Position numbers and translations under genes: made by a program
Origin: Chloroflexota bacterium
GTDB taxonomy: Bacteria; Chloroflexota; Dehalococcoidia; DSTF01; JACRBR01
Length of the DNA: 46,514 nt
Assembly (NCBI GenBank): GCA_028872875.1
Contig: JAGWOC010000020.1
Location: 1 to 46,514, forward strand
Reading direction: 5' to 3'
In this document: positions 1 through 46,514 of the stretch, one piece after another
Layout of the letters: every line of letters begins with the position of its first letter
How positions within the stretch are numbered: the first letter of the stretch is position 1
Notes under the pieces: generated by a model
Database searches by the model: none
What the model was told of the DNA's origin: nothing
Seen by the model: the letters and a program-made list of their open reading frames with translations, nothing else

Positions 1-194
1 TGCGGTCGTTGATGCGGAGCTCGCGGGCTATGGCAGGCCTCGTGGGGGCAGGGGGCGCGCGCGGCGCAGGTGGTCGGTCATGTGTGGATGACTATAGCCG
101 GATCGGCAGAAGCGCCGCAATGCGGCGGTCTGCCGTCTGTCGTCTGTTGGTTGTCCAGCGTTCCTGCCTCCTGCCTCCGCCCTCCAACTGCCTC
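1..194. other. Gene-free edge of window
   Basis: This stretch lies downstream of the biotin carrier gene, which reads leftward. I see no supportable gene; the reading frames crossing it have no recognisable protein signature. Positions about 130-195 are pyrimidine-rich (read leftward, a GGAGG-type purine-rich sequence), similar in style to the purine-rich spacer at 40890-40985. Confidence 0.4.
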
Positions 195-704
195 TCACAG
201 CAGCACCAGCAGCGGCGTCCCCTGGTCCACCCGCTGGCCGACGCTGACGTACACGGCCTTCACGGCGCCGGCGCGGCGCGCGTGCAGCTCGTTCTGCATC
301 TTCATCGCCTCGACGACGGCGAGCACCTGGCCCTCCGTGACCTCGTCGTCCGCCGACACCATGATCTCCCGGACGACGCCGGCCATGGGCGACTTCAGCA
401 CCCACTCGCCGCCGGCGTCGATGTCGAGCGCGCCGCCGCCCCTGCCGCGGCGGCCCGTCTGCGTGCCGATGAGGATCGTCTCGCCGCCGATCACGATGTG
501 GAAGCCGAGCGGCGTCTCCTCGGCGAAGACGTCGTACGGCCTGCCGTCGACGATCACCGAGTACCGCGCGGAGTCGCCGATCCGCTCGAGGCTGATGGTC
601 TGCGTGCGGCCGCCGTCCGTGATCGCGTAGCCGTCCCGGTCGCGCGGCTCCACTTCCACCTCGTGATCGGCATCACCGAGCCTCAGACGGTATTTCGACG
701 CCAT
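195..704 (-). CDS. Biotin carboxyl carrier protein (biotin/lipoyl attachment domain)
   Basis: A 169-residue protein ending in a biotinyl/lipoyl domain (about residues 100-169). The biotinylation motif EAMKM is at 132-136, with K135 the expected biotinyl-lysine. The N-terminal 85 residues form a beta-rich region of the kind found in the BT-like part of acyl-CoA carboxylase alpha chains, followed by a short Gly/Arg linker. In the family, the biotin arm shuttles carboxyl groups from biotin carboxylase to the carboxyltransferase. The gene overlaps the end of the upstream biotin carboxylase gene by 22 nt, so the two are translationally coupled and together equal a split carboxylase alpha chain. 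No carboxyltransferase gene is in the window, so the substrate (acetyl-, propionyl- or another acyl-CoA) cannot be read from here. Confidence 0.9.
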   Translation of the reverse strand: MASKYRLRLGDADHEVEVEPRDRDGYAITDGGRTQTISLERIGDSARYSVIVDGRPYDVFAEETPLGFHIVIGGETILIGTQTGRRGRGGGALDIDAGGEWVLKSPMAGVVREIMVSADDEVTEGQVLAVVEAMKMQNELHARRAGAVKAVYVSVGQRVDQGTPLLVLL

Positions 705-2233
705 CGAGATCCTTGCTGGTGCGCGGTGACGGGGCCTCTGAGCAGGCGTTGCCTGCCGGCGTCGCGCCAGCCGTTTGCCGTCGCCGCCAGGGCTGCTGCG
801 ACGCTGCCGTTGCCGTTGCGGCGCGTGTGCGAGAGGACGGCGGCCACCAGCAGCGCTACCTGCTCGTCGCCCGGGTCACGCTCCCGCGCTCGCATCTTGA
901 ACTCGCCGTCAAGGAAGCCCGTGTGCACCTCACCGGCGACGAAGCGTGGGTCGTCGAGCAGTTGCAGATGGAACGGGATGTTCGTCTGCACGCCGACGAC
1001 CACATATTCACCCAGAGCGCGCTTCATGCGCGCGATCGCCTGCGGCCTGTCCTGCCCCCAGCAGATCAGCTTGGCCAGCATCGGATCGTAGAAGTACGGG
1101 ATCTCGATGCCGCTGAAGATCGAGCTGTCCACCCGCACGCCCGGGCCGCTCGGCTCCGACACGAAGTCGATGCGGCCGAGCGAGGGCAGGTAGTTGTTGT
1201 ACGGGTCCTCGGCGGCGATGCGGCACTCGATCGCCGCGCCCCGAAGCACCACATCGTCCTGCGCGAAGCCCAGCGGCTCGCCGGCGGCGATGCGGATCTG
1301 GTCGCGCACGAGGTCGCGCCCGCACAGCCACTCCGTCACCGGGTGCTCGACCTGCAGGCGCGTGTTCACTTCCAGGAAGTAGAACTCCTGGGTCTTCGGG
1401 TCGAAGAGGAACTCGACCGTGCCCGCGTTCTCATATCCCGAAGCCTTCGCCGCCGCGACGGCCGCCGCCATCATGCGGCCGCGGATCTCTGGCGTGATCA
1501 CGGTCGAGGGTGACTCCTCGAGCAGCTTCTGGTGGCGGCGCTGCACCGAGCACTCGCGCTCTCCCAGTGCGACGGCGTGCCCGTGCGCATCCGCCAGGAT
1601 CTGCACTTCGATGTGGCGCACCGGCGAGAGGAAGCGTTCGAGGAAGACGCCGCCATCACCGAACGCCGACTGCGCCTCGCTCGACGCCACGCGCACGGCG
1701 TTCGCGATCTCGTCCGCGCTGCCGACGTGGCGGATGCCCTTGCCGCCGCCGCCGGCCGCCGCCTTGATCAGCAGCGGGAAGCCGATGCCCGGCGCGAGCC
1801 GCATCGCCTCGTCGGCCCCGACGCGTCCCTCGGTGCCCGGCACGACCGGCACGCCGGCAGCGATCATCGTCCGGCGCGCGCTCACCTTGTCGCCGAGCAG
1901 CCTCACGGCGTCCGGCTTCGGGCCGATGAAGGTGATGCCGGCCGCCGCGCAGGCCTCGGCGAACTCCGTGCGCTCGCTCAGGAAGCCGTAGCCGGGGTGC
2001 ACGGCGTCGGCGCCGGCGGTGCGCGCGACCTCGAGGATCTTCGGGTAGTTCAGGTAGCTCTCGAGCGGCGGCCCCTCGCCGATGCAGTACGCTTCATCCG
2101 CGTACCGCACGTGGAGCATGTTGCGGTCGACCGTCGAGTAGACGGCGACGGTGCGGATGCCCATCTCGCGGCAGGTGCGCATGACGCGCAGCGCAATCTC
2201 ACCGCGGTTGGCGACCAGGATCTTCTTGAACAC
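683..2233 (-). CDS. accC: Biotin carboxylase subunit of an acyl-CoA carboxylase
   Basis: ATP-grasp biotin carboxylase, 516 residues. It carboxylates biotin on the carrier protein using ATP and bicarbonate. The N-terminal domain starts KKILVANRGEIA; the ATP-grasp glycine loop is at 158-168 (AAAGGGGKGIR). The RRHQKLLEESPS motif, EVNTRLQVEHPVTE and the biotin carboxylase C-terminal domain (AIECRIAAEDP onward) follow. I chose the GTG at 2233 because AGGAG lies about 8 nt upstream and the protein then begins MFKKILVANRG as usual for the family; a GTG at 2260 would add nine unrelated residues. The last 60 or so residues beyond the canonical domain are low-complexity and variable. It lies 96 nt downstream of the acyl-CoA synthetase gene and overlaps the biotin carrier gene, so an operon is likely. 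Confidence 0.93.
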   Translation of the reverse strand: MFKKILVANRGEIALRVMRTCREMGIRTVAVYSTVDRNMLHVRYADEAYCIGEGPPLESYLNYPKILEVARTAGADAVHPGYGFLSERTEFAEACAAAGITFIGPKPDAVRLLGDKVSARRTMIAAGVPVVPGTEGRVGADEAMRLAPGIGFPLLIKAAAGGGGKGIRHVGSADEIANAVRVASSEAQSAFGDGGVFLERFLSPVRHIEVQILADAHGHAVALGERECSVQRRHQKLLEESPSTVITPEIRGRMMAAAVAAAKASGYENAGTVEFLFDPKTQEFYFLEVNTRLQVEHPVTEWLCGRDLVRDQIRIAAGEPLGFAQDDVVLRGAAIECRIAAEDPYNNYLPSLGRIDFVSEPSGPGVRVDSSIFSGIEIPYFYDPMLAKLICWGQDRPQAIARMKRALGEYVVVGVQTNIPFHLQLLDDPRFVAGEVHTGFLDGEFKMRARERDPGDEQVALLVAAVLSHTRRNGNGSVAAALAATANGWRDAGRQRLLRGPVTAHQQGSRWRRNTV

Positions 2234-2329
2234 GCGGACGCTCCTGCCGGGAAACGGCACGATCTTGTAGCACAGATTCCGGGCGCAGGGTAGCTGGACG
2301 CGGGGCCGGATCCGGCCGCCGCGTACCGG

Positions 2330-3793
2330 CTATTTTGCCGGTGCGAATGCGGAGCGCTCCTGCCAGGCCAGCAGGCGCTGGATCGCAAGTGACGCCGCCT
2401 CGACGCTCGGGAACACCGCGAGGCCGCCGGCCGCCGCTTCGTGCTGGAACGTCAGCGTGCCGCTCATGCCGGTCTCCGTCGTCGGCATCCGTGCGACGCA
2501 GACGATCGGCTTGCCGATCTCGGCCGCCAGCTCGCCGAGCTTCGCCGCGCTTTCGCGGGCGGCTTCGACGATGGTTGGGCCGCCGGGATGGGCCGCCTGG
2601 CCGCCGCGGTTCGGTCCCCAGCTCCAGCTCGTGTGGTAGAGGATGAAATCGATGTTCGGCGCCTCGGCGACGATGCGGATCGTCTCCAGCATCGGCTTCA
2701 GTCCGTCCGGGCCCCAGCCGACGCTCGTGTCCACCGGGTTGCGGACGCTCGTGCCGGCCGTGGGGGTGAACGCGACCAGCTTCTGCTGGATGTCCTCGGG
2801 CAGCGCCGGCATGCGCAGCCCGTGCGACGCCACCTCGTCCGAGGCGAGCACGCTGTAGCCGCCGCCGCCGCCGACGATGGCCGCGCGCGGGCCGCGCAGC
2901 GGGCCGAGGAAGCGGAACGCCACGACCGAGTCGACCAGCTCTTCCATGCGGTCGACGCGCATCGCGCCCGCCTGCCGCACGGCCGCGTCGAAGATGGCGA
3001 GCGACCCCGCGAGGCTCCCCGTGTGCGAGTTCGCGGCACGCGTGCCCGCTTCCGTGCGCCCGCCCTTGAGGATGACGACCGGCTTCGCCCGCGCCGCCTT
3101 GCGCAGCGCGCGCATGAAGCGCGGCCCGTCGTTGATGCCTTCGATGTAGCAGCCGACGACGGTCGTCTCCGGGTCCTCGGCGATGTACTCCAGCAGCTCC
3201 GACTCGCGCAGGTCGGCGCCGTTGCCGTAGCTCACGACCTTGCTGTAGCGCAGGCCGCGCACCTCGCCGGTGCGGCAGAACTCGCCCGCGTTCGCGCCGC
3301 TCTGCGAGAGGAACGCCACGGGCCCGGGCTCGGTGGGCAGGAACGGCATGAACGAGAGCCCTGCGGCCGGCACGTACAGCCCCATGCAGTTCGGCCCGAT
3401 GACGCGGATGCCGAGCGCTCCCGCCCGCGCCAGCACCCGGCGTTCGAGCGCTGCCGCCTCCTCATTGCCGGTCTCGCTGAAGCCGGCCGTGAAGAAGTGC
3501 AGCACCTTGACGTGCTTGGCGCCGCAGTCCTCGACGAGCTGCTCCACGAAGCGCAGCGGCACGCTCGAGATCACGTGGTCGACGTCGCCGGGGATCTCCG
3601 TCAGGCGTGGGTAGCACGTGAGGCCCTGGATCTCCGCCGCCTTGGGATTCACGGGATACAGGGCGCCGGTGAAGCCCATCTCCTTGATGGCCGACACGAA
3701 CGAGCCGGGGCCCTCCTGCGTCGATGCGCCCACCACCGCGACGCTGCGCGGGTGGAACAGGTAGTCGAGCGTGGCGAACGTCCCCTCGGGCAC
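2330..3793 (-). CDS. Acyl-CoA synthetase (NDP-forming) alpha-type subunit
   Basis: 487 residues with the three domains of the alpha subunit of NDP-forming acetyl/acyl-CoA synthetases: a CoA-binding Rossmann domain (about 8-135, SVAVVGAS), a succinyl-CoA-synthetase-like domain with the conserved phosphohistidine in NSHTGSLAG (H257), and a C-terminal ligase-CoA domain (GGGGGYSVLASD onward). Family knowledge: these enzymes interconvert acyl-CoA + ADP + Pi with acid + CoA + ATP through a phospho-His. The ATP-grasp beta part is absent here, so a partner must be encoded elsewhere, or the protein acts as a divergent CoA-binding ligase. The GTG at 3793 is preceded by AGGAG at good spacing; the longer frame upstream looks non-coding. 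It reads away from the CAP gene and into accC. Confidence 0.85.
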   Translation of the reverse strand: MPEGTFATLDYLFHPRSVAVVGASTQEGPGSFVSAIKEMGFTGALYPVNPKAAEIQGLTCYPRLTEIPGDVDHVISSVPLRFVEQLVEDCGAKHVKVLHFFTAGFSETGNEEAAALERRVLARAGALGIRVIGPNCMGLYVPAAGLSFMPFLPTEPGPVAFLSQSGANAGEFCRTGEVRGLRYSKVVSYGNGADLRESELLEYIAEDPETTVVGCYIEGINDGPRFMRALRKAARAKPVVILKGGRTEAGTRAANSHTGSLAGSLAIFDAAVRQAGAMRVDRMEELVDSVVAFRFLGPLRGPRAAIVGGGGGYSVLASDEVASHGLRMPALPEDIQQKLVAFTPTAGTSVRNPVDTSVGWGPDGLKPMLETIRIVAEAPNIDFILYHTSWSWGPNRGGQAAHPGGPTIVEAARESAAKLGELAAEIGKPIVCVARMPTTETGMSGTLTFQHEAAAGGLAVFPSVEAASLAIQRLLAWQERSAFAPAK

Positions 3794-3963
3794 GGAACAG
3801 GCTCCTGTGGCAGCGCGCGGGTGGCGGCGGGTGTCGAATCCGGCGCGGTTGTGCACGAACCCGGCACCGCACCGTAACAACGCCTCCGGCGAGGGGCAAT
3901 CCCCGATGCGTTGCACTGCGGTCAGGAAGTGAGGGATGAGCCGCGATCCCTACGGGGTTCCCC

Positions 3964-3991
3964 TTAAGCAGCGGCCCGCCCCTGCCGACCA
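3964..3991 (+). promoter_or_regulatory. Sigma-28-like promoter of the CAP-domain gene
   Basis: TTAAGCAG, 12 nt, then GCCGACCA. It resembles the FliA/WhiG consensus (TAAA, about 15 nt, GCCGATAA) and the stronger copies before cpaB and the ECF sigma gene. An 8-bp hairpin CCGACCAT-TCAG-ATGGTCGG (3985-4004) overlaps the -10 part and the likely start site, and could be an operator. Confidence 0.45.
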
Positions 3992-4051
3992 TTCAGATGG
4001 TCGGGAAGGGCCACCACGGGCCCCGCGACCGGCGACGGGAGCTCACGTCCG

Positions 4052-4906
4052 ATGCCCCAATTCACGCCTCAGACCCTCCTGCGGCAGCTCGCCCGGCGAC
4101 GCTTCTGGCTGCCCATCGCCGCCGTATTCGCGCTGTCCGTCGCCGGCATGGCCGCGGCATCGATGGTGGCGCCGTCTCCGGCCGGTCAGGCTGCCGTCGC
4201 GCCCACGGCGACGCCCGTGCCGCCGCCGCCGGGGGACGCGTCGGCGCTCGCGTTGCTCGGGCTGCGCCCCCGCTTCGACGCGGCCGACGGCCAGGCGTTC
4301 GCGGAGATCGTGCGCTTCACGCAGATCGCCGCGCTGCCGACGCCGACGGCCGTGCCGCCCACACCGGTACCACCCACAGCCACGCCGGTGCCGCCCGCCC
4401 CGACGCCCGTGCCGGTACGGCCGCTGGCAGCCCCGCCCGCGAGCGCGCCCGCCGCCCCTGCGCCGCCGCCGCCCGCCCTCCCGGCCCTCGATACATCGCC
4501 GATGGACGTGTACGAGCAGGCCCTGTTCGACGACACGAACCGCCGGCGTGAGAGCGTCGGTCTGCCGCCGCTGCGGGACAACCAGTCGCTCGTCGCCATC
4601 GCCCGCATCCGGGCGCGCGACATGGCCGCGAACAACTACTTCGCGCATACCAGCCCGGTGACCGGCGATACCGCCTTCAGCCTGATGGACAAGTACGGCA
4701 TCCCCTACGGCTGGGCGGGCGAGAACCTGGCGAAGAACAACTATCCCATCGACCAGTTCGTGGCCGTCGCCGACAACGCGCTCTGGAACAGTCCGCCGCA
4801 TCACGAGAACATCGTCGGCCCGCACTCCACCGAGATGGGCGTCGGCTTCGCGCAGGACGCCAGCGGCATGAAGTACCTCGCGATCATCTTCACCGGCCCG
4901 GCGTAG
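4052..4906 (+). CDS. Secreted or membrane-anchored CAP-domain (SCP/PR1-like) protein
   Basis: 284 residues. A basic N-terminus is followed by one hydrophobic segment (about 18-38), a signal peptide or membrane anchor. A long Ala/Thr/Pro-rich linker (about 45-150, repeated TPVPP-type units) follows, then a C-terminal CAP domain (about 155-284) with the family motifs HTSP, GENLA and a SPPHHENI helix. CAP-domain proteins are extracellular, and in bacteria their biochemical role is mostly unknown. The linker would span the cell wall. The gene is divergent from the acyl-CoA synthetase gene. It has a GGGAG ribosome-binding site and a sigma-28-like promoter shared with the Tad pilus locus nearby, so co-regulation with pili is plausible. 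Confidence 0.85.
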   Translation: MPQFTPQTLLRQLARRRFWLPIAAVFALSVAGMAAASMVAPSPAGQAAVAPTATPVPPPPGDASALALLGLRPRFDAADGQAFAEIVRFTQIAALPTPTAVPPTPVPPTATPVPPAPTPVPVRPLAAPPASAPAAPAPPPPALPALDTSPMDVYEQALFDDTNRRRESVGLPPLRDNQSLVAIARIRARDMAANNYFAHTSPVTGDTAFSLMDKYGIPYGWAGENLAKNNYPIDQFVAVADNALWNSPPHHENIVGPHSTEMGVGFAQDASGMKYLAIIFTGPA

Positions 4907-5234
4907 CGACGCCACGGCGCACCCGTTGCGTTGCTCCGCCCGCCGCGCCGGCACACGCCGCGCGCCTGCCGATTGAACGACGCCCTGCTCACGGGGCATG
5001 GTGAGGCGTGGGACCATGTGCGCCGGGGCGTGTCGGGCGGGCGCCCTCGCGCATGGACATTCGCGCCCACTCCGAACGCGGGCCTTCAGGCCGCGCGGGT
5101 TGCATGCCGGTCGCCCGATACGGGCCCTTCGTAGCGCGCGGGCTTTTCCCGCACGGCCGTACGGCAGCCCGCGCGGCTGCACGCCGACCGCATATCGTCC
5201 TGCCCGTCCACGTTACGGGGGCTTGAGCAGGCCC
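4907..5234. other. Intergenic spacer between convergent CAP and AAA+ genes
   Basis: 328 bp without a supportable gene. It contains a cluster of short GC-rich stem-loops at 5077-5152 (listed separately) that probably serves as a bidirectional terminator or repeat element. Confidence 0.5.
5077..5152. repeat. Cluster of REP-like stem-loops
   Basis: Three stem-loops lie in tandem: CGCGGGCCTTCAGGCCGCG near 5077-5095, GCCCG-ATA-CGGGC at 5113-5125, and GCGGG-CTTTT-CCCGC at 5138-5152. The first shares the 13-mer CTGAAGGCCCGCG (read on the minus strand) with the hairpin at 42865-42885. Both places are convergent intergenic gaps, as expected of REP-type repeats or terminators. Confidence 0.5.
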
Positions 5235-6668
5235 TTACGCCGCCTGCGTGCCGTTCCGGTGCTCGGCGGGCGATGCGCTCGGCAAGCCCAACTGTGACAC
5301 GAAATACGACTCGCACGCCGCGTCGAGGTGGCGGCGCGTGAAGGCGGGACTCTCGCCATGGTAGACGCAGATATCCATCATGAGGTCGGTGATATCGCGC
5401 GGGTGGCTGCCCTTGAAGCCCCGTCCCGTCCGCGTGTAGTAGGTGTCGATCAGGTACAGCGCCGCTTCGGTATCCAGCGGGATCTCCCGCTGCTGGCAGA
5501 CGCGCGCCAGGATCTCCAGGAACTGCTCCCGCGTCGGGTCGGGGATGTGGATCTTGTGGCGGATGCGCCGGAAGAAGGCCTCGTCGCCCAGTTGTGACGG
5601 CTCCAGGTTCGTCGAGAAGATGAGCAGCACGTCGAACGGGACTTCCAGCGTGTCCCCGGTGTGCAACGAAAGGTGGTCGACGCGCTCCTCCATCGGCACG
5701 ATCCAGCGGTTGAGCAGCTCCTTGGGCTGGATCATCTGCCGCCCGAAGTCGTCGACGATGAGGATGCCGCTGTTCGCCTTCCACTGCAGGGGCGCGATGT
5801 AGAACTGTGACTGTGGCGAGTAGCGCAGCTCCAGCTCCTTCAGCGTCAGCTCGCCGCCGGCGGTGATCATCGGCCGCCGCGCCACCACCCAGCGCCGGTC
5901 GCGGCGGCGCTCGTTGCCCGGCATCGTCGCCTCGCTCGCGCGCCGCTCGAGTTGCTGGTCCGCCGGGATCTCCTGGTGGACGCGCGGGTCGTACACTTTG
6001 ATGATCGTGCCGTTGAGCTCGACCGCGTACGGGATGAGCGCCTCGCCGGGGAGCATCCGGCCGATCGCCGCGGTGATCGTGCTCTTGCCGTTGCCGGAGC
6101 CTCCGTACAGGAGCATCGATCGTCCGGAGTTGACGGCCGGGCCGAGTGCCTCCGGTACCCGGTGGTCGAGCACAAGGTGCGAGACGGCGGCCTCGACCGC
6201 CGCCGGCGACACCCGCATTGTCACGATGGACTGCCGCCGCAACACGCCGAGGTACTCCTCGAACGTCACCGGCGCCGGACCGATGTACTGGTTGCGGTTG
6301 AGCGCCTCTTCGGCCTTCTCGAGCCCCTTGCTGGACAGCGAGTACTGATAGAGCTGCTCGCCCATGCCCGAGCTGCCCACGACCTCGGCGAGCTGCTGTT
6401 GCTTGAGGAACTGCAGCACCTCGTCGATGACCGGGAACGCGAGCGCGAGCTGCGTGGCGATGCTTCGGGCCGCGGGCCGGCCGGCGAAGTAGATCGACTT
6501 GATCACGAGGTCGAGCACGAGCGAAAAGTCGAGGCCCGTCTCCTCGACGGTCTGCGGCTGCGGTACGAACGGTGCGGCGTGCAACTCGGCGCTGGCGCTG
6601 GCGTTGCCGCGGTCCGGCTCACCCGACGCGAACCGCTGCGTGCTGCCTGCCGTCGCCTCGATGGTCAT
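5235..6668 (-). CDS. Winged-helix AAA+ ATPase associated with the Tad/vWA locus
   Basis: 477 residues. A winged-helix-like N-terminal region (about 45-125) is followed by an AAA+ module: Walker A GGSGNGKST (189-197), Walker B ILIVDD (302-307), sensor-1 IFSTN (350-354) and an arginine-rich FRRIRHKI (366-373) that probably holds the arginine finger. Such ATPases recur near Tad-type pilus genes in Chloroflexota and other phyla; their exact job is not known to me. The neighbouring divergent gene encodes a membrane vWA protein. AAA+/vWA pairs (MoxR-type) commonly act as chaperones or assembly factors, so a role in building or remodelling the pilus machinery is inferred. The leader is long and structured, with candidate promoters at 6795-6822 and 7178-7206. 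Confidence 0.75.
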   Translation of the reverse strand: MTIEATAGSTQRFASGEPDRGNASASAELHAAPFVPQPQTVEETGLDFSLVLDLVIKSIYFAGRPAARSIATQLALAFPVIDEVLQFLKQQQLAEVVGSSGMGEQLYQYSLSSKGLEKAEEALNRNQYIGPAPVTFEEYLGVLRRQSIVTMRVSPAAVEAAVSHLVLDHRVPEALGPAVNSGRSMLLYGGSGNGKSTITAAIGRMLPGEALIPYAVELNGTIIKVYDPRVHQEIPADQQLERRASEATMPGNERRRDRRWVVARRPMITAGGELTLKELELRYSPQSQFYIAPLQWKANSGILIVDDFGRQMIQPKELLNRWIVPMEERVDHLSLHTGDTLEVPFDVLLIFSTNLEPSQLGDEAFFRRIRHKIHIPDPTREQFLEILARVCQQREIPLDTEAALYLIDTYYTRTGRGFKGSHPRDITDLMMDICVYHGESPAFTRRHLDAACESYFVSQLGLPSASPAEHRNGTQAA

Positions 6669-6794
6669 TCGCGGCTCTCTCGCTCTGACTCGCGAGGACC
6701 CACCGGCCCCCGCCGCTCGCGCGCCACGGTGGCGCCCTGAGGTGATCGCGCGGAGGCCCGGGCGAGCGACGGCTCCCCCGTGCCCTCACCAGAA

Positions 6795-6822
6795 CTATCG
6801 GAAGATGCGGGCCAAAGCTGGA
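6795..6822 (-). promoter_or_regulatory. Weak sigma-28-like promoter candidate for the AAA+ gene
   Basis: Read leftward: TCCAGCTT, 12 nt, TCCGATAG. It has the same layout as the stronger sigma-28-like promoters in this locus but more mismatches in both boxes. It would give a leader of about 115 nt. Confidence 0.25.
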
Positions 6823-7177
6823 GGACCGGGGCGCTCGCAGGCCCGGGCGATGTTACGCGCCGCCGAAGGCGCTGCGGCTGACCCTGGGTGAGGGTGGGAA
6901 ACGGGTTGGGGCCAGGGGACGCCAGCCAGGCCCCGCCTCCTGAAAGCGCGTCCCCTGGGCCCTTGGCCCCTAGATGAACCTTCCGACGCGGCGGAAGGTG
7001 CGGATCCCGCGCGTCTTCGCGCGCGACAACACGACACCGGAATGCGCGCCCCGCGTCCGTGCCGGTCGCTGGACCGCTCATCACGGCCCGTCTCGTGTCG
7101 ATACTACCGTAGTGAAAGCGCGCTCCGCCGTGTTCCACCTTGGCGCACTCCCGCGCGCCCACAGTCGGAGTGGGACG

Positions 7178-7206
7178 ATTCTCCCACGCCCGCGCTGACC
7201 TGTCAA
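7178..7206 (-). promoter_or_regulatory. Sigma-70-like promoter with overlapping inverted repeat (leftward)
   Basis: Read leftward: TTGACA, 17 nt, GAGAAT. A perfect inverted repeat GTGGGA-6 nt-TCCCAC (7170-7187) covers the -10 box, as an operator would. It would drive the AAA+ gene with a leader of about 500 nt that contains the inverted repeats at 6908-6998. Confidence 0.35.
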
Positions 7207-7225
7207 GGGGTTCCGATGGGGAAAG

Positions 7226-7253
7226 TTTACGGCCTGAATCAGCCCGCCGAAGA
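7226..7253 (+). promoter_or_regulatory. Weak sigma-28-like promoter candidate for the vWA-FHA gene
   Basis: TTTACGGC, 12 nt, GCCGAAGA. The -10 part matches 6 of 8 consensus bases, the -35 part poorly. The position, about 45 nt before the start codon, is suitable. Confidence 0.3.
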
Positions 7254-7295
7254 AGTTTTTTCGGGCGCCGCAGGCAGCTACACGGGTACAAGCGC

Positions 7296-9182
7296 ATGAT
7301 CGCCACCCTGCGGCGGCTCCTGCCCGCGCTCGCGGTCGGCGCGGCCCTCCTCGCCGGCGTCGCCTCTGCACAGGATGCCTCGCTGACGCTGCAAGTCGTG
7401 AGCGTCACCGATGCGGGCTATCCGAAGGCCCAGGCCGTCGTGACGGTCGAGGACACGGCGAGCACCAGCTCGCCGGCGCTGACGCCTGACAGCGTCGCCG
7501 TCACGCTGAACGGTGCCCCGGCGAAGGTGCTGGCCACCCAGCTCGCATCGAGCCAGACGACGCCGCTCGATGTGCTGTTCCTGGTCGATGTCAGCGGCAG
7601 CATGGCCGGACAACCGCTGACGCTCGTGAAGGGCGCCGCGACCGCGTTCATCGCTCAACTCGCCCCGCAGGACCGCGTCGCGGTGATCGCCTTCAGTGAC
7701 AGGGTGCACGTGCTCCAGGACTACACGGCGGATCACGCCGCCGCGTCCGCGGTGATCGACCGCCTGCAGGCGTCCGGCAACACGGCGCTTTATGAGGCGA
7801 CCGCAGGCGCGGCACTCAAGGCGGCGACATCGAAGGCAAGCCGCCGCGCCATCATCCTGCTCAGCGACGGCGCGGATTACGGCTCCTCCGGCACGGTCTC
7901 GCGACAGCAGGCGATCGACGCGGCCGGCAAGGTCGGGGTGCCGTTCTTCGCCATCGGCGAGGGTACCGACATTGACCGCGCCTACCTGCAGCAGCTCGCT
8001 GCGGCCTCGAATGGACGCTACCTGGAGGCACCGGATCCGAGGCAGCTCGGCGACCTGTACGCCAGCATCGCGCGCCTGCTCCGCAGCCAGTACGTGATCA
8101 CGTTCGACGCCTCGGGCGTGCATGCCGCCGGCGACGTGCCAGTGACGGTGACGGTGCACAACGGCGCCCGCAGCGCGACCGGGAGCGCGTCCTATCACGC
8201 GCCACCGCCGCCGCCGGCCACGGTGTCGGTCGATGGCGTCCAGCCCGGCGAATCGCTGACCTCGCGGCGCACCGTCACCGCGCAGGTCGGGGGCGGCCAG
8301 GCCGTCTCGCGCGTCACCTTCCAGGTCGATGGCAAGACCGTCGCCGAAGCGACGTCACCACCCTACACGTATACGTACGACCCGGCCGCGTTCGGCGCCG
8401 GCGCCCATGAGCTTTCGGTCACCGCACAGGCAGCGAGTGGCCCGGTCACCTCGAAGGTCTCCTTCCTGTCCACACCGCCCGCGCGGGCGGCTGGCGGCGG
8501 GGGCGTAGACCCGCTGCTCCTCGTCGCCGCCGTCGTCGTGGCCATCCTGCTGGCGGGCGGGGTCCTCTTCCTGGCGCTGCGCAGGCGCCGGCGGGAAGAG
8601 ACGCCCCCACCGGTCGATGTCGCCTCGCTGCGTACCGTGCCAGCGCTTCCGCCCGAGGCCGCGCCAGTGGCACCGGAACCGGAGCCCGCATGGGCGCCCA
8701 TCGCCGAGCCGCGGGGCCTGCTGATCTCTCGCACCGGCGATGACCTCGGGAACGAGTACGTCATCGGCGGCAGCCCGGTGAGCATTGGCTCGGGCGAGCG
8801 GTGCGCGGTGCGCATCGCCGACCGCGGCCTCTCGGCGGTCGAGGCGCGCGTCTGGGTGCGTGACGGCCAGTTGATGCTGCACCGCATGATGAGCCTGAAC
8901 GCGATCGCCAACGAGGGCGTGACCGGCGGCTGGTCGATCCTCGAGCCGGGCGACACGTTCCAGCTTGGTCCGCACACCTTCGAGTTCCGCCTGTTGCCGG
9001 TCCCGGCACCCGAACGCGATCCCTCCGACATCCCGAACGTGCTGCGGGATCCGGACGAGCCGCCGCGGGCCCCCGGTTCCGGCTTCACCGCCGCACCCGA
9101 ACCGGCGCGTCTGCGCCTCCTGGAACTGATGCCGAAGAACGACGTCAATACCCCGCCGGACCGGGACGAGCGCGCGAGCTGA
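7296..9182 (+). CDS. Membrane vWA-domain protein with cytoplasmic FHA-like domain
   Basis: 628 residues from the ATG at 7296, which gives a clear signal peptide (cleavage near ASA-QD, residue 26). Order: vWA domain (about 91-265) with the MIDAS motif DVSGS at 98-102; a beta-rich Ig-like region (about 305-395); a transmembrane helix at about 405-428 followed by an Arg stop-transfer; a Pro-rich linker; an FHA-like domain at about 474-566; and a disordered tail. The vWA part should be outside the cell and the FHA part inside. In the FHA fold the usual phosphothreonine-contact residues look changed: the IGR arginine is Ser (SIGSGERC) and the SxxH histidine is Glu (SAVEA), so phosphopeptide binding is doubtful. 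It is divergent from the AAA+ ATPase and upstream of the tad genes, which suggests a sensor or assembly factor for the pilus. Confidence 0.85.
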   Translation: MIATLRRLLPALAVGAALLAGVASAQDASLTLQVVSVTDAGYPKAQAVVTVEDTASTSSPALTPDSVAVTLNGAPAKVLATQLASSQTTPLDVLFLVDVSGSMAGQPLTLVKGAATAFIAQLAPQDRVAVIAFSDRVHVLQDYTADHAAASAVIDRLQASGNTALYEATAGAALKAATSKASRRAIILLSDGADYGSSGTVSRQQAIDAAGKVGVPFFAIGEGTDIDRAYLQQLAAASNGRYLEAPDPRQLGDLYASIARLLRSQYVITFDASGVHAAGDVPVTVTVHNGARSATGSASYHAPPPPPATVSVDGVQPGESLTSRRTVTAQVGGGQAVSRVTFQVDGKTVAEATSPPYTYTYDPAAFGAGAHELSVTAQAASGPVTSKVSFLSTPPARAAGGGGVDPLLLVAAVVVAILLAGGVLFLALRRRRREETPPPVDVASLRTVPALPPEAAPVAPEPEPAWAPIAEPRGLLISRTGDDLGNEYVIGGSPVSIGSGERCAVRIADRGLSAVEARVWVRDGQLMLHRMMSLNAIANEGVTGGWSILEPGDTFQLGPHTFEFRLLPVPAPERDPSDIPNVLRDPDEPPRAPGSGFTAAPEPARLRLLELMPKNDVNTPPDRDERAS

Positions 9183-9184
9183 CC

Positions 9185-9238
9185 GCCGGCCCGGGCGCCG
9201 GCGGCGATGGCGGTGATTGCTGGCCGGCTTGTCCGGCC
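9185..9238. terminator. Tandem GC hairpins after the vWA-FHA gene
   Basis: A GCCGGC-CCGGGC-GCCGGC palindrome (9185-9202) and a GGCCGG-CTTGT-CCGGCC hairpin (9222-9238) directly follow the stop codon. There is no U-tract, so termination is only suggested. Confidence 0.3.
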
Positions 9239-9279
9239 GCCGTCGCAAGCCGCAGTGCCGTCCAGGCACGCCGTACCCC

Positions 9280-9307
9280 TCAAGCGCCGCCCTCCTCCTG
9301 CCGATGT
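9280..9307 (+). promoter_or_regulatory. Sigma-28-like promoter of the ECF sigma gene
   Basis: TCAAGCGC, 12 nt, GCCGATGT. The -35 part shares AAGCGC with the cpaB promoter, and the -10 part shares GCCGAT. It lies about 90 nt before the start codon at 9398. Confidence 0.5.
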
Positions 9308-9397
9308 TCATTGGGACGTAAGGGAATGCCCTGTCAGGAACCGCAGGATCCCCTGCTCCCGTCGATGTGCGCCGCCGACTGTTGGAGAGGGTCCCGC

Positions 9398-9973
9398 ATG
9401 GTCAGCCTGGGTGCGCCCGCCCCGCGTCCCAACGACGACACGCCCCTCGTCCTGCGCGCCATCCAGCGCGATGAGGAGGCGTTCGCGGAGCTGTACGAGC
9501 GCCACATCGTGCGGGTCTATCGTCACATCTATTACATGGTCGGGAACGCCGCGGAGGCTGAGGACCTGGCGTCGCAGACCTTTCTGCGCGCGTGGGAGGC
9601 GATTGAGCGCTACCAGGTGCGCGGTGCGCCCTTCGTCTCCTGGCTTCTCCGCATCGCGCACAACCTCGGCGTCAGCCACCTGCGGTCGAAGCGGGAGTCG
9701 TCGCAGCTTCACGACGGGATCGTCGACGACACGATGCGGCGCGACCCGGAATCGGCCTATCAGCAGACCGCCGAGGAGGAGTTGGTCAGGGAAGCGATCC
9801 TGCGGCTCCGCGACGAGCAGCGCCAGGTGATCATTCTGCGCTTCATCGAGGATCTAGATTACCGGGAAGTGGCCGAGATTATCGGTAAGAGTGTCGCGGC
9901 GATCCGCGTCATTCAGCACCGCGCGCTCAACGCCTTGCGCAAGCAGATGAAGCTCCTGGACCCGGCGGTCTGA
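9398..9973 (+). CDS. ECF-type RNA polymerase sigma factor
   Basis: 191 residues with only the two core sigma-70 regions: region 2 (about 25-75, DEEAFAELYERH...EDLASQTFLRAW) and region 4 (about 130-185, LRDEQRQVIILRFIEDLDYREVAEIIG with its helix-turn-helix). Extracytoplasmic-function sigma factors direct polymerase to a small regulon. The start at 9398 is chosen for GGAGAGG just upstream; the frame runs on without a better start. No anti-sigma factor gene adjoins it. Its place between the vWA-FHA gene and cpaB makes the pilus locus its likely target or partner in regulation. The promoters found here look sigma-28-like rather than the usual ECF GGAAC/CGTC type. Confidence 0.88.
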   Translation: MVSLGAPAPRPNDDTPLVLRAIQRDEEAFAELYERHIVRVYRHIYYMVGNAAEAEDLASQTFLRAWEAIERYQVRGAPFVSWLLRIAHNLGVSHLRSKRESSQLHDGIVDDTMRRDPESAYQQTAEEELVREAILRLRDEQRQVIILRFIEDLDYREVAEIIGKSVAAIRVIQHRALNALRKQMKLLDPAV

Positions 9974-10045
9974 GGGCGACGGGCGGGAGCGCCTGTGGAG
10001 CAGGTCGGGGGGCAGGGGACAGTCCTGGCATCGTGGGAGTTGGTG

Positions 10046-10072
10046 GCCGGGAGCCGTAAAGCGCGTCCCGGC
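10046..10072. other. Inverted repeat at the cpaB promoter
   Basis: GCCGGGA (10046-10052) and TCCCGGC (10066-10072) flank the -35 box of the cpaB promoter. It could be an operator or a terminator for the sigma gene transcript. Confidence 0.35.
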
Positions 10073-10083
10073 AGGGCCGATAC
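10057..10083 (+). promoter_or_regulatory. Sigma-28 (FliA/WhiG)-like promoter of the tad operon
   Basis: TAAA (10057-10060), exactly 15 nt, then GCCGATAC (10076-10083). This matches the FliA/WhiG consensus TAAA-N15-GCCGATAA at 11 of 12 bases with ideal spacing. It lies about 55 nt before the cpaB start codon. Confidence 0.65.
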
Positions 10084-10137
10084 CTATACAGCCCGGTGGG
10101 CCGAACGGCCCGTATGCACACATGGGGGAATCTAGCC

Positions 10138-11010
10138 ATGGCACGATCAGTCGCGGGTGGCGTCTCGCCGAGTAGGTTGAACAGGAAGTTCCTCGTCGTG
10201 GCGGTGTTGCTCGCCGTCCTCAGCGCGGTGCTCGTCTACGCCAAGATCTCCGCCAAGAGCGGGACGACCACGGTCAGCTCGGGCACCGGCACCCAGGCCG
10301 TCGTCGTCGCCAAGACCGCCATCCAGCCGCGCACGGTCGTCACGGCCGACCAACTGGTGCTGAAGAGCATCTCGGCCAGCGCCGTCATCGGCGGCTCGTT
10401 CAGCAACATCGCCGAGGTCGTGGGCCGGACGGCCAAGTACCCCATCCAGGCGAACGAGCAGCTCACCGCGAGCAACGTGATCGATACGAGCAAGCCGGTC
10501 TCCGGCTCGGCCCTGTCGTTCGTCATCCCCGCGGGCAAGCGGGCCATGTCGATCCAGGCCTCCCAGGTGAGTAACGCTGGCGGCCTGATCCTGCCCGGTG
10601 ACTTCGTGGACATCATCTGGACCTGCTGCAGCGGCAAGGCGATCATCGCCAAGACGCTCCTGCACAACGTCCAGGTGGCCGCGGTCGCGCAGACGATCGT
10701 GGACTCCGGTCCCGTGACCAGCGCCAGCACGACACCCGCCGCGGGCGGAAGCTCGACGGCGCCCGTCGCGGCCGGCGCGGCGAAGCCCGACCCCGGTGCC
10801 CAGACGGTGACGCTGCTGCTGACGCCGCAGGAGGCCGAGCAAGTGTTCCTGGCGGAGCAGAACGGCACGTTCCGCATGGACCTGCGGGGCATCAGCGACA
10901 CCAACACGACCGACCCGGGGGTCGTCAACCTGTTGAACATCCTGCCGCCCTCCGCGCTCGCGGGTATCCCCGACGTGCTCAAGCCGGATGGCTACAAGCC
11001 GGGCCAGTAA
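10138..11010 (+). CDS. cpaB: Flp pilus assembly protein CpaB/RcpC
   Basis: 290 residues. A single N-terminal membrane segment (about 18-36) is followed by a SAF domain (about 50-115, TQAVVVAKTAIQPRTVVTAD) and the CpaB C-terminal domain (VIPAGKRAMSIQAS...GLILPGDFVDIIWTC). A Ser/Thr/Ala/Pro linker lies near 195-225. In diderms CpaB/RcpC works with the secretin; here it probably sits outside the single membrane and interacts with the cell wall or the pilus base. The start at 10138 is preceded by a purine-rich GGGGGAA. It is the first gene of the tad operon and follows the sigma-28-like promoter. Confidence 0.88.
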   Translation: MARSVAGGVSPSRLNRKFLVVAVLLAVLSAVLVYAKISAKSGTTTVSSGTGTQAVVVAKTAIQPRTVVTADQLVLKSISASAVIGGSFSNIAEVVGRTAKYPIQANEQLTASNVIDTSKPVSGSALSFVIPAGKRAMSIQASQVSNAGGLILPGDFVDIIWTCCSGKAIIAKTLLHNVQVAAVAQTIVDSGPVTSASTTPAAGGSSTAPVAAGAAKPDPGAQTVTLLLTPQEAEQVFLAEQNGTFRMDLRGISDTNTTDPGVVNLLNILPPSALAGIPDVLKPDGYKPGQ

Positions 11011-11085
11011 GTCGCAGGATCGTCGTCGGGACGCGGAAGAGGCAGCGGGCAGCGGACGCGCGGGAGCGTAGGAGACGTAGGAGAG

Positions 11086-12279
11086 ATGGCGCGAAACCCT
11101 GAGATCGTCACCGTCGACCCGGACCTCGGCACGAGGGCCGAGACGAAGCGCGCCGCGCAGATCGCCCACTTCACGGTCGTCGGCGAGGCCGGGTACGGGG
11201 TCGAGGCGGTGACGGTCGCGAAGGAGCACACGCCGGACGTCTTCCTCGTGTCGTTCGAGGAGCCGGTCGCGCTTGCCCTCCAGACCATCGAGTCGCTGGC
11301 CGACGCGGCTCCGGGCGCGCCGACCATCGTCTACTCGTCGCTGGCCGACGCGAACTCCGTGCGCCGGGCGATGGTCGCCGGGGCGCGCGACTACATCATC
11401 AAGCCGCTCAAGCCGGAGGACCTCAGCCGCGCCGTCTACGGCGTGCTCGAGCAGGAGGAGCGCAAGCGCCTGCGCGCCGACGGCCAGGTGGCCGACACGG
11501 CGGCGCGCGGCACCGTCATCACCGTCTTCGGCGCCAAGGGAGGCATCGGCAAGACCACGATCTCCACCAACCTGGCGACGACACTCGCCAAGATCACCGG
11601 CGCCAGCGTCTGCCTGCTCGATATGGACACGCGCTTCGGCGACGTCGCGATCATGATGGACATCGCCGTCGAGGCGAGCATCGCCGACGTGGCGCGCCAC
11701 CTCGACACGCTGGATCGCGACAAGATCCGCGACTACCTCGTCAAGCACCACAGCGGCGTCTCGATCCTGCCGGCGCCGCTGCACCCGACCGAGTGGCGCA
11801 ACCTGACGCCGCAGCACATCGAGAAGATCGTCGAGCTGCTGGCGCAGACGCACGACTTCGTCGTCATCGACACCCCCGGCACCTTCAACGAGCTGATCGC
11901 GACGACGCTCGAGCTGGCGAACCTGATCCTCCTCGTCACGAGCATGGACATCGCGAGCATCAAGGACACCGCGCTGGCGCTCGAGATGCTGCGCGCCGCC
12001 GGCGTCAGCGAGGACAAGGTCAAGCTCACGATCAACCACTCGACCGCCGCGAACAGCCTTCGCGAGGAAGACGTGTCGCGCGTGCTGGAATACGACGTCT
12101 TCTGGCGCATCCCGCACGACCTGGCGGTGTCCAGCAGCACCCAGCTCGGGCAGCCGATCGTCATCGCGAAGCCCTATGCGCGGGTGTCGCGCTCGATTAT
12201 CGACCTCGCGCACACGCTGACGGGCACCAGGCAGGACAAGCGGGGATTCCTCGACCGGTTCCTCGGCCGGTCGGCCTGA
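11086..12279 (+). CDS. cpaE: Pilus assembly ATPase CpaE/TadZ (pseudo-receiver + ParA/MinD ATPase)
   Basis: 397 residues. The N-terminal 125 residues are a response-regulator-like fold, but the place of the phosphoacceptor Asp reads FLVSFEEP with Ser instead, so it is a pseudo-receiver. The C-terminal part is a ParA/MinD ATPase with deviant Walker A KGGIGKTT (151-158), LLDMDTRFGD, and VVIDTPG. TadZ/CpaE localises the Tad machine to a site in the cell. A strong ribosome-binding site (GGAGA) precedes the ATG. It lies 75 nt after cpaB and 26 nt before cpaF in the same operon. Confidence 0.88.
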   Translation: MARNPEIVTVDPDLGTRAETKRAAQIAHFTVVGEAGYGVEAVTVAKEHTPDVFLVSFEEPVALALQTIESLADAAPGAPTIVYSSLADANSVRRAMVAGARDYIIKPLKPEDLSRAVYGVLEQEERKRLRADGQVADTAARGTVITVFGAKGGIGKTTISTNLATTLAKITGASVCLLDMDTRFGDVAIMMDIAVEASIADVARHLDTLDRDKIRDYLVKHHSGVSILPAPLHPTEWRNLTPQHIEKIVELLAQTHDFVVIDTPGTFNELIATTLELANLILLVTSMDIASIKDTALALEMLRAAGVSEDKVKLTINHSTAANSLREEDVSRVLEYDVFWRIPHDLAVSSSTQLGQPIVIAKPYARVSRSIIDLAHTLTGTRQDKRGFLDRFLGRSA

Positions 12280-12305
12280 ACGGACGCCTGCGGGAGGCAG
12301 AGAAC

Positions 12306-13658
12306 ATGAGTCAGTTTCAGTGGCAGTCGCGCAAAGTGCAGCCCGGCGGGGGCGGGAACTACCAGCGTCCGAACAGCCTGTCGCAGAACGTCGTCGCCCT
12401 GAACGAGCTGAAGTTCACGCTGCACCAGCGGCTGATCGAGGAACTCGACCCGAACAAGCTCGAGGGGCTGGCCAAGGACAAGGCCCGCGAGGCCGTCGAG
12501 CAGGCGGCGCGCACGCTGATCGCGCAGGAGATGCCCGGCATCGTGGGCACGACGCGCGACGAGCTGGTATCCGCCGTGGCCGACGAGGTGCTGGGCTTCG
12601 GTCCGCTCGAACCGCTCCTGCGCGACAACGCGATCTCCGAAGTGATGGTCAACGCGCCGGATACGGTCTTCTATGAGAAGGAAGGGCGCCTCTACCTCAG
12701 CTCGGTGCGCTTTCGCGATGACAACCACATCATGCGGATCGTCGAACGTATCGTCGCACCGCTGGGGCGCCGGGTCGACGAGTCGTCGCCTATGGTGGAC
12801 GCGCGCCTCCCCGACGGCTCGCGCGTCAACGTCATCATCCCGCCCGTGGCGCCGAAGAGCCCGACGATCACCATCCGCAAGTTCCGCACGGACAAGATGA
12901 CGATGAACGACCTCATCGCCACGGGCGCCCTGACGAACGATCTCGCGGAGTTCTTCCGCGCGTCGGTGCAGGCCAAGCTCAGCATCCTCATCTCCGGTGG
13001 CACCGGCTCCGGCAAGACCACCATGCTCAATGCCCTCTCCGCGTTCATCCCGGACACCGAGCGCATCGTCACCATCGAAGACCCCACGGAGCTCCAGCTC
13101 CAGCAGGGCCACGTCGTCACGCTCGAGGCACGCCCCGCGTCGCTCGAAGGCAAGGGCGAGGTGACGCAGCGCGACCTCGTCCGCAACGCCCTGCGCATGC
13201 GCCCCGACCGCATCATCGTCGGCGAGGTGCGCGGCGCGGAGGCCTTCGACATGCTGCAGGCGATGAATACCGGCCACGAGGGATCACTGGGGACCGTGCA
13301 CGCCAACACGCCGCGCGACGCCCTCGCCCGCATCGAGAACATGGTGATGATGGCGGGGTTCGAGCTGCCGGTGAAGGCGATCCGCGAGCAGATGCAGTCG
13401 GCGATCCACCTCGTCATCCAGATCGCCCGCTTCCCGGACGGCACGCGGAAGGTCGTCACGGTGGCCGAAGTCTCCGGCATGGAGGGCCAGATCGTCACGA
13501 TGCAGGATCTGTTCCGCTTCGAGCAGACCGGCGTCGACACGGACGGACGGGTTCTCGGCGAGCTGCGCACGACCGGCATCCGGCCGCGCTTCACCGAGAA
13601 GTTCCAGGTCTCCGGCATCCACCTGCCGCCCGACCTGTTCGCAATCGCGGGGGCCTAG
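12306..13658 (+). CDS. cpaF: Pilus assembly/secretion ATPase CpaF/TadA
   Basis: 450 residues, a type II/IV secretion ATPase of the VirB11/TadA kind: Walker A GGTGSGKTT (231-239), Asp box IEDPTELQLQ (258-267), Walker B RIIVGEVRG (302-310) and His box GHEGSLGTVHAN. It is the hexameric motor that powers extrusion of Flp pili. I used the ATG at 12306, preceded by a GGGAGG-type site and starting just after cpaE ends; the open frame upstream is a shadow of cpaE. The stop codon abuts the tadB start (13659), so the genes are translationally coupled. Confidence 0.93.
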   Translation: MSQFQWQSRKVQPGGGGNYQRPNSLSQNVVALNELKFTLHQRLIEELDPNKLEGLAKDKAREAVEQAARTLIAQEMPGIVGTTRDELVSAVADEVLGFGPLEPLLRDNAISEVMVNAPDTVFYEKEGRLYLSSVRFRDDNHIMRIVERIVAPLGRRVDESSPMVDARLPDGSRVNVIIPPVAPKSPTITIRKFRTDKMTMNDLIATGALTNDLAEFFRASVQAKLSILISGGTGSGKTTMLNALSAFIPDTERIVTIEDPTELQLQQGHVVTLEARPASLEGKGEVTQRDLVRNALRMRPDRIIVGEVRGAEAFDMLQAMNTGHEGSLGTVHANTPRDALARIENMVMMAGFELPVKAIREQMQSAIHLVIQIARFPDGTRKVVTVAEVSGMEGQIVTMQDLFRFEQTGVDTDGRVLGELRTTGIRPRFTEKFQVSGIHLPPDLFAIAGA

Positions 13659-14630
13659 ATGGATCCACTCGCCGCAGTCGCCGCCTTCTCCGTGATGACC
13701 ACGGTCGTGATCGCCATGTTCGCCTTCTGGGGTTCAGCGGTGACGGGCGACGCGAACGTGCGCGGCCGCCTGCAAGGGCTGATGTCCGGCACGTCCGTGA
13801 TCGATGTGTCGACGCCGGGTGCGCTCCGCCAGGCCCCGTCCGGCAGGAGCATCATCCGCAACCTCGTGGGAGTCGAGCTCCGCGAGAAGCTGGCGACCCA
13901 GCTCGAGCGGGCGGACCTCACGCTTCAGCCGGGCGAGTACGTGCTCCTGCGCTTCGGCCTCGCCTTCCTGGGCCTGATCGTCACGGTCTTCCTGATCCAG
14001 GGCACGTTCGGCTACGTCGCGGCGGCGGTAGCCGCCGTCGTCGGCTACAACCTGCCGAAGGTCTACATGACGCGGCGGCGCGACAAGCGTGTCGAGAAGC
14101 TGAACGCCCAGCTCCCCGAGGCGCTGACGATCATCTCGAACGCGCTGAAGGCCGGCTTCGGCCTGCTGCAGGCGCTGAACAGCGCGGCCGACCAGCTCGA
14201 GCACCCGATCGCCACGGAGCTCGGCCGCACGATCCACGAGATGAACATCGGCTCCAGCGCGGAGGAGTCCCTGCTCGCGCTGAGCGAGCGCTCCGGCAGC
14301 TACGACCTCGACATCGTGGTCACCGCCATCCTGGTCCAGCGGACCGTCGGCGGCAATCTCGGCGAAATCCTCGACACGGTTGCCGAGACGATGCGCGACC
14401 GCATCCGCATCCGGGGCGAGATCCGGACGCTGACGTCGCAACAGAAGCTGACGGGCATCGTGATCGGCCTGCTCCCAATCGGCATCGGCGTGCTGTTCCA
14501 GATCATGAGTCCGGGCTACATCAACCCGCTATTCACCACGACGATGGGCAAGATCCTGATCGGCCTGGCGGTCGTGCTCGAGGTGATCGGCGTCCTCGTC
14601 ATCCAGCGCATTCTGAAGATCGAGGTGTAG
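13659..14630 (+). CDS. tadB: Tad pilus inner-membrane platform protein TadB
   Basis: 323 residues with a T2SSF (GspF-like) domain. Hydrophobic segments are at the N-terminus (about 5-25), around 95-140 (two) and at the C-terminus (about 268-320, two). The cytoplasmic part contains LPEALTIISNALKAGFGLLQAL, typical of the TadB/TadC family. It forms the membrane platform with TadC, on which the CpaF ATPase acts. It starts immediately after the cpaF stop and is followed by tadC after 3 nt. Confidence 0.9.
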   Translation: MDPLAAVAAFSVMTTVVIAMFAFWGSAVTGDANVRGRLQGLMSGTSVIDVSTPGALRQAPSGRSIIRNLVGVELREKLATQLERADLTLQPGEYVLLRFGLAFLGLIVTVFLIQGTFGYVAAAVAAVVGYNLPKVYMTRRRDKRVEKLNAQLPEALTIISNALKAGFGLLQALNSAADQLEHPIATELGRTIHEMNIGSSAEESLLALSERSGSYDLDIVVTAILVQRTVGGNLGEILDTVAETMRDRIRIRGEIRTLTSQQKLTGIVIGLLPIGIGVLFQIMSPGYINPLFTTTMGKILIGLAVVLEVIGVLVIQRILKIEV

Positions 14631-14633
14631 CGC

Positions 14634-15560
14634 ATGCCCATCGACCCGCTCGCCCTCCTCGCCGCCGGCCTGATTGCCGCCACCGTCCTGTTCTTCGTGC
14701 TCGGCCTCGCCGCGACGGGCCCAGGAAGCGCACTCGCGCGGCAGCGGCTCGAGGCGCTCAAGCGCGGCGCCGCAGCCGATGAGCCGCCCATCGAGTCGCA
14801 CTCGCTCCAGGCCCGCGTGCTCGCTCCGCTCTTCCAGGGCGGCGTGCGCGCCTTCGGGAGCCTGCTGCCCAAGTCCGTGCTGAGCGGCGTCGAGCGCAAG
14901 CTCGTCATCGCCGGCGAGCCAATGACGATGAACGGCTTCCTGACCATGGTCTTCGTCTCGACGGCGGCATCGAGCGGCTTCGGTATCCTCATCCTCGTCG
15001 CATCGGGGACGGCGTTCTCCATCAAGACGATTGGCATCGTGGCGCTCATCTCCCTGATCGGCCTCTACCTGCCGTTCTGGATCGTCGGCTCGCGCGCGAA
15101 GCAGCGGCAGGCGGCGATCATCAAGAAGCTGCCCGACGCCTTCGACCTGATCACCACCTGCGTCGAAGCGGGCCTCGGCCTCGATGCGGCGCTCTCGCGC
15201 GTGGCGGAGAAGGTCGAAGGCCCCTTTGCGCAGGAGCTGGCGCGCGCGCTCCGTGACATCGCCCTCGGCAAGTCGCGGCGCGATGCGCTCAAGGAACTGG
15301 GCGAGCGCACGGCCGTGCCGGACCTCGTCCAGTTCACGAACGCCGTCATCCAGGCGGAGTCGATGGGCTCGTCGATCGGCGCCGTGCTGCGCGTGCAGGC
15401 GGACCAGCTCCGCGTGCGGCGGCGCCAGCGCGCGGAGGAAGCCGCGTACAAGGCGCCGGTGAAGATGCTCTTCCCGCTCGTGCTGTTCATCTTCCCGACG
15501 CTGTTCATCGTGATCCTTGGCCCGGCCGGCATCACGATCACGCAGAGCTTCCCGAAGTAG
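14634..15560 (+). CDS. tadC: Tad pilus inner-membrane platform protein TadC
   Basis: 308 residues with a T2SSF domain: an N-terminal hydrophobic helix, two helices around 95-145, the LPDAFDLITTCVEAGLGLDAAL motif region, and a C-terminal helix pair with MLFPLVLFIFPTLFIVILGPA. It partners TadB. It is the last gene of the operon before a good intrinsic terminator (15589-15616). No prepilin (flp), prepilin peptidase (tadV/cpaA) or TadE/F-type minor pilin gene follows, so these must lie elsewhere. Confidence 0.9.
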   Translation: MPIDPLALLAAGLIAATVLFFVLGLAATGPGSALARQRLEALKRGAAADEPPIESHSLQARVLAPLFQGGVRAFGSLLPKSVLSGVERKLVIAGEPMTMNGFLTMVFVSTAASSGFGILILVASGTAFSIKTIGIVALISLIGLYLPFWIVGSRAKQRQAAIIKKLPDAFDLITTCVEAGLGLDAALSRVAEKVEGPFAQELARALRDIALGKSRRDALKELGERTAVPDLVQFTNAVIQAESMGSSIGAVLRVQADQLRVRRRQRAEEAAYKAPVKMLFPLVLFIFPTLFIVILGPAGITITQSFPK

Positions 15561-15588
15561 CGCTGCGTCTCCGAACGCCCCGCCCGAG

Positions 15589-15616
15589 ACGGCCGCACCG
15601 AAAGGCGCGGCCGTTT
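15589..15616 (+). terminator. Intrinsic terminator of the tad operon
   Basis: A perfect 8-bp stem ACGGCCGC / GCGGCCGT with a 10-nt loop, followed by a short T-run (TTTCGT), 28 nt after the tadC stop. Confidence 0.7.
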
Positions 15617-15703
15617 CGTGTCCATCCGGGGCCCAACCAGCGCTTGCGGGAGGGCAGCGCGCGCTGTGCTGATCCGGCGTGATGGTGCCGCACCCTTCGG
15701 ACC

Positions 15704-15725
15704 GGGCGGCCACATGGGGCCGCCC
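15704..15725. repeat. Palindromic hairpin GGGCGGCC-6-GGCCGCCC
   Basis: A perfect 8-bp inverted repeat with loop ACATGG. It sits just before the first copy of the 31-bp repeat, possibly as part of the same dispersed intergenic element. Confidence 0.5.
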
Positions 15726-15732
15726 CTACAGA

Positions 15733-15763
15733 CGCCGCCCATCGTTCGATGTGGCATCAAGTT
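15733..15763. repeat. 31-bp dispersed repeat, copy 1
   Basis: Identical over 31 bp to 17611-17641. It contains the small palindrome CATCG-TT-CGATG. It lies between the tadC terminator and the heme-monooxygenase gene. Confidence 0.8.
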
Positions 15764-15841
15764 CATCCGGGTGCGGCGCCACCGCGCCATGCGGAACTGC
15801 TACGATGACGGGACGCGCGCAGAGGAGGGAGGCGGAGCCAG

Positions 15842-16165
15842 ATGTTCATCGCCATGAACCGCTTCAAGGTCGCGAGCGGGAAGGAAGCGCAGTTCGAGCA
15901 GACGTGGCGTGAGCGTACGTCGTACCTGCAGGGCGTGCCGGGGTTCGTGCGCTTCGCGCTGCTCCGGGGCGACCAGCCGGGCGACTACATCAGCCACAGC
16001 ACGTGGACGGACCGTGACGCGTTCATCGCCTGGACGAAGAGCGAGTCGTTCGTCTCCGGGCACCGGCAGGGCGCGTCCATGATGGGCGTGCTCGAAGGGC
16101 CGCCCGTGGTCGCGCTCTACGACGCTGTGATCGAGGAGCACGCGGCCGAGGCCGCGGCGACCTGA
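15842..16165 (+). CDS. IsdG/HmoA-like heme-degrading monooxygenase (ABM domain)
   Basis: 107 residues, a single antibiotic-biosynthesis-monooxygenase (ABM) ferredoxin-like domain. The three residues that define IsdG-type heme oxygenases can be placed: N6 (MNRF), W64 (FIAWTKS) and H74 (SGHRQG). The W-H spacing of ten is the same as W67/H77 in IsdG. Family members open the heme ring to release iron. A strong purine-rich ribosome-binding site (GAGGAGGGAGG) precedes the ATG. It is convergent with the WYL regulator, with only 4 nt between them. No heme transporter is nearby, so the physiological role is inferred. Confidence 0.8.
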   Translation: MFIAMNRFKVASGKEAQFEQTWRERTSYLQGVPGFVRFALLRGDQPGDYISHSTWTDRDAFIAWTKSESFVSGHRQGASMMGVLEGPPVVALYDAVIEEHAAEAAAT

Positions 16166-16169
16166 CCGT

Positions 16170-17198
16170 TCAGGCCACGGAGCCGCCGCGCGCCGCGCGG
16201 CTCCCGGCCGCGGGGCTCCGCGCCGGCAGCCTGGGCGGCCGCGCGTAGGCACGCGCCAGTCGCACGGCCTCGCGGCGCAGATCGTCGCGCAACTCGGCCG
16301 GCGCCAACACCTCCACCTCGTCGCCCCAGCTCCGCACCCAGCGTCCGACCTCCATCAGGCTGGCGACGCTGAGCGTCAGCACGCAGCCGCCGCCGTCCTC
16401 GTCTTCGAGCACCTGCGTCGGGTGCCAGCGCGACTCGCGCACGCGCCACGCCACCCGGGGCGAGAAGCGCAGCTTGATGACGTGCCCTTCGCCCCAGATG
16501 ATCCCCCAGGCCGAAGCCAGCAGCGCGTCCAGGCTGAGGTCCGGCGGCAGCTCGAACGACCGTGGCAGCATGTCCGCGGAGACGATGCGCTCCACCTTGA
16601 ACGTGCGCATGCCGCCGTGCGTGTGCGAATGGGCGATGAGGTAGGTCGCGAACCCGGCGGCGCTCGGCTCCAGGAAGTACGGGTCGACGACCACCTCCCG
16701 CGAGCGCTGGCGCCCCGCCGAGCGATAGCTGAGACGGAGCGAGCGCCGCTTCGCCCACGCCTCGGTGACGGTCGCCAGGTTGCGCGAGAACTCGGGGTCG
16801 AGCGGCCGCGCCGCCAGCGCCGCGGCCGCCGCGCGCACCTGGCCCCGGACCGCCTCCGGCATCACGTCGGCGAGCTGGCGCAGCGCGCTCGCGGCGTACG
16901 GGTCGCCCTCGTCGCTGTAGCGCAGGAAGAGGCGCGTGGCCAGCAGCAGCGCGCGCGCCTCCTGCAGCGTCAGCTTCATCGGCGACAGCCGCTCTTCGAC
17001 GGCGAGGAAGTAGCGCCCGCGCTCCTCTCCCAGAGGCACGCCGCTCTCGGTCTGCAGCACCAGCAGGTCGCGCTCGATCGTCCGCACGCTGACGCCGGTC
17101 AGGCGCGCCAGTTCGTGCGTGGTGTAGCCGGCGCGGCGCGAGCGGAACAGCTCCTGGAGGCGCATCAGGCGGACCGAGCGGCGCTGCGGCGTCGTCAT
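16170..17198 (-). CDS. HTH-WYL transcriptional regulator (YafY-type)
   Basis: 342 residues. An N-terminal winged HTH of the HTH_11/DeoR kind (about 8-65, YTTHELARLTGVSVRTIERDL) is followed by a WYL domain (about 140-225, with LRLSYRSAGRQ and YLIAHSHTHGGMRTFKVERI) and a WCX-like C-terminal extension. WYL proteins sense nucleic-acid or nucleotide ligands and regulate DNA-repair or defence genes in some taxa. No defence genes are near. A -10-like TAGGAT (leftward, 17205-17210) lies 6 nt before the ATG, which suggests a leaderless transcript. It is divergent from the small 85-residue gene. Confidence 0.85.
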   Translation of the reverse strand: MTTPQRRSVRLMRLQELFRSRRAGYTTHELARLTGVSVRTIERDLLVLQTESGVPLGEERGRYFLAVEERLSPMKLTLQEARALLLATRLFLRYSDEGDPYAASALRQLADVMPEAVRGQVRAAAAALAARPLDPEFSRNLATVTEAWAKRRSLRLSYRSAGRQRSREVVVDPYFLEPSAAGFATYLIAHSHTHGGMRTFKVERIVSADMLPRSFELPPDLSLDALLASAWGIIWGEGHVIKLRFSPRVAWRVRESRWHPTQVLEDEDGGGCVLTLSVASLMEVGRWVRSWGDEVEVLAPAELRDDLRREAVRLARAYARPPRLPARSPAAGSRAARGGSVA

Positions 17199-17204
17199 GG
17201 GTCT

Positions 17205-17210
17205 ATCCTA
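17205..17210 (-). promoter_or_regulatory. -10-like element of the WYL gene, close to the start codon
   Basis: TAGGAT read leftward, 6 nt before the ATG at 17198. The -35 region is weak. It would yield an almost leaderless mRNA. Confidence 0.35.
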
Positions 17211-17348
17211 TGCGACCGCCGATCTTGACGAAAAGAAGCGCCGTCCCGCCTGGCGCGCGACAGCGGTTGTCGCCTCCCGCGCGTACCGTGATCCTGTCGC
17301 CCCGCCCGAAGCCAGGAATCGTCGTCTCATCAGGGGGTGGAGGCAGCC

Positions 17349-17606
17349 ATGTACCAGACCGTGGAGCCCGTACCGTTCGCCTTTGTCCGAGGCGAAGAGG
17401 TGCTCGCGCGCCTCGCCGGCGCCGAGGTGCACCACCTGCGGGGCGGCGGGCGCCTTGCCCCGGCCTGCGTGCCGCCGTGGATGATCGGTACCGTCATCGG
17501 CGCCCGCCGGAGCGCCGGCACGCCGGCGTACCTGCTGCGGTTCCCGCACGACGAGTGTGAGTGCGTCTGCTGGGTCGACGAGGCGGCGATCGAAGGCACC
17601 GTGTAG
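17349..17606 (+). CDS. Small protein of unknown function with C-terminal Cys cluster
   Basis: 85 residues, no family recognised. Its middle (PPWMIGTVIGARRSAGTPAYLLRFP) reads like a small SH3-like beta barrel, followed by DECECVCWVDE with three closely spaced Cys that could bind a metal. I used the ATG at 17349 because GGAGG lies at the proper distance; a GTG at 17337 is in the same frame. It is divergent from the WYL regulator, which might control it. The coding signal is good (plausible start site, acidic Cys-rich tail), but no function can be assigned. Confidence 0.55.
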   Translation: MYQTVEPVPFAFVRGEEVLARLAGAEVHHLRGGGRLAPACVPPWMIGTVIGARRSAGTPAYLLRFPHDECECVCWVDEAAIEGTV

Positions 17607-17610
17607 TGCG

Positions 17611-17641
17611 CGCCGCCCATCGTTCGATGTGGCATCAAGTT
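17611..17641. repeat. 31-bp dispersed repeat, copy 2
   Basis: Identical over 31 bp to 15733-15763. It starts 5 nt after the stop of the 85-residue gene, in the gap to the convergent VTT-domain gene. Confidence 0.8.
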
Positions 17642-17673
17642 GCACCGGCACGAGCGCCGTCCGGGCCGGGGCG

Positions 17674-18381
17674 CTACACGAAGCGAAGCTGCATGCCGAT
17701 GTACGCCAGCAGCAGCCCGCGCAGGATCTTGCCGGCGACGGTCGCGATGAGGAACCGGCGGAACGAAAGCCGCACGGAACCGGCCGTCAGCCCCGCGACC
17801 TCGAACAGCGGGTTGGGCACGGCCGAGAGGACGAAGAGTGTCAGCATGCCCCAGCGCCGCATCAGCCGGACGACTGCGTCCATGGACCACTGCACCGCGC
17901 TCCGGAACCAGGCCGGCCCGCGGAGCTCGTGTCCCTTCGCCAGCTCCGCCCCCAGGTATCCGGCGTAGTACGCCGTGATCTCACCGAGCCCCATCCCCAG
18001 CCCGCCCATCAACCCGACGAGCCACGGGAAGGCCGAGTGCTTCCCCTCGCGCACGATCAGCGCCTGCGCCGTCGCCGTCAGGCCGGGGACCGGGATGGCG
18101 ACGGTGACGGTGCTGACCAGGTTGATCGCGAAGATGCCGGCGTAGCCGAAGCCCTGCAGCCCGTCCGCGAGGCCCGGGAAGACCAGCATGACGATCCCGA
18201 ACACCAGCGCACCACCGACGACGCCTGTGACCAGCAGCGCGCGCAGCCGTGGGTGCAGCGCCAGCCACTTGCCGGCGGCCAGGAGCGCGCGGTCCAGCGC
18301 CGAGTGGGTCCGCCCGACGGCTGGGGCGGGCTCGGCCAGGGGCTCGCGGTCGCCGGAAGACTGCGCGGATGTGTGCGCCAT
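17674..18381 (-). CDS. VTT-domain (SNARE-associated/DedA-like) membrane protein
   Basis: 235 residues. About five hydrophobic segments; the VTT core is around residues 65-225, with [21 protein letters not shown], the [13 protein letters not shown] helix and [20 protein letters not shown]. Family members (DedA, YqaA, TVP38) are small membrane proteins linked to membrane homeostasis and lipid flipping. I used the Met at 18381, since the residues upstream in the open frame look non-coding; the ribosome-binding site is weak. It is divergent from the B12-binding mutase subunit gene and convergent with the small Cys-rich gene. Confidence 0.8.
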
Positions 18382-18494
18382 CCCGGCAGTGTATCGGGTG
18401 CCTGTTGGAGGGCCCGGTGGCGCGCCCACGTCCCGGGTCAGGATGCCGGGCGCCCGCCTCGTGGCCGTGGGGTTGACGTGGCGCGCGCGTCCGA

Positions 18495-18523
18495 TTTCCA
18501 TAAGGACGGCTGTTTCCTATAAT
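18495..18523 (+). promoter_or_regulatory. Promoter of the mcmB-meaB pair (leaderless)
   Basis: TTTCCA (18495-18500), 17 nt, then a perfect TATAAT (18518-18523). The ATG at 18533 follows after only 9 nt, so the transcript should start at or within a few bases of the start codon. Confidence 0.6.
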
Positions 18524-18532
18524 CCCCTCGCC

Positions 18533-18955
18533 ATGACCGACCAGACGATCCGCGTGCTGATCGCGAAGCCCGGCCTCGACGGCCACGACCGCGGGGCGAA
18601 GGTCGTCGCGCGCGCGCTCCGCGACGCCGGCATGGAGGTGATCTACACCGGCATCCGCCAGACGCCGGAGATGATCGCCGAGGCGGCGCTGCAGGAGGAC
18701 GTGGACGTCATCGGCCTGAGCATCCTCTCGGGTGCGCACATGGAGCTCTTCCCGCGGGTCATCAACGCGCTCAAGGAGCGCGAGATCGGCCCCGACGACG
18801 TGCTGCTCTTCGCCGGCGGCATCATCCCGGACGACGACATCCCGCGCCTCAAGCAGATGGGGTTCCAGGCGGTGTTCGGCCCGGGCACCTCGACCGAGGA
18901 CGTGATCAAGTTCGTGCGCGAGTGGGCCGGCGCGCGCGCCATCGGCACCGCGTAG
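18533..18955 (+). CDS. Methylmalonyl-CoA mutase small subunit (B12-binding)
   Basis: 140 residues, a free-standing cobalamin-binding domain. The base-off B12 motif is present: DGHDRG (His is the lower axial ligand), SILSG, and AGGIIPDDD. Such subunits pair with a separate catalytic subunit of methylmalonyl-CoA mutase or a related mutase (ethylmalonyl-, isobutyryl- or hydroxyisobutyryl-CoA). The large subunit is not in this window. The gene has a TATAAT box directly before its ATG and no ribosome-binding site. MeaB begins 1 nt after its stop codon, so the two are coupled. Confidence 0.9.
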
Positions 18956-18956
18956 C

Positions 18957-19895
18957 ATGTCCCCGGACGTGGAGGCGCTCGTCGAGCGGCTGCTCGCGGG
19001 CAACCGCCGCGCGCTCGCGCGCATCCTCACGCAGATCGAGAACGACGCCCCGGCCGGCCGCCGCGCGCTCTCGCTGCTGTATCCGCGCTCCGGCCGCGCC
19101 CACACCGTCGGCCTCACGGGCTCGGCGGGCTCGGGCAAGAGCACGCTCGTCGCGGCGCTCGCCCGCGTGTTGCGCGCGCGCGGCAGGACGCTCGGGATCG
19201 TCGCCATCGACCCCACGAGCCCGTTCAGCCAGGGTGCCCTGCTGGGCGACCGCATCCGCATGCAGGAGCTGACCGCCGACCGCGAGGTCTTCCTGCGCAG
19301 CATGGCGACGCGCGGCAACCTGGGCGGCCTGGCGCCCGCGACGGCGGGCATCGTCACGGCGCTCGACGCCTTTGGCAAGGACGTCGTGATCGTCGAGACC
19401 GTCGGCGCGGGCCAGGACGAGGTCGAGGTCGCGGCGATGGCCGACACCACCGTCGTCGTGCTCACCCCGGGCAGCGGCGACGACGTGCAGGCGATGAAGG
19501 CCGGCATCATGGAGATCGCCGACGTGCTCGTCGTCAACAAGTCCGACCTGCCGAACGCCGACCTGCTCGCCCGCCAGTTGCGCTCGATCGTCGAGGCGGC
19601 GCGCAGCGGGCGGCCGACGCCGATCGTGCGCACGGCGTCGGCGCTGGGGGAAGGCATCGAGGCGCTGGCCGATGCGCTCGAGGAGCACCGCGCCTACATC
19701 GAGCAGCCGGACGTGCGCGCGGCGCACCGTCGCGCGCAGGCGCGGCACCAGGTGCTCGCGCTCGCGCGGCAGCGGCTGATCGACCGCGTCGTGACGGTGC
19801 ACTCCGGCGACGGCCGCCTCGACGACCTCGTCGCGCAGGTCGCCGACCGCCGCCTCGACCCGCAGGCCGCCGCCGACGCGCTGATTACGGAGTAG
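18957..19895 (+). CDS. meaB: MeaB/ArgK-type G3E GTPase, mutase chaperone
   Basis: 312 residues. Walker A GSAGSGKST (about 55-63), switch region IDPTSPFSQGALLGDRIRM, G3-like ETVGAGQDEVEVA, and G4 NKSD are all present, as in MeaB. MeaB gates adenosylcobalamin delivery to acyl-CoA mutases and protects them from inactivation. The C-terminal helical dimerisation region is also present. It follows the B12-binding subunit with 1 nt between them. It ends before a good hairpin terminator and is convergent with the nitroreductase gene. Confidence 0.92.
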   Translation: MSPDVEALVERLLAGNRRALARILTQIENDAPAGRRALSLLYPRSGRAHTVGLTGSAGSGKSTLVAALARVLRARGRTLGIVAIDPTSPFSQGALLGDRIRMQELTADREVFLRSMATRGNLGGLAPATAGIVTALDAFGKDVVIVETVGAGQDEVEVAAMADTTVVVLTPGSGDDVQAMKAGIMEIADVLVVNKSDLPNADLLARQLRSIVEAARSGRPTPIVRTASALGEGIEALADALEEHRAYIEQPDVRAAHRRAQARHQVLALARQRLIDRVVTVHSGDGRLDDLVAQVADRRLDPQAAADALITE

Positions 19896-19919
19896 CGGCC
19901 GTGGCCGTGGAGCCGGCGG

Positions 19920-19948
19920 GCGCGTCGCACGTTGCCCGACGCGCGTTT
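19920..19948 (+). terminator. Terminator after meaB
   Basis: Perfect 8-bp stem GCGCGTCG / CGACGCGC (19920-19927 and 19937-19944) followed by GTTT. Confidence 0.6.
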
Positions 19949-19985
19949 GCGGACACTGAGTGCGAGGGGGTGGCGCGTCCCATCC

Positions 19986-20588
19986 TTACCGCTCGATGAT
20001 CAGCGCCCGCGCGTCCGGGGCGGCGCGTGGCTTCGGCGCCGCACCCGAGGCCGCGTAGCCCAGCACGACGAAGGCTTGCGCGACGTACTCCGCCGGCAGC
20101 GCCAGCGCCTCGCGCACGGCCTCCGGCGCGAAGAGCGGCGCCGAGAGCCAGTACGATGCCAGCCCGAGCGCGTGCGCGGCCAGCATCAGGTTCTGGATGC
20201 CGGCGCCGGCGGACTGCTGCGCCATCGCCCATTCGTGGCGCGCGCGCCGCTCGTCGGGCCAGTCGCGCAGCCCTTCGTGCGTGAGGCACGACAGCACGAG
20301 CGCCGGCGCGCCGGCGATCTGGCGGCGCGACTTGCGCAGCAGCCGCTCGATCAGCGCCTCGGGGTGCCCGTCGCGTTCCAGATCCGCGCGCCAGGCCTCG
20401 CCCATGCTCGCGGCGAGCGCCTGTCGTCGCTCCAGGCCGACGATCACGTACCGCCACGGCTTCGTGTGGTGTGGCGCCGGCGCCAGGCACGCCAGCTCCA
20501 GCGCCCGACCGACGAGCGCCGCGGGCACCGGCCGCGCGTCGAGCTGGCGCAGCGAGCGGCGCGTCGCGATGGCTTCGAGCGCGTCCAT
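19986..20588 (-). CDS. FMN nitroreductase-family protein, probable dehydro-F420 reductase
   Basis: 200 residues of the nitroreductase fold. The FMN-binding N-terminal motif RRSLRQ (10-15), PAPHHTKPWRYVIV, the SAGAGIQNLMLAAHALGLASYWLS helix and FVVLGYA near the end are typical. Its start codon overlaps the cofC stop (TGATG), so it is coupled to F420 biosynthesis. In mycobacteria the C-terminal nitroreductase domain of FbiB reduces dehydro-F420-0 with FMN. A free-standing version is what this operon appears to encode, without the gamma-glutamyl ligase (CofE) part. The specific function is inferred from the neighbours. Confidence 0.75.
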   Translation of the reverse strand: MDALEAIATRRSLRQLDARPVPAALVGRALELACLAPAPHHTKPWRYVIVGLERRQALAASMGEAWRADLERDGHPEALIERLLRKSRRQIAGAPALVLSCLTHEGLRDWPDERRARHEWAMAQQSAGAGIQNLMLAAHALGLASYWLSAPLFAPEAVREALALPAEYVAQAFVVLGYAASGAAPKPRAAPDARALIIER

Positions 20589-21268
20589 CAGCGCGTGCCC
20601 GTCGCCCGCGAGCGCGCCCGCGCGTCGATCCAGCCACGCGTTGCCGCGCCGACGGGCAGCCCCGGCAGCGCGTCAAGGTCTTCCGGGGCGTCGACGTCGA
20701 AGCGCAGCCCGTCGATATCGAGCACCACGACGTCGATGCCCGCATCGCGCGCGGCCCGGCGGTGCGCGTCCGCGCTGTCGCGGCCGAAGCGCATGCCGAC
20801 CGCCTCCGCGGGGCGCAGCGCCAGCGCGTTTGTGCCGTTGTCCTGCGACGGGACGATGACGGCGCGCGGCGCGTCGCCGGCGAGCGCGTCGACGACCGCG
20901 CGGACGTCGTCAGCGCGCGCGAGCGGGATGTCGGCCGGCAGGATCACGAGCTCGTCCGCGCCCCCGTGGCGCGTGAGGTAGCGCTGCCCGAAGGAGAGGC
21001 CGTCGTTCAGCGCCTGGAGGCCCGACGCCGTGCGGACGGCCGGCGGCTCGGCGATCGGACTGGCCCCCAGCTCGCGCGCGTGCGACAGCGCTTCGCTGTC
21101 GGCGCTGACGACCGCGACGACGTCGAAGCGCCCGCTCTCCCTGCAGGCGGAGATCACGTCGGTCAGCATCGCGAGTGCCAGCTCGGCGCGCTCCGTGCCG
21201 TCGAGCAGGTCGGCGAGGCGCATCTTGGCCTCTGGCAACGCTTTCATGGGGATCAGTGCGGCGCGCAT
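20588..21268 (-). CDS. cofC: 2-phospholactate/PEP guanylyltransferase CofC/FbiD
   Basis: 226 residues with a nucleotidyltransferase fold: N-terminal LIPMKALPEAKMRLADLLDG, and ILPADIPLARADDV containing the metal-binding Asp. CofC/FbiD activates 2-phospho-L-lactate or phosphoenolpyruvate with GTP for F420 synthesis. It starts 4 nt after the cofD stop and overlaps the nitroreductase start, so the three genes form a tight operon. Confidence 0.88.
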   Translation of the reverse strand: MRAALIPMKALPEAKMRLADLLDGTERAELALAMLTDVISACRESGRFDVVAVVSADSEALSHARELGASPIAEPPAVRTASGLQALNDGLSFGQRYLTRHGGADELVILPADIPLARADDVRAVVDALAGDAPRAVIVPSQDNGTNALALRPAEAVGMRFGRDSADAHRRAARDAGIDVVVLDIDGLRFDVDAPEDLDALPGLPVGAATRGWIDARARSRATGTR

Positions 21269-21272
21269 CGCC

Positions 21273-22199
21273 TCATTGAACCGCGGCGAGCACGGCTTCG
21301 GCCAGCGCCCGCTTCTCGGCCGGCCCGCGCATGATCGTCTGCGTCACGGCGGCGCGCACGCCCGCGGACTCGACGGCCGGCGCGAGTGCCCGGTCCTCTT
21401 CGTCGATCACGAGCACGTCGAGGAAGTCGGCGTAGGCCCCGGCCACGCCCGCCGCAGTCGGCGTCATGCCGAGCGATGCCATCATGCGGTCCGCCGGCCC
21501 CTTGATCGTCCTGCCGCCGACGATCGGGCTCACCGCGACGATGCTCGCGGCCGTCGCGCGCAGCGCATCGCGCACGCCGCGCACCGCGAGCAGCGGGCCG
21601 ATGCTGACGACGGGGTTGCTCGGCGCAACGATCACCGCGCCGGCCGTCGCGATCGCGTCGAGCACGCCGGGCGCGGGCGCGGCGGCGTCGATGCCCTCGA
21701 AGCGCACGGCGCGCACCTCGTCCTCCGTCCGTCGTTTGACGAAGTACTCCTGGAACGTCAGCGTGCCGGCGTCGGTCTCGACGAGCGTGCGGATGCGGTC
21801 GTCGGACACGGGCAGCAGCCGCAGCCCCAGCCCGAACGCCGCGGCGATGCGCGCCGTCGCCTCGCTCAGCGTGGCGCCGTCGCGCAGCAGACGCGTGCGG
21901 AAGGCGTGCGTCGCCATGTCGGCGTCGCCCAGGCTGAACCAGGTCTCGTACCCGAAGCGCCGCAGCGCGTCGAGCGCCTGGTACGTCTCGCTGGCGAGCC
22001 CCCAGCCGTGCGCCGGGTCGATGGCGCCGGCGAGCGTATAGATGACCGTGTCGATGTCGGGCGAGACGCGCAGCCCGAAGAAGTCCTCGTCGTCGCCGGT
22101 GTTGGAGATGACGGTGATCCGCTCCTGCGGCACGACCTGCACGAGCCCTTCGAGGAAGCGCGCCGCCCCGACCCCGCCCGCGAGCACGGTGACGTCCAT
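21273..22199 (-). CDS. cofD: 2-phospho-L-lactate transferase CofD/FbiA
   Basis: 308 residues. It begins with the CofD signature MDVTVLAGGVGAARFLEGL, followed by VISNTGDDEDFFGLRVSPDIDT and the VAPSNPVVSIGPLL motif. The enzyme moves the phospholactyl or phosphoenolpyruvyl moiety from CofC's product to the deazaflavin Fo, giving F420-0 or dehydro-F420-0. It is the first gene of the cofD-cofC-nitroreductase operon. There is no clear ribosome-binding site; a -10-like TACGAT (22206-22211, leftward) lies 6 nt before the ATG, which suggests a leaderless mRNA. Confidence 0.92.
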   Translation of the reverse strand: MDVTVLAGGVGAARFLEGLVQVVPQERITVISNTGDDEDFFGLRVSPDIDTVIYTLAGAIDPAHGWGLASETYQALDALRRFGYETWFSLGDADMATHAFRTRLLRDGATLSEATARIAAAFGLGLRLLPVSDDRIRTLVETDAGTLTFQEYFVKRRTEDEVRAVRFEGIDAAAPAPGVLDAIATAGAVIVAPSNPVVSIGPLLAVRGVRDALRATAASIVAVSPIVGGRTIKGPADRMMASLGMTPTAAGVAGAYADFLDVLVIDEEDRALAPAVESAGVRAAVTQTIMRGPAEKRALAEAVLAAVQ

Positions 22200-22205
22200 G
22201 CCGGG

Positions 22206-22211
22206 ATCGTA
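22206..22211 (-). promoter_or_regulatory. -10-like element of the cof operon
   Basis: TACGAT read leftward, six nt before the cofD ATG. No good -35 box is visible. Confidence 0.35.
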
Positions 22212-22305
22212 GCAGCGAAGCGCGTGTGGTGGTGGAGGACGCAGGTGATCCGCTCGGCCCGCCGATCTGTGTCCATCCGTGACATCTGTGGACCGGCTTG
22301 CGTCC

Positions 22306-23187
22306 TTACACGAACAGCGGCGCCATGCCCGCGCGCTCGACGAGCGCCCGCATCTCCGCGTCCGCCGGCGCGATGCCGCGCGAGCGCGCCGCGGCATCGA
22401 GGATGCGGGGCAGCAGCGTCAGGTCGCCCGCGGTGTTCAGGAAGGCGCGCGGCCGTCCCAGCACGTAGTCGACCGCCAGGTCGATGTCGCGCTGCTCCCG
22501 CAGCGGCTCGTACCACGTCGTGTGCGGCCGCTCGCCGGGCGGCAGGCTCGCGGTGGGCTCCCGCCACGGCCCGAGCGTGATGCCCTTGATCGTCTGCATC
22601 GCGACGCCCCGTCCGGCGCAGACCTTCGCCAACTCCTCGAAATCGGCGGCGTACGCCCGATTCTGCATCATCGTACAGTTGTACGGCAGCAGCACCGAGT
22701 CGAAGGGGAAGCGCTCGAGGCTGCGCAGGTGCATCGCGGCGGCCGTCGTGCCGTGGCCGGTGACGCCGATGAAGCGCACCTGGCCCCGCTCGCGCGCCTC
22801 GAGCGCCGCCTCCAGTGCGCCGCCTGGCCCGAGCGCCGTCGCCCACTCGCCGGGATCGACGAGATTGTGGAGCTGGAGCAGGTCGACGCTCTCGACGCGC
22901 AGACGCTCGAGCGAGTGCGCGAACTGCGCGGCCGCCGTCTTGCGCGTGCGCTGGTCCGTCTTCGTAGCAAGGAAGAAGTCGGCGCGATGCGCCGGCATCC
23001 ACGAGCCGACGTGCCGCTCGGCGCGTCCGTAGCTCGCCGCGGTGTCGATGTGGTTGACGCCGGCGCGCAGCAGCACGTCGAGCGTGCGCGCCGCCGCGTC
23101 GGCGTCGACGCCCCACATCGCCGCCGCGCCGAAGATGACGCGTGTGCTCTCGTGTCCCGTGCGCCCGAACGGTTGCGTCGCGATCAT
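22306..23187 (-). CDS. Aldo/keto reductase
   Basis: 293 residues, AKR TIM barrel. The catalytic tetrad can be assigned from [11 protein letters not shown] (Asp, Tyr), FLATKTD (Lys) and LLQLHNLV (His). The C-terminal half ([22 protein letters not shown]) matches a subgroup of short AKRs without a full NADPH-phosphate loop, so the cofactor is uncertain. I used the ATG at 23187 with GGAGG upstream; the longer frame begins in non-coding sequence. It lies in tandem with a second AKR, near F420 genes. The substrate is unknown. Confidence 0.85.
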
Positions 23188-23290
23188 GATGCCTCCGGTG
23201 GTGCGGGCCGGCTCGGAGGTGAAGGGTAGAAGGGGAGCGGAGCGCTGGAGCCACGTCCCATCTTGTACCCTCCAGTGCCTGCCGTCAGCG

Positions 23291-24301
23291 CTACATCCCG
23301 ACGCGGTACGGGTGCGGCCCGAACTCCGCCTCATAGAACGGCGCCACCGACTGGCCGCGGCGCGCGAAGCGGTCGATCTGCTTCCGCTCGTCCTCCGTGA
23401 TCTCGACGGCCAGCGCGCCCATGTTGTCCTCGAACTGCTCCATTGTCCGCGGGCCGATGATCGGACTGGTGACGCCGGGCTGCTGCATGCACCACGCGAG
23501 CGCGAGCTGCGACATCGTCACGCCCTTCGCCGCCGCCATCTCGCCGAGCGCCTCGACGACGTCGTAGATGCGGTCGTTCAGCCGCCGCCGGTAGAGCGGG
23601 TTCGACGTGTCGGCGAAGCGCGCGCCCTCCGGCGGCTCCTCGCCGCGCTTGTACTTGCCCGTCAGCAGGCCGCCCCCGAGCGGACTCCACGGGATGATGG
23701 CGAAGCCGTACGTCCGCGCCATCGGCAGCAGCTCGCGCTCGATGCGGCGGTCGAGCAGGTTGTAGGGCGGCTGCTCGCAGACGAAGCGGTTCAGCCCCAG
23801 CTCCTTCGCCACCCACAGAGACTCGACGAGCTGCCACGCCGCGAACGTGCTGCTGCCGATGTAGCGCACCTTGCCGGCGCGCACGAGGTCATCGAGCGCG
23901 CGCAGCGTCTCGTCGATCGGCGTGTCCGGCTGCGGCCGGTGGATCTGGTAGAGGTCGATGTAGTCCGTCTGCAGCCGCCGCAGGCTCGCCTCGCACTGCT
24001 CGATGATGTGGCGGCGGTTGTTGCCGGACTCGAGCGGGCCCTCGCCCATGGTGCCGTGCACCTTGGTCGCCAGGACGATGCTGTGCCGCTTGCCGTTGCG
24101 CTTCAGCGCCTCGCCCGTCGTCTCTTCGCTGCGGCCCAGGCTGTAGACGTTCGCCGTGTCGATGAAGTTGATGCCGGCGTCGATGGCGCGGTCGATGATG
24201 GCGTAGGCGTCGTCGGGCGCCGTCTTGCCGCCGAACATCATGCAGCCCAGGCAGAGCTGGCTGACCTTGACGCCGGTGCGGCCGAGGGGGCGGTAGTCCA
24301 T
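23291..24301 (-). CDS. Aldo/keto reductase (AKR11/YghZ-like)
   Basis: 336 residues, complete AKR: starts [19 protein letters not shown]; tetrad in [15 protein letters not shown] (Asp, Tyr), VLATKVHG (Lys) and YQIHRPQ (His); NADPH-binding C-terminal end [17 protein letters not shown]. It probably reduces aldehydes or ketones with NADPH. A GAGGAG ribosome-binding site and a good promoter (TTGACG-N17-TACGAT, leftward) precede it. It is divergent from the LLM oxidoreductase gene. Confidence 0.9.
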
Positions 24302-24374
24302 CGAAGGCTCCTCTCGTGTTGCGATGGTTGGTGCGCGCGGCCGCGCGACGCGCGCCGGCGGCGTGGTGAGGTCG

Positions 24375-24403
24375 ATCGTACGGCGGCCTAACGCGTACGT
24401 CAA
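24375..24403 (-). promoter_or_regulatory. Sigma-70-like promoter of the second AKR gene
   Basis: Read leftward: TTGACG (24403-24398), 17 nt, TACGAT (24380-24375). The AKR start codon is at 24301. Confidence 0.55.
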
Positions 24404-24450
24404 GGTTAACTGCCGTCCGGCACGCGCCCCGGCCCGCCTGCGCGCCCGCT

Positions 24451-24479
24451 TTGCGCGCCGAGGACGCGCGTCGTAGGAT
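24451..24479 (+). promoter_or_regulatory. Sigma-70-like promoter candidate of the LLM gene
   Basis: TTGCGC, 17 nt, TAGGAT, about 70 nt before the LLM start codon. Confidence 0.35.
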
Positions 24480-24548
24480 GCGCGATGCGCAGGGACCCGA
24501 TGGGCATCACGCTGGACCGGCACGAGTCATGCAGGAGAGAGAGTGGCC

Positions 24549-25385
24549 ATGAAGTTCGGCATCACGATGTTCCCGGCGGACTACGCGATCCCGGTCACCG
24601 AGCTGGGGCGCGCCTGCGAGGATCTGGGGTTCGAGTCGCTCTTCTTCCCCGAGCACACGCACATCCCGGCGAGCCGCCGGACGCCCTGGCCCGGCGGCGC
24701 GCCGCTGCCCGAGGAGTACAGCCACACCCTCGACCCGTTTGTCGCGATGGCCGCGGTGGCCGCCGTCACGACGACGCTGCGCGTCGGCACGGGCATCTGC
24801 CTCGTCATCCAGCGCGACCCGATCACGCTGGCGAAGGAGGTCGCGAGCGTCGACCACCTGTCGGGCGGCCGCGTGCTGTTCGGCATCGGCGGCGGCTGGA
24901 ACCGCGAGGAGATGGCGCACCACGGCACGAAGTACGCCCTCCGCTGGAAGATCCTCCGTGAGCGCGTGCTGGCGATGAAGCGCATCTGGGCCGACGCCGA
25001 CGCCGAGTTCCACGGGGAGTACGTCGACTTCGAGCCGATCTGGTCGTGGCCGAAGCCGGTGCAGCAGCCGCACCCGCCGATCCTCGTCGGTGGCGACGGC
25101 CCGCGCACGCTCGCCCGCGTGGTCGAGTACGGCGACGAATGGATGCCGATCGTCGGCCGCGGCAGCCAGGACCTCGGCGCGCGCATCGAGGAACTGCAGG
25201 CGATGGCGAAGGCGGCCGGCCGGGGCCCGGTCCCGGTGAGCCTCTACGGGGCGCGCGCCCAGCCGGAGGCGGTCGAGAAGTACCGGGGAGCGGGAGTATC
25301 GCGCTGCGTCTTCGGCCTGCCGCCTGTCGCGGCGGACGACGCCATCGCCCACCTCAAGCGCTACGCCGAGGCCGCGAAGGGGTAG
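24549..25385 (+). CDS. LLM-class (luciferase-like) F420-dependent oxidoreductase
   Basis: 278 residues with the bacterial luciferase-like TIM barrel: FGITMFPADYAIPVTELGR at the start, SLFFPEHTHIP, the VGTGICLVIQRDPITLAKEVASVDHLSGGRV stretch and GIGGGWNREEMAHHG, typical of F420-binding subfamilies. It probably transfers hydride from F420H2 to an unknown organic substrate, consistent with cofC/cofD nearby. AGGAGAGAG precedes the ATG at 24549; a GTG six bases upstream is also possible. An SDR gene follows after 114 nt. Confidence 0.88.
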   Translation: MKFGITMFPADYAIPVTELGRACEDLGFESLFFPEHTHIPASRRTPWPGGAPLPEEYSHTLDPFVAMAAVAAVTTTLRVGTGICLVIQRDPITLAKEVASVDHLSGGRVLFGIGGGWNREEMAHHGTKYALRWKILRERVLAMKRIWADADAEFHGEYVDFEPIWSWPKPVQQPHPPILVGGDGPRTLARVVEYGDEWMPIVGRGSQDLGARIEELQAMAKAAGRGPVPVSLYGARAQPEAVEKYRGAGVSRCVFGLPPVAADDAIAHLKRYAEAAKG

Positions 25386-25499
25386 GGGGCGGCGCGCATG
25401 CGCAACCCTCTCGCGGTTGGAGGGCCGGCGCCACGCATCGGGGCCTACGTTCACCCCACCTGGATAGGCGCCGCCACGCGCGGCGTGGAGCTTGTTGCT

Positions 25500-26273
25500 A
25501 TGGATGCGTTGTTCTCGGTCAAGGACAAGGCGGTCGTCGTGACCGGCGGGTCGCGCGGCATCGGGCTGATGATCGCGCGCGGCTTCGTCGAGGCCGGCGC
25601 GCGCGTCTACATCTCCGCACGCAAGGCCGACGCCTGCGCCGCCGCGGCCGCCGAGCTGTCGGCCGGCGGCACCTGCACGCCGGTCCCCGGCGACGTCGGC
25701 ACGGAGGCGGGCTGCCGCGAGCTCGCGGAGGAGATGGCGCGGCGCGAGGAGCGGTTGCACGTCCTCGTCAACAATGCCGGTACGAACTGGGGTGCGCCGC
25801 TCGCCGAGTACCCGGATGCCGCGTTCGACAAAGTATTCGCCGTCAACGTGAAGGGCGCCTTCCACCTGACGCGCCTGATGCTGCCGTTGCTCGAGCGGGC
25901 CGCGAGCGACGACGACCCGGCACGCGTCATCAACATCGGATCGATCGACGGCCTCCAGGCGCCGATGCTCGAGACGTACGCGTACTCATCGAGCAAGGCG
26001 GCGGTGCACCACCTGACGCGCGTGCTCGCTCAGCAGCTCGCGGCCCGAAGGATCACCGTCAACGCCATCGCGCCGGGCCCGTTCGAGAGCAAGATGATGC
26101 ACGAGACGTTGCAGCGCTTCGGCGACCAGATCCGCGCGTCCTGCCCGCTGGGCCGCATCGGCCGGCCGGAGGATGTCGCCGGCACGGCGATCTACCTCGC
26201 CTCGCGCGCCGGTGCGTACCTCACCGGCGCCGTGATCCCGGTCGACGGCGGCATCTCCACCCGGCACGGCTGA
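25500..26273 (+). CDS. Short-chain dehydrogenase/reductase (RhlG/FabG-like)
   Basis: 257 residues, classical SDR: cofactor motif TGGSRGIG (about 15-22), NNAG, catalytic Ser in INIGSIDG, YxxxK as YSSSK, and the C-terminal PVDGG. Features such as the IDGLQAP and PGPFESKM stretches recall RhlG-like 3-oxoacyl reductases. The ATG at 25500 has GGAG upstream. It lies between the LLM gene and tetR. The substrate is unknown; NADP(H) use is likely from the Arg and Lys after beta-2 (SARKAD). Confidence 0.87.
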   Translation: MDALFSVKDKAVVVTGGSRGIGLMIARGFVEAGARVYISARKADACAAAAAELSAGGTCTPVPGDVGTEAGCRELAEEMARREERLHVLVNNAGTNWGAPLAEYPDAAFDKVFAVNVKGAFHLTRLMLPLLERAASDDDPARVINIGSIDGLQAPMLETYAYSSSKAAVHHLTRVLAQQLAARRITVNAIAPGPFESKMMHETLQRFGDQIRASCPLGRIGRPEDVAGTAIYLASRAGAYLTGAVIPVDGGISTRHG

Positions 26274-26320
26274 GCGGCTGTTTGTCAGGGCCACCGCTGG
26301 CGCGGCCGGGCGGGTGCTGG

Positions 26321-26357
26321 TATGCTTCCAACGGTGCATGACTGACCAGTCACTCAT
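26321..26357 (+). promoter_or_regulatory. tetR promoter element and operator overlapping the start codon
   Basis: A -10-like TATGCT (26321-26326) lies 11 nt before the ATG. Immediately after, a palindrome with perfect core TGACTG-AC-CAGTCA (26339-26352), inside a 20-bp imperfect palindrome (26338-26357), covers the start codon and first six codons. TetR-family proteins bind such 14-20 bp palindromes, so this is a probable autoregulatory operator. Confidence 0.55.
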
Positions 26358-26937
26358 TCAGGGCATCGGGCACGACCCGGAGAAGCGGCAGCGCCTCATC
26401 GAGGCGGCGGCGAAGCAGTTCGCGCGGTCCGGGTTCGATGCCGCGAGCATGGACGGCATCGCGCGCGAGGCCGGCGTCGCCAAGGGCACGACGTACCTCT
26501 ACTTCCGCGGCAAGCGGGACCTGTTTCTCGCTGTCCTCGACGAGCTGCGGCGGCGTCTCGACGCGGCGCCGGCCCCCGATGCGACGCAGCCGCCGCGCGA
26601 AGCCCTCCGCGCCTACGTCCGCCTGCACCTGGCGGTCGCCGACGCGGTCCCTGACCTCTTCCGCTGCTACACCAGCGCGCTCTTCGGCGTCAACCGCGAC
26701 TTCCAGGAGGCGGCGATGGGCGTCTTCTCGTGGCAGACGCGGCAGCTCGCCGGGCTGCTTGCTCCCGGTGTGCGGCGACCGTCGCGCCTGCAGGTCCGGC
26801 GCGCCGAACTCGTCGCCGCGAGTGTGCTCGCGGCCTCGCTGATCCGCAGCCTCGAAGGCCGCGCCTGGCGCGGCACAGCGCTCGAAGAGGACCTCGTCGT
26901 GCGTGGGGCGCTGACGGAGGACGGCCGATGGACGTGA
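26338..26937 (+). CDS. TetR-family transcriptional regulator
   Basis: 199 residues. The N-terminal TetR HTH (about 18-62) includes FDAASMDGIAREAGVAKGTTYLYFRGKRDLF; the rest is a helical ligand-binding domain with no recognisable subfamily. It probably represses itself and the downstream chloride channel gene, whose start overlaps the tetR end by 10 nt. No ribosome-binding site is visible before the ATG; the mRNA is probably nearly leaderless, and the operator lies on the first codons. The ligand is unknown. Confidence 0.88.
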   Translation: MTDQSLIQGIGHDPEKRQRLIEAAAKQFARSGFDAASMDGIAREAGVAKGTTYLYFRGKRDLFLAVLDELRRRLDAAPAPDATQPPREALRAYVRLHLAVADAVPDLFRCYTSALFGVNRDFQEAAMGVFSWQTRQLAGLLAPGVRRPSRLQVRRAELVAASVLAASLIRSLEGRAWRGTALEEDLVVRGALTEDGRWT

Positions 26938-29426
26938 CCCTGCGCCGCCGGCCGTCGGTCCGTGCGGCGCTGAACGGCAGCGGATTCCAGCGCTGGGTCG
27001 TCCTCGGCATCCTCATCGGCATCGGCGTCGGGGTCATGGCCAGCGTCTTCCTCTTCGCGATCGACGGCATGACGCAACTGTTCCTCGGCGGCATCGCCGG
27101 CCTCGCGCCGCCGGTGCCCAGTGGCGAAGGTGCGACGGTGGTCCAGAGCGCCTCCCGGCCCTGGCTGTTCCCCGTCGTGGTCGCGCTCGGCGGGCTGCTC
27201 AGCGCCATCATCGTGTACCGGCTGGCGCCCGAGGCGGAGGGTGGTGGCACGGATAGCGCCATCCGCGCCTTCCACGATGACGGCGGACACCTGCGCCGCC
27301 GCGTGGTACCGGTGAAGCTGGTGGCATCGGCGATCATCCTCGGGTCGGGCGGCAGCGCCGGCCGCGAGGGGCCGAGCGCGCAGATGGGCGCCGGCATCGC
27401 CTCCTGGATCGGCGAGGTGTTCCGGCTGACGCCGCAGGACCGGCGGATCGCGTGCGCGGTCGGCCTCGGCGCTGGCATCGGCGCGATCTTCCGCGCCCCG
27501 CTCGGCGGCGCCATTCTCAGCGCTGAGATCCTGTACATCCGTGACTTCGAGATCGAGGCGATCGTACCGGGACTCATCGCATCGGTGATCGGATACAGCA
27601 TCGTCGGCGGCATCTTCGGGTTCACGCCGATCTTTGGCCGCGGGCTCGGGCTGCGGTTCGAGGACCCGGCGTCGCTCGGCTGGTACGCGCTGCTGGGCAT
27701 CCTCGCCGGCCTCCTGGCGATCGCCTACGCGCGCGTGTTCTACAAGATCCGCGACGGCTTCCGTGTCCTGCGGGCGCCGCGCTGGCTGAAGCCGGCGGTC
27801 GGCGGCCTCGCCGTCGGCGTCATCGCGATCGCCTTCCCGCAGGTGCTGTCGATCGGGTACGGCTGGGTGCAGCTCGCGATCGAGGGCAACCACGCGCAGC
27901 TCGCGACGTGGACCATGCTCGCGCTGGTCGGCGTCAAGATCCTGACGACGTCGCTGACGATCGGCTCGGGGGGCGCGGGCGGCGACTTCGCGCCGGTGCT
28001 GTACGTCGGCGCGATGCTCGGTGGCGGCGTCTGGGGCCTGCTGCACGGCCACGTGCCCGGCCTGCCGCCGACGGCCGCGCCCTTCGTCATCGTCGGCATG
28101 ATGGCGCTGCTCGGCGGCGCGGCGAAGGCGCCGCTCGCCGTGATGATCATGGTGGCGGAGATGACGGGCGAGTTCTCGATGATCGTCCCTGCGATGCTCG
28201 CCGCCGGCCTCGCCTATCTCGTCTCCGGCGACACGACGCTCTATGAGGAGCAGCGCAAGACGCGCGCCGACTCGCCGGCGCATCGTGGCGAGTTCACCAT
28301 CCCGCTGATCCAGGCGGTCACCGTCGCGGAAGCGATGAGCCGCGACGTCGTGTCGGCGGCGCCCTCGGAGCCGGTGGCGGCCGCCGAACAGCGGATGCGC
28401 GATGCGGGACTGCGCGGCATGCCCGTGCTCGAGGCCGGCCGCCTCGTCGGCATGTTCACGGCGTCCGACGCGCTGCGGGCGGCGCGCGGGCCCGCCGCGA
28501 CGGTCGGCGACGTGATGACCGAACACCCGATCGTCGCGCACCCGGGCGAGTCCCTCCACACGGTGCTGCAGAGGATCACGCGCTCCGGCGTCTCGCGCCT
28601 GCCCGTCGTCGAGCGCGAGGCGCCGGACCGGCCCGTCGGCATCGTGTCGATGCGTGACCTCGCCGCCGTGCTCGACCTGGAGGTGGCGGCGCTCGCGGAG
28701 CGCCCGACGGCGCGGATGTCCGCTGGCGCCGACGACCCGCTGCGGTCGGTCCTCGTGCGCGATGCGATGCGCGGCGGCATCGAATGCGTGACCGCGAGCT
28801 CGTCGCTGAAGCGTGTCGCCAACCGGCTCTCGGCCGCCGGCCTGCACGCCGCCGCCGTCGTCGATGACCGCGGCGTCCTCGCCGGGGTCGTCACGGTCAC
28901 CGACATCGAGCGCTCCGTCGACGAAGATCCGGCGCGGCCTGTGGCCGAGATCGCGCCGCGCGACGTCGTGGTCGCGCGCCCGTCGCAGACCGTCGCGGAC
29001 GCGCTGGCGCAGCCGCGCGCGCAGGGCCTGCGGCAGATTGTCGTGGTCGAGGGCGTGGGCGGCGAGCTGCGCCCGATCGGCCTCCTGCGGCGGAGCGATG
29101 TCGTCGCCGCGTACCTGCGCGTCCGCGACCGCGAAGCGCGGATCGCGCGCCGGGCGCGCGCCATCGACGAGCAGCCTGGGAGTGGCGCCGAGACGCTGGA
29201 GGTCACGATCGCCGGCGGCACGGAGCCGGTGGGCCGGACGCTCGCCGAGCTGCGGCTGCCGGCGGACGCCGTGATCACCCGCATCGTGCGCGGCGGCGAC
29301 GTCATCATCCCGCGCGGCTCCGTGCGGGTCGAGCCGGGCGACCGCCTCGCGGTCCTCGTCGCGGCGGGTGCGGCCGATGAGGTCCGTCAGCGATTCCGGG
29401 ACTGTGCCGTCAAGGTGGTCGCGTAG
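26928..29426 (+). CDS. ClC-family chloride channel/transporter with CBS domains and a RCK_C (TrkA-C) domain
   Basis: 832 residues. The ClC membrane domain (about 20-440) carries GREGP (145-149, gating Glu E147), FRAPLGGA and GGAGGDFAPVLYVGA, the ClC signature regions. The first selectivity motif is GSGGS rather than GSGIP. Then come two CBS pairs (about 465-585 and 605-735) and a C-terminal TrkA-C/RCK_C domain (about 755-832). CBS domains bind adenine nucleotides; RCK_C domains bind nucleotides or cations. The protein is therefore likely a regulated Cl- channel or Cl-/H+ exchanger in the cytoplasmic membrane. The start (GGAGG upstream) overlaps tetR, which implies translational coupling and TetR control. 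Confidence 0.9.
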   Translation: MDVTLRRRPSVRAALNGSGFQRWVVLGILIGIGVGVMASVFLFAIDGMTQLFLGGIAGLAPPVPSGEGATVVQSASRPWLFPVVVALGGLLSAIIVYRLAPEAEGGGTDSAIRAFHDDGGHLRRRVVPVKLVASAIILGSGGSAGREGPSAQMGAGIASWIGEVFRLTPQDRRIACAVGLGAGIGAIFRAPLGGAILSAEILYIRDFEIEAIVPGLIASVIGYSIVGGIFGFTPIFGRGLGLRFEDPASLGWYALLGILAGLLAIAYARVFYKIRDGFRVLRAPRWLKPAVGGLAVGVIAIAFPQVLSIGYGWVQLAIEGNHAQLATWTMLALVGVKILTTSLTIGSGGAGGDFAPVLYVGAMLGGGVWGLLHGHVPGLPPTAAPFVIVGMMALLGGAAKAPLAVMIMVAEMTGEFSMIVPAMLAAGLAYLVSGDTTLYEEQRKTRADSPAHRGEFTIPLIQAVTVAEAMSRDVVSAAPSEPVAAAEQRMRDAGLRGMPVLEAGRLVGMFTASDALRAARGPAATVGDVMTEHPIVAHPGESLHTVLQRITRSGVSRLPVVEREAPDRPVGIVSMRDLAAVLDLEVAALAERPTARMSAGADDPLRSVLVRDAMRGGIECVTASSSLKRVANRLSAAGLHAAAVVDDRGVLAGVVTVTDIERSVDEDPARPVAEIAPRDVVVARPSQTVADALAQPRAQGLRQIVVVEGVGGELRPIGLLRRSDVVAAYLRVRDREARIARRARAIDEQPGSGAETLEVTIAGGTEPVGRTLAELRLPADAVITRIVRGGDVIIPRGSVRVEPGDRLAVLVAAGAADEVRQRFRDCAVKVVA

Positions 29427-29502
29427 TACGCTTTGTCCGCACCGTTGGAAGGCCGCGGGCGCCGGCGGGCAGCGCCGGCGTGCACGGAACGGAGGCGGGC
29501 GG

Positions 29503-30297
29503 ATGCGACTGGACGGCCGGGTAGCGATCGTCGTAGGGGGCGGTCAGACGCCCGGCGACACCATCGGCAACGGCCGGGCGACGGCCATCCTCTTCGCGCG
29601 CGAGGGCGCGCACGTCCTCGTCGCTGACCGCGACCTCGCCTCGGCCGAGCAGACGCGCGCGATGATCGCGGCGGAGGGCGGCCGCAGCGACACGATCGAG
29701 GTCGACGTGACGCGCGAGGCTGACTGCGTGCGCCTGGCGGAGACGTGCGTCGAGCGCCATGGCCGCATCGATATCCTCCACAACAACGTCGGCATCGGCA
29801 CGGGGGACGCCGGCGTGCAGCACATCGAGCTGGAGACGTTCGAGCGGATCTTCCGCGTCAACCTGGAGGGCCCGCTGCTGACCTGCAAGCACGTGCTGCC
29901 GGTGATGCGCGCGCAAGGGTCCGGCGTCATCATCAACATCTCGTCCATGGCGTCGGTCGCCGCCGCGACGGGCATCGTCGCGTACAAGACGTCGAAGGCG
30001 GCCCTGAACGCGCTCACGCAGACGCTGGCGATGGCGAATGCGCGCCACGGCATCCGCGTCAACGCCATCCTGCCCGGGCTGATCAACACGCCGATGGCGA
30101 TCGAGGGCATCAGCGCGGCGCGCGGTATCACGAAAGAGCAGCTCATCGCCGAGCGAGACCGCCAGGTGCCGATGGGCAGGATGGGCACGGCGTGGGACGT
30201 GGCGAAGGCCGCCGTCTTCCTCGCGTCCGACGACGCGGCATTCATCACCGGCGTGCTGCTGCCGGTCGATGGCGGCCAGAGCGTCCGCGTCGGCTGA
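29503..30297 (+). CDS. Short-chain dehydrogenase/reductase
   Basis: 264 residues, SDR fold. The cofactor motif is GGGQTPGDTIGNGRA, longer than the usual TGxxxGxG loop. NNVG replaces NNAG; the catalytic Ser is in INISSMAS, and YKTSK is the YxxxK motif. It ends with LLPVDGGQ. VADRD after beta-2 has an acidic residue, favouring NAD(H). GGAGG precedes the ATG. The gene follows the chloride channel by 76 nt and ends before a strong terminator. The substrate is unknown. Confidence 0.86.
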   Translation: MRLDGRVAIVVGGGQTPGDTIGNGRATAILFAREGAHVLVADRDLASAEQTRAMIAAEGGRSDTIEVDVTREADCVRLAETCVERHGRIDILHNNVGIGTGDAGVQHIELETFERIFRVNLEGPLLTCKHVLPVMRAQGSGVIINISSMASVAAATGIVAYKTSKAALNALTQTLAMANARHGIRVNAILPGLINTPMAIEGISAARGITKEQLIAERDRQVPMGRMGTAWDVAKAAVFLASDDAAFITGVLLPVDGGQSVRVG

Positions 30298-30391
30298 GCG
30301 CAAGCCCCGGCGTGTTGTGCGGCGGGGCGCGGCGGCGGCGCGGCGCCGCTTGTCCGCGTGCCACGCCGGCATATTCGCCTGCTGACCGCGG

Positions 30392-30420
30392 AAGGGGGCC
30401 GGACACGCCCCGGCCCCCTT
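30392..30420. terminator. Bidirectional intrinsic terminator
   Basis: Perfect 11-bp stem AAGGGGGCCGG / CCGGCCCCCTT with a 7-nt loop, between the convergent SDR and surface-protein genes. The A and T ends of the stem give a short U-tract in both directions. Confidence 0.75.
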
Positions 30421-30455
30421 CATGCACCGCTTAGCGCGTCCGTCCCCTCCTGCCG

Positions 30456-31049
30456 CTACGCGCGCTTGCGGAGGTACAAGGCGCCACCGCCCAGAACCGC
30501 TACCCCTACGATGATCGCGCCCAGGATGCCGGCCCAGGCGCCGGCCGCCAGCCCGGAGCCGCCCGTCGCCGCCGCCGAGTGCGGCGGCGAGCCGCCGGAT
30601 GGGACTTCCGCGACGCCGCCCACGGATGCCGCAATGATCAGCAGGGCGTCACCGGCTCCCGGCGCTGTCGGCGACGAGGCGGTGATCGTGCCACCCGGCG
30701 AGGGGCAGGTAAGCTTGTACTTCGCGCCCAGTACAAGTGTTGGAGTGGGAATGGTGAAGGTGGTGCTGGGACCGGCATCGCACGTGTACGTGAAGGACGC
30801 GTCGTCGGGAAGCTGCGGCACCGTCATGGTGCCGGTCCTCATCGGGGTCGCATTGTCGACGCCGCCAAGTATGTTGCCGCGTACCACGCCCCCGACGGTC
30901 AGGTCGATGGTGGTAATACTTACGGTGTGTCCGTATGGAAAGAGTTTAGCGGCGATGATCGGATTGGCGGCCTCCGCCCTGCCGCCACCTGACAGCACCA
31001 AGGCCGCCAAGGCCGCGGCGACGACGATACACCCAATTCGATAGATCAT
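30456..31049 (-). CDS. Secreted/surface protein with C-terminal membrane anchor, function unknown
   Basis: 197 residues. A signal peptide (about 1-28, ending AEA-AN) is followed by a Thr/Gly/Val-rich beta-like region (30-140) with two Cys (YTCDA, KLTCPSP) that might form a disulfide. A short Gly/Ser/Pro linker, one hydrophobic helix (about 172-192) and a short basic end (YLRKRA) come last. This is the layout of a surface protein held by a C-terminal membrane anchor; no LPxTG is present. GAGGAGG lies before the ATG. It is divergent from the large LuxR-type regulator, which may control it. I recognise no family. Confidence 0.65.
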   Translation of the reverse strand: MIYRIGCIVVAAALAALVLSGGGRAEAANPIIAAKLFPYGHTVSITTIDLTVGGVVRGNILGGVDNATPMRTGTMTVPQLPDDASFTYTCDAGPSTTFTIPTPTLVLGAKYKLTCPSPGGTITASSPTAPGAGDALLIIAASVGGVAEVPSGGSPPHSAAATGGSGLAAGAWAGILGAIIVGVAVLGGGALYLRKRA

Positions 31050-31432
31050 GGTCTCCCCCTCCTCTGTTCCGGCTGAAATGCCAGGCGGCGTGCCGTGGCG
31101 GACCCGCGGATACCGCTCCTGCTGCCCGGCGGGGGAGGGGCAGATCCCGCGCGCCATGCATCGCGGTCTCAACGCGCGGCGAGCAACCGCTGCTCGGGCA
31201 CGGCCAACGGTGCCCGCGCAGCCGCTTCCCAAGGCGTGGCCGCATCGTCCACCGGCGCTCGCTGCCGGCGCATCCGCAAAAATGATGGACTTTTTCCCAT
31301 CCACACTAGGTGACAGCCGTGCCCGATCTGCGTAGAATTGTGTATCGTCCAATGTGCCGGGCCCAGGGGGAGGCCGGCTTCCCGCCGCCTCTGCCCTGAG
31401 CGTCAGGACGTCCCGCGGCGAGGACGCCGACC
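31050..31432. other. 383-bp divergent regulatory region
   Basis: No gene seen. It contains the rightward promoter of the LuxR-type gene (31310-31338) and, read leftward, a small hairpin GATGG-8 nt-CCATC followed by ATTTTT (about 31301 to 31278), which could attenuate the leftward transcript of the surface-protein gene. Confidence 0.45.
31310..31338 (+). promoter_or_regulatory. Sigma-70-like promoter of the LuxR-type regulator
   Basis: GTGACA (31310-31315), 17 nt, TAGAAT (31333-31338). Both boxes match the consensus at 5 of 6 bases. The leader is about 88 nt. Confidence 0.6.
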
Positions 31433-34411
31433 ATGAGCGCGAGACCTTCCGCGCGCCCCGGCCGCTACCGCAGCCGCCTCGTTGGCCGCGGCCGCGAACT
31501 GGCGCGCGTCCAGGCCGCCCTCGACGGCGCCGCCGCCGGCCGCGGCTCCGTCGTCCTCATCGAAGGTGAGCCCGGTATCGGCAAGACCCGCCTCGCCCAC
31601 GAGGCCGCCGCGCGTGCCGCGCGGCGCGGCTTCACCGTGCTCGAGGGCTCCTGCCTCGTCACGGCCAGCGGCCTCCCGTTCGCGCCGCTGCGCGACGCGC
31701 TGAGCAGGCGTACCCGCGACGCGCCCGCCCTCGCCGCGCTCCCGCCGCTGCCGGTGCCGGTCCAGCCGGCTCGCGACGCCGCCGACGACGCGTACGAGCA
31801 CCGCCGCGCTGTGGCCGAGTTCCTCGCCGGGCTGGGCGAGACGATGCCCGTGCTGCTGGTGCTCGAGGACCTCCAGTGGGGCGACCTCGACACCGTGGCG
31901 CTGCTTCCTCTCCTGGCCCGCGCCGTGCGCGATGCCCGCTGCCTGGTGGTCGGCACCTACCGGGCCTCCGAGCTCGTCACCGGCCATCCGCTCGCCGAAG
32001 TGGCTGCTGACCTCCATCGTGCGCGGCTCGCGACGCGGCTCCATCTGCCGCCGCTCACGGAGGCCGAGACGCACGAGCTGGCAACGCGCATCCTCCCCGC
32101 GGAACCTGCGTCCGCGGCCACCCGCGAGCTGCATCGTCGCACCGGCGGCATCCCCTTTTTCGTCGAGGAGATCCTCCTGGACCTGGTCGATCGCGGACAG
32201 GCGTTGCCGGCCCCTGCCGCCCTCGACGGGGCCGGATCGCCGCCCCCGATTCCCGAAGGGGTCAGCGAGGCCGTTACCTGGCGCCTCGGCCGCCTCAGCG
32301 CCCGTACCCGCCAGATGCTGGAGCTCGCCTCGGTCCTCGGACAGCGCCTCGACTTCGGACGATTCCTGGCCGCGCAACCCGATGTGCACCCGGCCGCCCT
32401 GCTCTCACTGCTCGATGAGGCGATTGATGCGCGGGTGCTCGTCGAGGTCCCGCAAGCTGACGATGCCCGCGCGTACGCCTTCGTCCATGACCTCATGGGG
32501 GAAGTGGTGTACGCCGGCATCCCACCCAGCCGGCGCGCCCAACGGCACCGGCGCGTCGCCGACGCGCTCTCGCGTCCCGGCATCGACGCCACGAATGCCG
32601 CCGAGATCTGCCATCACCTGCTGCTGGCGGGGCCGCTGGCGACACGCGCCGAGATCCTCGGTGCCGCCTGGGCCGCCGCATGCCACGCGATGGACCTCTA
32701 TGCCTTCGATTCCGCGGCTGCCCATCTCCGCACGGCCGCCGGTTGCGCGGCTCCCGGCAACGACCCGTCTCCCGCCAGCATCGCCCGCCACCTCGCGCGG
32801 GCGCTCGCCGCATCCGGTGACCTGACACGCGCCGTCCCCGAGTATGACCGCGCCCTCGCCCTGCTGGCGCCCGATGCCGACGCCGACGAACGCGTCCGGC
32901 TCCGGCTGGAGGTCGCGCAGGAGCTGCGGCGCGTCTCCCTCGATACGGACGCGATCCGCTATCTCGAGCAGGCGCTCGCCGATACGCCGCGGGCCAGCGT
33001 CGACACGGCCATCTCGGTACAGGTCGAGCTCGGTCGCTGCCTCCTCTGGACGGGCCGCTTCGATGAAGGCGGCCGGCTCATTGCTGCTGCCGTCGCCGCT
33101 TCTGCTACGAACGCGGATCCCGCCATCCGCGCCCGCGCCCGCTACGCGCACGCGGACTGGTGCGCGCGCTCGGGCGACTTCCGCTCGGCCGCGCAGCAGG
33201 CCGACGGTGCAGCGCAGTTCGCGCTCGAGGCTGGCGACCCGCGTTCCGCTGGCGCCGCCCTCGTCTCTTCCGCGACCTGGTGGCTGCAGATGCAGGAGGT
33301 GGAAGAAGGGCTGAGCCGCGCCGCTCGCGCCCTTGAACTCGCCGGGGCGTGCCGGGACCTCACGACCCTGACGGAGGCGCGGAGCCTGCGGGCGCTCGTC
33401 CACTGCATGCGGGGGCAGTGGATGGAGTGCGACGCCGAGCTTGCCGCGGGAAGGGACGCGGCTGCCGGTCTGCGGCGGCTGCCACACCTGTCGGCGTACC
33501 TCACCTTCGTTGGCTGGCAGCAGACGCTCTGGCGGGGCAGCGACGACGACATCGGCGCGCTCGAAGCCGCGCTGCCGGCGGCGCCGCTGCCGCCGGTGTA
33601 CGAGCTGGCACGCTCGTTCTTCCTCTGCAGGCTGTACGTGCGCAAAGGCGACATCGAAGGCGCCCGCGCCGCGCTCGCGCCATCGCTCCGGCTCCTCCCC
33701 GCCGCGCCTCCTCCCGGGCTGGTCGACGGCTGGATCATGGGCGTCTCCCAGGTCCTCGGCGGACTGTGCGATGTCGGCGACCGCATCGCTGCCGCGGAGT
33801 GGGCGGGGCGCCTGCAGCCGCACGGCGCCCTGATCGTGCCGTTCGCCTCGCCGGCGCTTGAGCTTGGACGCGCCGCCGCCCTCAACGGCCGCTGGGACGA
33901 GTCGCTCGCCTGGCTCGCCCGCGCGCAGCAGTCGGCGCTCGTCCATCACGCCGGACCCTACGCCGCACTGGCGGCCTATGAGATCGGCCTGGTCTACGGC
34001 CGCCGCGACGCCGCCGGAGACGCCGCCGCCTCGCGCCGGTATCTGCGGGAGGCCATGCGCGCCTTCGGCCATCTTGAGATGCGCTGGTATGAGCAGCGCG
34101 CCGCTGAGGCGATCGAAGCGCCAGTATCGGGGGCCGCGTGCAGCCCGCTGAGCCGCCGCGAGACGGAGATCCTGCGCCTCGTCGCCGGCGGCAAGACGAA
34201 TCGGGCGATTGCCGAGGCGCTCGTCCTGTCAGAGCGGACGGTCGCCACGCACATCGCGCACATCTTCGGGAAGATCGGCGTCGACAACCGCTCCGGCGCG
34301 ACCGCCTGGGCGTTCCGTACGGGGCTCGTCGGGGAGGAGCGTGCGCCGGGGCGCGGCCCGCCGCCGAGCGGAGGACCGGCCACGGGGAGCCGGCGCCGCT
34401 CGTGGCCGTGA
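31433..34411 (+). CDS. Large ATP-binding LuxR-family transcriptional regulator (LAL type)
   Basis: 992 residues. N-terminal AAA-type ATPase: GRGRELARVQ box (18-27), Walker A GEPGIGKT (45-52), Walker B VLLVLEDLQWGD. The long middle (about 350-890) is helical and TPR-like, with many Ala/Leu/Arg-rich repeats. The C-terminus has a LuxR/GerE HTH (about 905-965): LSRRETEILRLVAGGKTNRAIAEALVLSERTVATHI. LAL regulators are large ATP-dependent activators, often of secondary metabolism or sugar uptake. It stands alone with its own promoter and is divergent from the surface-protein gene. The last 30 residues are a Pro/Gly/Arg-rich tail. Confidence 0.88.
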   Translation: MSARPSARPGRYRSRLVGRGRELARVQAALDGAAAGRGSVVLIEGEPGIGKTRLAHEAAARAARRGFTVLEGSCLVTASGLPFAPLRDALSRRTRDAPALAALPPLPVPVQPARDAADDAYEHRRAVAEFLAGLGETMPVLLVLEDLQWGDLDTVALLPLLARAVRDARCLVVGTYRASELVTGHPLAEVAADLHRARLATRLHLPPLTEAETHELATRILPAEPASAATRELHRRTGGIPFFVEEILLDLVDRGQALPAPAALDGAGSPPPIPEGVSEAVTWRLGRLSARTRQMLELASVLGQRLDFGRFLAAQPDVHPAALLSLLDEAIDARVLVEVPQADDARAYAFVHDLMGEVVYAGIPPSRRAQRHRRVADALSRPGIDATNAAEICHHLLLAGPLATRAEILGAAWAAACHAMDLYAFDSAAAHLRTAAGCAAPGNDPSPASIARHLARALAASGDLTRAVPEYDRALALLAPDADADERVRLRLEVAQELRRVSLDTDAIRYLEQALADTPRASVDTAISVQVELGRCLLWTGRFDEGGRLIAAAVAASATNADPAIRARARYAHADWCARSGDFRSAAQQADGAAQFALEAGDPRSAGAALVSSATWWLQMQEVEEGLSRAARALELAGACRDLTTLTEARSLRALVHCMRGQWMECDAELAAGRDAAAGLRRLPHLSAYLTFVGWQQTLWRGSDDDIGALEAALPAAPLPPVYELARSFFLCRLYVRKGDIEGARAALAPSLRLLPAAPPPGLVDGWIMGVSQVLGGLCDVGDRIAAAEWAGRLQPHGALIVPFASPALELGRAAALNGRWDESLAWLARAQQSALVHHAGPYAALAAYEIGLVYGRRDAAGDAAASRRYLREAMRAFGHLEMRWYEQRAAEAIEAPVSGAACSPLSRRETEILRLVAGGKTNRAIAEALVLSERTVATHIAHIFGKIGVDNRSGATAWAFRTGLVGEERAPGRGPPPSGGPATGSRRRSWP

Positions 34412-35132
34412 CGGTGGGCGGTGCGCGTCGGGCGCCGTGCTTTGCCCTGGCCCGACCATCCGCCGGTGATGATGCGCGGTCGGGGTATCGTGGTCATGGG
34501 CTGGTTCCCCCTCGTTGCAGTTGTTGTCCCCTTCCTACCACGAGCGGTGGAGGGGGTGGAGGACCGCCCTCAAGTTCCACGGACTACGGGACAATCTCGA
34601 TCCACCTCAGGGAGCACTAAGCTCCCGACCGCTTCCTCGCGGACGTGGCCGTCACGGTCGAACCGTCAGGCGCCCTAGGGCCCTCCACCGCGCGCGGCAC
34701 GGCCTGGAGCGAATAGCTCCGGCGCCGGCCCACGACTCTGGCGTGTTCCCAGTCGGCGCCGCGCAGGATGTCCGCTGCGACCAGTGTGGGGCAAGCGTCC
34801 AGCCCAGGCAGCACGTGACCGCAGACGTTGCTCAGCGGAATGCACGCCCTGGTGCACCCGGACCGGCTTCTCACCCGCGACCGCGGCTACTACGCGACCG
34901 ACTTCACCGACCTCGCAGGCCGAAGAGTGAGGAACCCAGGTTCAGGTCCAGATCTGGAAGAAAGAACAGGCCCTGAGTGAGCGTCGGAGTAGTAGGCGTC
35001 GTCTTGAAAGCAGCTATCCGGTCGTCCTGTGCAGAGGGTGCCGGCACTATGAGCACACTGTGACGAAGTCGAAATAGAACATAGCCACGGTCAAGATTTC
35101 GGTCGAGTGGCAGGCTGGTACGTCTAGACCAC
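34412..35132. other. 721-bp lower-GC region, probably decayed genes
   Basis: No intact gene. Composition drops: positions 35041-35100 hold 29/60 G+C, against 48/60 in a typical gene line (41401-41460). Short stretches look coding in different frames and are broken by stops, for example around 34635-34710 and 34840-34930 on the plus strand. This suggests pseudogene debris at the edge of an acquired segment. I cannot name the original genes. Confidence 0.45.
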
Positions 35133-36605
35133 TCAGTTCGACCCGGGAACCACGTTGATCGCACTCGTCTGCCTGCCGGCGACCGTCGTCACGGTCAAGA
35201 TCGGAGCGCCGGGAGCGGACACCACCGTGGCGTTGGTCGCGGTGACACGGTAACCCTCGGGGTAGACGGAGCGGGGCAGCTCAAAGCTGCTGACCGTCCC
35301 CTCGGGCAATACGCGCCCGCCTGGTACCGTGTTCGACCAGGCGACGCTGAGGGTCCGGGTCTTCGCATCGAAGCTGACACGGGTAGGCGTGCCGGCGACA
35401 GCGAGCGGGTGCGGTCGTACGAGCGCCTCGACCGCCGCGGTGTTGAGGTTCGCGCCGGCGGGCGGTTGGCTCAGACTCTTCACGACGCGGTTATGGTACG
35501 CCCAGAAGATCCACGGCGTCAGCGCTTGGTCGAACATGTCCGCTTCGCGGGTGATCTGTGCCGGATCTGTCGTCGCGCCCCACTCACCAACGAGGAGCGC
35601 GCCATGCGTTGCGTTTGACCAGGCAATGGCATTGGCGACCACGGCTGGCTCGGCGGCTGCCGTCAGCGGATACACATGGAACGCGAGGCCACTCGCGTTG
35701 TCTCCGCCGGGCAGGGCGATGCTGGTGCGAGACCGGCCAAAGTTGAACAGGACAAACGGCTCGCCGAACACAAGATGCTTGCGATCGACGCTGCGGATCG
35801 CCCGGTCGGCCACTTCGTAGAACGCATCGAGTTCTTCCCGGTCGAGCGCCGGACAGCCAACTGGGTCCAGGCATGGCTGCCATGCCACACCTGGCCAAGG
35901 CTCGTTGAGCAGGTCGTAGCCCAGCACCGCGTCCTCGTCGGCGAAGCGTCGCGCCAGCGCTGTCACCATCGCTGCGTACTGCGTCTGGAGCGGGGCGCCG
36001 CCCGGACCTTGCAGGTCGTCCCAGAAGCTCTGGAAAGCCGCCTGGATGGCCGGATTGGTGACGTAGTACAGCGGAAAGCCGGTTCGGGTATGCTCTGCGC
36101 CGTTCGTGAGAGTCATCCAGCCGGGAAAGCCGTCGTCCCCGATCGACGGGCCCCAGCCGTCCTGATGGAGGTCGAGCAAGACGAGCAGGTGATGGCTGGC
36201 GAGGACCGTCACGGTGTTGGCGAGATGGTCTAGGTACGACTCGTCGATCGCGCCGGGCTGAGGCATCAGACCTGTCATCATGACCCCGAGGCGCACGACA
36301 TCGAACCCGTTTTCAGCGAGCCAGGCCGCATCGGCATCATCAAAGCCGAACGCGGCTGGATAGTAAGGCGCCTCTTTCGACACCATGTTTACGCCGTGCA
36401 AGAACAACACGCGCCCGGCCGCGTCAGTCAACCAGCGGCCCTCATGAGATACCGGAGCGACCGGGAACGGGTTGGTCACAGCTCGCGGTGTATCGTCGCC
36501 GCTCGAGGCGCGGCAGGACCCTGCGAGGACGATCACCAGCGAAGCGAACGAAACCAGCAGCCAGCCCTTCAAGCCGACGGCGGAGACGGCGGAGAGGTGT
36601 GCCAT
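35133..36605 (-). CDS. Secreted GH5 glycoside hydrolase, endoglycoceramidase-like
   Basis: 490 residues. An N-terminal hydrophobic segment (about 13-30) ends LAGSC, an atypical lipobox or a signal peptide. The GH5 barrel (about 52-395) has FLHGVNMVSKEAPYYP, LLDLHQDGWGP, DLLNEPWPG with the acid/base E235, and LVGEWGAT with the nucleophile E341, then WAYHN. This set is typical of the endoglycoceramidase branch of GH5, which splits glycan from ceramide in glycosphingolipids; other beta-glycosidase activities are possible. A beta-rich C-terminal domain (about 400-490) follows. GGAGG precedes the ATG at 36605. The G+C content is lower than in neighbours (36361-36420: 35/60), which fits acquisition by transfer. 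Confidence 0.85.
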   Translation of the reverse strand: MAHLSAVSAVGLKGWLLVSFASLVIVLAGSCRASSGDDTPRAVTNPFPVAPVSHEGRWLTDAAGRVLFLHGVNMVSKEAPYYPAAFGFDDADAAWLAENGFDVVRLGVMMTGLMPQPGAIDESYLDHLANTVTVLASHHLLVLLDLHQDGWGPSIGDDGFPGWMTLTNGAEHTRTGFPLYYVTNPAIQAAFQSFWDDLQGPGGAPLQTQYAAMVTALARRFADEDAVLGYDLLNEPWPGVAWQPCLDPVGCPALDREELDAFYEVADRAIRSVDRKHLVFGEPFVLFNFGRSRTSIALPGGDNASGLAFHVYPLTAAAEPAVVANAIAWSNATHGALLVGEWGATTDPAQITREADMFDQALTPWIFWAYHNRVVKSLSQPPAGANLNTAAVEALVRPHPLAVAGTPTRVSFDAKTRTLSVAWSNTVPGGRVLPEGTVSSFELPRSVYPEGYRVTATNATVVSAPGAPILTVTTVAGRQTSAINVVPGSN

Positions 36606-36737
36606 GGTAAGAGGCGCCTCCGCAGCGTTCGGCTGGCTCGCTGGTGTTCCGGCAGTTCCATCTGCCGACGTCAGTCGCTCCGGCACTTCCCAGGCCAACG
36701 CCAGCGGCGAATTTAGGGCGATCCTGTGCGCTGAGTA

Positions 36738-36912
36738 TCACGCGATGCGCCTGCTCGATGCAACCACCTCCTCGTGTTGCTCCAGCGCGCGTTTGAGGAC
36801 GTGCAGGCTCCGGTAGCCGTTGATGCGCCGGAATCGCTGTCCGGCCGCGAGCAGGCCGGCGGCCGTCCAGCGCAGCACCATCTGGCCGCCGCGCCAGCGC
36901 TTCCAGCCGCAC
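36738..36912 (-). pseudogene. C-terminal remnant of an IS256-family (mutator) transposase
   Basis: Read leftward, about 55 codons encode KRWRGGQMVLRWTAAGLL...QRFRRINGYRSL followed by a charged end and a stop at 36738. The pattern RWxxGxMxLRW(T/V)AAG...FRR(I/V)xGYRxL is the usual C-terminal end of many IS256-family transposases. The catalytic DDE part is missing, and the fragment begins at the tRNA-Cys terminator, so only a fossil end remains. It marks a past insertion next to the tRNA genes. Confidence 0.65.
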
Positions 36913-36915
36913 GGA

Positions 36916-36945
36916 CGAAACCCGCTCACGTGCGAGCGGGTTTCG
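36916..36945 (-). terminator. Intrinsic terminator of the tRNA-Leu/tRNA-Cys transcript
   Basis: Perfect 12-bp stem CGAAACCCGCTC / GAGCGGGTTTCG with a 6-nt loop, 12 nt downstream of the tRNA-Cys CCA end. Confidence 0.8.
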
Positions 36946-36957
36946 TATCTAAATCGT

Positions 36958-37031
<74 letters not shown>

Positions 37032-37099
37032 CGGTTGCCCGCCTGCGCCACTCGCAAGCGTCCGCCCGGCGGGCCAGGCGGACGCGCGTCGTCGTTCGT

Positions 37100-37184
37100 T
37101 GGTGCCGAGGAGGAGATTTGAACTCCTACGCCTTGCGGCACGGCCCCCTCAAGACCGCGTGTCTGCCTATTCCACCACCTCGGC
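37100..37184 (-). tRNA. tRNA-Leu (GAG)
   Basis: Cloverleaf read leftward: acceptor GCCGAGG / CCTCGGC, anticodon stem CGGTC/GGCCG with loop TTGAGGG (anticodon GAG), a long variable arm (GTGCCGCAAGGCGT) as in class II tRNAs, T arm GGAGTTCAAATCTCC, discriminator A and an encoded CCA. First of the tandem tRNA pair. Confidence 0.95.
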
Positions 37185-37208
37185 GCGGGGCTGCATGGCA
37201 GCCGCCAC

Positions 37209-37236
37209 AGTATAGGACATCCTCCACGACCGGCAA
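37209..37236 (-). promoter_or_regulatory. Promoter of the tRNA-Leu/tRNA-Cys operon
   Basis: Read leftward: TTGCCG (37236-37231), 16 nt, TATACT (37214-37209). It ends 25 nt before the 5' end of tRNA-Leu. Confidence 0.6.
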
Positions 37237-37272
37237 CGCTGGCCGGGGGCTGGCGCCATGCGGCGCACAGCC

Positions 37273-40071
37273 TCAGTTCTGACTGTTCCCCGGTGGCGTC
37301 GCTGTCGCCGAAAGGTCCGGCGTCACCGTCACCTTGTGGTGCCCGTTGCCTCCCTTGCCGATGGTCACCACCACGTACGTCGACAGCTCGCCGCGCTTGG
37401 CATCGGTCAGCACCAGCCGCAGCGTGTAGGTGCCGTCCGGCAGGCCGTCCGTCACCCAGACGCCCAGCGCGCCGCCCGGCTGCGGCGTGGTCGACTGCGA
37501 GATCAGCGTCCACGCCAGCGGCGGGTCGCCTGCGCCGTACTCCAGGCGGTACGACACGAAGTCCGCGGACTGCGCCATGCCCGTGATCGCCACCGCACCC
37601 TTCACGGTGTCGCCGTCGGCGGGGGTGTCGAGCCGCACCGGCACGTCGCCGGTGCTCTTCTGCGTCGGTGCGACGCCGACGTTCAGGATGCGCGCCCACT
37701 CTTCCGCCTGGGTGCGCGCGAAGCCCTGCACGCTGTCTGGGATCACCAGTGCGCGCCGCTCCTGGATGAACTGGGGCGGCGTCAGTTCGGTCGCGAGCAG
37801 TCCGTCGCGGATGTCGATCTTCACCGTGCTCCACCAGTTGTCGTCCTGGGTCGGCGCCTTGTCCGCCGGCAGCAGGTTCTGCACCACCCGGCCGCACGAC
37901 GGCGTGGGCTTCAGGCCGGAGGGCTCACAGACGCTCACATCGACGAGCCCGGACGGCCGCACGAAGGCGCTGGGCGGCGTGCCGGCCAGCGCCTCCTTCA
38001 TGAAGTCGCGCACCACCCGCCAGGCCACGGTGGTCGAGAACAGGTTGTAGGTGGGCGCATTGTCGGCGTTGCCGAACCAGGCGCCCGTCACGAGGTCGGG
38101 CGTGTAGCCGTACGTCCAGGTGTCCGCCGTCGCCGTGCTGTTGACGTACGGCTGGCTGGCGCCGGTCTTCACCGCGAGCGGCCGGCCGATGTCGAAGATG
38201 CCGCAGCTCCAGGTCAGGCAGGTGTTCTTCGGGTCGGAGAGGATGCTGCTGATCATGTACGCGTACTGGGGCGGGACGATCTGCTGCTCCTGCACTTTGA
38301 CACGGTGGTCCGGCGTGTTCGGATACAGCACCGTGCCATCCTGGCGCGTGATCTGCAGGATGGTCACCGGGTCGAGCGTACGGTTGCCAGCGGGGAGCTG
38401 GAGCGTCGTCGGCACACCACGCATGACGCCGCCGGCGGCGAGCACGGAGTAGGCGTACGTGACATCGTATAGCTTCACGTCGACGCCGCCGATCGTCACC
38501 GACGGGCCGTACGTGTGCCCGTCGAGGCCCGTGATCCCGAACTTCTTGTACTCGTTGACGACGTTCGGCACGCCGACGTACAGCGCCGCCTTGAACGCCG
38601 GCACGTTCAGGGAGTTCCCGAGCGCCGTGTGGACCTGCACCGGTCCGATGAAGTTGTGCTCCGGGTTCGTCGGGCTGAAGACGCTCGTGCCGTCGTTGAA
38701 GCTGATCGGCGTGTCGAGGATCTCGGTGCCCGGCCCCCAGCCGAGCTCCTGGAAGGCGGCGGTGTAGGTGAACGGCTTCAGCGAAGACCCCGGGGATCTG
38801 CCGGCCGCCGGGCTGGCGTTATCGACCTGCCCCTGGATGCTCTTGCTGAAGTAGTCGCGCGAGCCGATGTACACCAGCACTTCCGAGGTCTTCGGGTCGA
38901 TCGACACGACGGCGCCGTTGTGGCCGCCGGTGCTCGCCTCGTACTGGTTCACCCACTTGTCCAGAACGGCCTGCGCCTTCTGCTCGAGGCCGAGGTCCAG
39001 GGACGTCGTGACGCGCAGGCCGCCGCTGTACAGCGCCTCCGTTCCGAACCGCTGGATGAGCTCCGGCTGGATGACGTTGAATACCCAGTGGGGCGCCTGG
39101 ATGGGGAAGCGCTGCGGGTTGACGTTGAGCGGCGAAAGGGTCGCCAGGTAGAAGTCCTTGTTCGTAATCTTCAGGCTCGCGCCGTCGCCGTTGACCTGGA
39201 TCTTCGTCGCTGGCTCGGCCTTGCCGTCCGGCCCCTTGATGGTGGTCTGCTCCCGCGTGTGCATCAGGCGCAGGACCTCGTTGCGGCGGGCGAGCGACTT
39301 CACCGGGTTCGTGACGGGATCGTAGTCGACGGGCGCCGCCGGGATGCCGGCGAGCGTCGCCGCCTCGGCGAGTGTGAGGTCCTTCGCGTGCTTGCCGAAG
39401 TAGCCTTCGGCGGCCGCTTCGACGCCGTTGTACAGCCCGCCGTACGGGATCTGGTTCAGGTACCACTCGAGGATCTGGTTCTTCGAGTAGTTGTTCGTCA
39501 GTTCGAGTGCGTAGATCGTCTCCTTGAGCTTCCGCACGTACGACCGCTTGTAGCGCTCGCTCGGGGCGATGTAGATGTTCTTCACGAGCTGTTGTGTGAT
39601 CGAGCTGCCGCCCGTCGAGGTGGCAGCGTTCGCGGTCCGCAGATGCAGCGTCTCCAGGCCCGCGCGGATCAGCCCCTTGACGTTGACGCCTGGATTCGTC
39701 CAGAAGCTCGCGTCTTCCGTCGAAACCGTTGCCGCGATCATGTAGGGCGAGATGTCCTTGAGCTTCACCGGCGAGCGCAGGCCCGACCGGTCGTCGACAT
39801 ACTCGTACAGCAGGTTGCCGTGGCGGTCGTAGATGCGCGCGCCGCCCGATGGCTGGCTCGCGATCACCTGATCCGGCGGCTGGAGCCCGCTCGCGTACGA
39901 CTGGTACACGCCGAAGCCGACCATCCCCAGCACCGCCGCGCCGATGAACCCGATGCCGACCAGCACGCCGAAGAGCTGGAGCCAGCGCGCCGAGCTACCG
40001 CCGCCGCGCGGCCGGCCGCTGAGCTTCATCCGCCCGCGGATCAGGCGGCGGCTGCTGTGATTCCTCGCCAA
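37273..40071 (-). CDS. Class A penicillin-binding protein (PBP1A-like glycosyltransferase/transpeptidase)
   Basis: 932 residues from a TTG at 40071, chosen for GGGAGGG 4 nt upstream; an ATG at 40029 (MKLSGRPRG) is the alternative. A basic cytoplasmic start and one membrane helix (about 35-55) precede a GT51 glycosyltransferase domain with EDASFW, GGSSITQQLVKNIY, KETIYALELTNNYSKNQILE and GYFGKHAKDLTLAEAA. The transpeptidase domain has SSLK (in SPGSSLKPFTY) and KTGAS. A C-terminal Ig-like domain (TPADGDTVKGAVAITG onward) follows. The enzyme polymerises and crosslinks peptidoglycan outside the membrane. It follows the methyltransferase gene by 22 nt, so the two are probably co-transcribed. Confidence 0.92.
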   Translation of the reverse strand: MARNHSSRRLIRGRMKLSGRPRGGGSSARWLQLFGVLVGIGFIGAAVLGMVGFGVYQSYASGLQPPDQVIASQPSGGARIYDRHGNLLYEYVDDRSGLRSPVKLKDISPYMIAATVSTEDASFWTNPGVNVKGLIRAGLETLHLRTANAATSTGGSSITQQLVKNIYIAPSERYKRSYVRKLKETIYALELTNNYSKNQILEWYLNQIPYGGLYNGVEAAAEGYFGKHAKDLTLAEAATLAGIPAAPVDYDPVTNPVKSLARRNEVLRLMHTREQTTIKGPDGKAEPATKIQVNGDGASLKITNKDFYLATLSPLNVNPQRFPIQAPHWVFNVIQPELIQRFGTEALYSGGLRVTTSLDLGLEQKAQAVLDKWVNQYEASTGGHNGAVVSIDPKTSEVLVYIGSRDYFSKSIQGQVDNASPAAGRSPGSSLKPFTYTAAFQELGWGPGTEILDTPISFNDGTSVFSPTNPEHNFIGPVQVHTALGNSLNVPAFKAALYVGVPNVVNEYKKFGITGLDGHTYGPSVTIGGVDVKLYDVTYAYSVLAAGGVMRGVPTTLQLPAGNRTLDPVTILQITRQDGTVLYPNTPDHRVKVQEQQIVPPQYAYMISSILSDPKNTCLTWSCGIFDIGRPLAVKTGASQPYVNSTATADTWTYGYTPDLVTGAWFGNADNAPTYNLFSTTVAWRVVRDFMKEALAGTPPSAFVRPSGLVDVSVCEPSGLKPTPSCGRVVQNLLPADKAPTQDDNWWSTVKIDIRDGLLATELTPPQFIQERRALVIPDSVQGFARTQAEEWARILNVGVAPTQKSTGDVPVRLDTPADGDTVKGAVAITGMAQSADFVSYRLEYGAGDPPLAWTLISQSTTPQPGGALGVWVTDGLPDGTYTLRLVLTDAKRGELSTYVVVTIGKGGNGHHKVTVTPDLSATATPPGNSQN

Positions 40072-40093
40072 TCGACCCTCCCTTGCGCCTGCC

Positions 40094-40852
40094 CTATGCG
40101 GGCGCCGCCTGCCCCTGCGACGCGGGCTTCTGCAGCACCACGAAGTGCGAGAGCCCGAACGCGCGCAGCGGCGTGTGCTCGGCCCGGTACAGCGCGGCGC
40201 GCAGCAGGGCCCCGAGCCGCCGGTGGCGCGCGATGATGTTGTCGAAGCCCGGGTACACGTACGTCTCGACCTGGACCCGCGCCGCCAGCCCCGCATACGT
40301 CCGCCGGATGCCGCGCTTCGTATACGCCCGGGCGTGCGGCACGAGCCGGTTGCGCAGCGGGTCCGGCAGCCAGTTGATGAACGGGATATTGCCGAACACG
40401 AAGCGCTTGCCCAGATAGATCCCGTGCGTCTCGAACGGGAACAGCCGGTTCGGCGCGTAGACGACGACGTGCCCGCCCGGCCGCACCACGCGCAGCGCCT
40501 CGCGCAGCGTCGCCGCGTCGTCGCGCACGTGCTCGATCACTTCGTTCAGCACGACGACGTCGAACGCCCCGTCGCCAAACGGCAACCGCTCGCTGACGCC
40601 CAGCAGCAGTCCGGGCGTCGTCTTCGCCCCTTCGCGCAGCCGCTTCGGGTCGATGTCGATGCCGGCGACGCGGTCGCTGAACTCCCGGAACTTGCGCACG
40701 TAGACGCCGCGCCCGCATCCGATGTCGAGGATGCGCCGCCCTTCGAGCGGTGCGTGCTGCCGGATGAGATGCAGCCGGCGGTCCTGCCCGAACCGCCAGA
40801 CAAAGCTTGGATTCCCGAGGGCGATTTCCGCCCTGTCGGGCGCGTTGACCAT
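40094..40852 (-). CDS. Class I SAM-dependent methyltransferase
   Basis: 252 residues of the Methyltransf_11/25 type: motif I ILDIGCGRGVYVRKF (about 41-55), an acidic residue after beta-2 (AGIDID), and VVVLNEVIEHVRDD with a VRPGGHVVVY stretch. The C-terminal part (YLGKRFVFGNIPFINWLPDPLRNRL) recalls methyltransferases that act on lipids or quinone-like head groups, but the substrate is not identifiable. GGAAGGG precedes the ATG at 40852. It sits upstream of the PBP gene in one transcription unit. Confidence 0.85.
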   Translation of the reverse strand: MVNAPDRAEIALGNPSFVWRFGQDRRLHLIRQHAPLEGRRILDIGCGRGVYVRKFREFSDRVAGIDIDPKRLREGAKTTPGLLLGVSERLPFGDGAFDVVVLNEVIEHVRDDAATLREALRVVRPGGHVVVYAPNRLFPFETHGIYLGKRFVFGNIPFINWLPDPLRNRLVPHARAYTKRGIRRTYAGLAARVQVETYVYPGFDNIIARHRRLGALLRAALYRAEHTPLRAFGLSHFVVLQKPASQGQAAPA

Positions 40853-40931
40853 GGTCCCTTCCGTTACCCCGCCGGGTGAAAGGGTAGCAGATGCGGGAGG
40901 GCGGAGGAGAAGGTTGGGGAGGTTGGAGGTT

Positions 40932-40985
40932 GGAGGACGGAGGTGGGGCACAGGAGCAGATGCAGGAGGACGGAGGTGGGGCACA
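40932..40985. repeat. Purine-rich 21-bp direct repeat upstream of gatC
   Basis: A 21-bp unit beginning GGAGGACGGAGG and ending GGGGCACA occurs at 40932-40952 and 40965-40985. The surrounding strand (40890-40985) is almost all purine. Confidence 0.7.
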
Positions 40986-40999
40986 AGGCGTTGTGCCCC
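40978..40999. promoter_or_regulatory. Hairpin in the divergent methyltransferase / gatC region
   Basis: A perfect 9-bp stem GGGGCACAA / TTGTGCCCC with loop GGCG, beginning inside the second repeat copy. It could be an operator or part of a mobile repeat. Confidence 0.4.
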
Positions 41000-41031
41000 G
41001 GGTCCAGATTCCGTCAGCGGGCCACAGTCCG

Positions 41032-41037
41032 TATCCT
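41032..41037 (+). promoter_or_regulatory. -10-like element of gatC, close to the start codon
   Basis: TATCCT ends 6 nt before the ATG at 41044, with no ribosome-binding site, which suggests a leaderless gatC mRNA. Confidence 0.4.
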
Positions 41038-41043
41038 GCGTCT

Positions 41044-41331
41044 ATGGCTCTCGACCGCGACGCCGTCATGCACATCGCGAAGCTCGCGCGCGTGGCCCTC
41101 AGCGACGAGGAGATCGAGCTGTTCCGCACGCAACTCTCGGAGATCATCGGCCACTTCGACGTGCTGGACGCCATCGATACGGAGGGTGTCGAGCCGACGG
41201 CGCAGATCCTCCCCCTGCATAACGTCTTCGCGCCGGATGTCGCCCGCCCGTCGCTGCCGCCCGAAGAGGTGCTCGACCTGGCGCCGCTGACCGACGACGG
41301 CTATCTGCGCGTGCGCGCGGTGCTGGAGTAG
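41044..41331 (+). CDS. gatC: Aspartyl/glutamyl-tRNA amidotransferase subunit C
   Basis: 95 residues with the complete GatC pattern: MHIAKLARVALSDEEIELFRTQLSEIIGHFDVLD near the start and a C-terminal DDGYLRVRAVLE. GatC stabilises GatA in the GatCAB complex, which makes Gln-tRNA(Gln) or Asn-tRNA(Asn) from misacylated tRNA. It has no ribosome-binding site and a -10-like TATCCT right before the ATG. gatA begins 3 nt after its stop. Confidence 0.94.
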   Translation: MALDRDAVMHIAKLARVALSDEEIELFRTQLSEIIGHFDVLDAIDTEGVEPTAQILPLHNVFAPDVARPSLPPEEVLDLAPLTDDGYLRVRAVLE

Positions 41332-41334
41332 GCG

Positions 41335-42822
41335 ATGCCTGACCTCGATGCGCTGACCATCCACGAATCCGCCGCGCTCCTGCGCCGGCGTGAGGTCTCC
41401 TCGCGCGAGCTGGCGCAGGCCGCGCTCGACCGCATCGCGGCGGTCGATGGCCGCGTGCGGGCGTTCCTCACGCTGACGGCGGAGCAGGCGCTGGCCCAGG
41501 CCGACGCGGCGGACCGCCGCCTCGCGCAGGACGAGGCCGGCGAGCTGCTGGGCGTCCCCGTCGCCATCAAGGACGTGCTCGTCACGAAGGGCGTGCGCAC
41601 GACCTGCGGCTCGAAGATGCTCGAAGGCTTCGTCGCACCCTACGAGGCGACCGTCGTGCGGCGGCTCTTCGACGCCGGCGCAGTGATGGTCGGCAAGACG
41701 AACATGGACGAGTTCGCGATGGGCTCATCGACCGAGAACTCGGCCTACTTCACCACGCGCAACCCCTGGGACCTCTCGCGCGTGCCCGGCGGCTCGTCCG
41801 GCGGCTCGGCGGCGGCCGTGGCGGCGGGCGAGGCCACGTACGCGCTTGGCTCCGATACGGGCGGCAGCATCCGCCAGCCGGCGGCGCTGTGCGGCGTCGT
41901 CGGCATGAAGCCGACGTACGGGCGCGTCAGCCGCTACGGCCTCGTCGCCTTTGCCAGCTCGCTCGACCAGGTCGGGCCGTTCACGCGCGACGTGCGCGAC
42001 ACGGCGATCGTGCTCAACGCCATCTGCGGCCATGACCCGTGCGACGCCACGTCGGCGCCGGGCGAGACGCCCGACTTCACGGCGCAGCTCGAAGCCGGCG
42101 TGCGCGGCCTGCGCGTCGGCGTGCCGAAGGAGTACATGCCCGCGGACCTGCACCCCGGCGTGCGGGGGTGCGTCGAAGGCGCCATCGCGGCGCTCGAAGC
42201 GCAGGGCGCGCGGGTGGAGCGGGACGTCGCGCTGCCGAGCACCGAGGCCGCGCTCGCCGTCTACTACATCATCGCGCCGAGCGAGGCGTCGGCGAACCTG
42301 GCGCGCTACGACGGCGTCAAGTACGGCTTCTCGTACCAGCAGGGCGAGGGCATGTGGGACAACATGGAGAAGACGCGCGGCCTCGGCTTCGGGCCGGAGG
42401 TGAAGCGCCGCATCATGATCGGCACCTACGCGCTCTCGTCGGGCTACTACGATGCCTACTACCTGAAAGCGCAGAAGGTGCGCACCGTCATCCGCCGCGA
42501 GTTCGATGCGGCGTTCGAGAAGTACGACGTACTCGTCGCGCCCGTCACGCCCACGCCCGCGTTCAAGATCGGCGAGAAGACGGGCGACCCGTACGAGATG
42601 TACCTGAACGACGTCTTCACCCTGCCCGTGAACATCGCCGGTTTGCCCGGCATCTCCGTCCCCTGCGGCTTCGTCCGGGACGAGGCGTCCGGCGGTGAGC
42701 TTCCCGTGGGCCTGCAGATCATCGGCAAGCCGTTCGACGAGGCGACGGTGCTGCGCGCCGCGCGCGCCTACGAGGCGACGGCCTCGTGGGCCGCCCGCCG
42801 GCCGCCGCTCACCGCGGCCTGA
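41335..42822 (+). CDS. gatA: Aspartyl/glutamyl-tRNA amidotransferase subunit A
   Basis: 495 residues of the amidase signature family. The Ser-cisSer-Lys triad is in place: K79 (VAIKD), S154 (PGGSSGGS) and S178 ([11 protein letters not shown]), the same numbers as in well-studied GatA. The [13 protein letters not shown] stretch typical of GatA rather than generic amidases is also present. It hydrolyses glutamine to supply ammonia for tRNA amidation. Coupled to gatC; gatB is not in the window. Confidence 0.95.
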
Positions 42823-42864
42823 CCTGTCCCTGCCCGGCTGCCCCGCCGCCCCCGTGTACGTCTC

Positions 42865-42885
42865 GCGCGGGCTGAAGGCCCGCGC
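42865..42885. terminator. Palindromic hairpin between convergent gatA and CoA-transferase genes
   Basis: Perfect 8-bp stem GCGCGGGC / GCCCGCGC with loop TGAAG. It shares CTGAAGGCCCGCG with the REP-like element at 5077-5095, so it is both a likely bidirectional terminator and a dispersed palindrome. Confidence 0.5.
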
Positions 42886-42898
42886 TCCCGGATGTGCG

Positions 42899-43771
42899 CT
42901 ACCCCTCCGCCCGCGTGTACGTCTCGCCGTCGTACACCACCCACGCGCTGCGCTCCGCGGTGTTCTGGCCGCGCGGGTCCAGCTCGGCGCGCAGGATCTG
43001 CAGCTCCTCCTCCGTCGGGCCGGAGAGCACGCCGACGTCGTCCGCGACCACGGGCGGGAACTCGCACGCGGCAAGGATCTGCTCGACCGTGACCCACGGC
43101 GCGCGCGCGATGAGGCGCAGCAGCCTGTCGCCCGTGTAGTCGTACATCGCCCACGGCGTGACGACGCGCCAGGGCCCGGTGTCCGGCGGCAGGCCCGCCC
43201 GCTCGCGGGCGCCCGCGCTGCCGTCGAGGAACCCAGGCGACGAGATGAAGTCGACCCGCTCGACGAACTTGCGCTTCTCCTGGTCCGTCATCAGCACCGT
43301 CCGCCAGCAGAGCGCCGCGATCGAGTCGGCGCCGCCGGGCCCGCCGAAGCGCCGCGCGCGCTCGCCGTAGGCGCCGATGGCGGTCGAGTTGATGTTGCCG
43401 TAGCGGTCGACCTGCAGCGTGTTGAGGATGCCGTAGTCCATCAGCCCGAGCTGGGCGTGGTTGCCCGCCGAGTTCATCGTCCCCCACGCCAGCGCGCGAT
43501 AGCCGGCCCGCGAACTGACCATCGTCATCACCGGCTCGAAGGGGAGCATGGGCTCCGGTGCGATCACACCGTCCTCGGTAATGTACTGCGCGCCGGGCGC
43601 GTAGAGCTTGATCGCGAGTAGCACGGCGTACATCGGCCCGCCGCCGCCGGCGACCCAGTACGTCTTGCCGTTCTCCACCATGCGCGCGACGGTGCAGATC
43701 TGCATCTCGCGCTCGTTGAACGACGTCGCCGCCGTCCCCACGCCCGGTTTCAGCCCGAGATCGATGCTCAT
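42899..43771 (-). CDS. CoA-transferase family I, beta subunit (IpdB-like)
   Basis: 290 residues of the family I CoA-transferase beta subunit. YITEDGVIAPEP contains the expected catalytic Glu (E66). NTLQVDRYGNINST and the end PTEEELQILRAELDPRGQ match the layout of IpdB and related glutaconate-type beta subunits. In mycobacteria IpdAB opens a ring of steroid degradation intermediates; other members move CoA between acids. Keeping the Glu argues for true CoA transfer or thioester chemistry. The start (GAGGAG upstream) overlaps the stop of the preceding DinB-like gene by ATGA, so it is coupled to that gene. Its alpha partner is the first gene of the same unit. Confidence 0.85.
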   Translation of the reverse strand: MSIDLGLKPGVGTAATSFNEREMQICTVARMVENGKTYWVAGGGGPMYAVLLAIKLYAPGAQYITEDGVIAPEPMLPFEPVMTMVSSRAGYRALAWGTMNSAGNHAQLGLMDYGILNTLQVDRYGNINSTAIGAYGERARRFGGPGGADSIAALCWRTVLMTDQEKRKFVERVDFISSPGFLDGSAGARERAGLPPDTGPWRVVTPWAMYDYTGDRLLRLIARAPWVTVEQILAACEFPPVVADDVGVLSGPTEEELQILRAELDPRGQNTAERSAWVVYDGETYTRAEG

Positions 43772-44331
43772 ACCGTGATGCTCCTCACAATCTGCGAGAT
43801 GTGCGCGTCCACGTGCAGGACGTGCTGACACACGGTCGCGGCGAGGGATTCGGCCGGCGCCTCGGGCGATCCGAGGGGCCGGCACAGGAGCGCCTCGTCC
43901 GTCTCCGTGACGATGCGGATGAGTCCGCGGCGGTGTCGCCGGAACTCGCTGAGCAGCGCCGCCGGCGTCGCATCCGCGCGCTCGTCGATCAGGGTCTGAA
44001 AGAGGAACTCGAAGCTCACCGACCCCTCCTCGTCGTCCTCCTCGGGATCGGGCGCAGGCACGCCGGATGGCGGCCCCGGCGCGTCCTCGTCGACCGAGCG
44101 CCGTCCCGTGAGCAGCGTGATCATCCCCCGGTAGAGCGCCTCCATGCTGGCGACATGCGCGAGCGTCTGGCGGGCGTTCCATCCTTGCTCGAATGAACCT
44201 TGCTCGAACTGCTCCGGGGAGATCGCGCTCAGCCGCTCGCCGGCGCCCTGCTCGCCGGCGCGGAGCGCCCGCAGCACGTCGGCCTTGGAGACGACCCAGC
44301 GAACCCCTTCCGCGATCGTGCGGTCGTCCAT
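43768..44331 (-). CDS. DinB-like four-helix protein (1)
   Basis: 187 residues of the DinB/YfiT-like fold. Candidate metal-binding His: H59 in RQTLAHVASMEALYRGMI, and H170, H173 and H177 in CQHVLHVDAHISQI. An acidic insert (EDAPGPPSGVPAPDPEEDDEE) lies in the middle. The family includes thiol-S-transferases (mycothiol- and bacillithiol-dependent enzymes) and maleylpyruvate isomerases. It begins 2 nt after the stop of the other DinB-like gene and overlaps the CoA-transferase beta start. Both DinB-like genes sit between the two CoA-transferase subunits, so a shared pathway step is likely. An alternative GTG at 44355 adds eight residues. Confidence 0.75.
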   Translation of the reverse strand: MDDRTIAEGVRWVVSKADVLRALRAGEQGAGERLSAISPEQFEQGSFEQGWNARQTLAHVASMEALYRGMITLLTGRRSVDEDAPGPPSGVPAPDPEEDDEEGSVSFEFLFQTLIDERADATPAALLSEFRRHRRGLIRIVTETDEALLCRPLGSPEAPAESLAATVCQHVLHVDAHISQIVRSITV

Positions 44332-44333
44332 CG

Positions 44334-44927
44334 CTACCACCGCCGCCCCGTCCACGGCTCGCCGGTGATGTCGCCGACGTGCCCCATGACGTGCTCGACG
44401 GCCACCGCCCGCAGGACGCCGCCGAGCGGGCCCGTGATGCCGCCGGCGGAGCGGATCGGCGCCGGGAACAGCGCCTCGTCCGCGGCCGCGACCGCCGCGA
44501 TCGTCCGCGCACGGTTGCGTGCGAACTCGTCGATCAGCTCCGCGGCCGACGCGCCCGCGCGCTTCTCGACCTGCCGTTCATTGTACGCGTCGATGCCGCC
44601 CGCCGCGGCGCGCGTCGGGAGCTCGCCGGACTCCTCCTCGCTCGTCCGCCGCACGCCGCCATCGCCCTGCTGTCCGCTGCCTGCTGTGTGCTGGGTAGCT
44701 GTTGCCGGCTGCGCCGGGGCCGCCTGCGCCAGGTCGATCAGCCGCCCGTACGTCCACTCGATCGACGCGATGTGGGCGAGGACCTGCCGGCCGTCCCAGC
44801 CGTCCTCGTAGCGCCCAACGGCGAACGCCGCCTCCGGCAAGGCGCGCAACTGGCGCACAGCGTCGTCGCCCGACGCGCGCAGCATCTCCAGCAGTTCCGC
44901 CTTCGAAGGGACGCCCGCGTCTGCCAT
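44334..44927 (-). CDS. DinB-like four-helix protein (2)
   Basis: 197 residues, similar in layout to the following gene: RQVLAHIASIEWTYGRLI near residue 50 and a C-terminal AVEHVMGHVGDITGEPW with two His, and a Ser/Thr/Gly/Gln-rich insert (about 68-105). The pair probably arose by duplication, as they share the WxxRQxLAHxAS(I/M)E pattern and gene position. GGAGG precedes the ATG. It starts 25 nt after the CoA-transferase alpha gene. Function unknown; a metal-dependent thiol or isomerase chemistry is a family-based guess. Confidence 0.75.
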   Translation of the reverse strand: MADAGVPSKAELLEMLRASGDDAVRQLRALPEAAFAVGRYEDGWDGRQVLAHIASIEWTYGRLIDLAQAAPAQPATATQHTAGSGQQGDGGVRRTSEEESGELPTRAAAGGIDAYNERQVEKRAGASAAELIDEFARNRARTIAAVAAADEALFPAPIRSAGGITGPLGGVLRAVAVEHVMGHVGDITGEPWTGRRW

Positions 44928-44952
44928 GCTGCCGCCTCCCGCCGGGCGGGCG

Positions 44953-45924
44953 CTACGCCCGGTAGCCTTCGCTGATCGTCTCGGCGGCGCGCAGCTTCGC
45001 CAGGCGCTCGTCGCCGACCACCTGCCGCAGCATCGCCCGGTCGTCGGCGAATGGCGTGACGTACTTCTCGATGTACGGCGCGACGCGGTCGGCGGCGATG
45101 GCCGCGAATGTCTCGATCACGGCCGGCGTGTCACTGCCGTAGTAGCCGGCGCAGTTCCCCGGCCAGGCGCCGAACGGCGCGTGCACGACGGCGTCGACGG
45201 CGTAGTACGGGATGCTCGTCCGGCCGGGGTCACGGCGGATCTCCTCGGTCTCGACGATCTCCTCCGCCGAGAGGATCACCTTCTTCGATGCCAGCGCGGA
45301 CTCCTGGTGGGCGATGCCTGTGCCGAAGACGCGGGCGTTGCCGTAGCGGTCGGCCTGCTGGACGTGGATCAGCGCGACGTCCGGGTTGAGCGCCGGCACG
45401 ATCGTGATCGGCTTGCCCGTGTACGGGTCCTCGACCAGCTTTGCGCCCGAGTGCGCGAAGCCGTCGGTGCCGCCGAACGACCGCACGGGCAGGAACGGCA
45501 GCCCCATCGCGCCGGCCTGCAGGCGCAGCGTCATGACGATGTTGCTGTACTCGAAGACGCGCACGCGTCCCTCGCGGACGGCGTTGTCGATGGTGGCGCC
45601 GGGCCAGAAGAAGCCGCAGTCCACCCGGGACACGCAGCCGCCGCCGACGAGCAGGCCGATGTCGACGTATGTGAACTTGCCGCAGAGCCAGAGATCGCGC
45701 TTCCCCTGCCGGATCACCTCGCGAATCAGCGACGACGGGCCGCGCTGGAAGTAGTTGCAGTCGTAGACCAGATATTCGCCGTCCGCGACGAAGCGGGCGA
45801 CAGCCTCGTGCTCGCTCATCAGCTTCGGCACGAGGGCGCGCTGCTTGTGGTCGCGGACGTAGGCGCGATAGCCGTCCGGGTCGACGGCCAGGTACTCCGA
45901 CGTGCCTTCGGCGAGGACGCGCAT
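44953..45924 (-). CDS. CoA-transferase family I, alpha subunit (IpdA-like)
   Basis: 323 residues from the ATG at 45924, which has GGAG 7 nt upstream; an ATG at 45936 adds four residues. The protein shows the alpha-subunit pattern: MTLRLQAGAMGLPFLPVRSF, VPALNPDVALIHVQQADRYGNARVFG and SAEEIVETEEI, close in layout to IpdA. It pairs with the beta subunit encoded at 42899-43771. First gene of the four-gene leftward unit, with a promoter at 45978-46005. No steroid-degradation genes (for example ipdC or ipdF) are next to it, so the substrate is open. Confidence 0.85.
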   Translation of the reverse strand: MRVLAEGTSEYLAVDPDGYRAYVRDHKQRALVPKLMSEHEAVARFVADGEYLVYDCNYFQRGPSSLIREVIRQGKRDLWLCGKFTYVDIGLLVGGGCVSRVDCGFFWPGATIDNAVREGRVRVFEYSNIVMTLRLQAGAMGLPFLPVRSFGGTDGFAHSGAKLVEDPYTGKPITIVPALNPDVALIHVQQADRYGNARVFGTGIAHQESALASKKVILSAEEIVETEEIRRDPGRTSIPYYAVDAVVHAPFGAWPGNCAGYYGSDTPAVIETFAAIAADRVAPYIEKYVTPFADDRAMLRQVVGDERLAKLRAAETISEGYRA

Positions 45925-45977
45925 CCGCCACTCCATCGGTCCGGCCGCGCGGCGTCGCGCGCGCCCGGAGCGTCGCC

Positions 45978-46005
45978 ATGATAACAGCGGGCCGCGCGCG
46001 ATCAA
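45978..46005 (-). promoter_or_regulatory. Sigma-70-like promoter of the CoA-transferase/DinB unit
   Basis: Read leftward: TTGATC (46005-46000), 16 nt, TATCAT (45983-45978), about 54 nt before the start codon at 45924. Confidence 0.5.
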
Positions 46006-46087
46006 GCGGCCTCTCCACAACAAACCGGCCCCGTGGTGCGCCGACTCGCTGGTAGTTGGGCGAGACTGCGTGATGGGAGAATTGTAA

Positions 46088-46116
46088 TTGATTGCGATGA
46101 CGCTCGCGCCTATGCT
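46088..46116 (+). promoter_or_regulatory. Sigma-70-like promoter of the terminal secreted-protein gene
   Basis: TTGATT (46088-46093), 17 nt, TATGCT (46111-46116), about 65 nt before the ATG at 46181. Confidence 0.45.
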
Positions 46117-46180
46117 CACGCCAGGAGTAACCCGCACGCCTGTGCAGGGACGTACAGCATCAGTGGGGAGGGCAATTGCC

Positions 46181-46514
46181 ATGATCAATCGATTCACTGC
46201 AATCGGCGCCGCCGCCGTGGTCGCCGCGCTGGCGCTCTTCGGTGTGAGCGCCGGATCCCGCACGGCTGGCGCCGCGTCCGCGATTTCCGGCACGTTTACA
46301 CCGAGCTCCACGTCGACCTCTACTCCCGCCTTCACCGCGACACCGTGCGGCGGGATCATCTTCAGTTCGTACGACCCGCAGGCCGCGCCGTGCACCCCCG
46401 TGCCGCCGCCCGTCCGGACGGCGACGCCGACGGCCACGCAGGCTGTCGCGACCAACACCGCGCTGGCGACCGCAACCGTCGCCCCGTCGACGTCCGTGCC
46501 GAATACACCGGTCC
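46181..46514 (+). CDS. Secreted Thr/Pro-rich protein, 3' truncated by window end
   Basis: An open frame of 111 codons runs off the end of the window, too incomplete to have a stop. It begins MINRFTAIGAAAVVAALALF with a clear signal peptide (cleavage probably around residue 30, GAASA). A Ser/Thr/Pro-rich mature part (TFTPSSTSTSTPAFTATP, later RTATPTATQ) has two Cys near residues 55 and 70. A strong GGGGAGGG ribosome-binding site and a promoter precede it. Such TPT-rich stretches are usual linkers in secreted Chloroflexota-type proteins; the functional domain must lie beyond the window. Confidence 0.75.
   Translation, partial: MINRFTAIGAAAVVAALALFGVSAGSRTAGAASAISGTFTPSSTSTSTPAFTATPCGGIIFSSYDPQAAPCTPVPPPVRTATPTATQAVATNTALATATVAPSTSVPNTPV

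Follow-up and report, generated by a model that had tools for sequence, protein, structure and literature searches.

Introduction

A promoter of the flagellar type in front of a Tad pilus operon raises the question of which sigma factor reads it and which other genes it serves. The case studied here lies on a contig of 46,514 nucleotides (C20, called the window throughout) from an uncultured order of Dehalococcoidia. A preliminary description of this DNA had pointed out five sigma-28 (FliA/WhiG)-like strings, all of which are located where it had placed them, and had proposed either a single regulon under a motility-type sigma factor or an adjacent ECF sigma factor with an unusual, sigma-28-like preference.

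Genomes and scoring

The source genome (G000; 3.4 Mb in 234 contigs, 95.5% complete) was compared with relatives named by a GTDB scan, which are metagenome-assembled genomes of Dehalococcoidia and other Chloroflexota. Orthologues of cpaB were taken from 40 relatives, with 17 genomes of the order having the main cpaB, and the 6 to 20 kb surrounding the locus (the neighborhood of the CAP, AAA+, vWA and ECF genes) were read in 16 relatives. Genome-wide motif counts were made by pattern searches with the reversed pattern as the control. For the conservation scores, the weight matrix for each gene was built solely from sites belonging to the other genes (leave-one-gene-out), and the best score in the 300 bp upstream, averaged over orthologues, was compared with 60 dinucleotide shuffles. 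For the two-mismatch matches of three genomes, the downstream DNA was compared between genomes for conserved non-coding pairs. FlhA served as the marker of a flagellum and was scored in 18 genomes of the order and 22 others of the class, and membership in the FliA/WhiG family was judged by the curated TIGR02479 cut-off of 189.6 bits.

Results

The site before cpaB, read as TAAA-N15-GCCGATAC, has the same spacing as the Escherichia coli FliA consensus, TAAAGTTT-N11-GCCGATAA (PMC2859248), and shares with it 11 of the 12 bases of TAAA and GCCGATAA, which bears out the earlier impression of a nearly full FliA/WhiG consensus at ideal spacing. Fifteen of the 17 order genomes carry this site as TMAAGC-N13/14-RCCGATAC or with a one-base departure from it, and it is kept across four families though the spacer and flanks cannot be aligned between families; among the 17, it is weak in G009 and absent from G011. 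No site was found upstream of cpaB outside the order (G024, G032, G034, G037 and G038) or upstream of the second cpaB paralogues. The zero-mismatch form occurred once per genome in the three genomes tested, always before cpaB. With the leave-one-gene-out matrices, no conserved site was found before cpaE, tadB or tadC, which is consistent with the transcription of these genes from the cpaB promoter.

Table 1. Predicted promoters and genes of the Tad locus and its neighbors in the window (z, leave-one-gene-out conservation score, to be read with the caution given in the text)
Feature	Position	Strand	Details
Predicted sigma-28-type promoter of CAP gene, TTAAGC-N14-GCCGACCA	3964..3991	+	z 8.4
CAP-domain protein gene	4052..4906	+	PF00188; orthologues in relatives
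AAA+-type ATPase gene	5235..6668	-	Walker A GSGNGKS in translation, no Pfam match
Predicted sigma-28-type promoter of AAA+ gene, TCCAGC-N14-TCCGATAG, degenerate -35	6795..6822	-	z 10.8
Predicted sigma-28-type promoter of vWA gene, TCATCACGG-N10-GTCGATAC then TACCGTAG	7078..7104	+	z 9.9
Gene with vWA domain and C-terminal FHA-like domain	7296..9182	+	PF00092, PF16697
Predicted sigma-28-type promoter of ECF sigma gene, TCAAGC-N14-GCCGATGT then TCATTGGG	9280..9307	+	Conservation, z 15.7
ECF sigma factor gene, predicted regulon member	9398..9973	+	Nearest BldN family, TIGR02952 below cut-off
Predicted sigma-28-type promoter of Tad assembly operon, TAAAGC-N13-GCCGATAC then CTATACAG	10057..10083	+	Conservation, z 14.9
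cpaB/rcpC, which opens the Tad assembly operon	10138..11010	+	PF16976
Remainder of Tad operon	11086..15560	+	cpaE 11086-12279, cpaF/tadA 12306-13658, tadB 13659-14630, tadC 14634-15560

Measured against the sigma-28 consensus (-35 TAAA and -10 GCCGATAA, 15 to 16 bases apart), the cpaB site belongs to the class with its N15 spacing, and the ECF and CAP sites are weaker matches at N16. The boxes of the AAA+, vWA and CAP sites are degenerate overall, the -35 boxes in particular at vWA and AAA+. Conservation before orthologues upheld four of the five earlier placements (cpaB, ECF, CAP and AAA+) but not the fifth: the string at 7226-7253 was rejected as the vWA site, the conserved element (TCATCAC...GTCGATACTACCGTAG) being the one listed in Table 1, which in most genomes of the family and order lies about 200 bp upstream of vWA. 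The ECF site is kept in all eight family genomes and in further genomes of the order, where the ECF orthologues are present at the locus; its form in the eight is TMAAG-N15-GCCGAT, mostly with TCATTG two bases on. The AAA+ site is kept in all seven family genomes that hold the region, and a like site precedes most of the 10 CAP orthologues examined; the AAA+ orthologues are 57 to 87% identical. In the CAP protein itself, the N-terminal segment is joined to the CAP domain by a long proline-rich linker (window 4340-4480).

The motif had been expected to be rare by chance, and this expectation failed. Genome-wide, TNAAG-N13..15-GCCGA matched 134 times and its reversed control 99 times; for the two-mismatch form the counts were 30 and 34, while the strict THAAGC-N13..14-GCCGAT gave 42 against 22 in the eight family genomes, with 14 of the 42 being the cpaB and ECF sites and the remainder near background. 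Since the loose motif is at background frequency across the genome, an outcome that the preliminary description had named as a refutation, the evidence lies in conservation and not in rarity. Conservation before orthologues, the other check that it had named, is strongly favorable. The control genes scored z values of 0.7 (cpaE), 0.4 (tadB), 1.4 (tadC) and 1.3 (ATP-grasp), and an HD-GYP gene beside one of the sigma factor genes described below (f2), never used in training, reached 8.1; all z values, including those in Table 1, overstate independence, as the genomes are related (G000 and G001 are near-copies), and the training sites were initially chosen as best matches. The reverse strand stayed near the control level except before the ATP-grasp gene, which is divergent from the CAP gene. 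A matrix trained without the genus of the window scored the five sites at 21.2, 17.8, 15.5, 14.6 and 14.5. At the rate expected from a Markov sequence background, about three matches scoring 14 or more per 100 kb, the weaker three would be unconvincing from one genome alone, and it is conservation that carries them.

A search for a FliA/WhiG homologue, as the preliminary description had suggested, returned two such sigma factors. The first, f1 (C176:30168-30845), scores 194.7 bits, above the TIGR02479 cut-off, and has Pfam regions 2, 3 and 4. The second, f2 (C59:58396-59067), scores 183.2 to 183.4 bits, just under the cut-off, and for this reason we term it FliA/WhiG-like only; TIGR02479 is nevertheless its best model, and it is placed beside f1 and flagellar FliA and away from the primary sigma factors. 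Each of the two forms an orthologous clade through the order, separate from flagellar FliA, and the three part at an unresolved fork with long branches. The closest solved structures to f1 and f2 include FliA and WhiG, the top match being 6pfv, listed as an RNA polymerase sigma factor and which we take to be Streptomyces WhiG. Among the f1 and f2 sequences listed, the FliA pattern of region 2.4, RIRGxxxDxxR...PRS, is kept, as are R74, D81, R84 and R91 (E. coli FliA numbering), residues that presumably matter for -10 recognition. Streptomyces development involves both WhiG-type and BldN-type sigma factors, and in that light the pairing here of a BldN-nearest ECF sigma factor with WhiG-type sigma factors is striking.

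A GFO/IDH/MocA-like gene lies directly 3' of f1 (region L150, G000 C176:22000-39000; 7084-8145, minus strand). It adjoins f1 in 14 of 15 relatives and evolves much faster than f1, with about 30% identity across the order; judged only by its position, its product is a possible partner of f1. The RsiG motif E(X)3S(X)2R(X)3Q(X)3D was found in no frame of the f1 and f2 neighborhoods examined.

FliA-type sigma factors are present in 17 of the 18 order genomes, the exception being 72% complete. FlhA was found in none of the 18, so that the flagellum that would mark a flagellar regulon is lacking. Among the 22 other genomes of the class, 5 have both a FliA-type sigma factor and FlhA and 17 have neither. 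Elsewhere in the class, these sigma factors are thus limited to the five genomes with FlhA, whereas the host order keeps them without it, which makes them orphan sigma-28-type factors. The matrix was trained on none of the five flagellated relatives; it also picked flagellin promoters in two of them (G019, 21.0; G038, 18.7) but no clear site at the flagellin genes of the other three.

Beyond the window, the cross-genome comparison yielded conserved non-coding pairs at the pilins, in the f2/HD-GYP gap, at an archaellin and at a DUF5317-like gene. The Flp pilin genes on contig C81 have TACAGG-N13-GCCGAGAC (C81:9769, leftward), with similar sites in G001, G002, G003 and G006, and the gap from f2 to the HD-GYP gene holds a site at C59:58355 (leftward), with sites in this gap in nine genomes (G000-G004, G008, G009, G011 and G012). 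An archaellin gene (PF01917) is preceded by TAAAGC-N13-GCCGACAAT (C179:11230, leftward), and more archaellin sites were found in G001, G002, G006, G009 and G015; most genomes have several archaellins, and the site stands before only some of these genes. Sites were further found at a GGDEF gene near f2 (G000, G001 and G005), at a second HD-GYP gene adjoining the pilins (G003 and G006) and at a LuxR-type regulator beside an archaellin (G008 and G010). In G002 (C46, L291) and G006 (C19, L321), a conserved TCAAG-N14-GCCGATA precedes a hydrophobic peptide of about 30 residues, followed by the DUF5317-like gene, which was named by eye.

Several further matches are recorded here as separate observations. 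On C81 of G000 (L327), a site at 9842 (plus strand) is divergent from the pilin promoter and precedes the gene of a 554-residue membrane protein. On C103 (L153) of G000, a strong TAAGGG-N14-GCCGATAC at 7421-7448 lies before a gene at 7501 for an acidic protein of 113 residues with no Pfam match, and G005 has a similar protein and site in its archaellum region (C17:44423). On G000 C206 (L152), which also carries the second CpaB paralogue, a site scoring 21.1 at position 6440 (minus strand) is followed after 35 bp by the gene of a small membrane protein. A small gene and a PadR-type regulator are preceded in G000 (C214:46708-48734, L271) and G002 (C10, L274) by the conserved AT-rich stretch TATATATAG-TG-CGATAC, which was set aside because it is AT-rich and palindrome-like and its class membership is doubtful; perhaps it is a PadR operator rather than a sigma-28-type promoter. 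The matches L261/L296, L263/L290 and L265/L295 were discarded as uninformative because they lie inside conserved coding sequence.

Discussion

We give a probability of roughly 0.8 to the reading that the five sites are sigma-28 (FliA/WhiG)-class promoters, most likely read by f1 and/or f2, which would drive a surface-appendage and c-di-GMP regulon that includes the ECF sigma factor. The comparisons show the conservation of the sites, the presence and orthology of f1 and f2 and the absence of FlhA, and we infer that f1 or f2 reads the sites, that expression is coordinated and that there is feedback through c-di-GMP. The predicted regulon of Tad assembly, an AAA+/vWA pair and the CAP protein under a motility-type sigma factor, as first proposed, gains support from the conserved sites before the orthologues of all five genes and from the presence of f1 and f2.

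In the mechanism that we propose from these sequence comparisons, f1 and/or f2 would direct RNA polymerase to the five promoters of the window, with transcription of the Tad operon predicted to start at about 10090, and would switch on the Tad assembly operon, the AAA+/vWA satellites, the CAP protein and the ECF sigma factor, the last being a putative regulon member and possibly its second tier. Unlinked targets would be the Flp pilins, at least one archaellin and the GGDEF and HD-GYP enzymes of c-di-GMP synthesis and breakdown. These enzyme targets, and the analogy with Rubrobacter WhiG, suggest that c-di-GMP may both control and be controlled by the regulon. As the order has no flagellum, a flagellar-type control circuit would here be serving other surface machines.

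That the adjacent ECF sigma factor instead reads the sites, regulating its own gene and driving the Tad operon and the rest through an unusual sigma-28-like preference, we consider unlikely. Autoregulation is frequent among ECF sigma factors, and this gene does have a site and, in most of the order genomes in which the locus was read, precedes cpaB; the conservation of the factor across the order is also as broad as that of f1 and f2, so that co-occurrence cannot separate the candidates. However, it is nearest to the BldN family (148 bits against a TIGR02952 cut-off of 206), and the sequence read by Streptomyces BldN, CGTAAC-N16-CGTTGA (PMC2375139), is a different one, while the motif found here is the FliA consensus at its exact spacing in a genome that encodes f1 and f2 of the FliA type. 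The same matrix, moreover, picks the flagellin promoters of two flagellated relatives. A conserved operator for a DNA-binding regulator, in place of a sigma factor promoter, is a still poorer explanation and in our view improbable: the downstream extensions are gene-specific yet conserved (CTATACAG at cpaB and TCATTGGG at ECF) and could be regulator contacts, but there are two boxes at a fixed distance of 15 to 16 bases that both match the FliA consensus, and they keep one orientation, facing the gene, while the reverse strand scores near the control level. Chance matches in a GC-rich genome, for which the loose motif count on a par with its reversed control might speak, are scarcely credible given that the sites persist before orthologues in four families whose spacers have diverged and that z values are 8 to 16 against about 1 for the controls.

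The sigma-28-class reading has partial precedents. In Rubrobacter radiotolerans, a WhiG regulon is under a (RsiG)2-(c-di-GMP)2-WhiG switch, with type IV pili and c-di-GMP enzymes as proposed targets, and RsiG is reported to be limited to Actinobacteria (PMC8325347). The order studied here is like this system in having a non-flagellar sigma factor of the FliA/WhiG family, predicted pilus and c-di-GMP enzyme targets and TAAA/GCCGATAA promoters; unlike it, Rubrobacter belongs to the Actinobacteria and has a type IV pilus cluster and not Tad, no archaellin and control by RsiG. In Bdellovibrio, FliA drives the Tad operon, with the promoter fusions tested in E. coli (PMC5430801), and a Tad operon under a FliA-type sigma factor is what we predict here, although Bdellovibrio FliA also drives flagellin and attack-phase genes and the order of the window has no flagellum. 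The predicted targets also differ from those of E. coli FliA, which are flagellar and chemotaxis genes. Archaella have been described in flagellum-less Chloroflexota (Litorilinea aerophila and SAR202), including Dehalococcoidia, and archaella and flagella are mutually exclusive in the phylum (PMC12488501); the present order is similar in having archaellum genes in Chloroflexota without a flagellum. In the archaellum papers searched, neither a promoter nor a sigma factor is given for this filament, and a literature search of partial coverage returned no report joining a FliA/WhiG-type sigma factor, Tad and the archaellum in Chloroflexota. The archaellin link and the Chloroflexota setting therefore appear new, while the FliA-Tad and WhiG-pilus arrangements were already known.

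An ancestral flagellum that was then lost in Dehalococcoidia has been proposed (PMC10284905). We tentatively suggest, as a possibility that we do not yet favor, that the flagellum was lost and the two sigma-28-type factors were kept, controlling the archaellum (a motor filament of archaeal derivation), Tad pili and c-di-GMP enzymes, with a bacterial flagellar-type sigma factor transcribing archaellin; f1 and f2 may then share out the promoters according to their spacers of 15 or 16 bases.

The promoter sequences are short and precise and could be assayed in E. coli, with no need to grow the host in culture. Together with Rubrobacter, the order suggests a recurring unit of a FliA/WhiG-type sigma factor, pili and c-di-GMP enzymes. 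If our reading is true, a flagellar-type sigma circuit can survive the loss of the flagellum and be put to work on surface machines unrelated to it, one of them acquired from Archaea, which touches on the wider question of how motility systems gained by transfer come under bacterial regulation.
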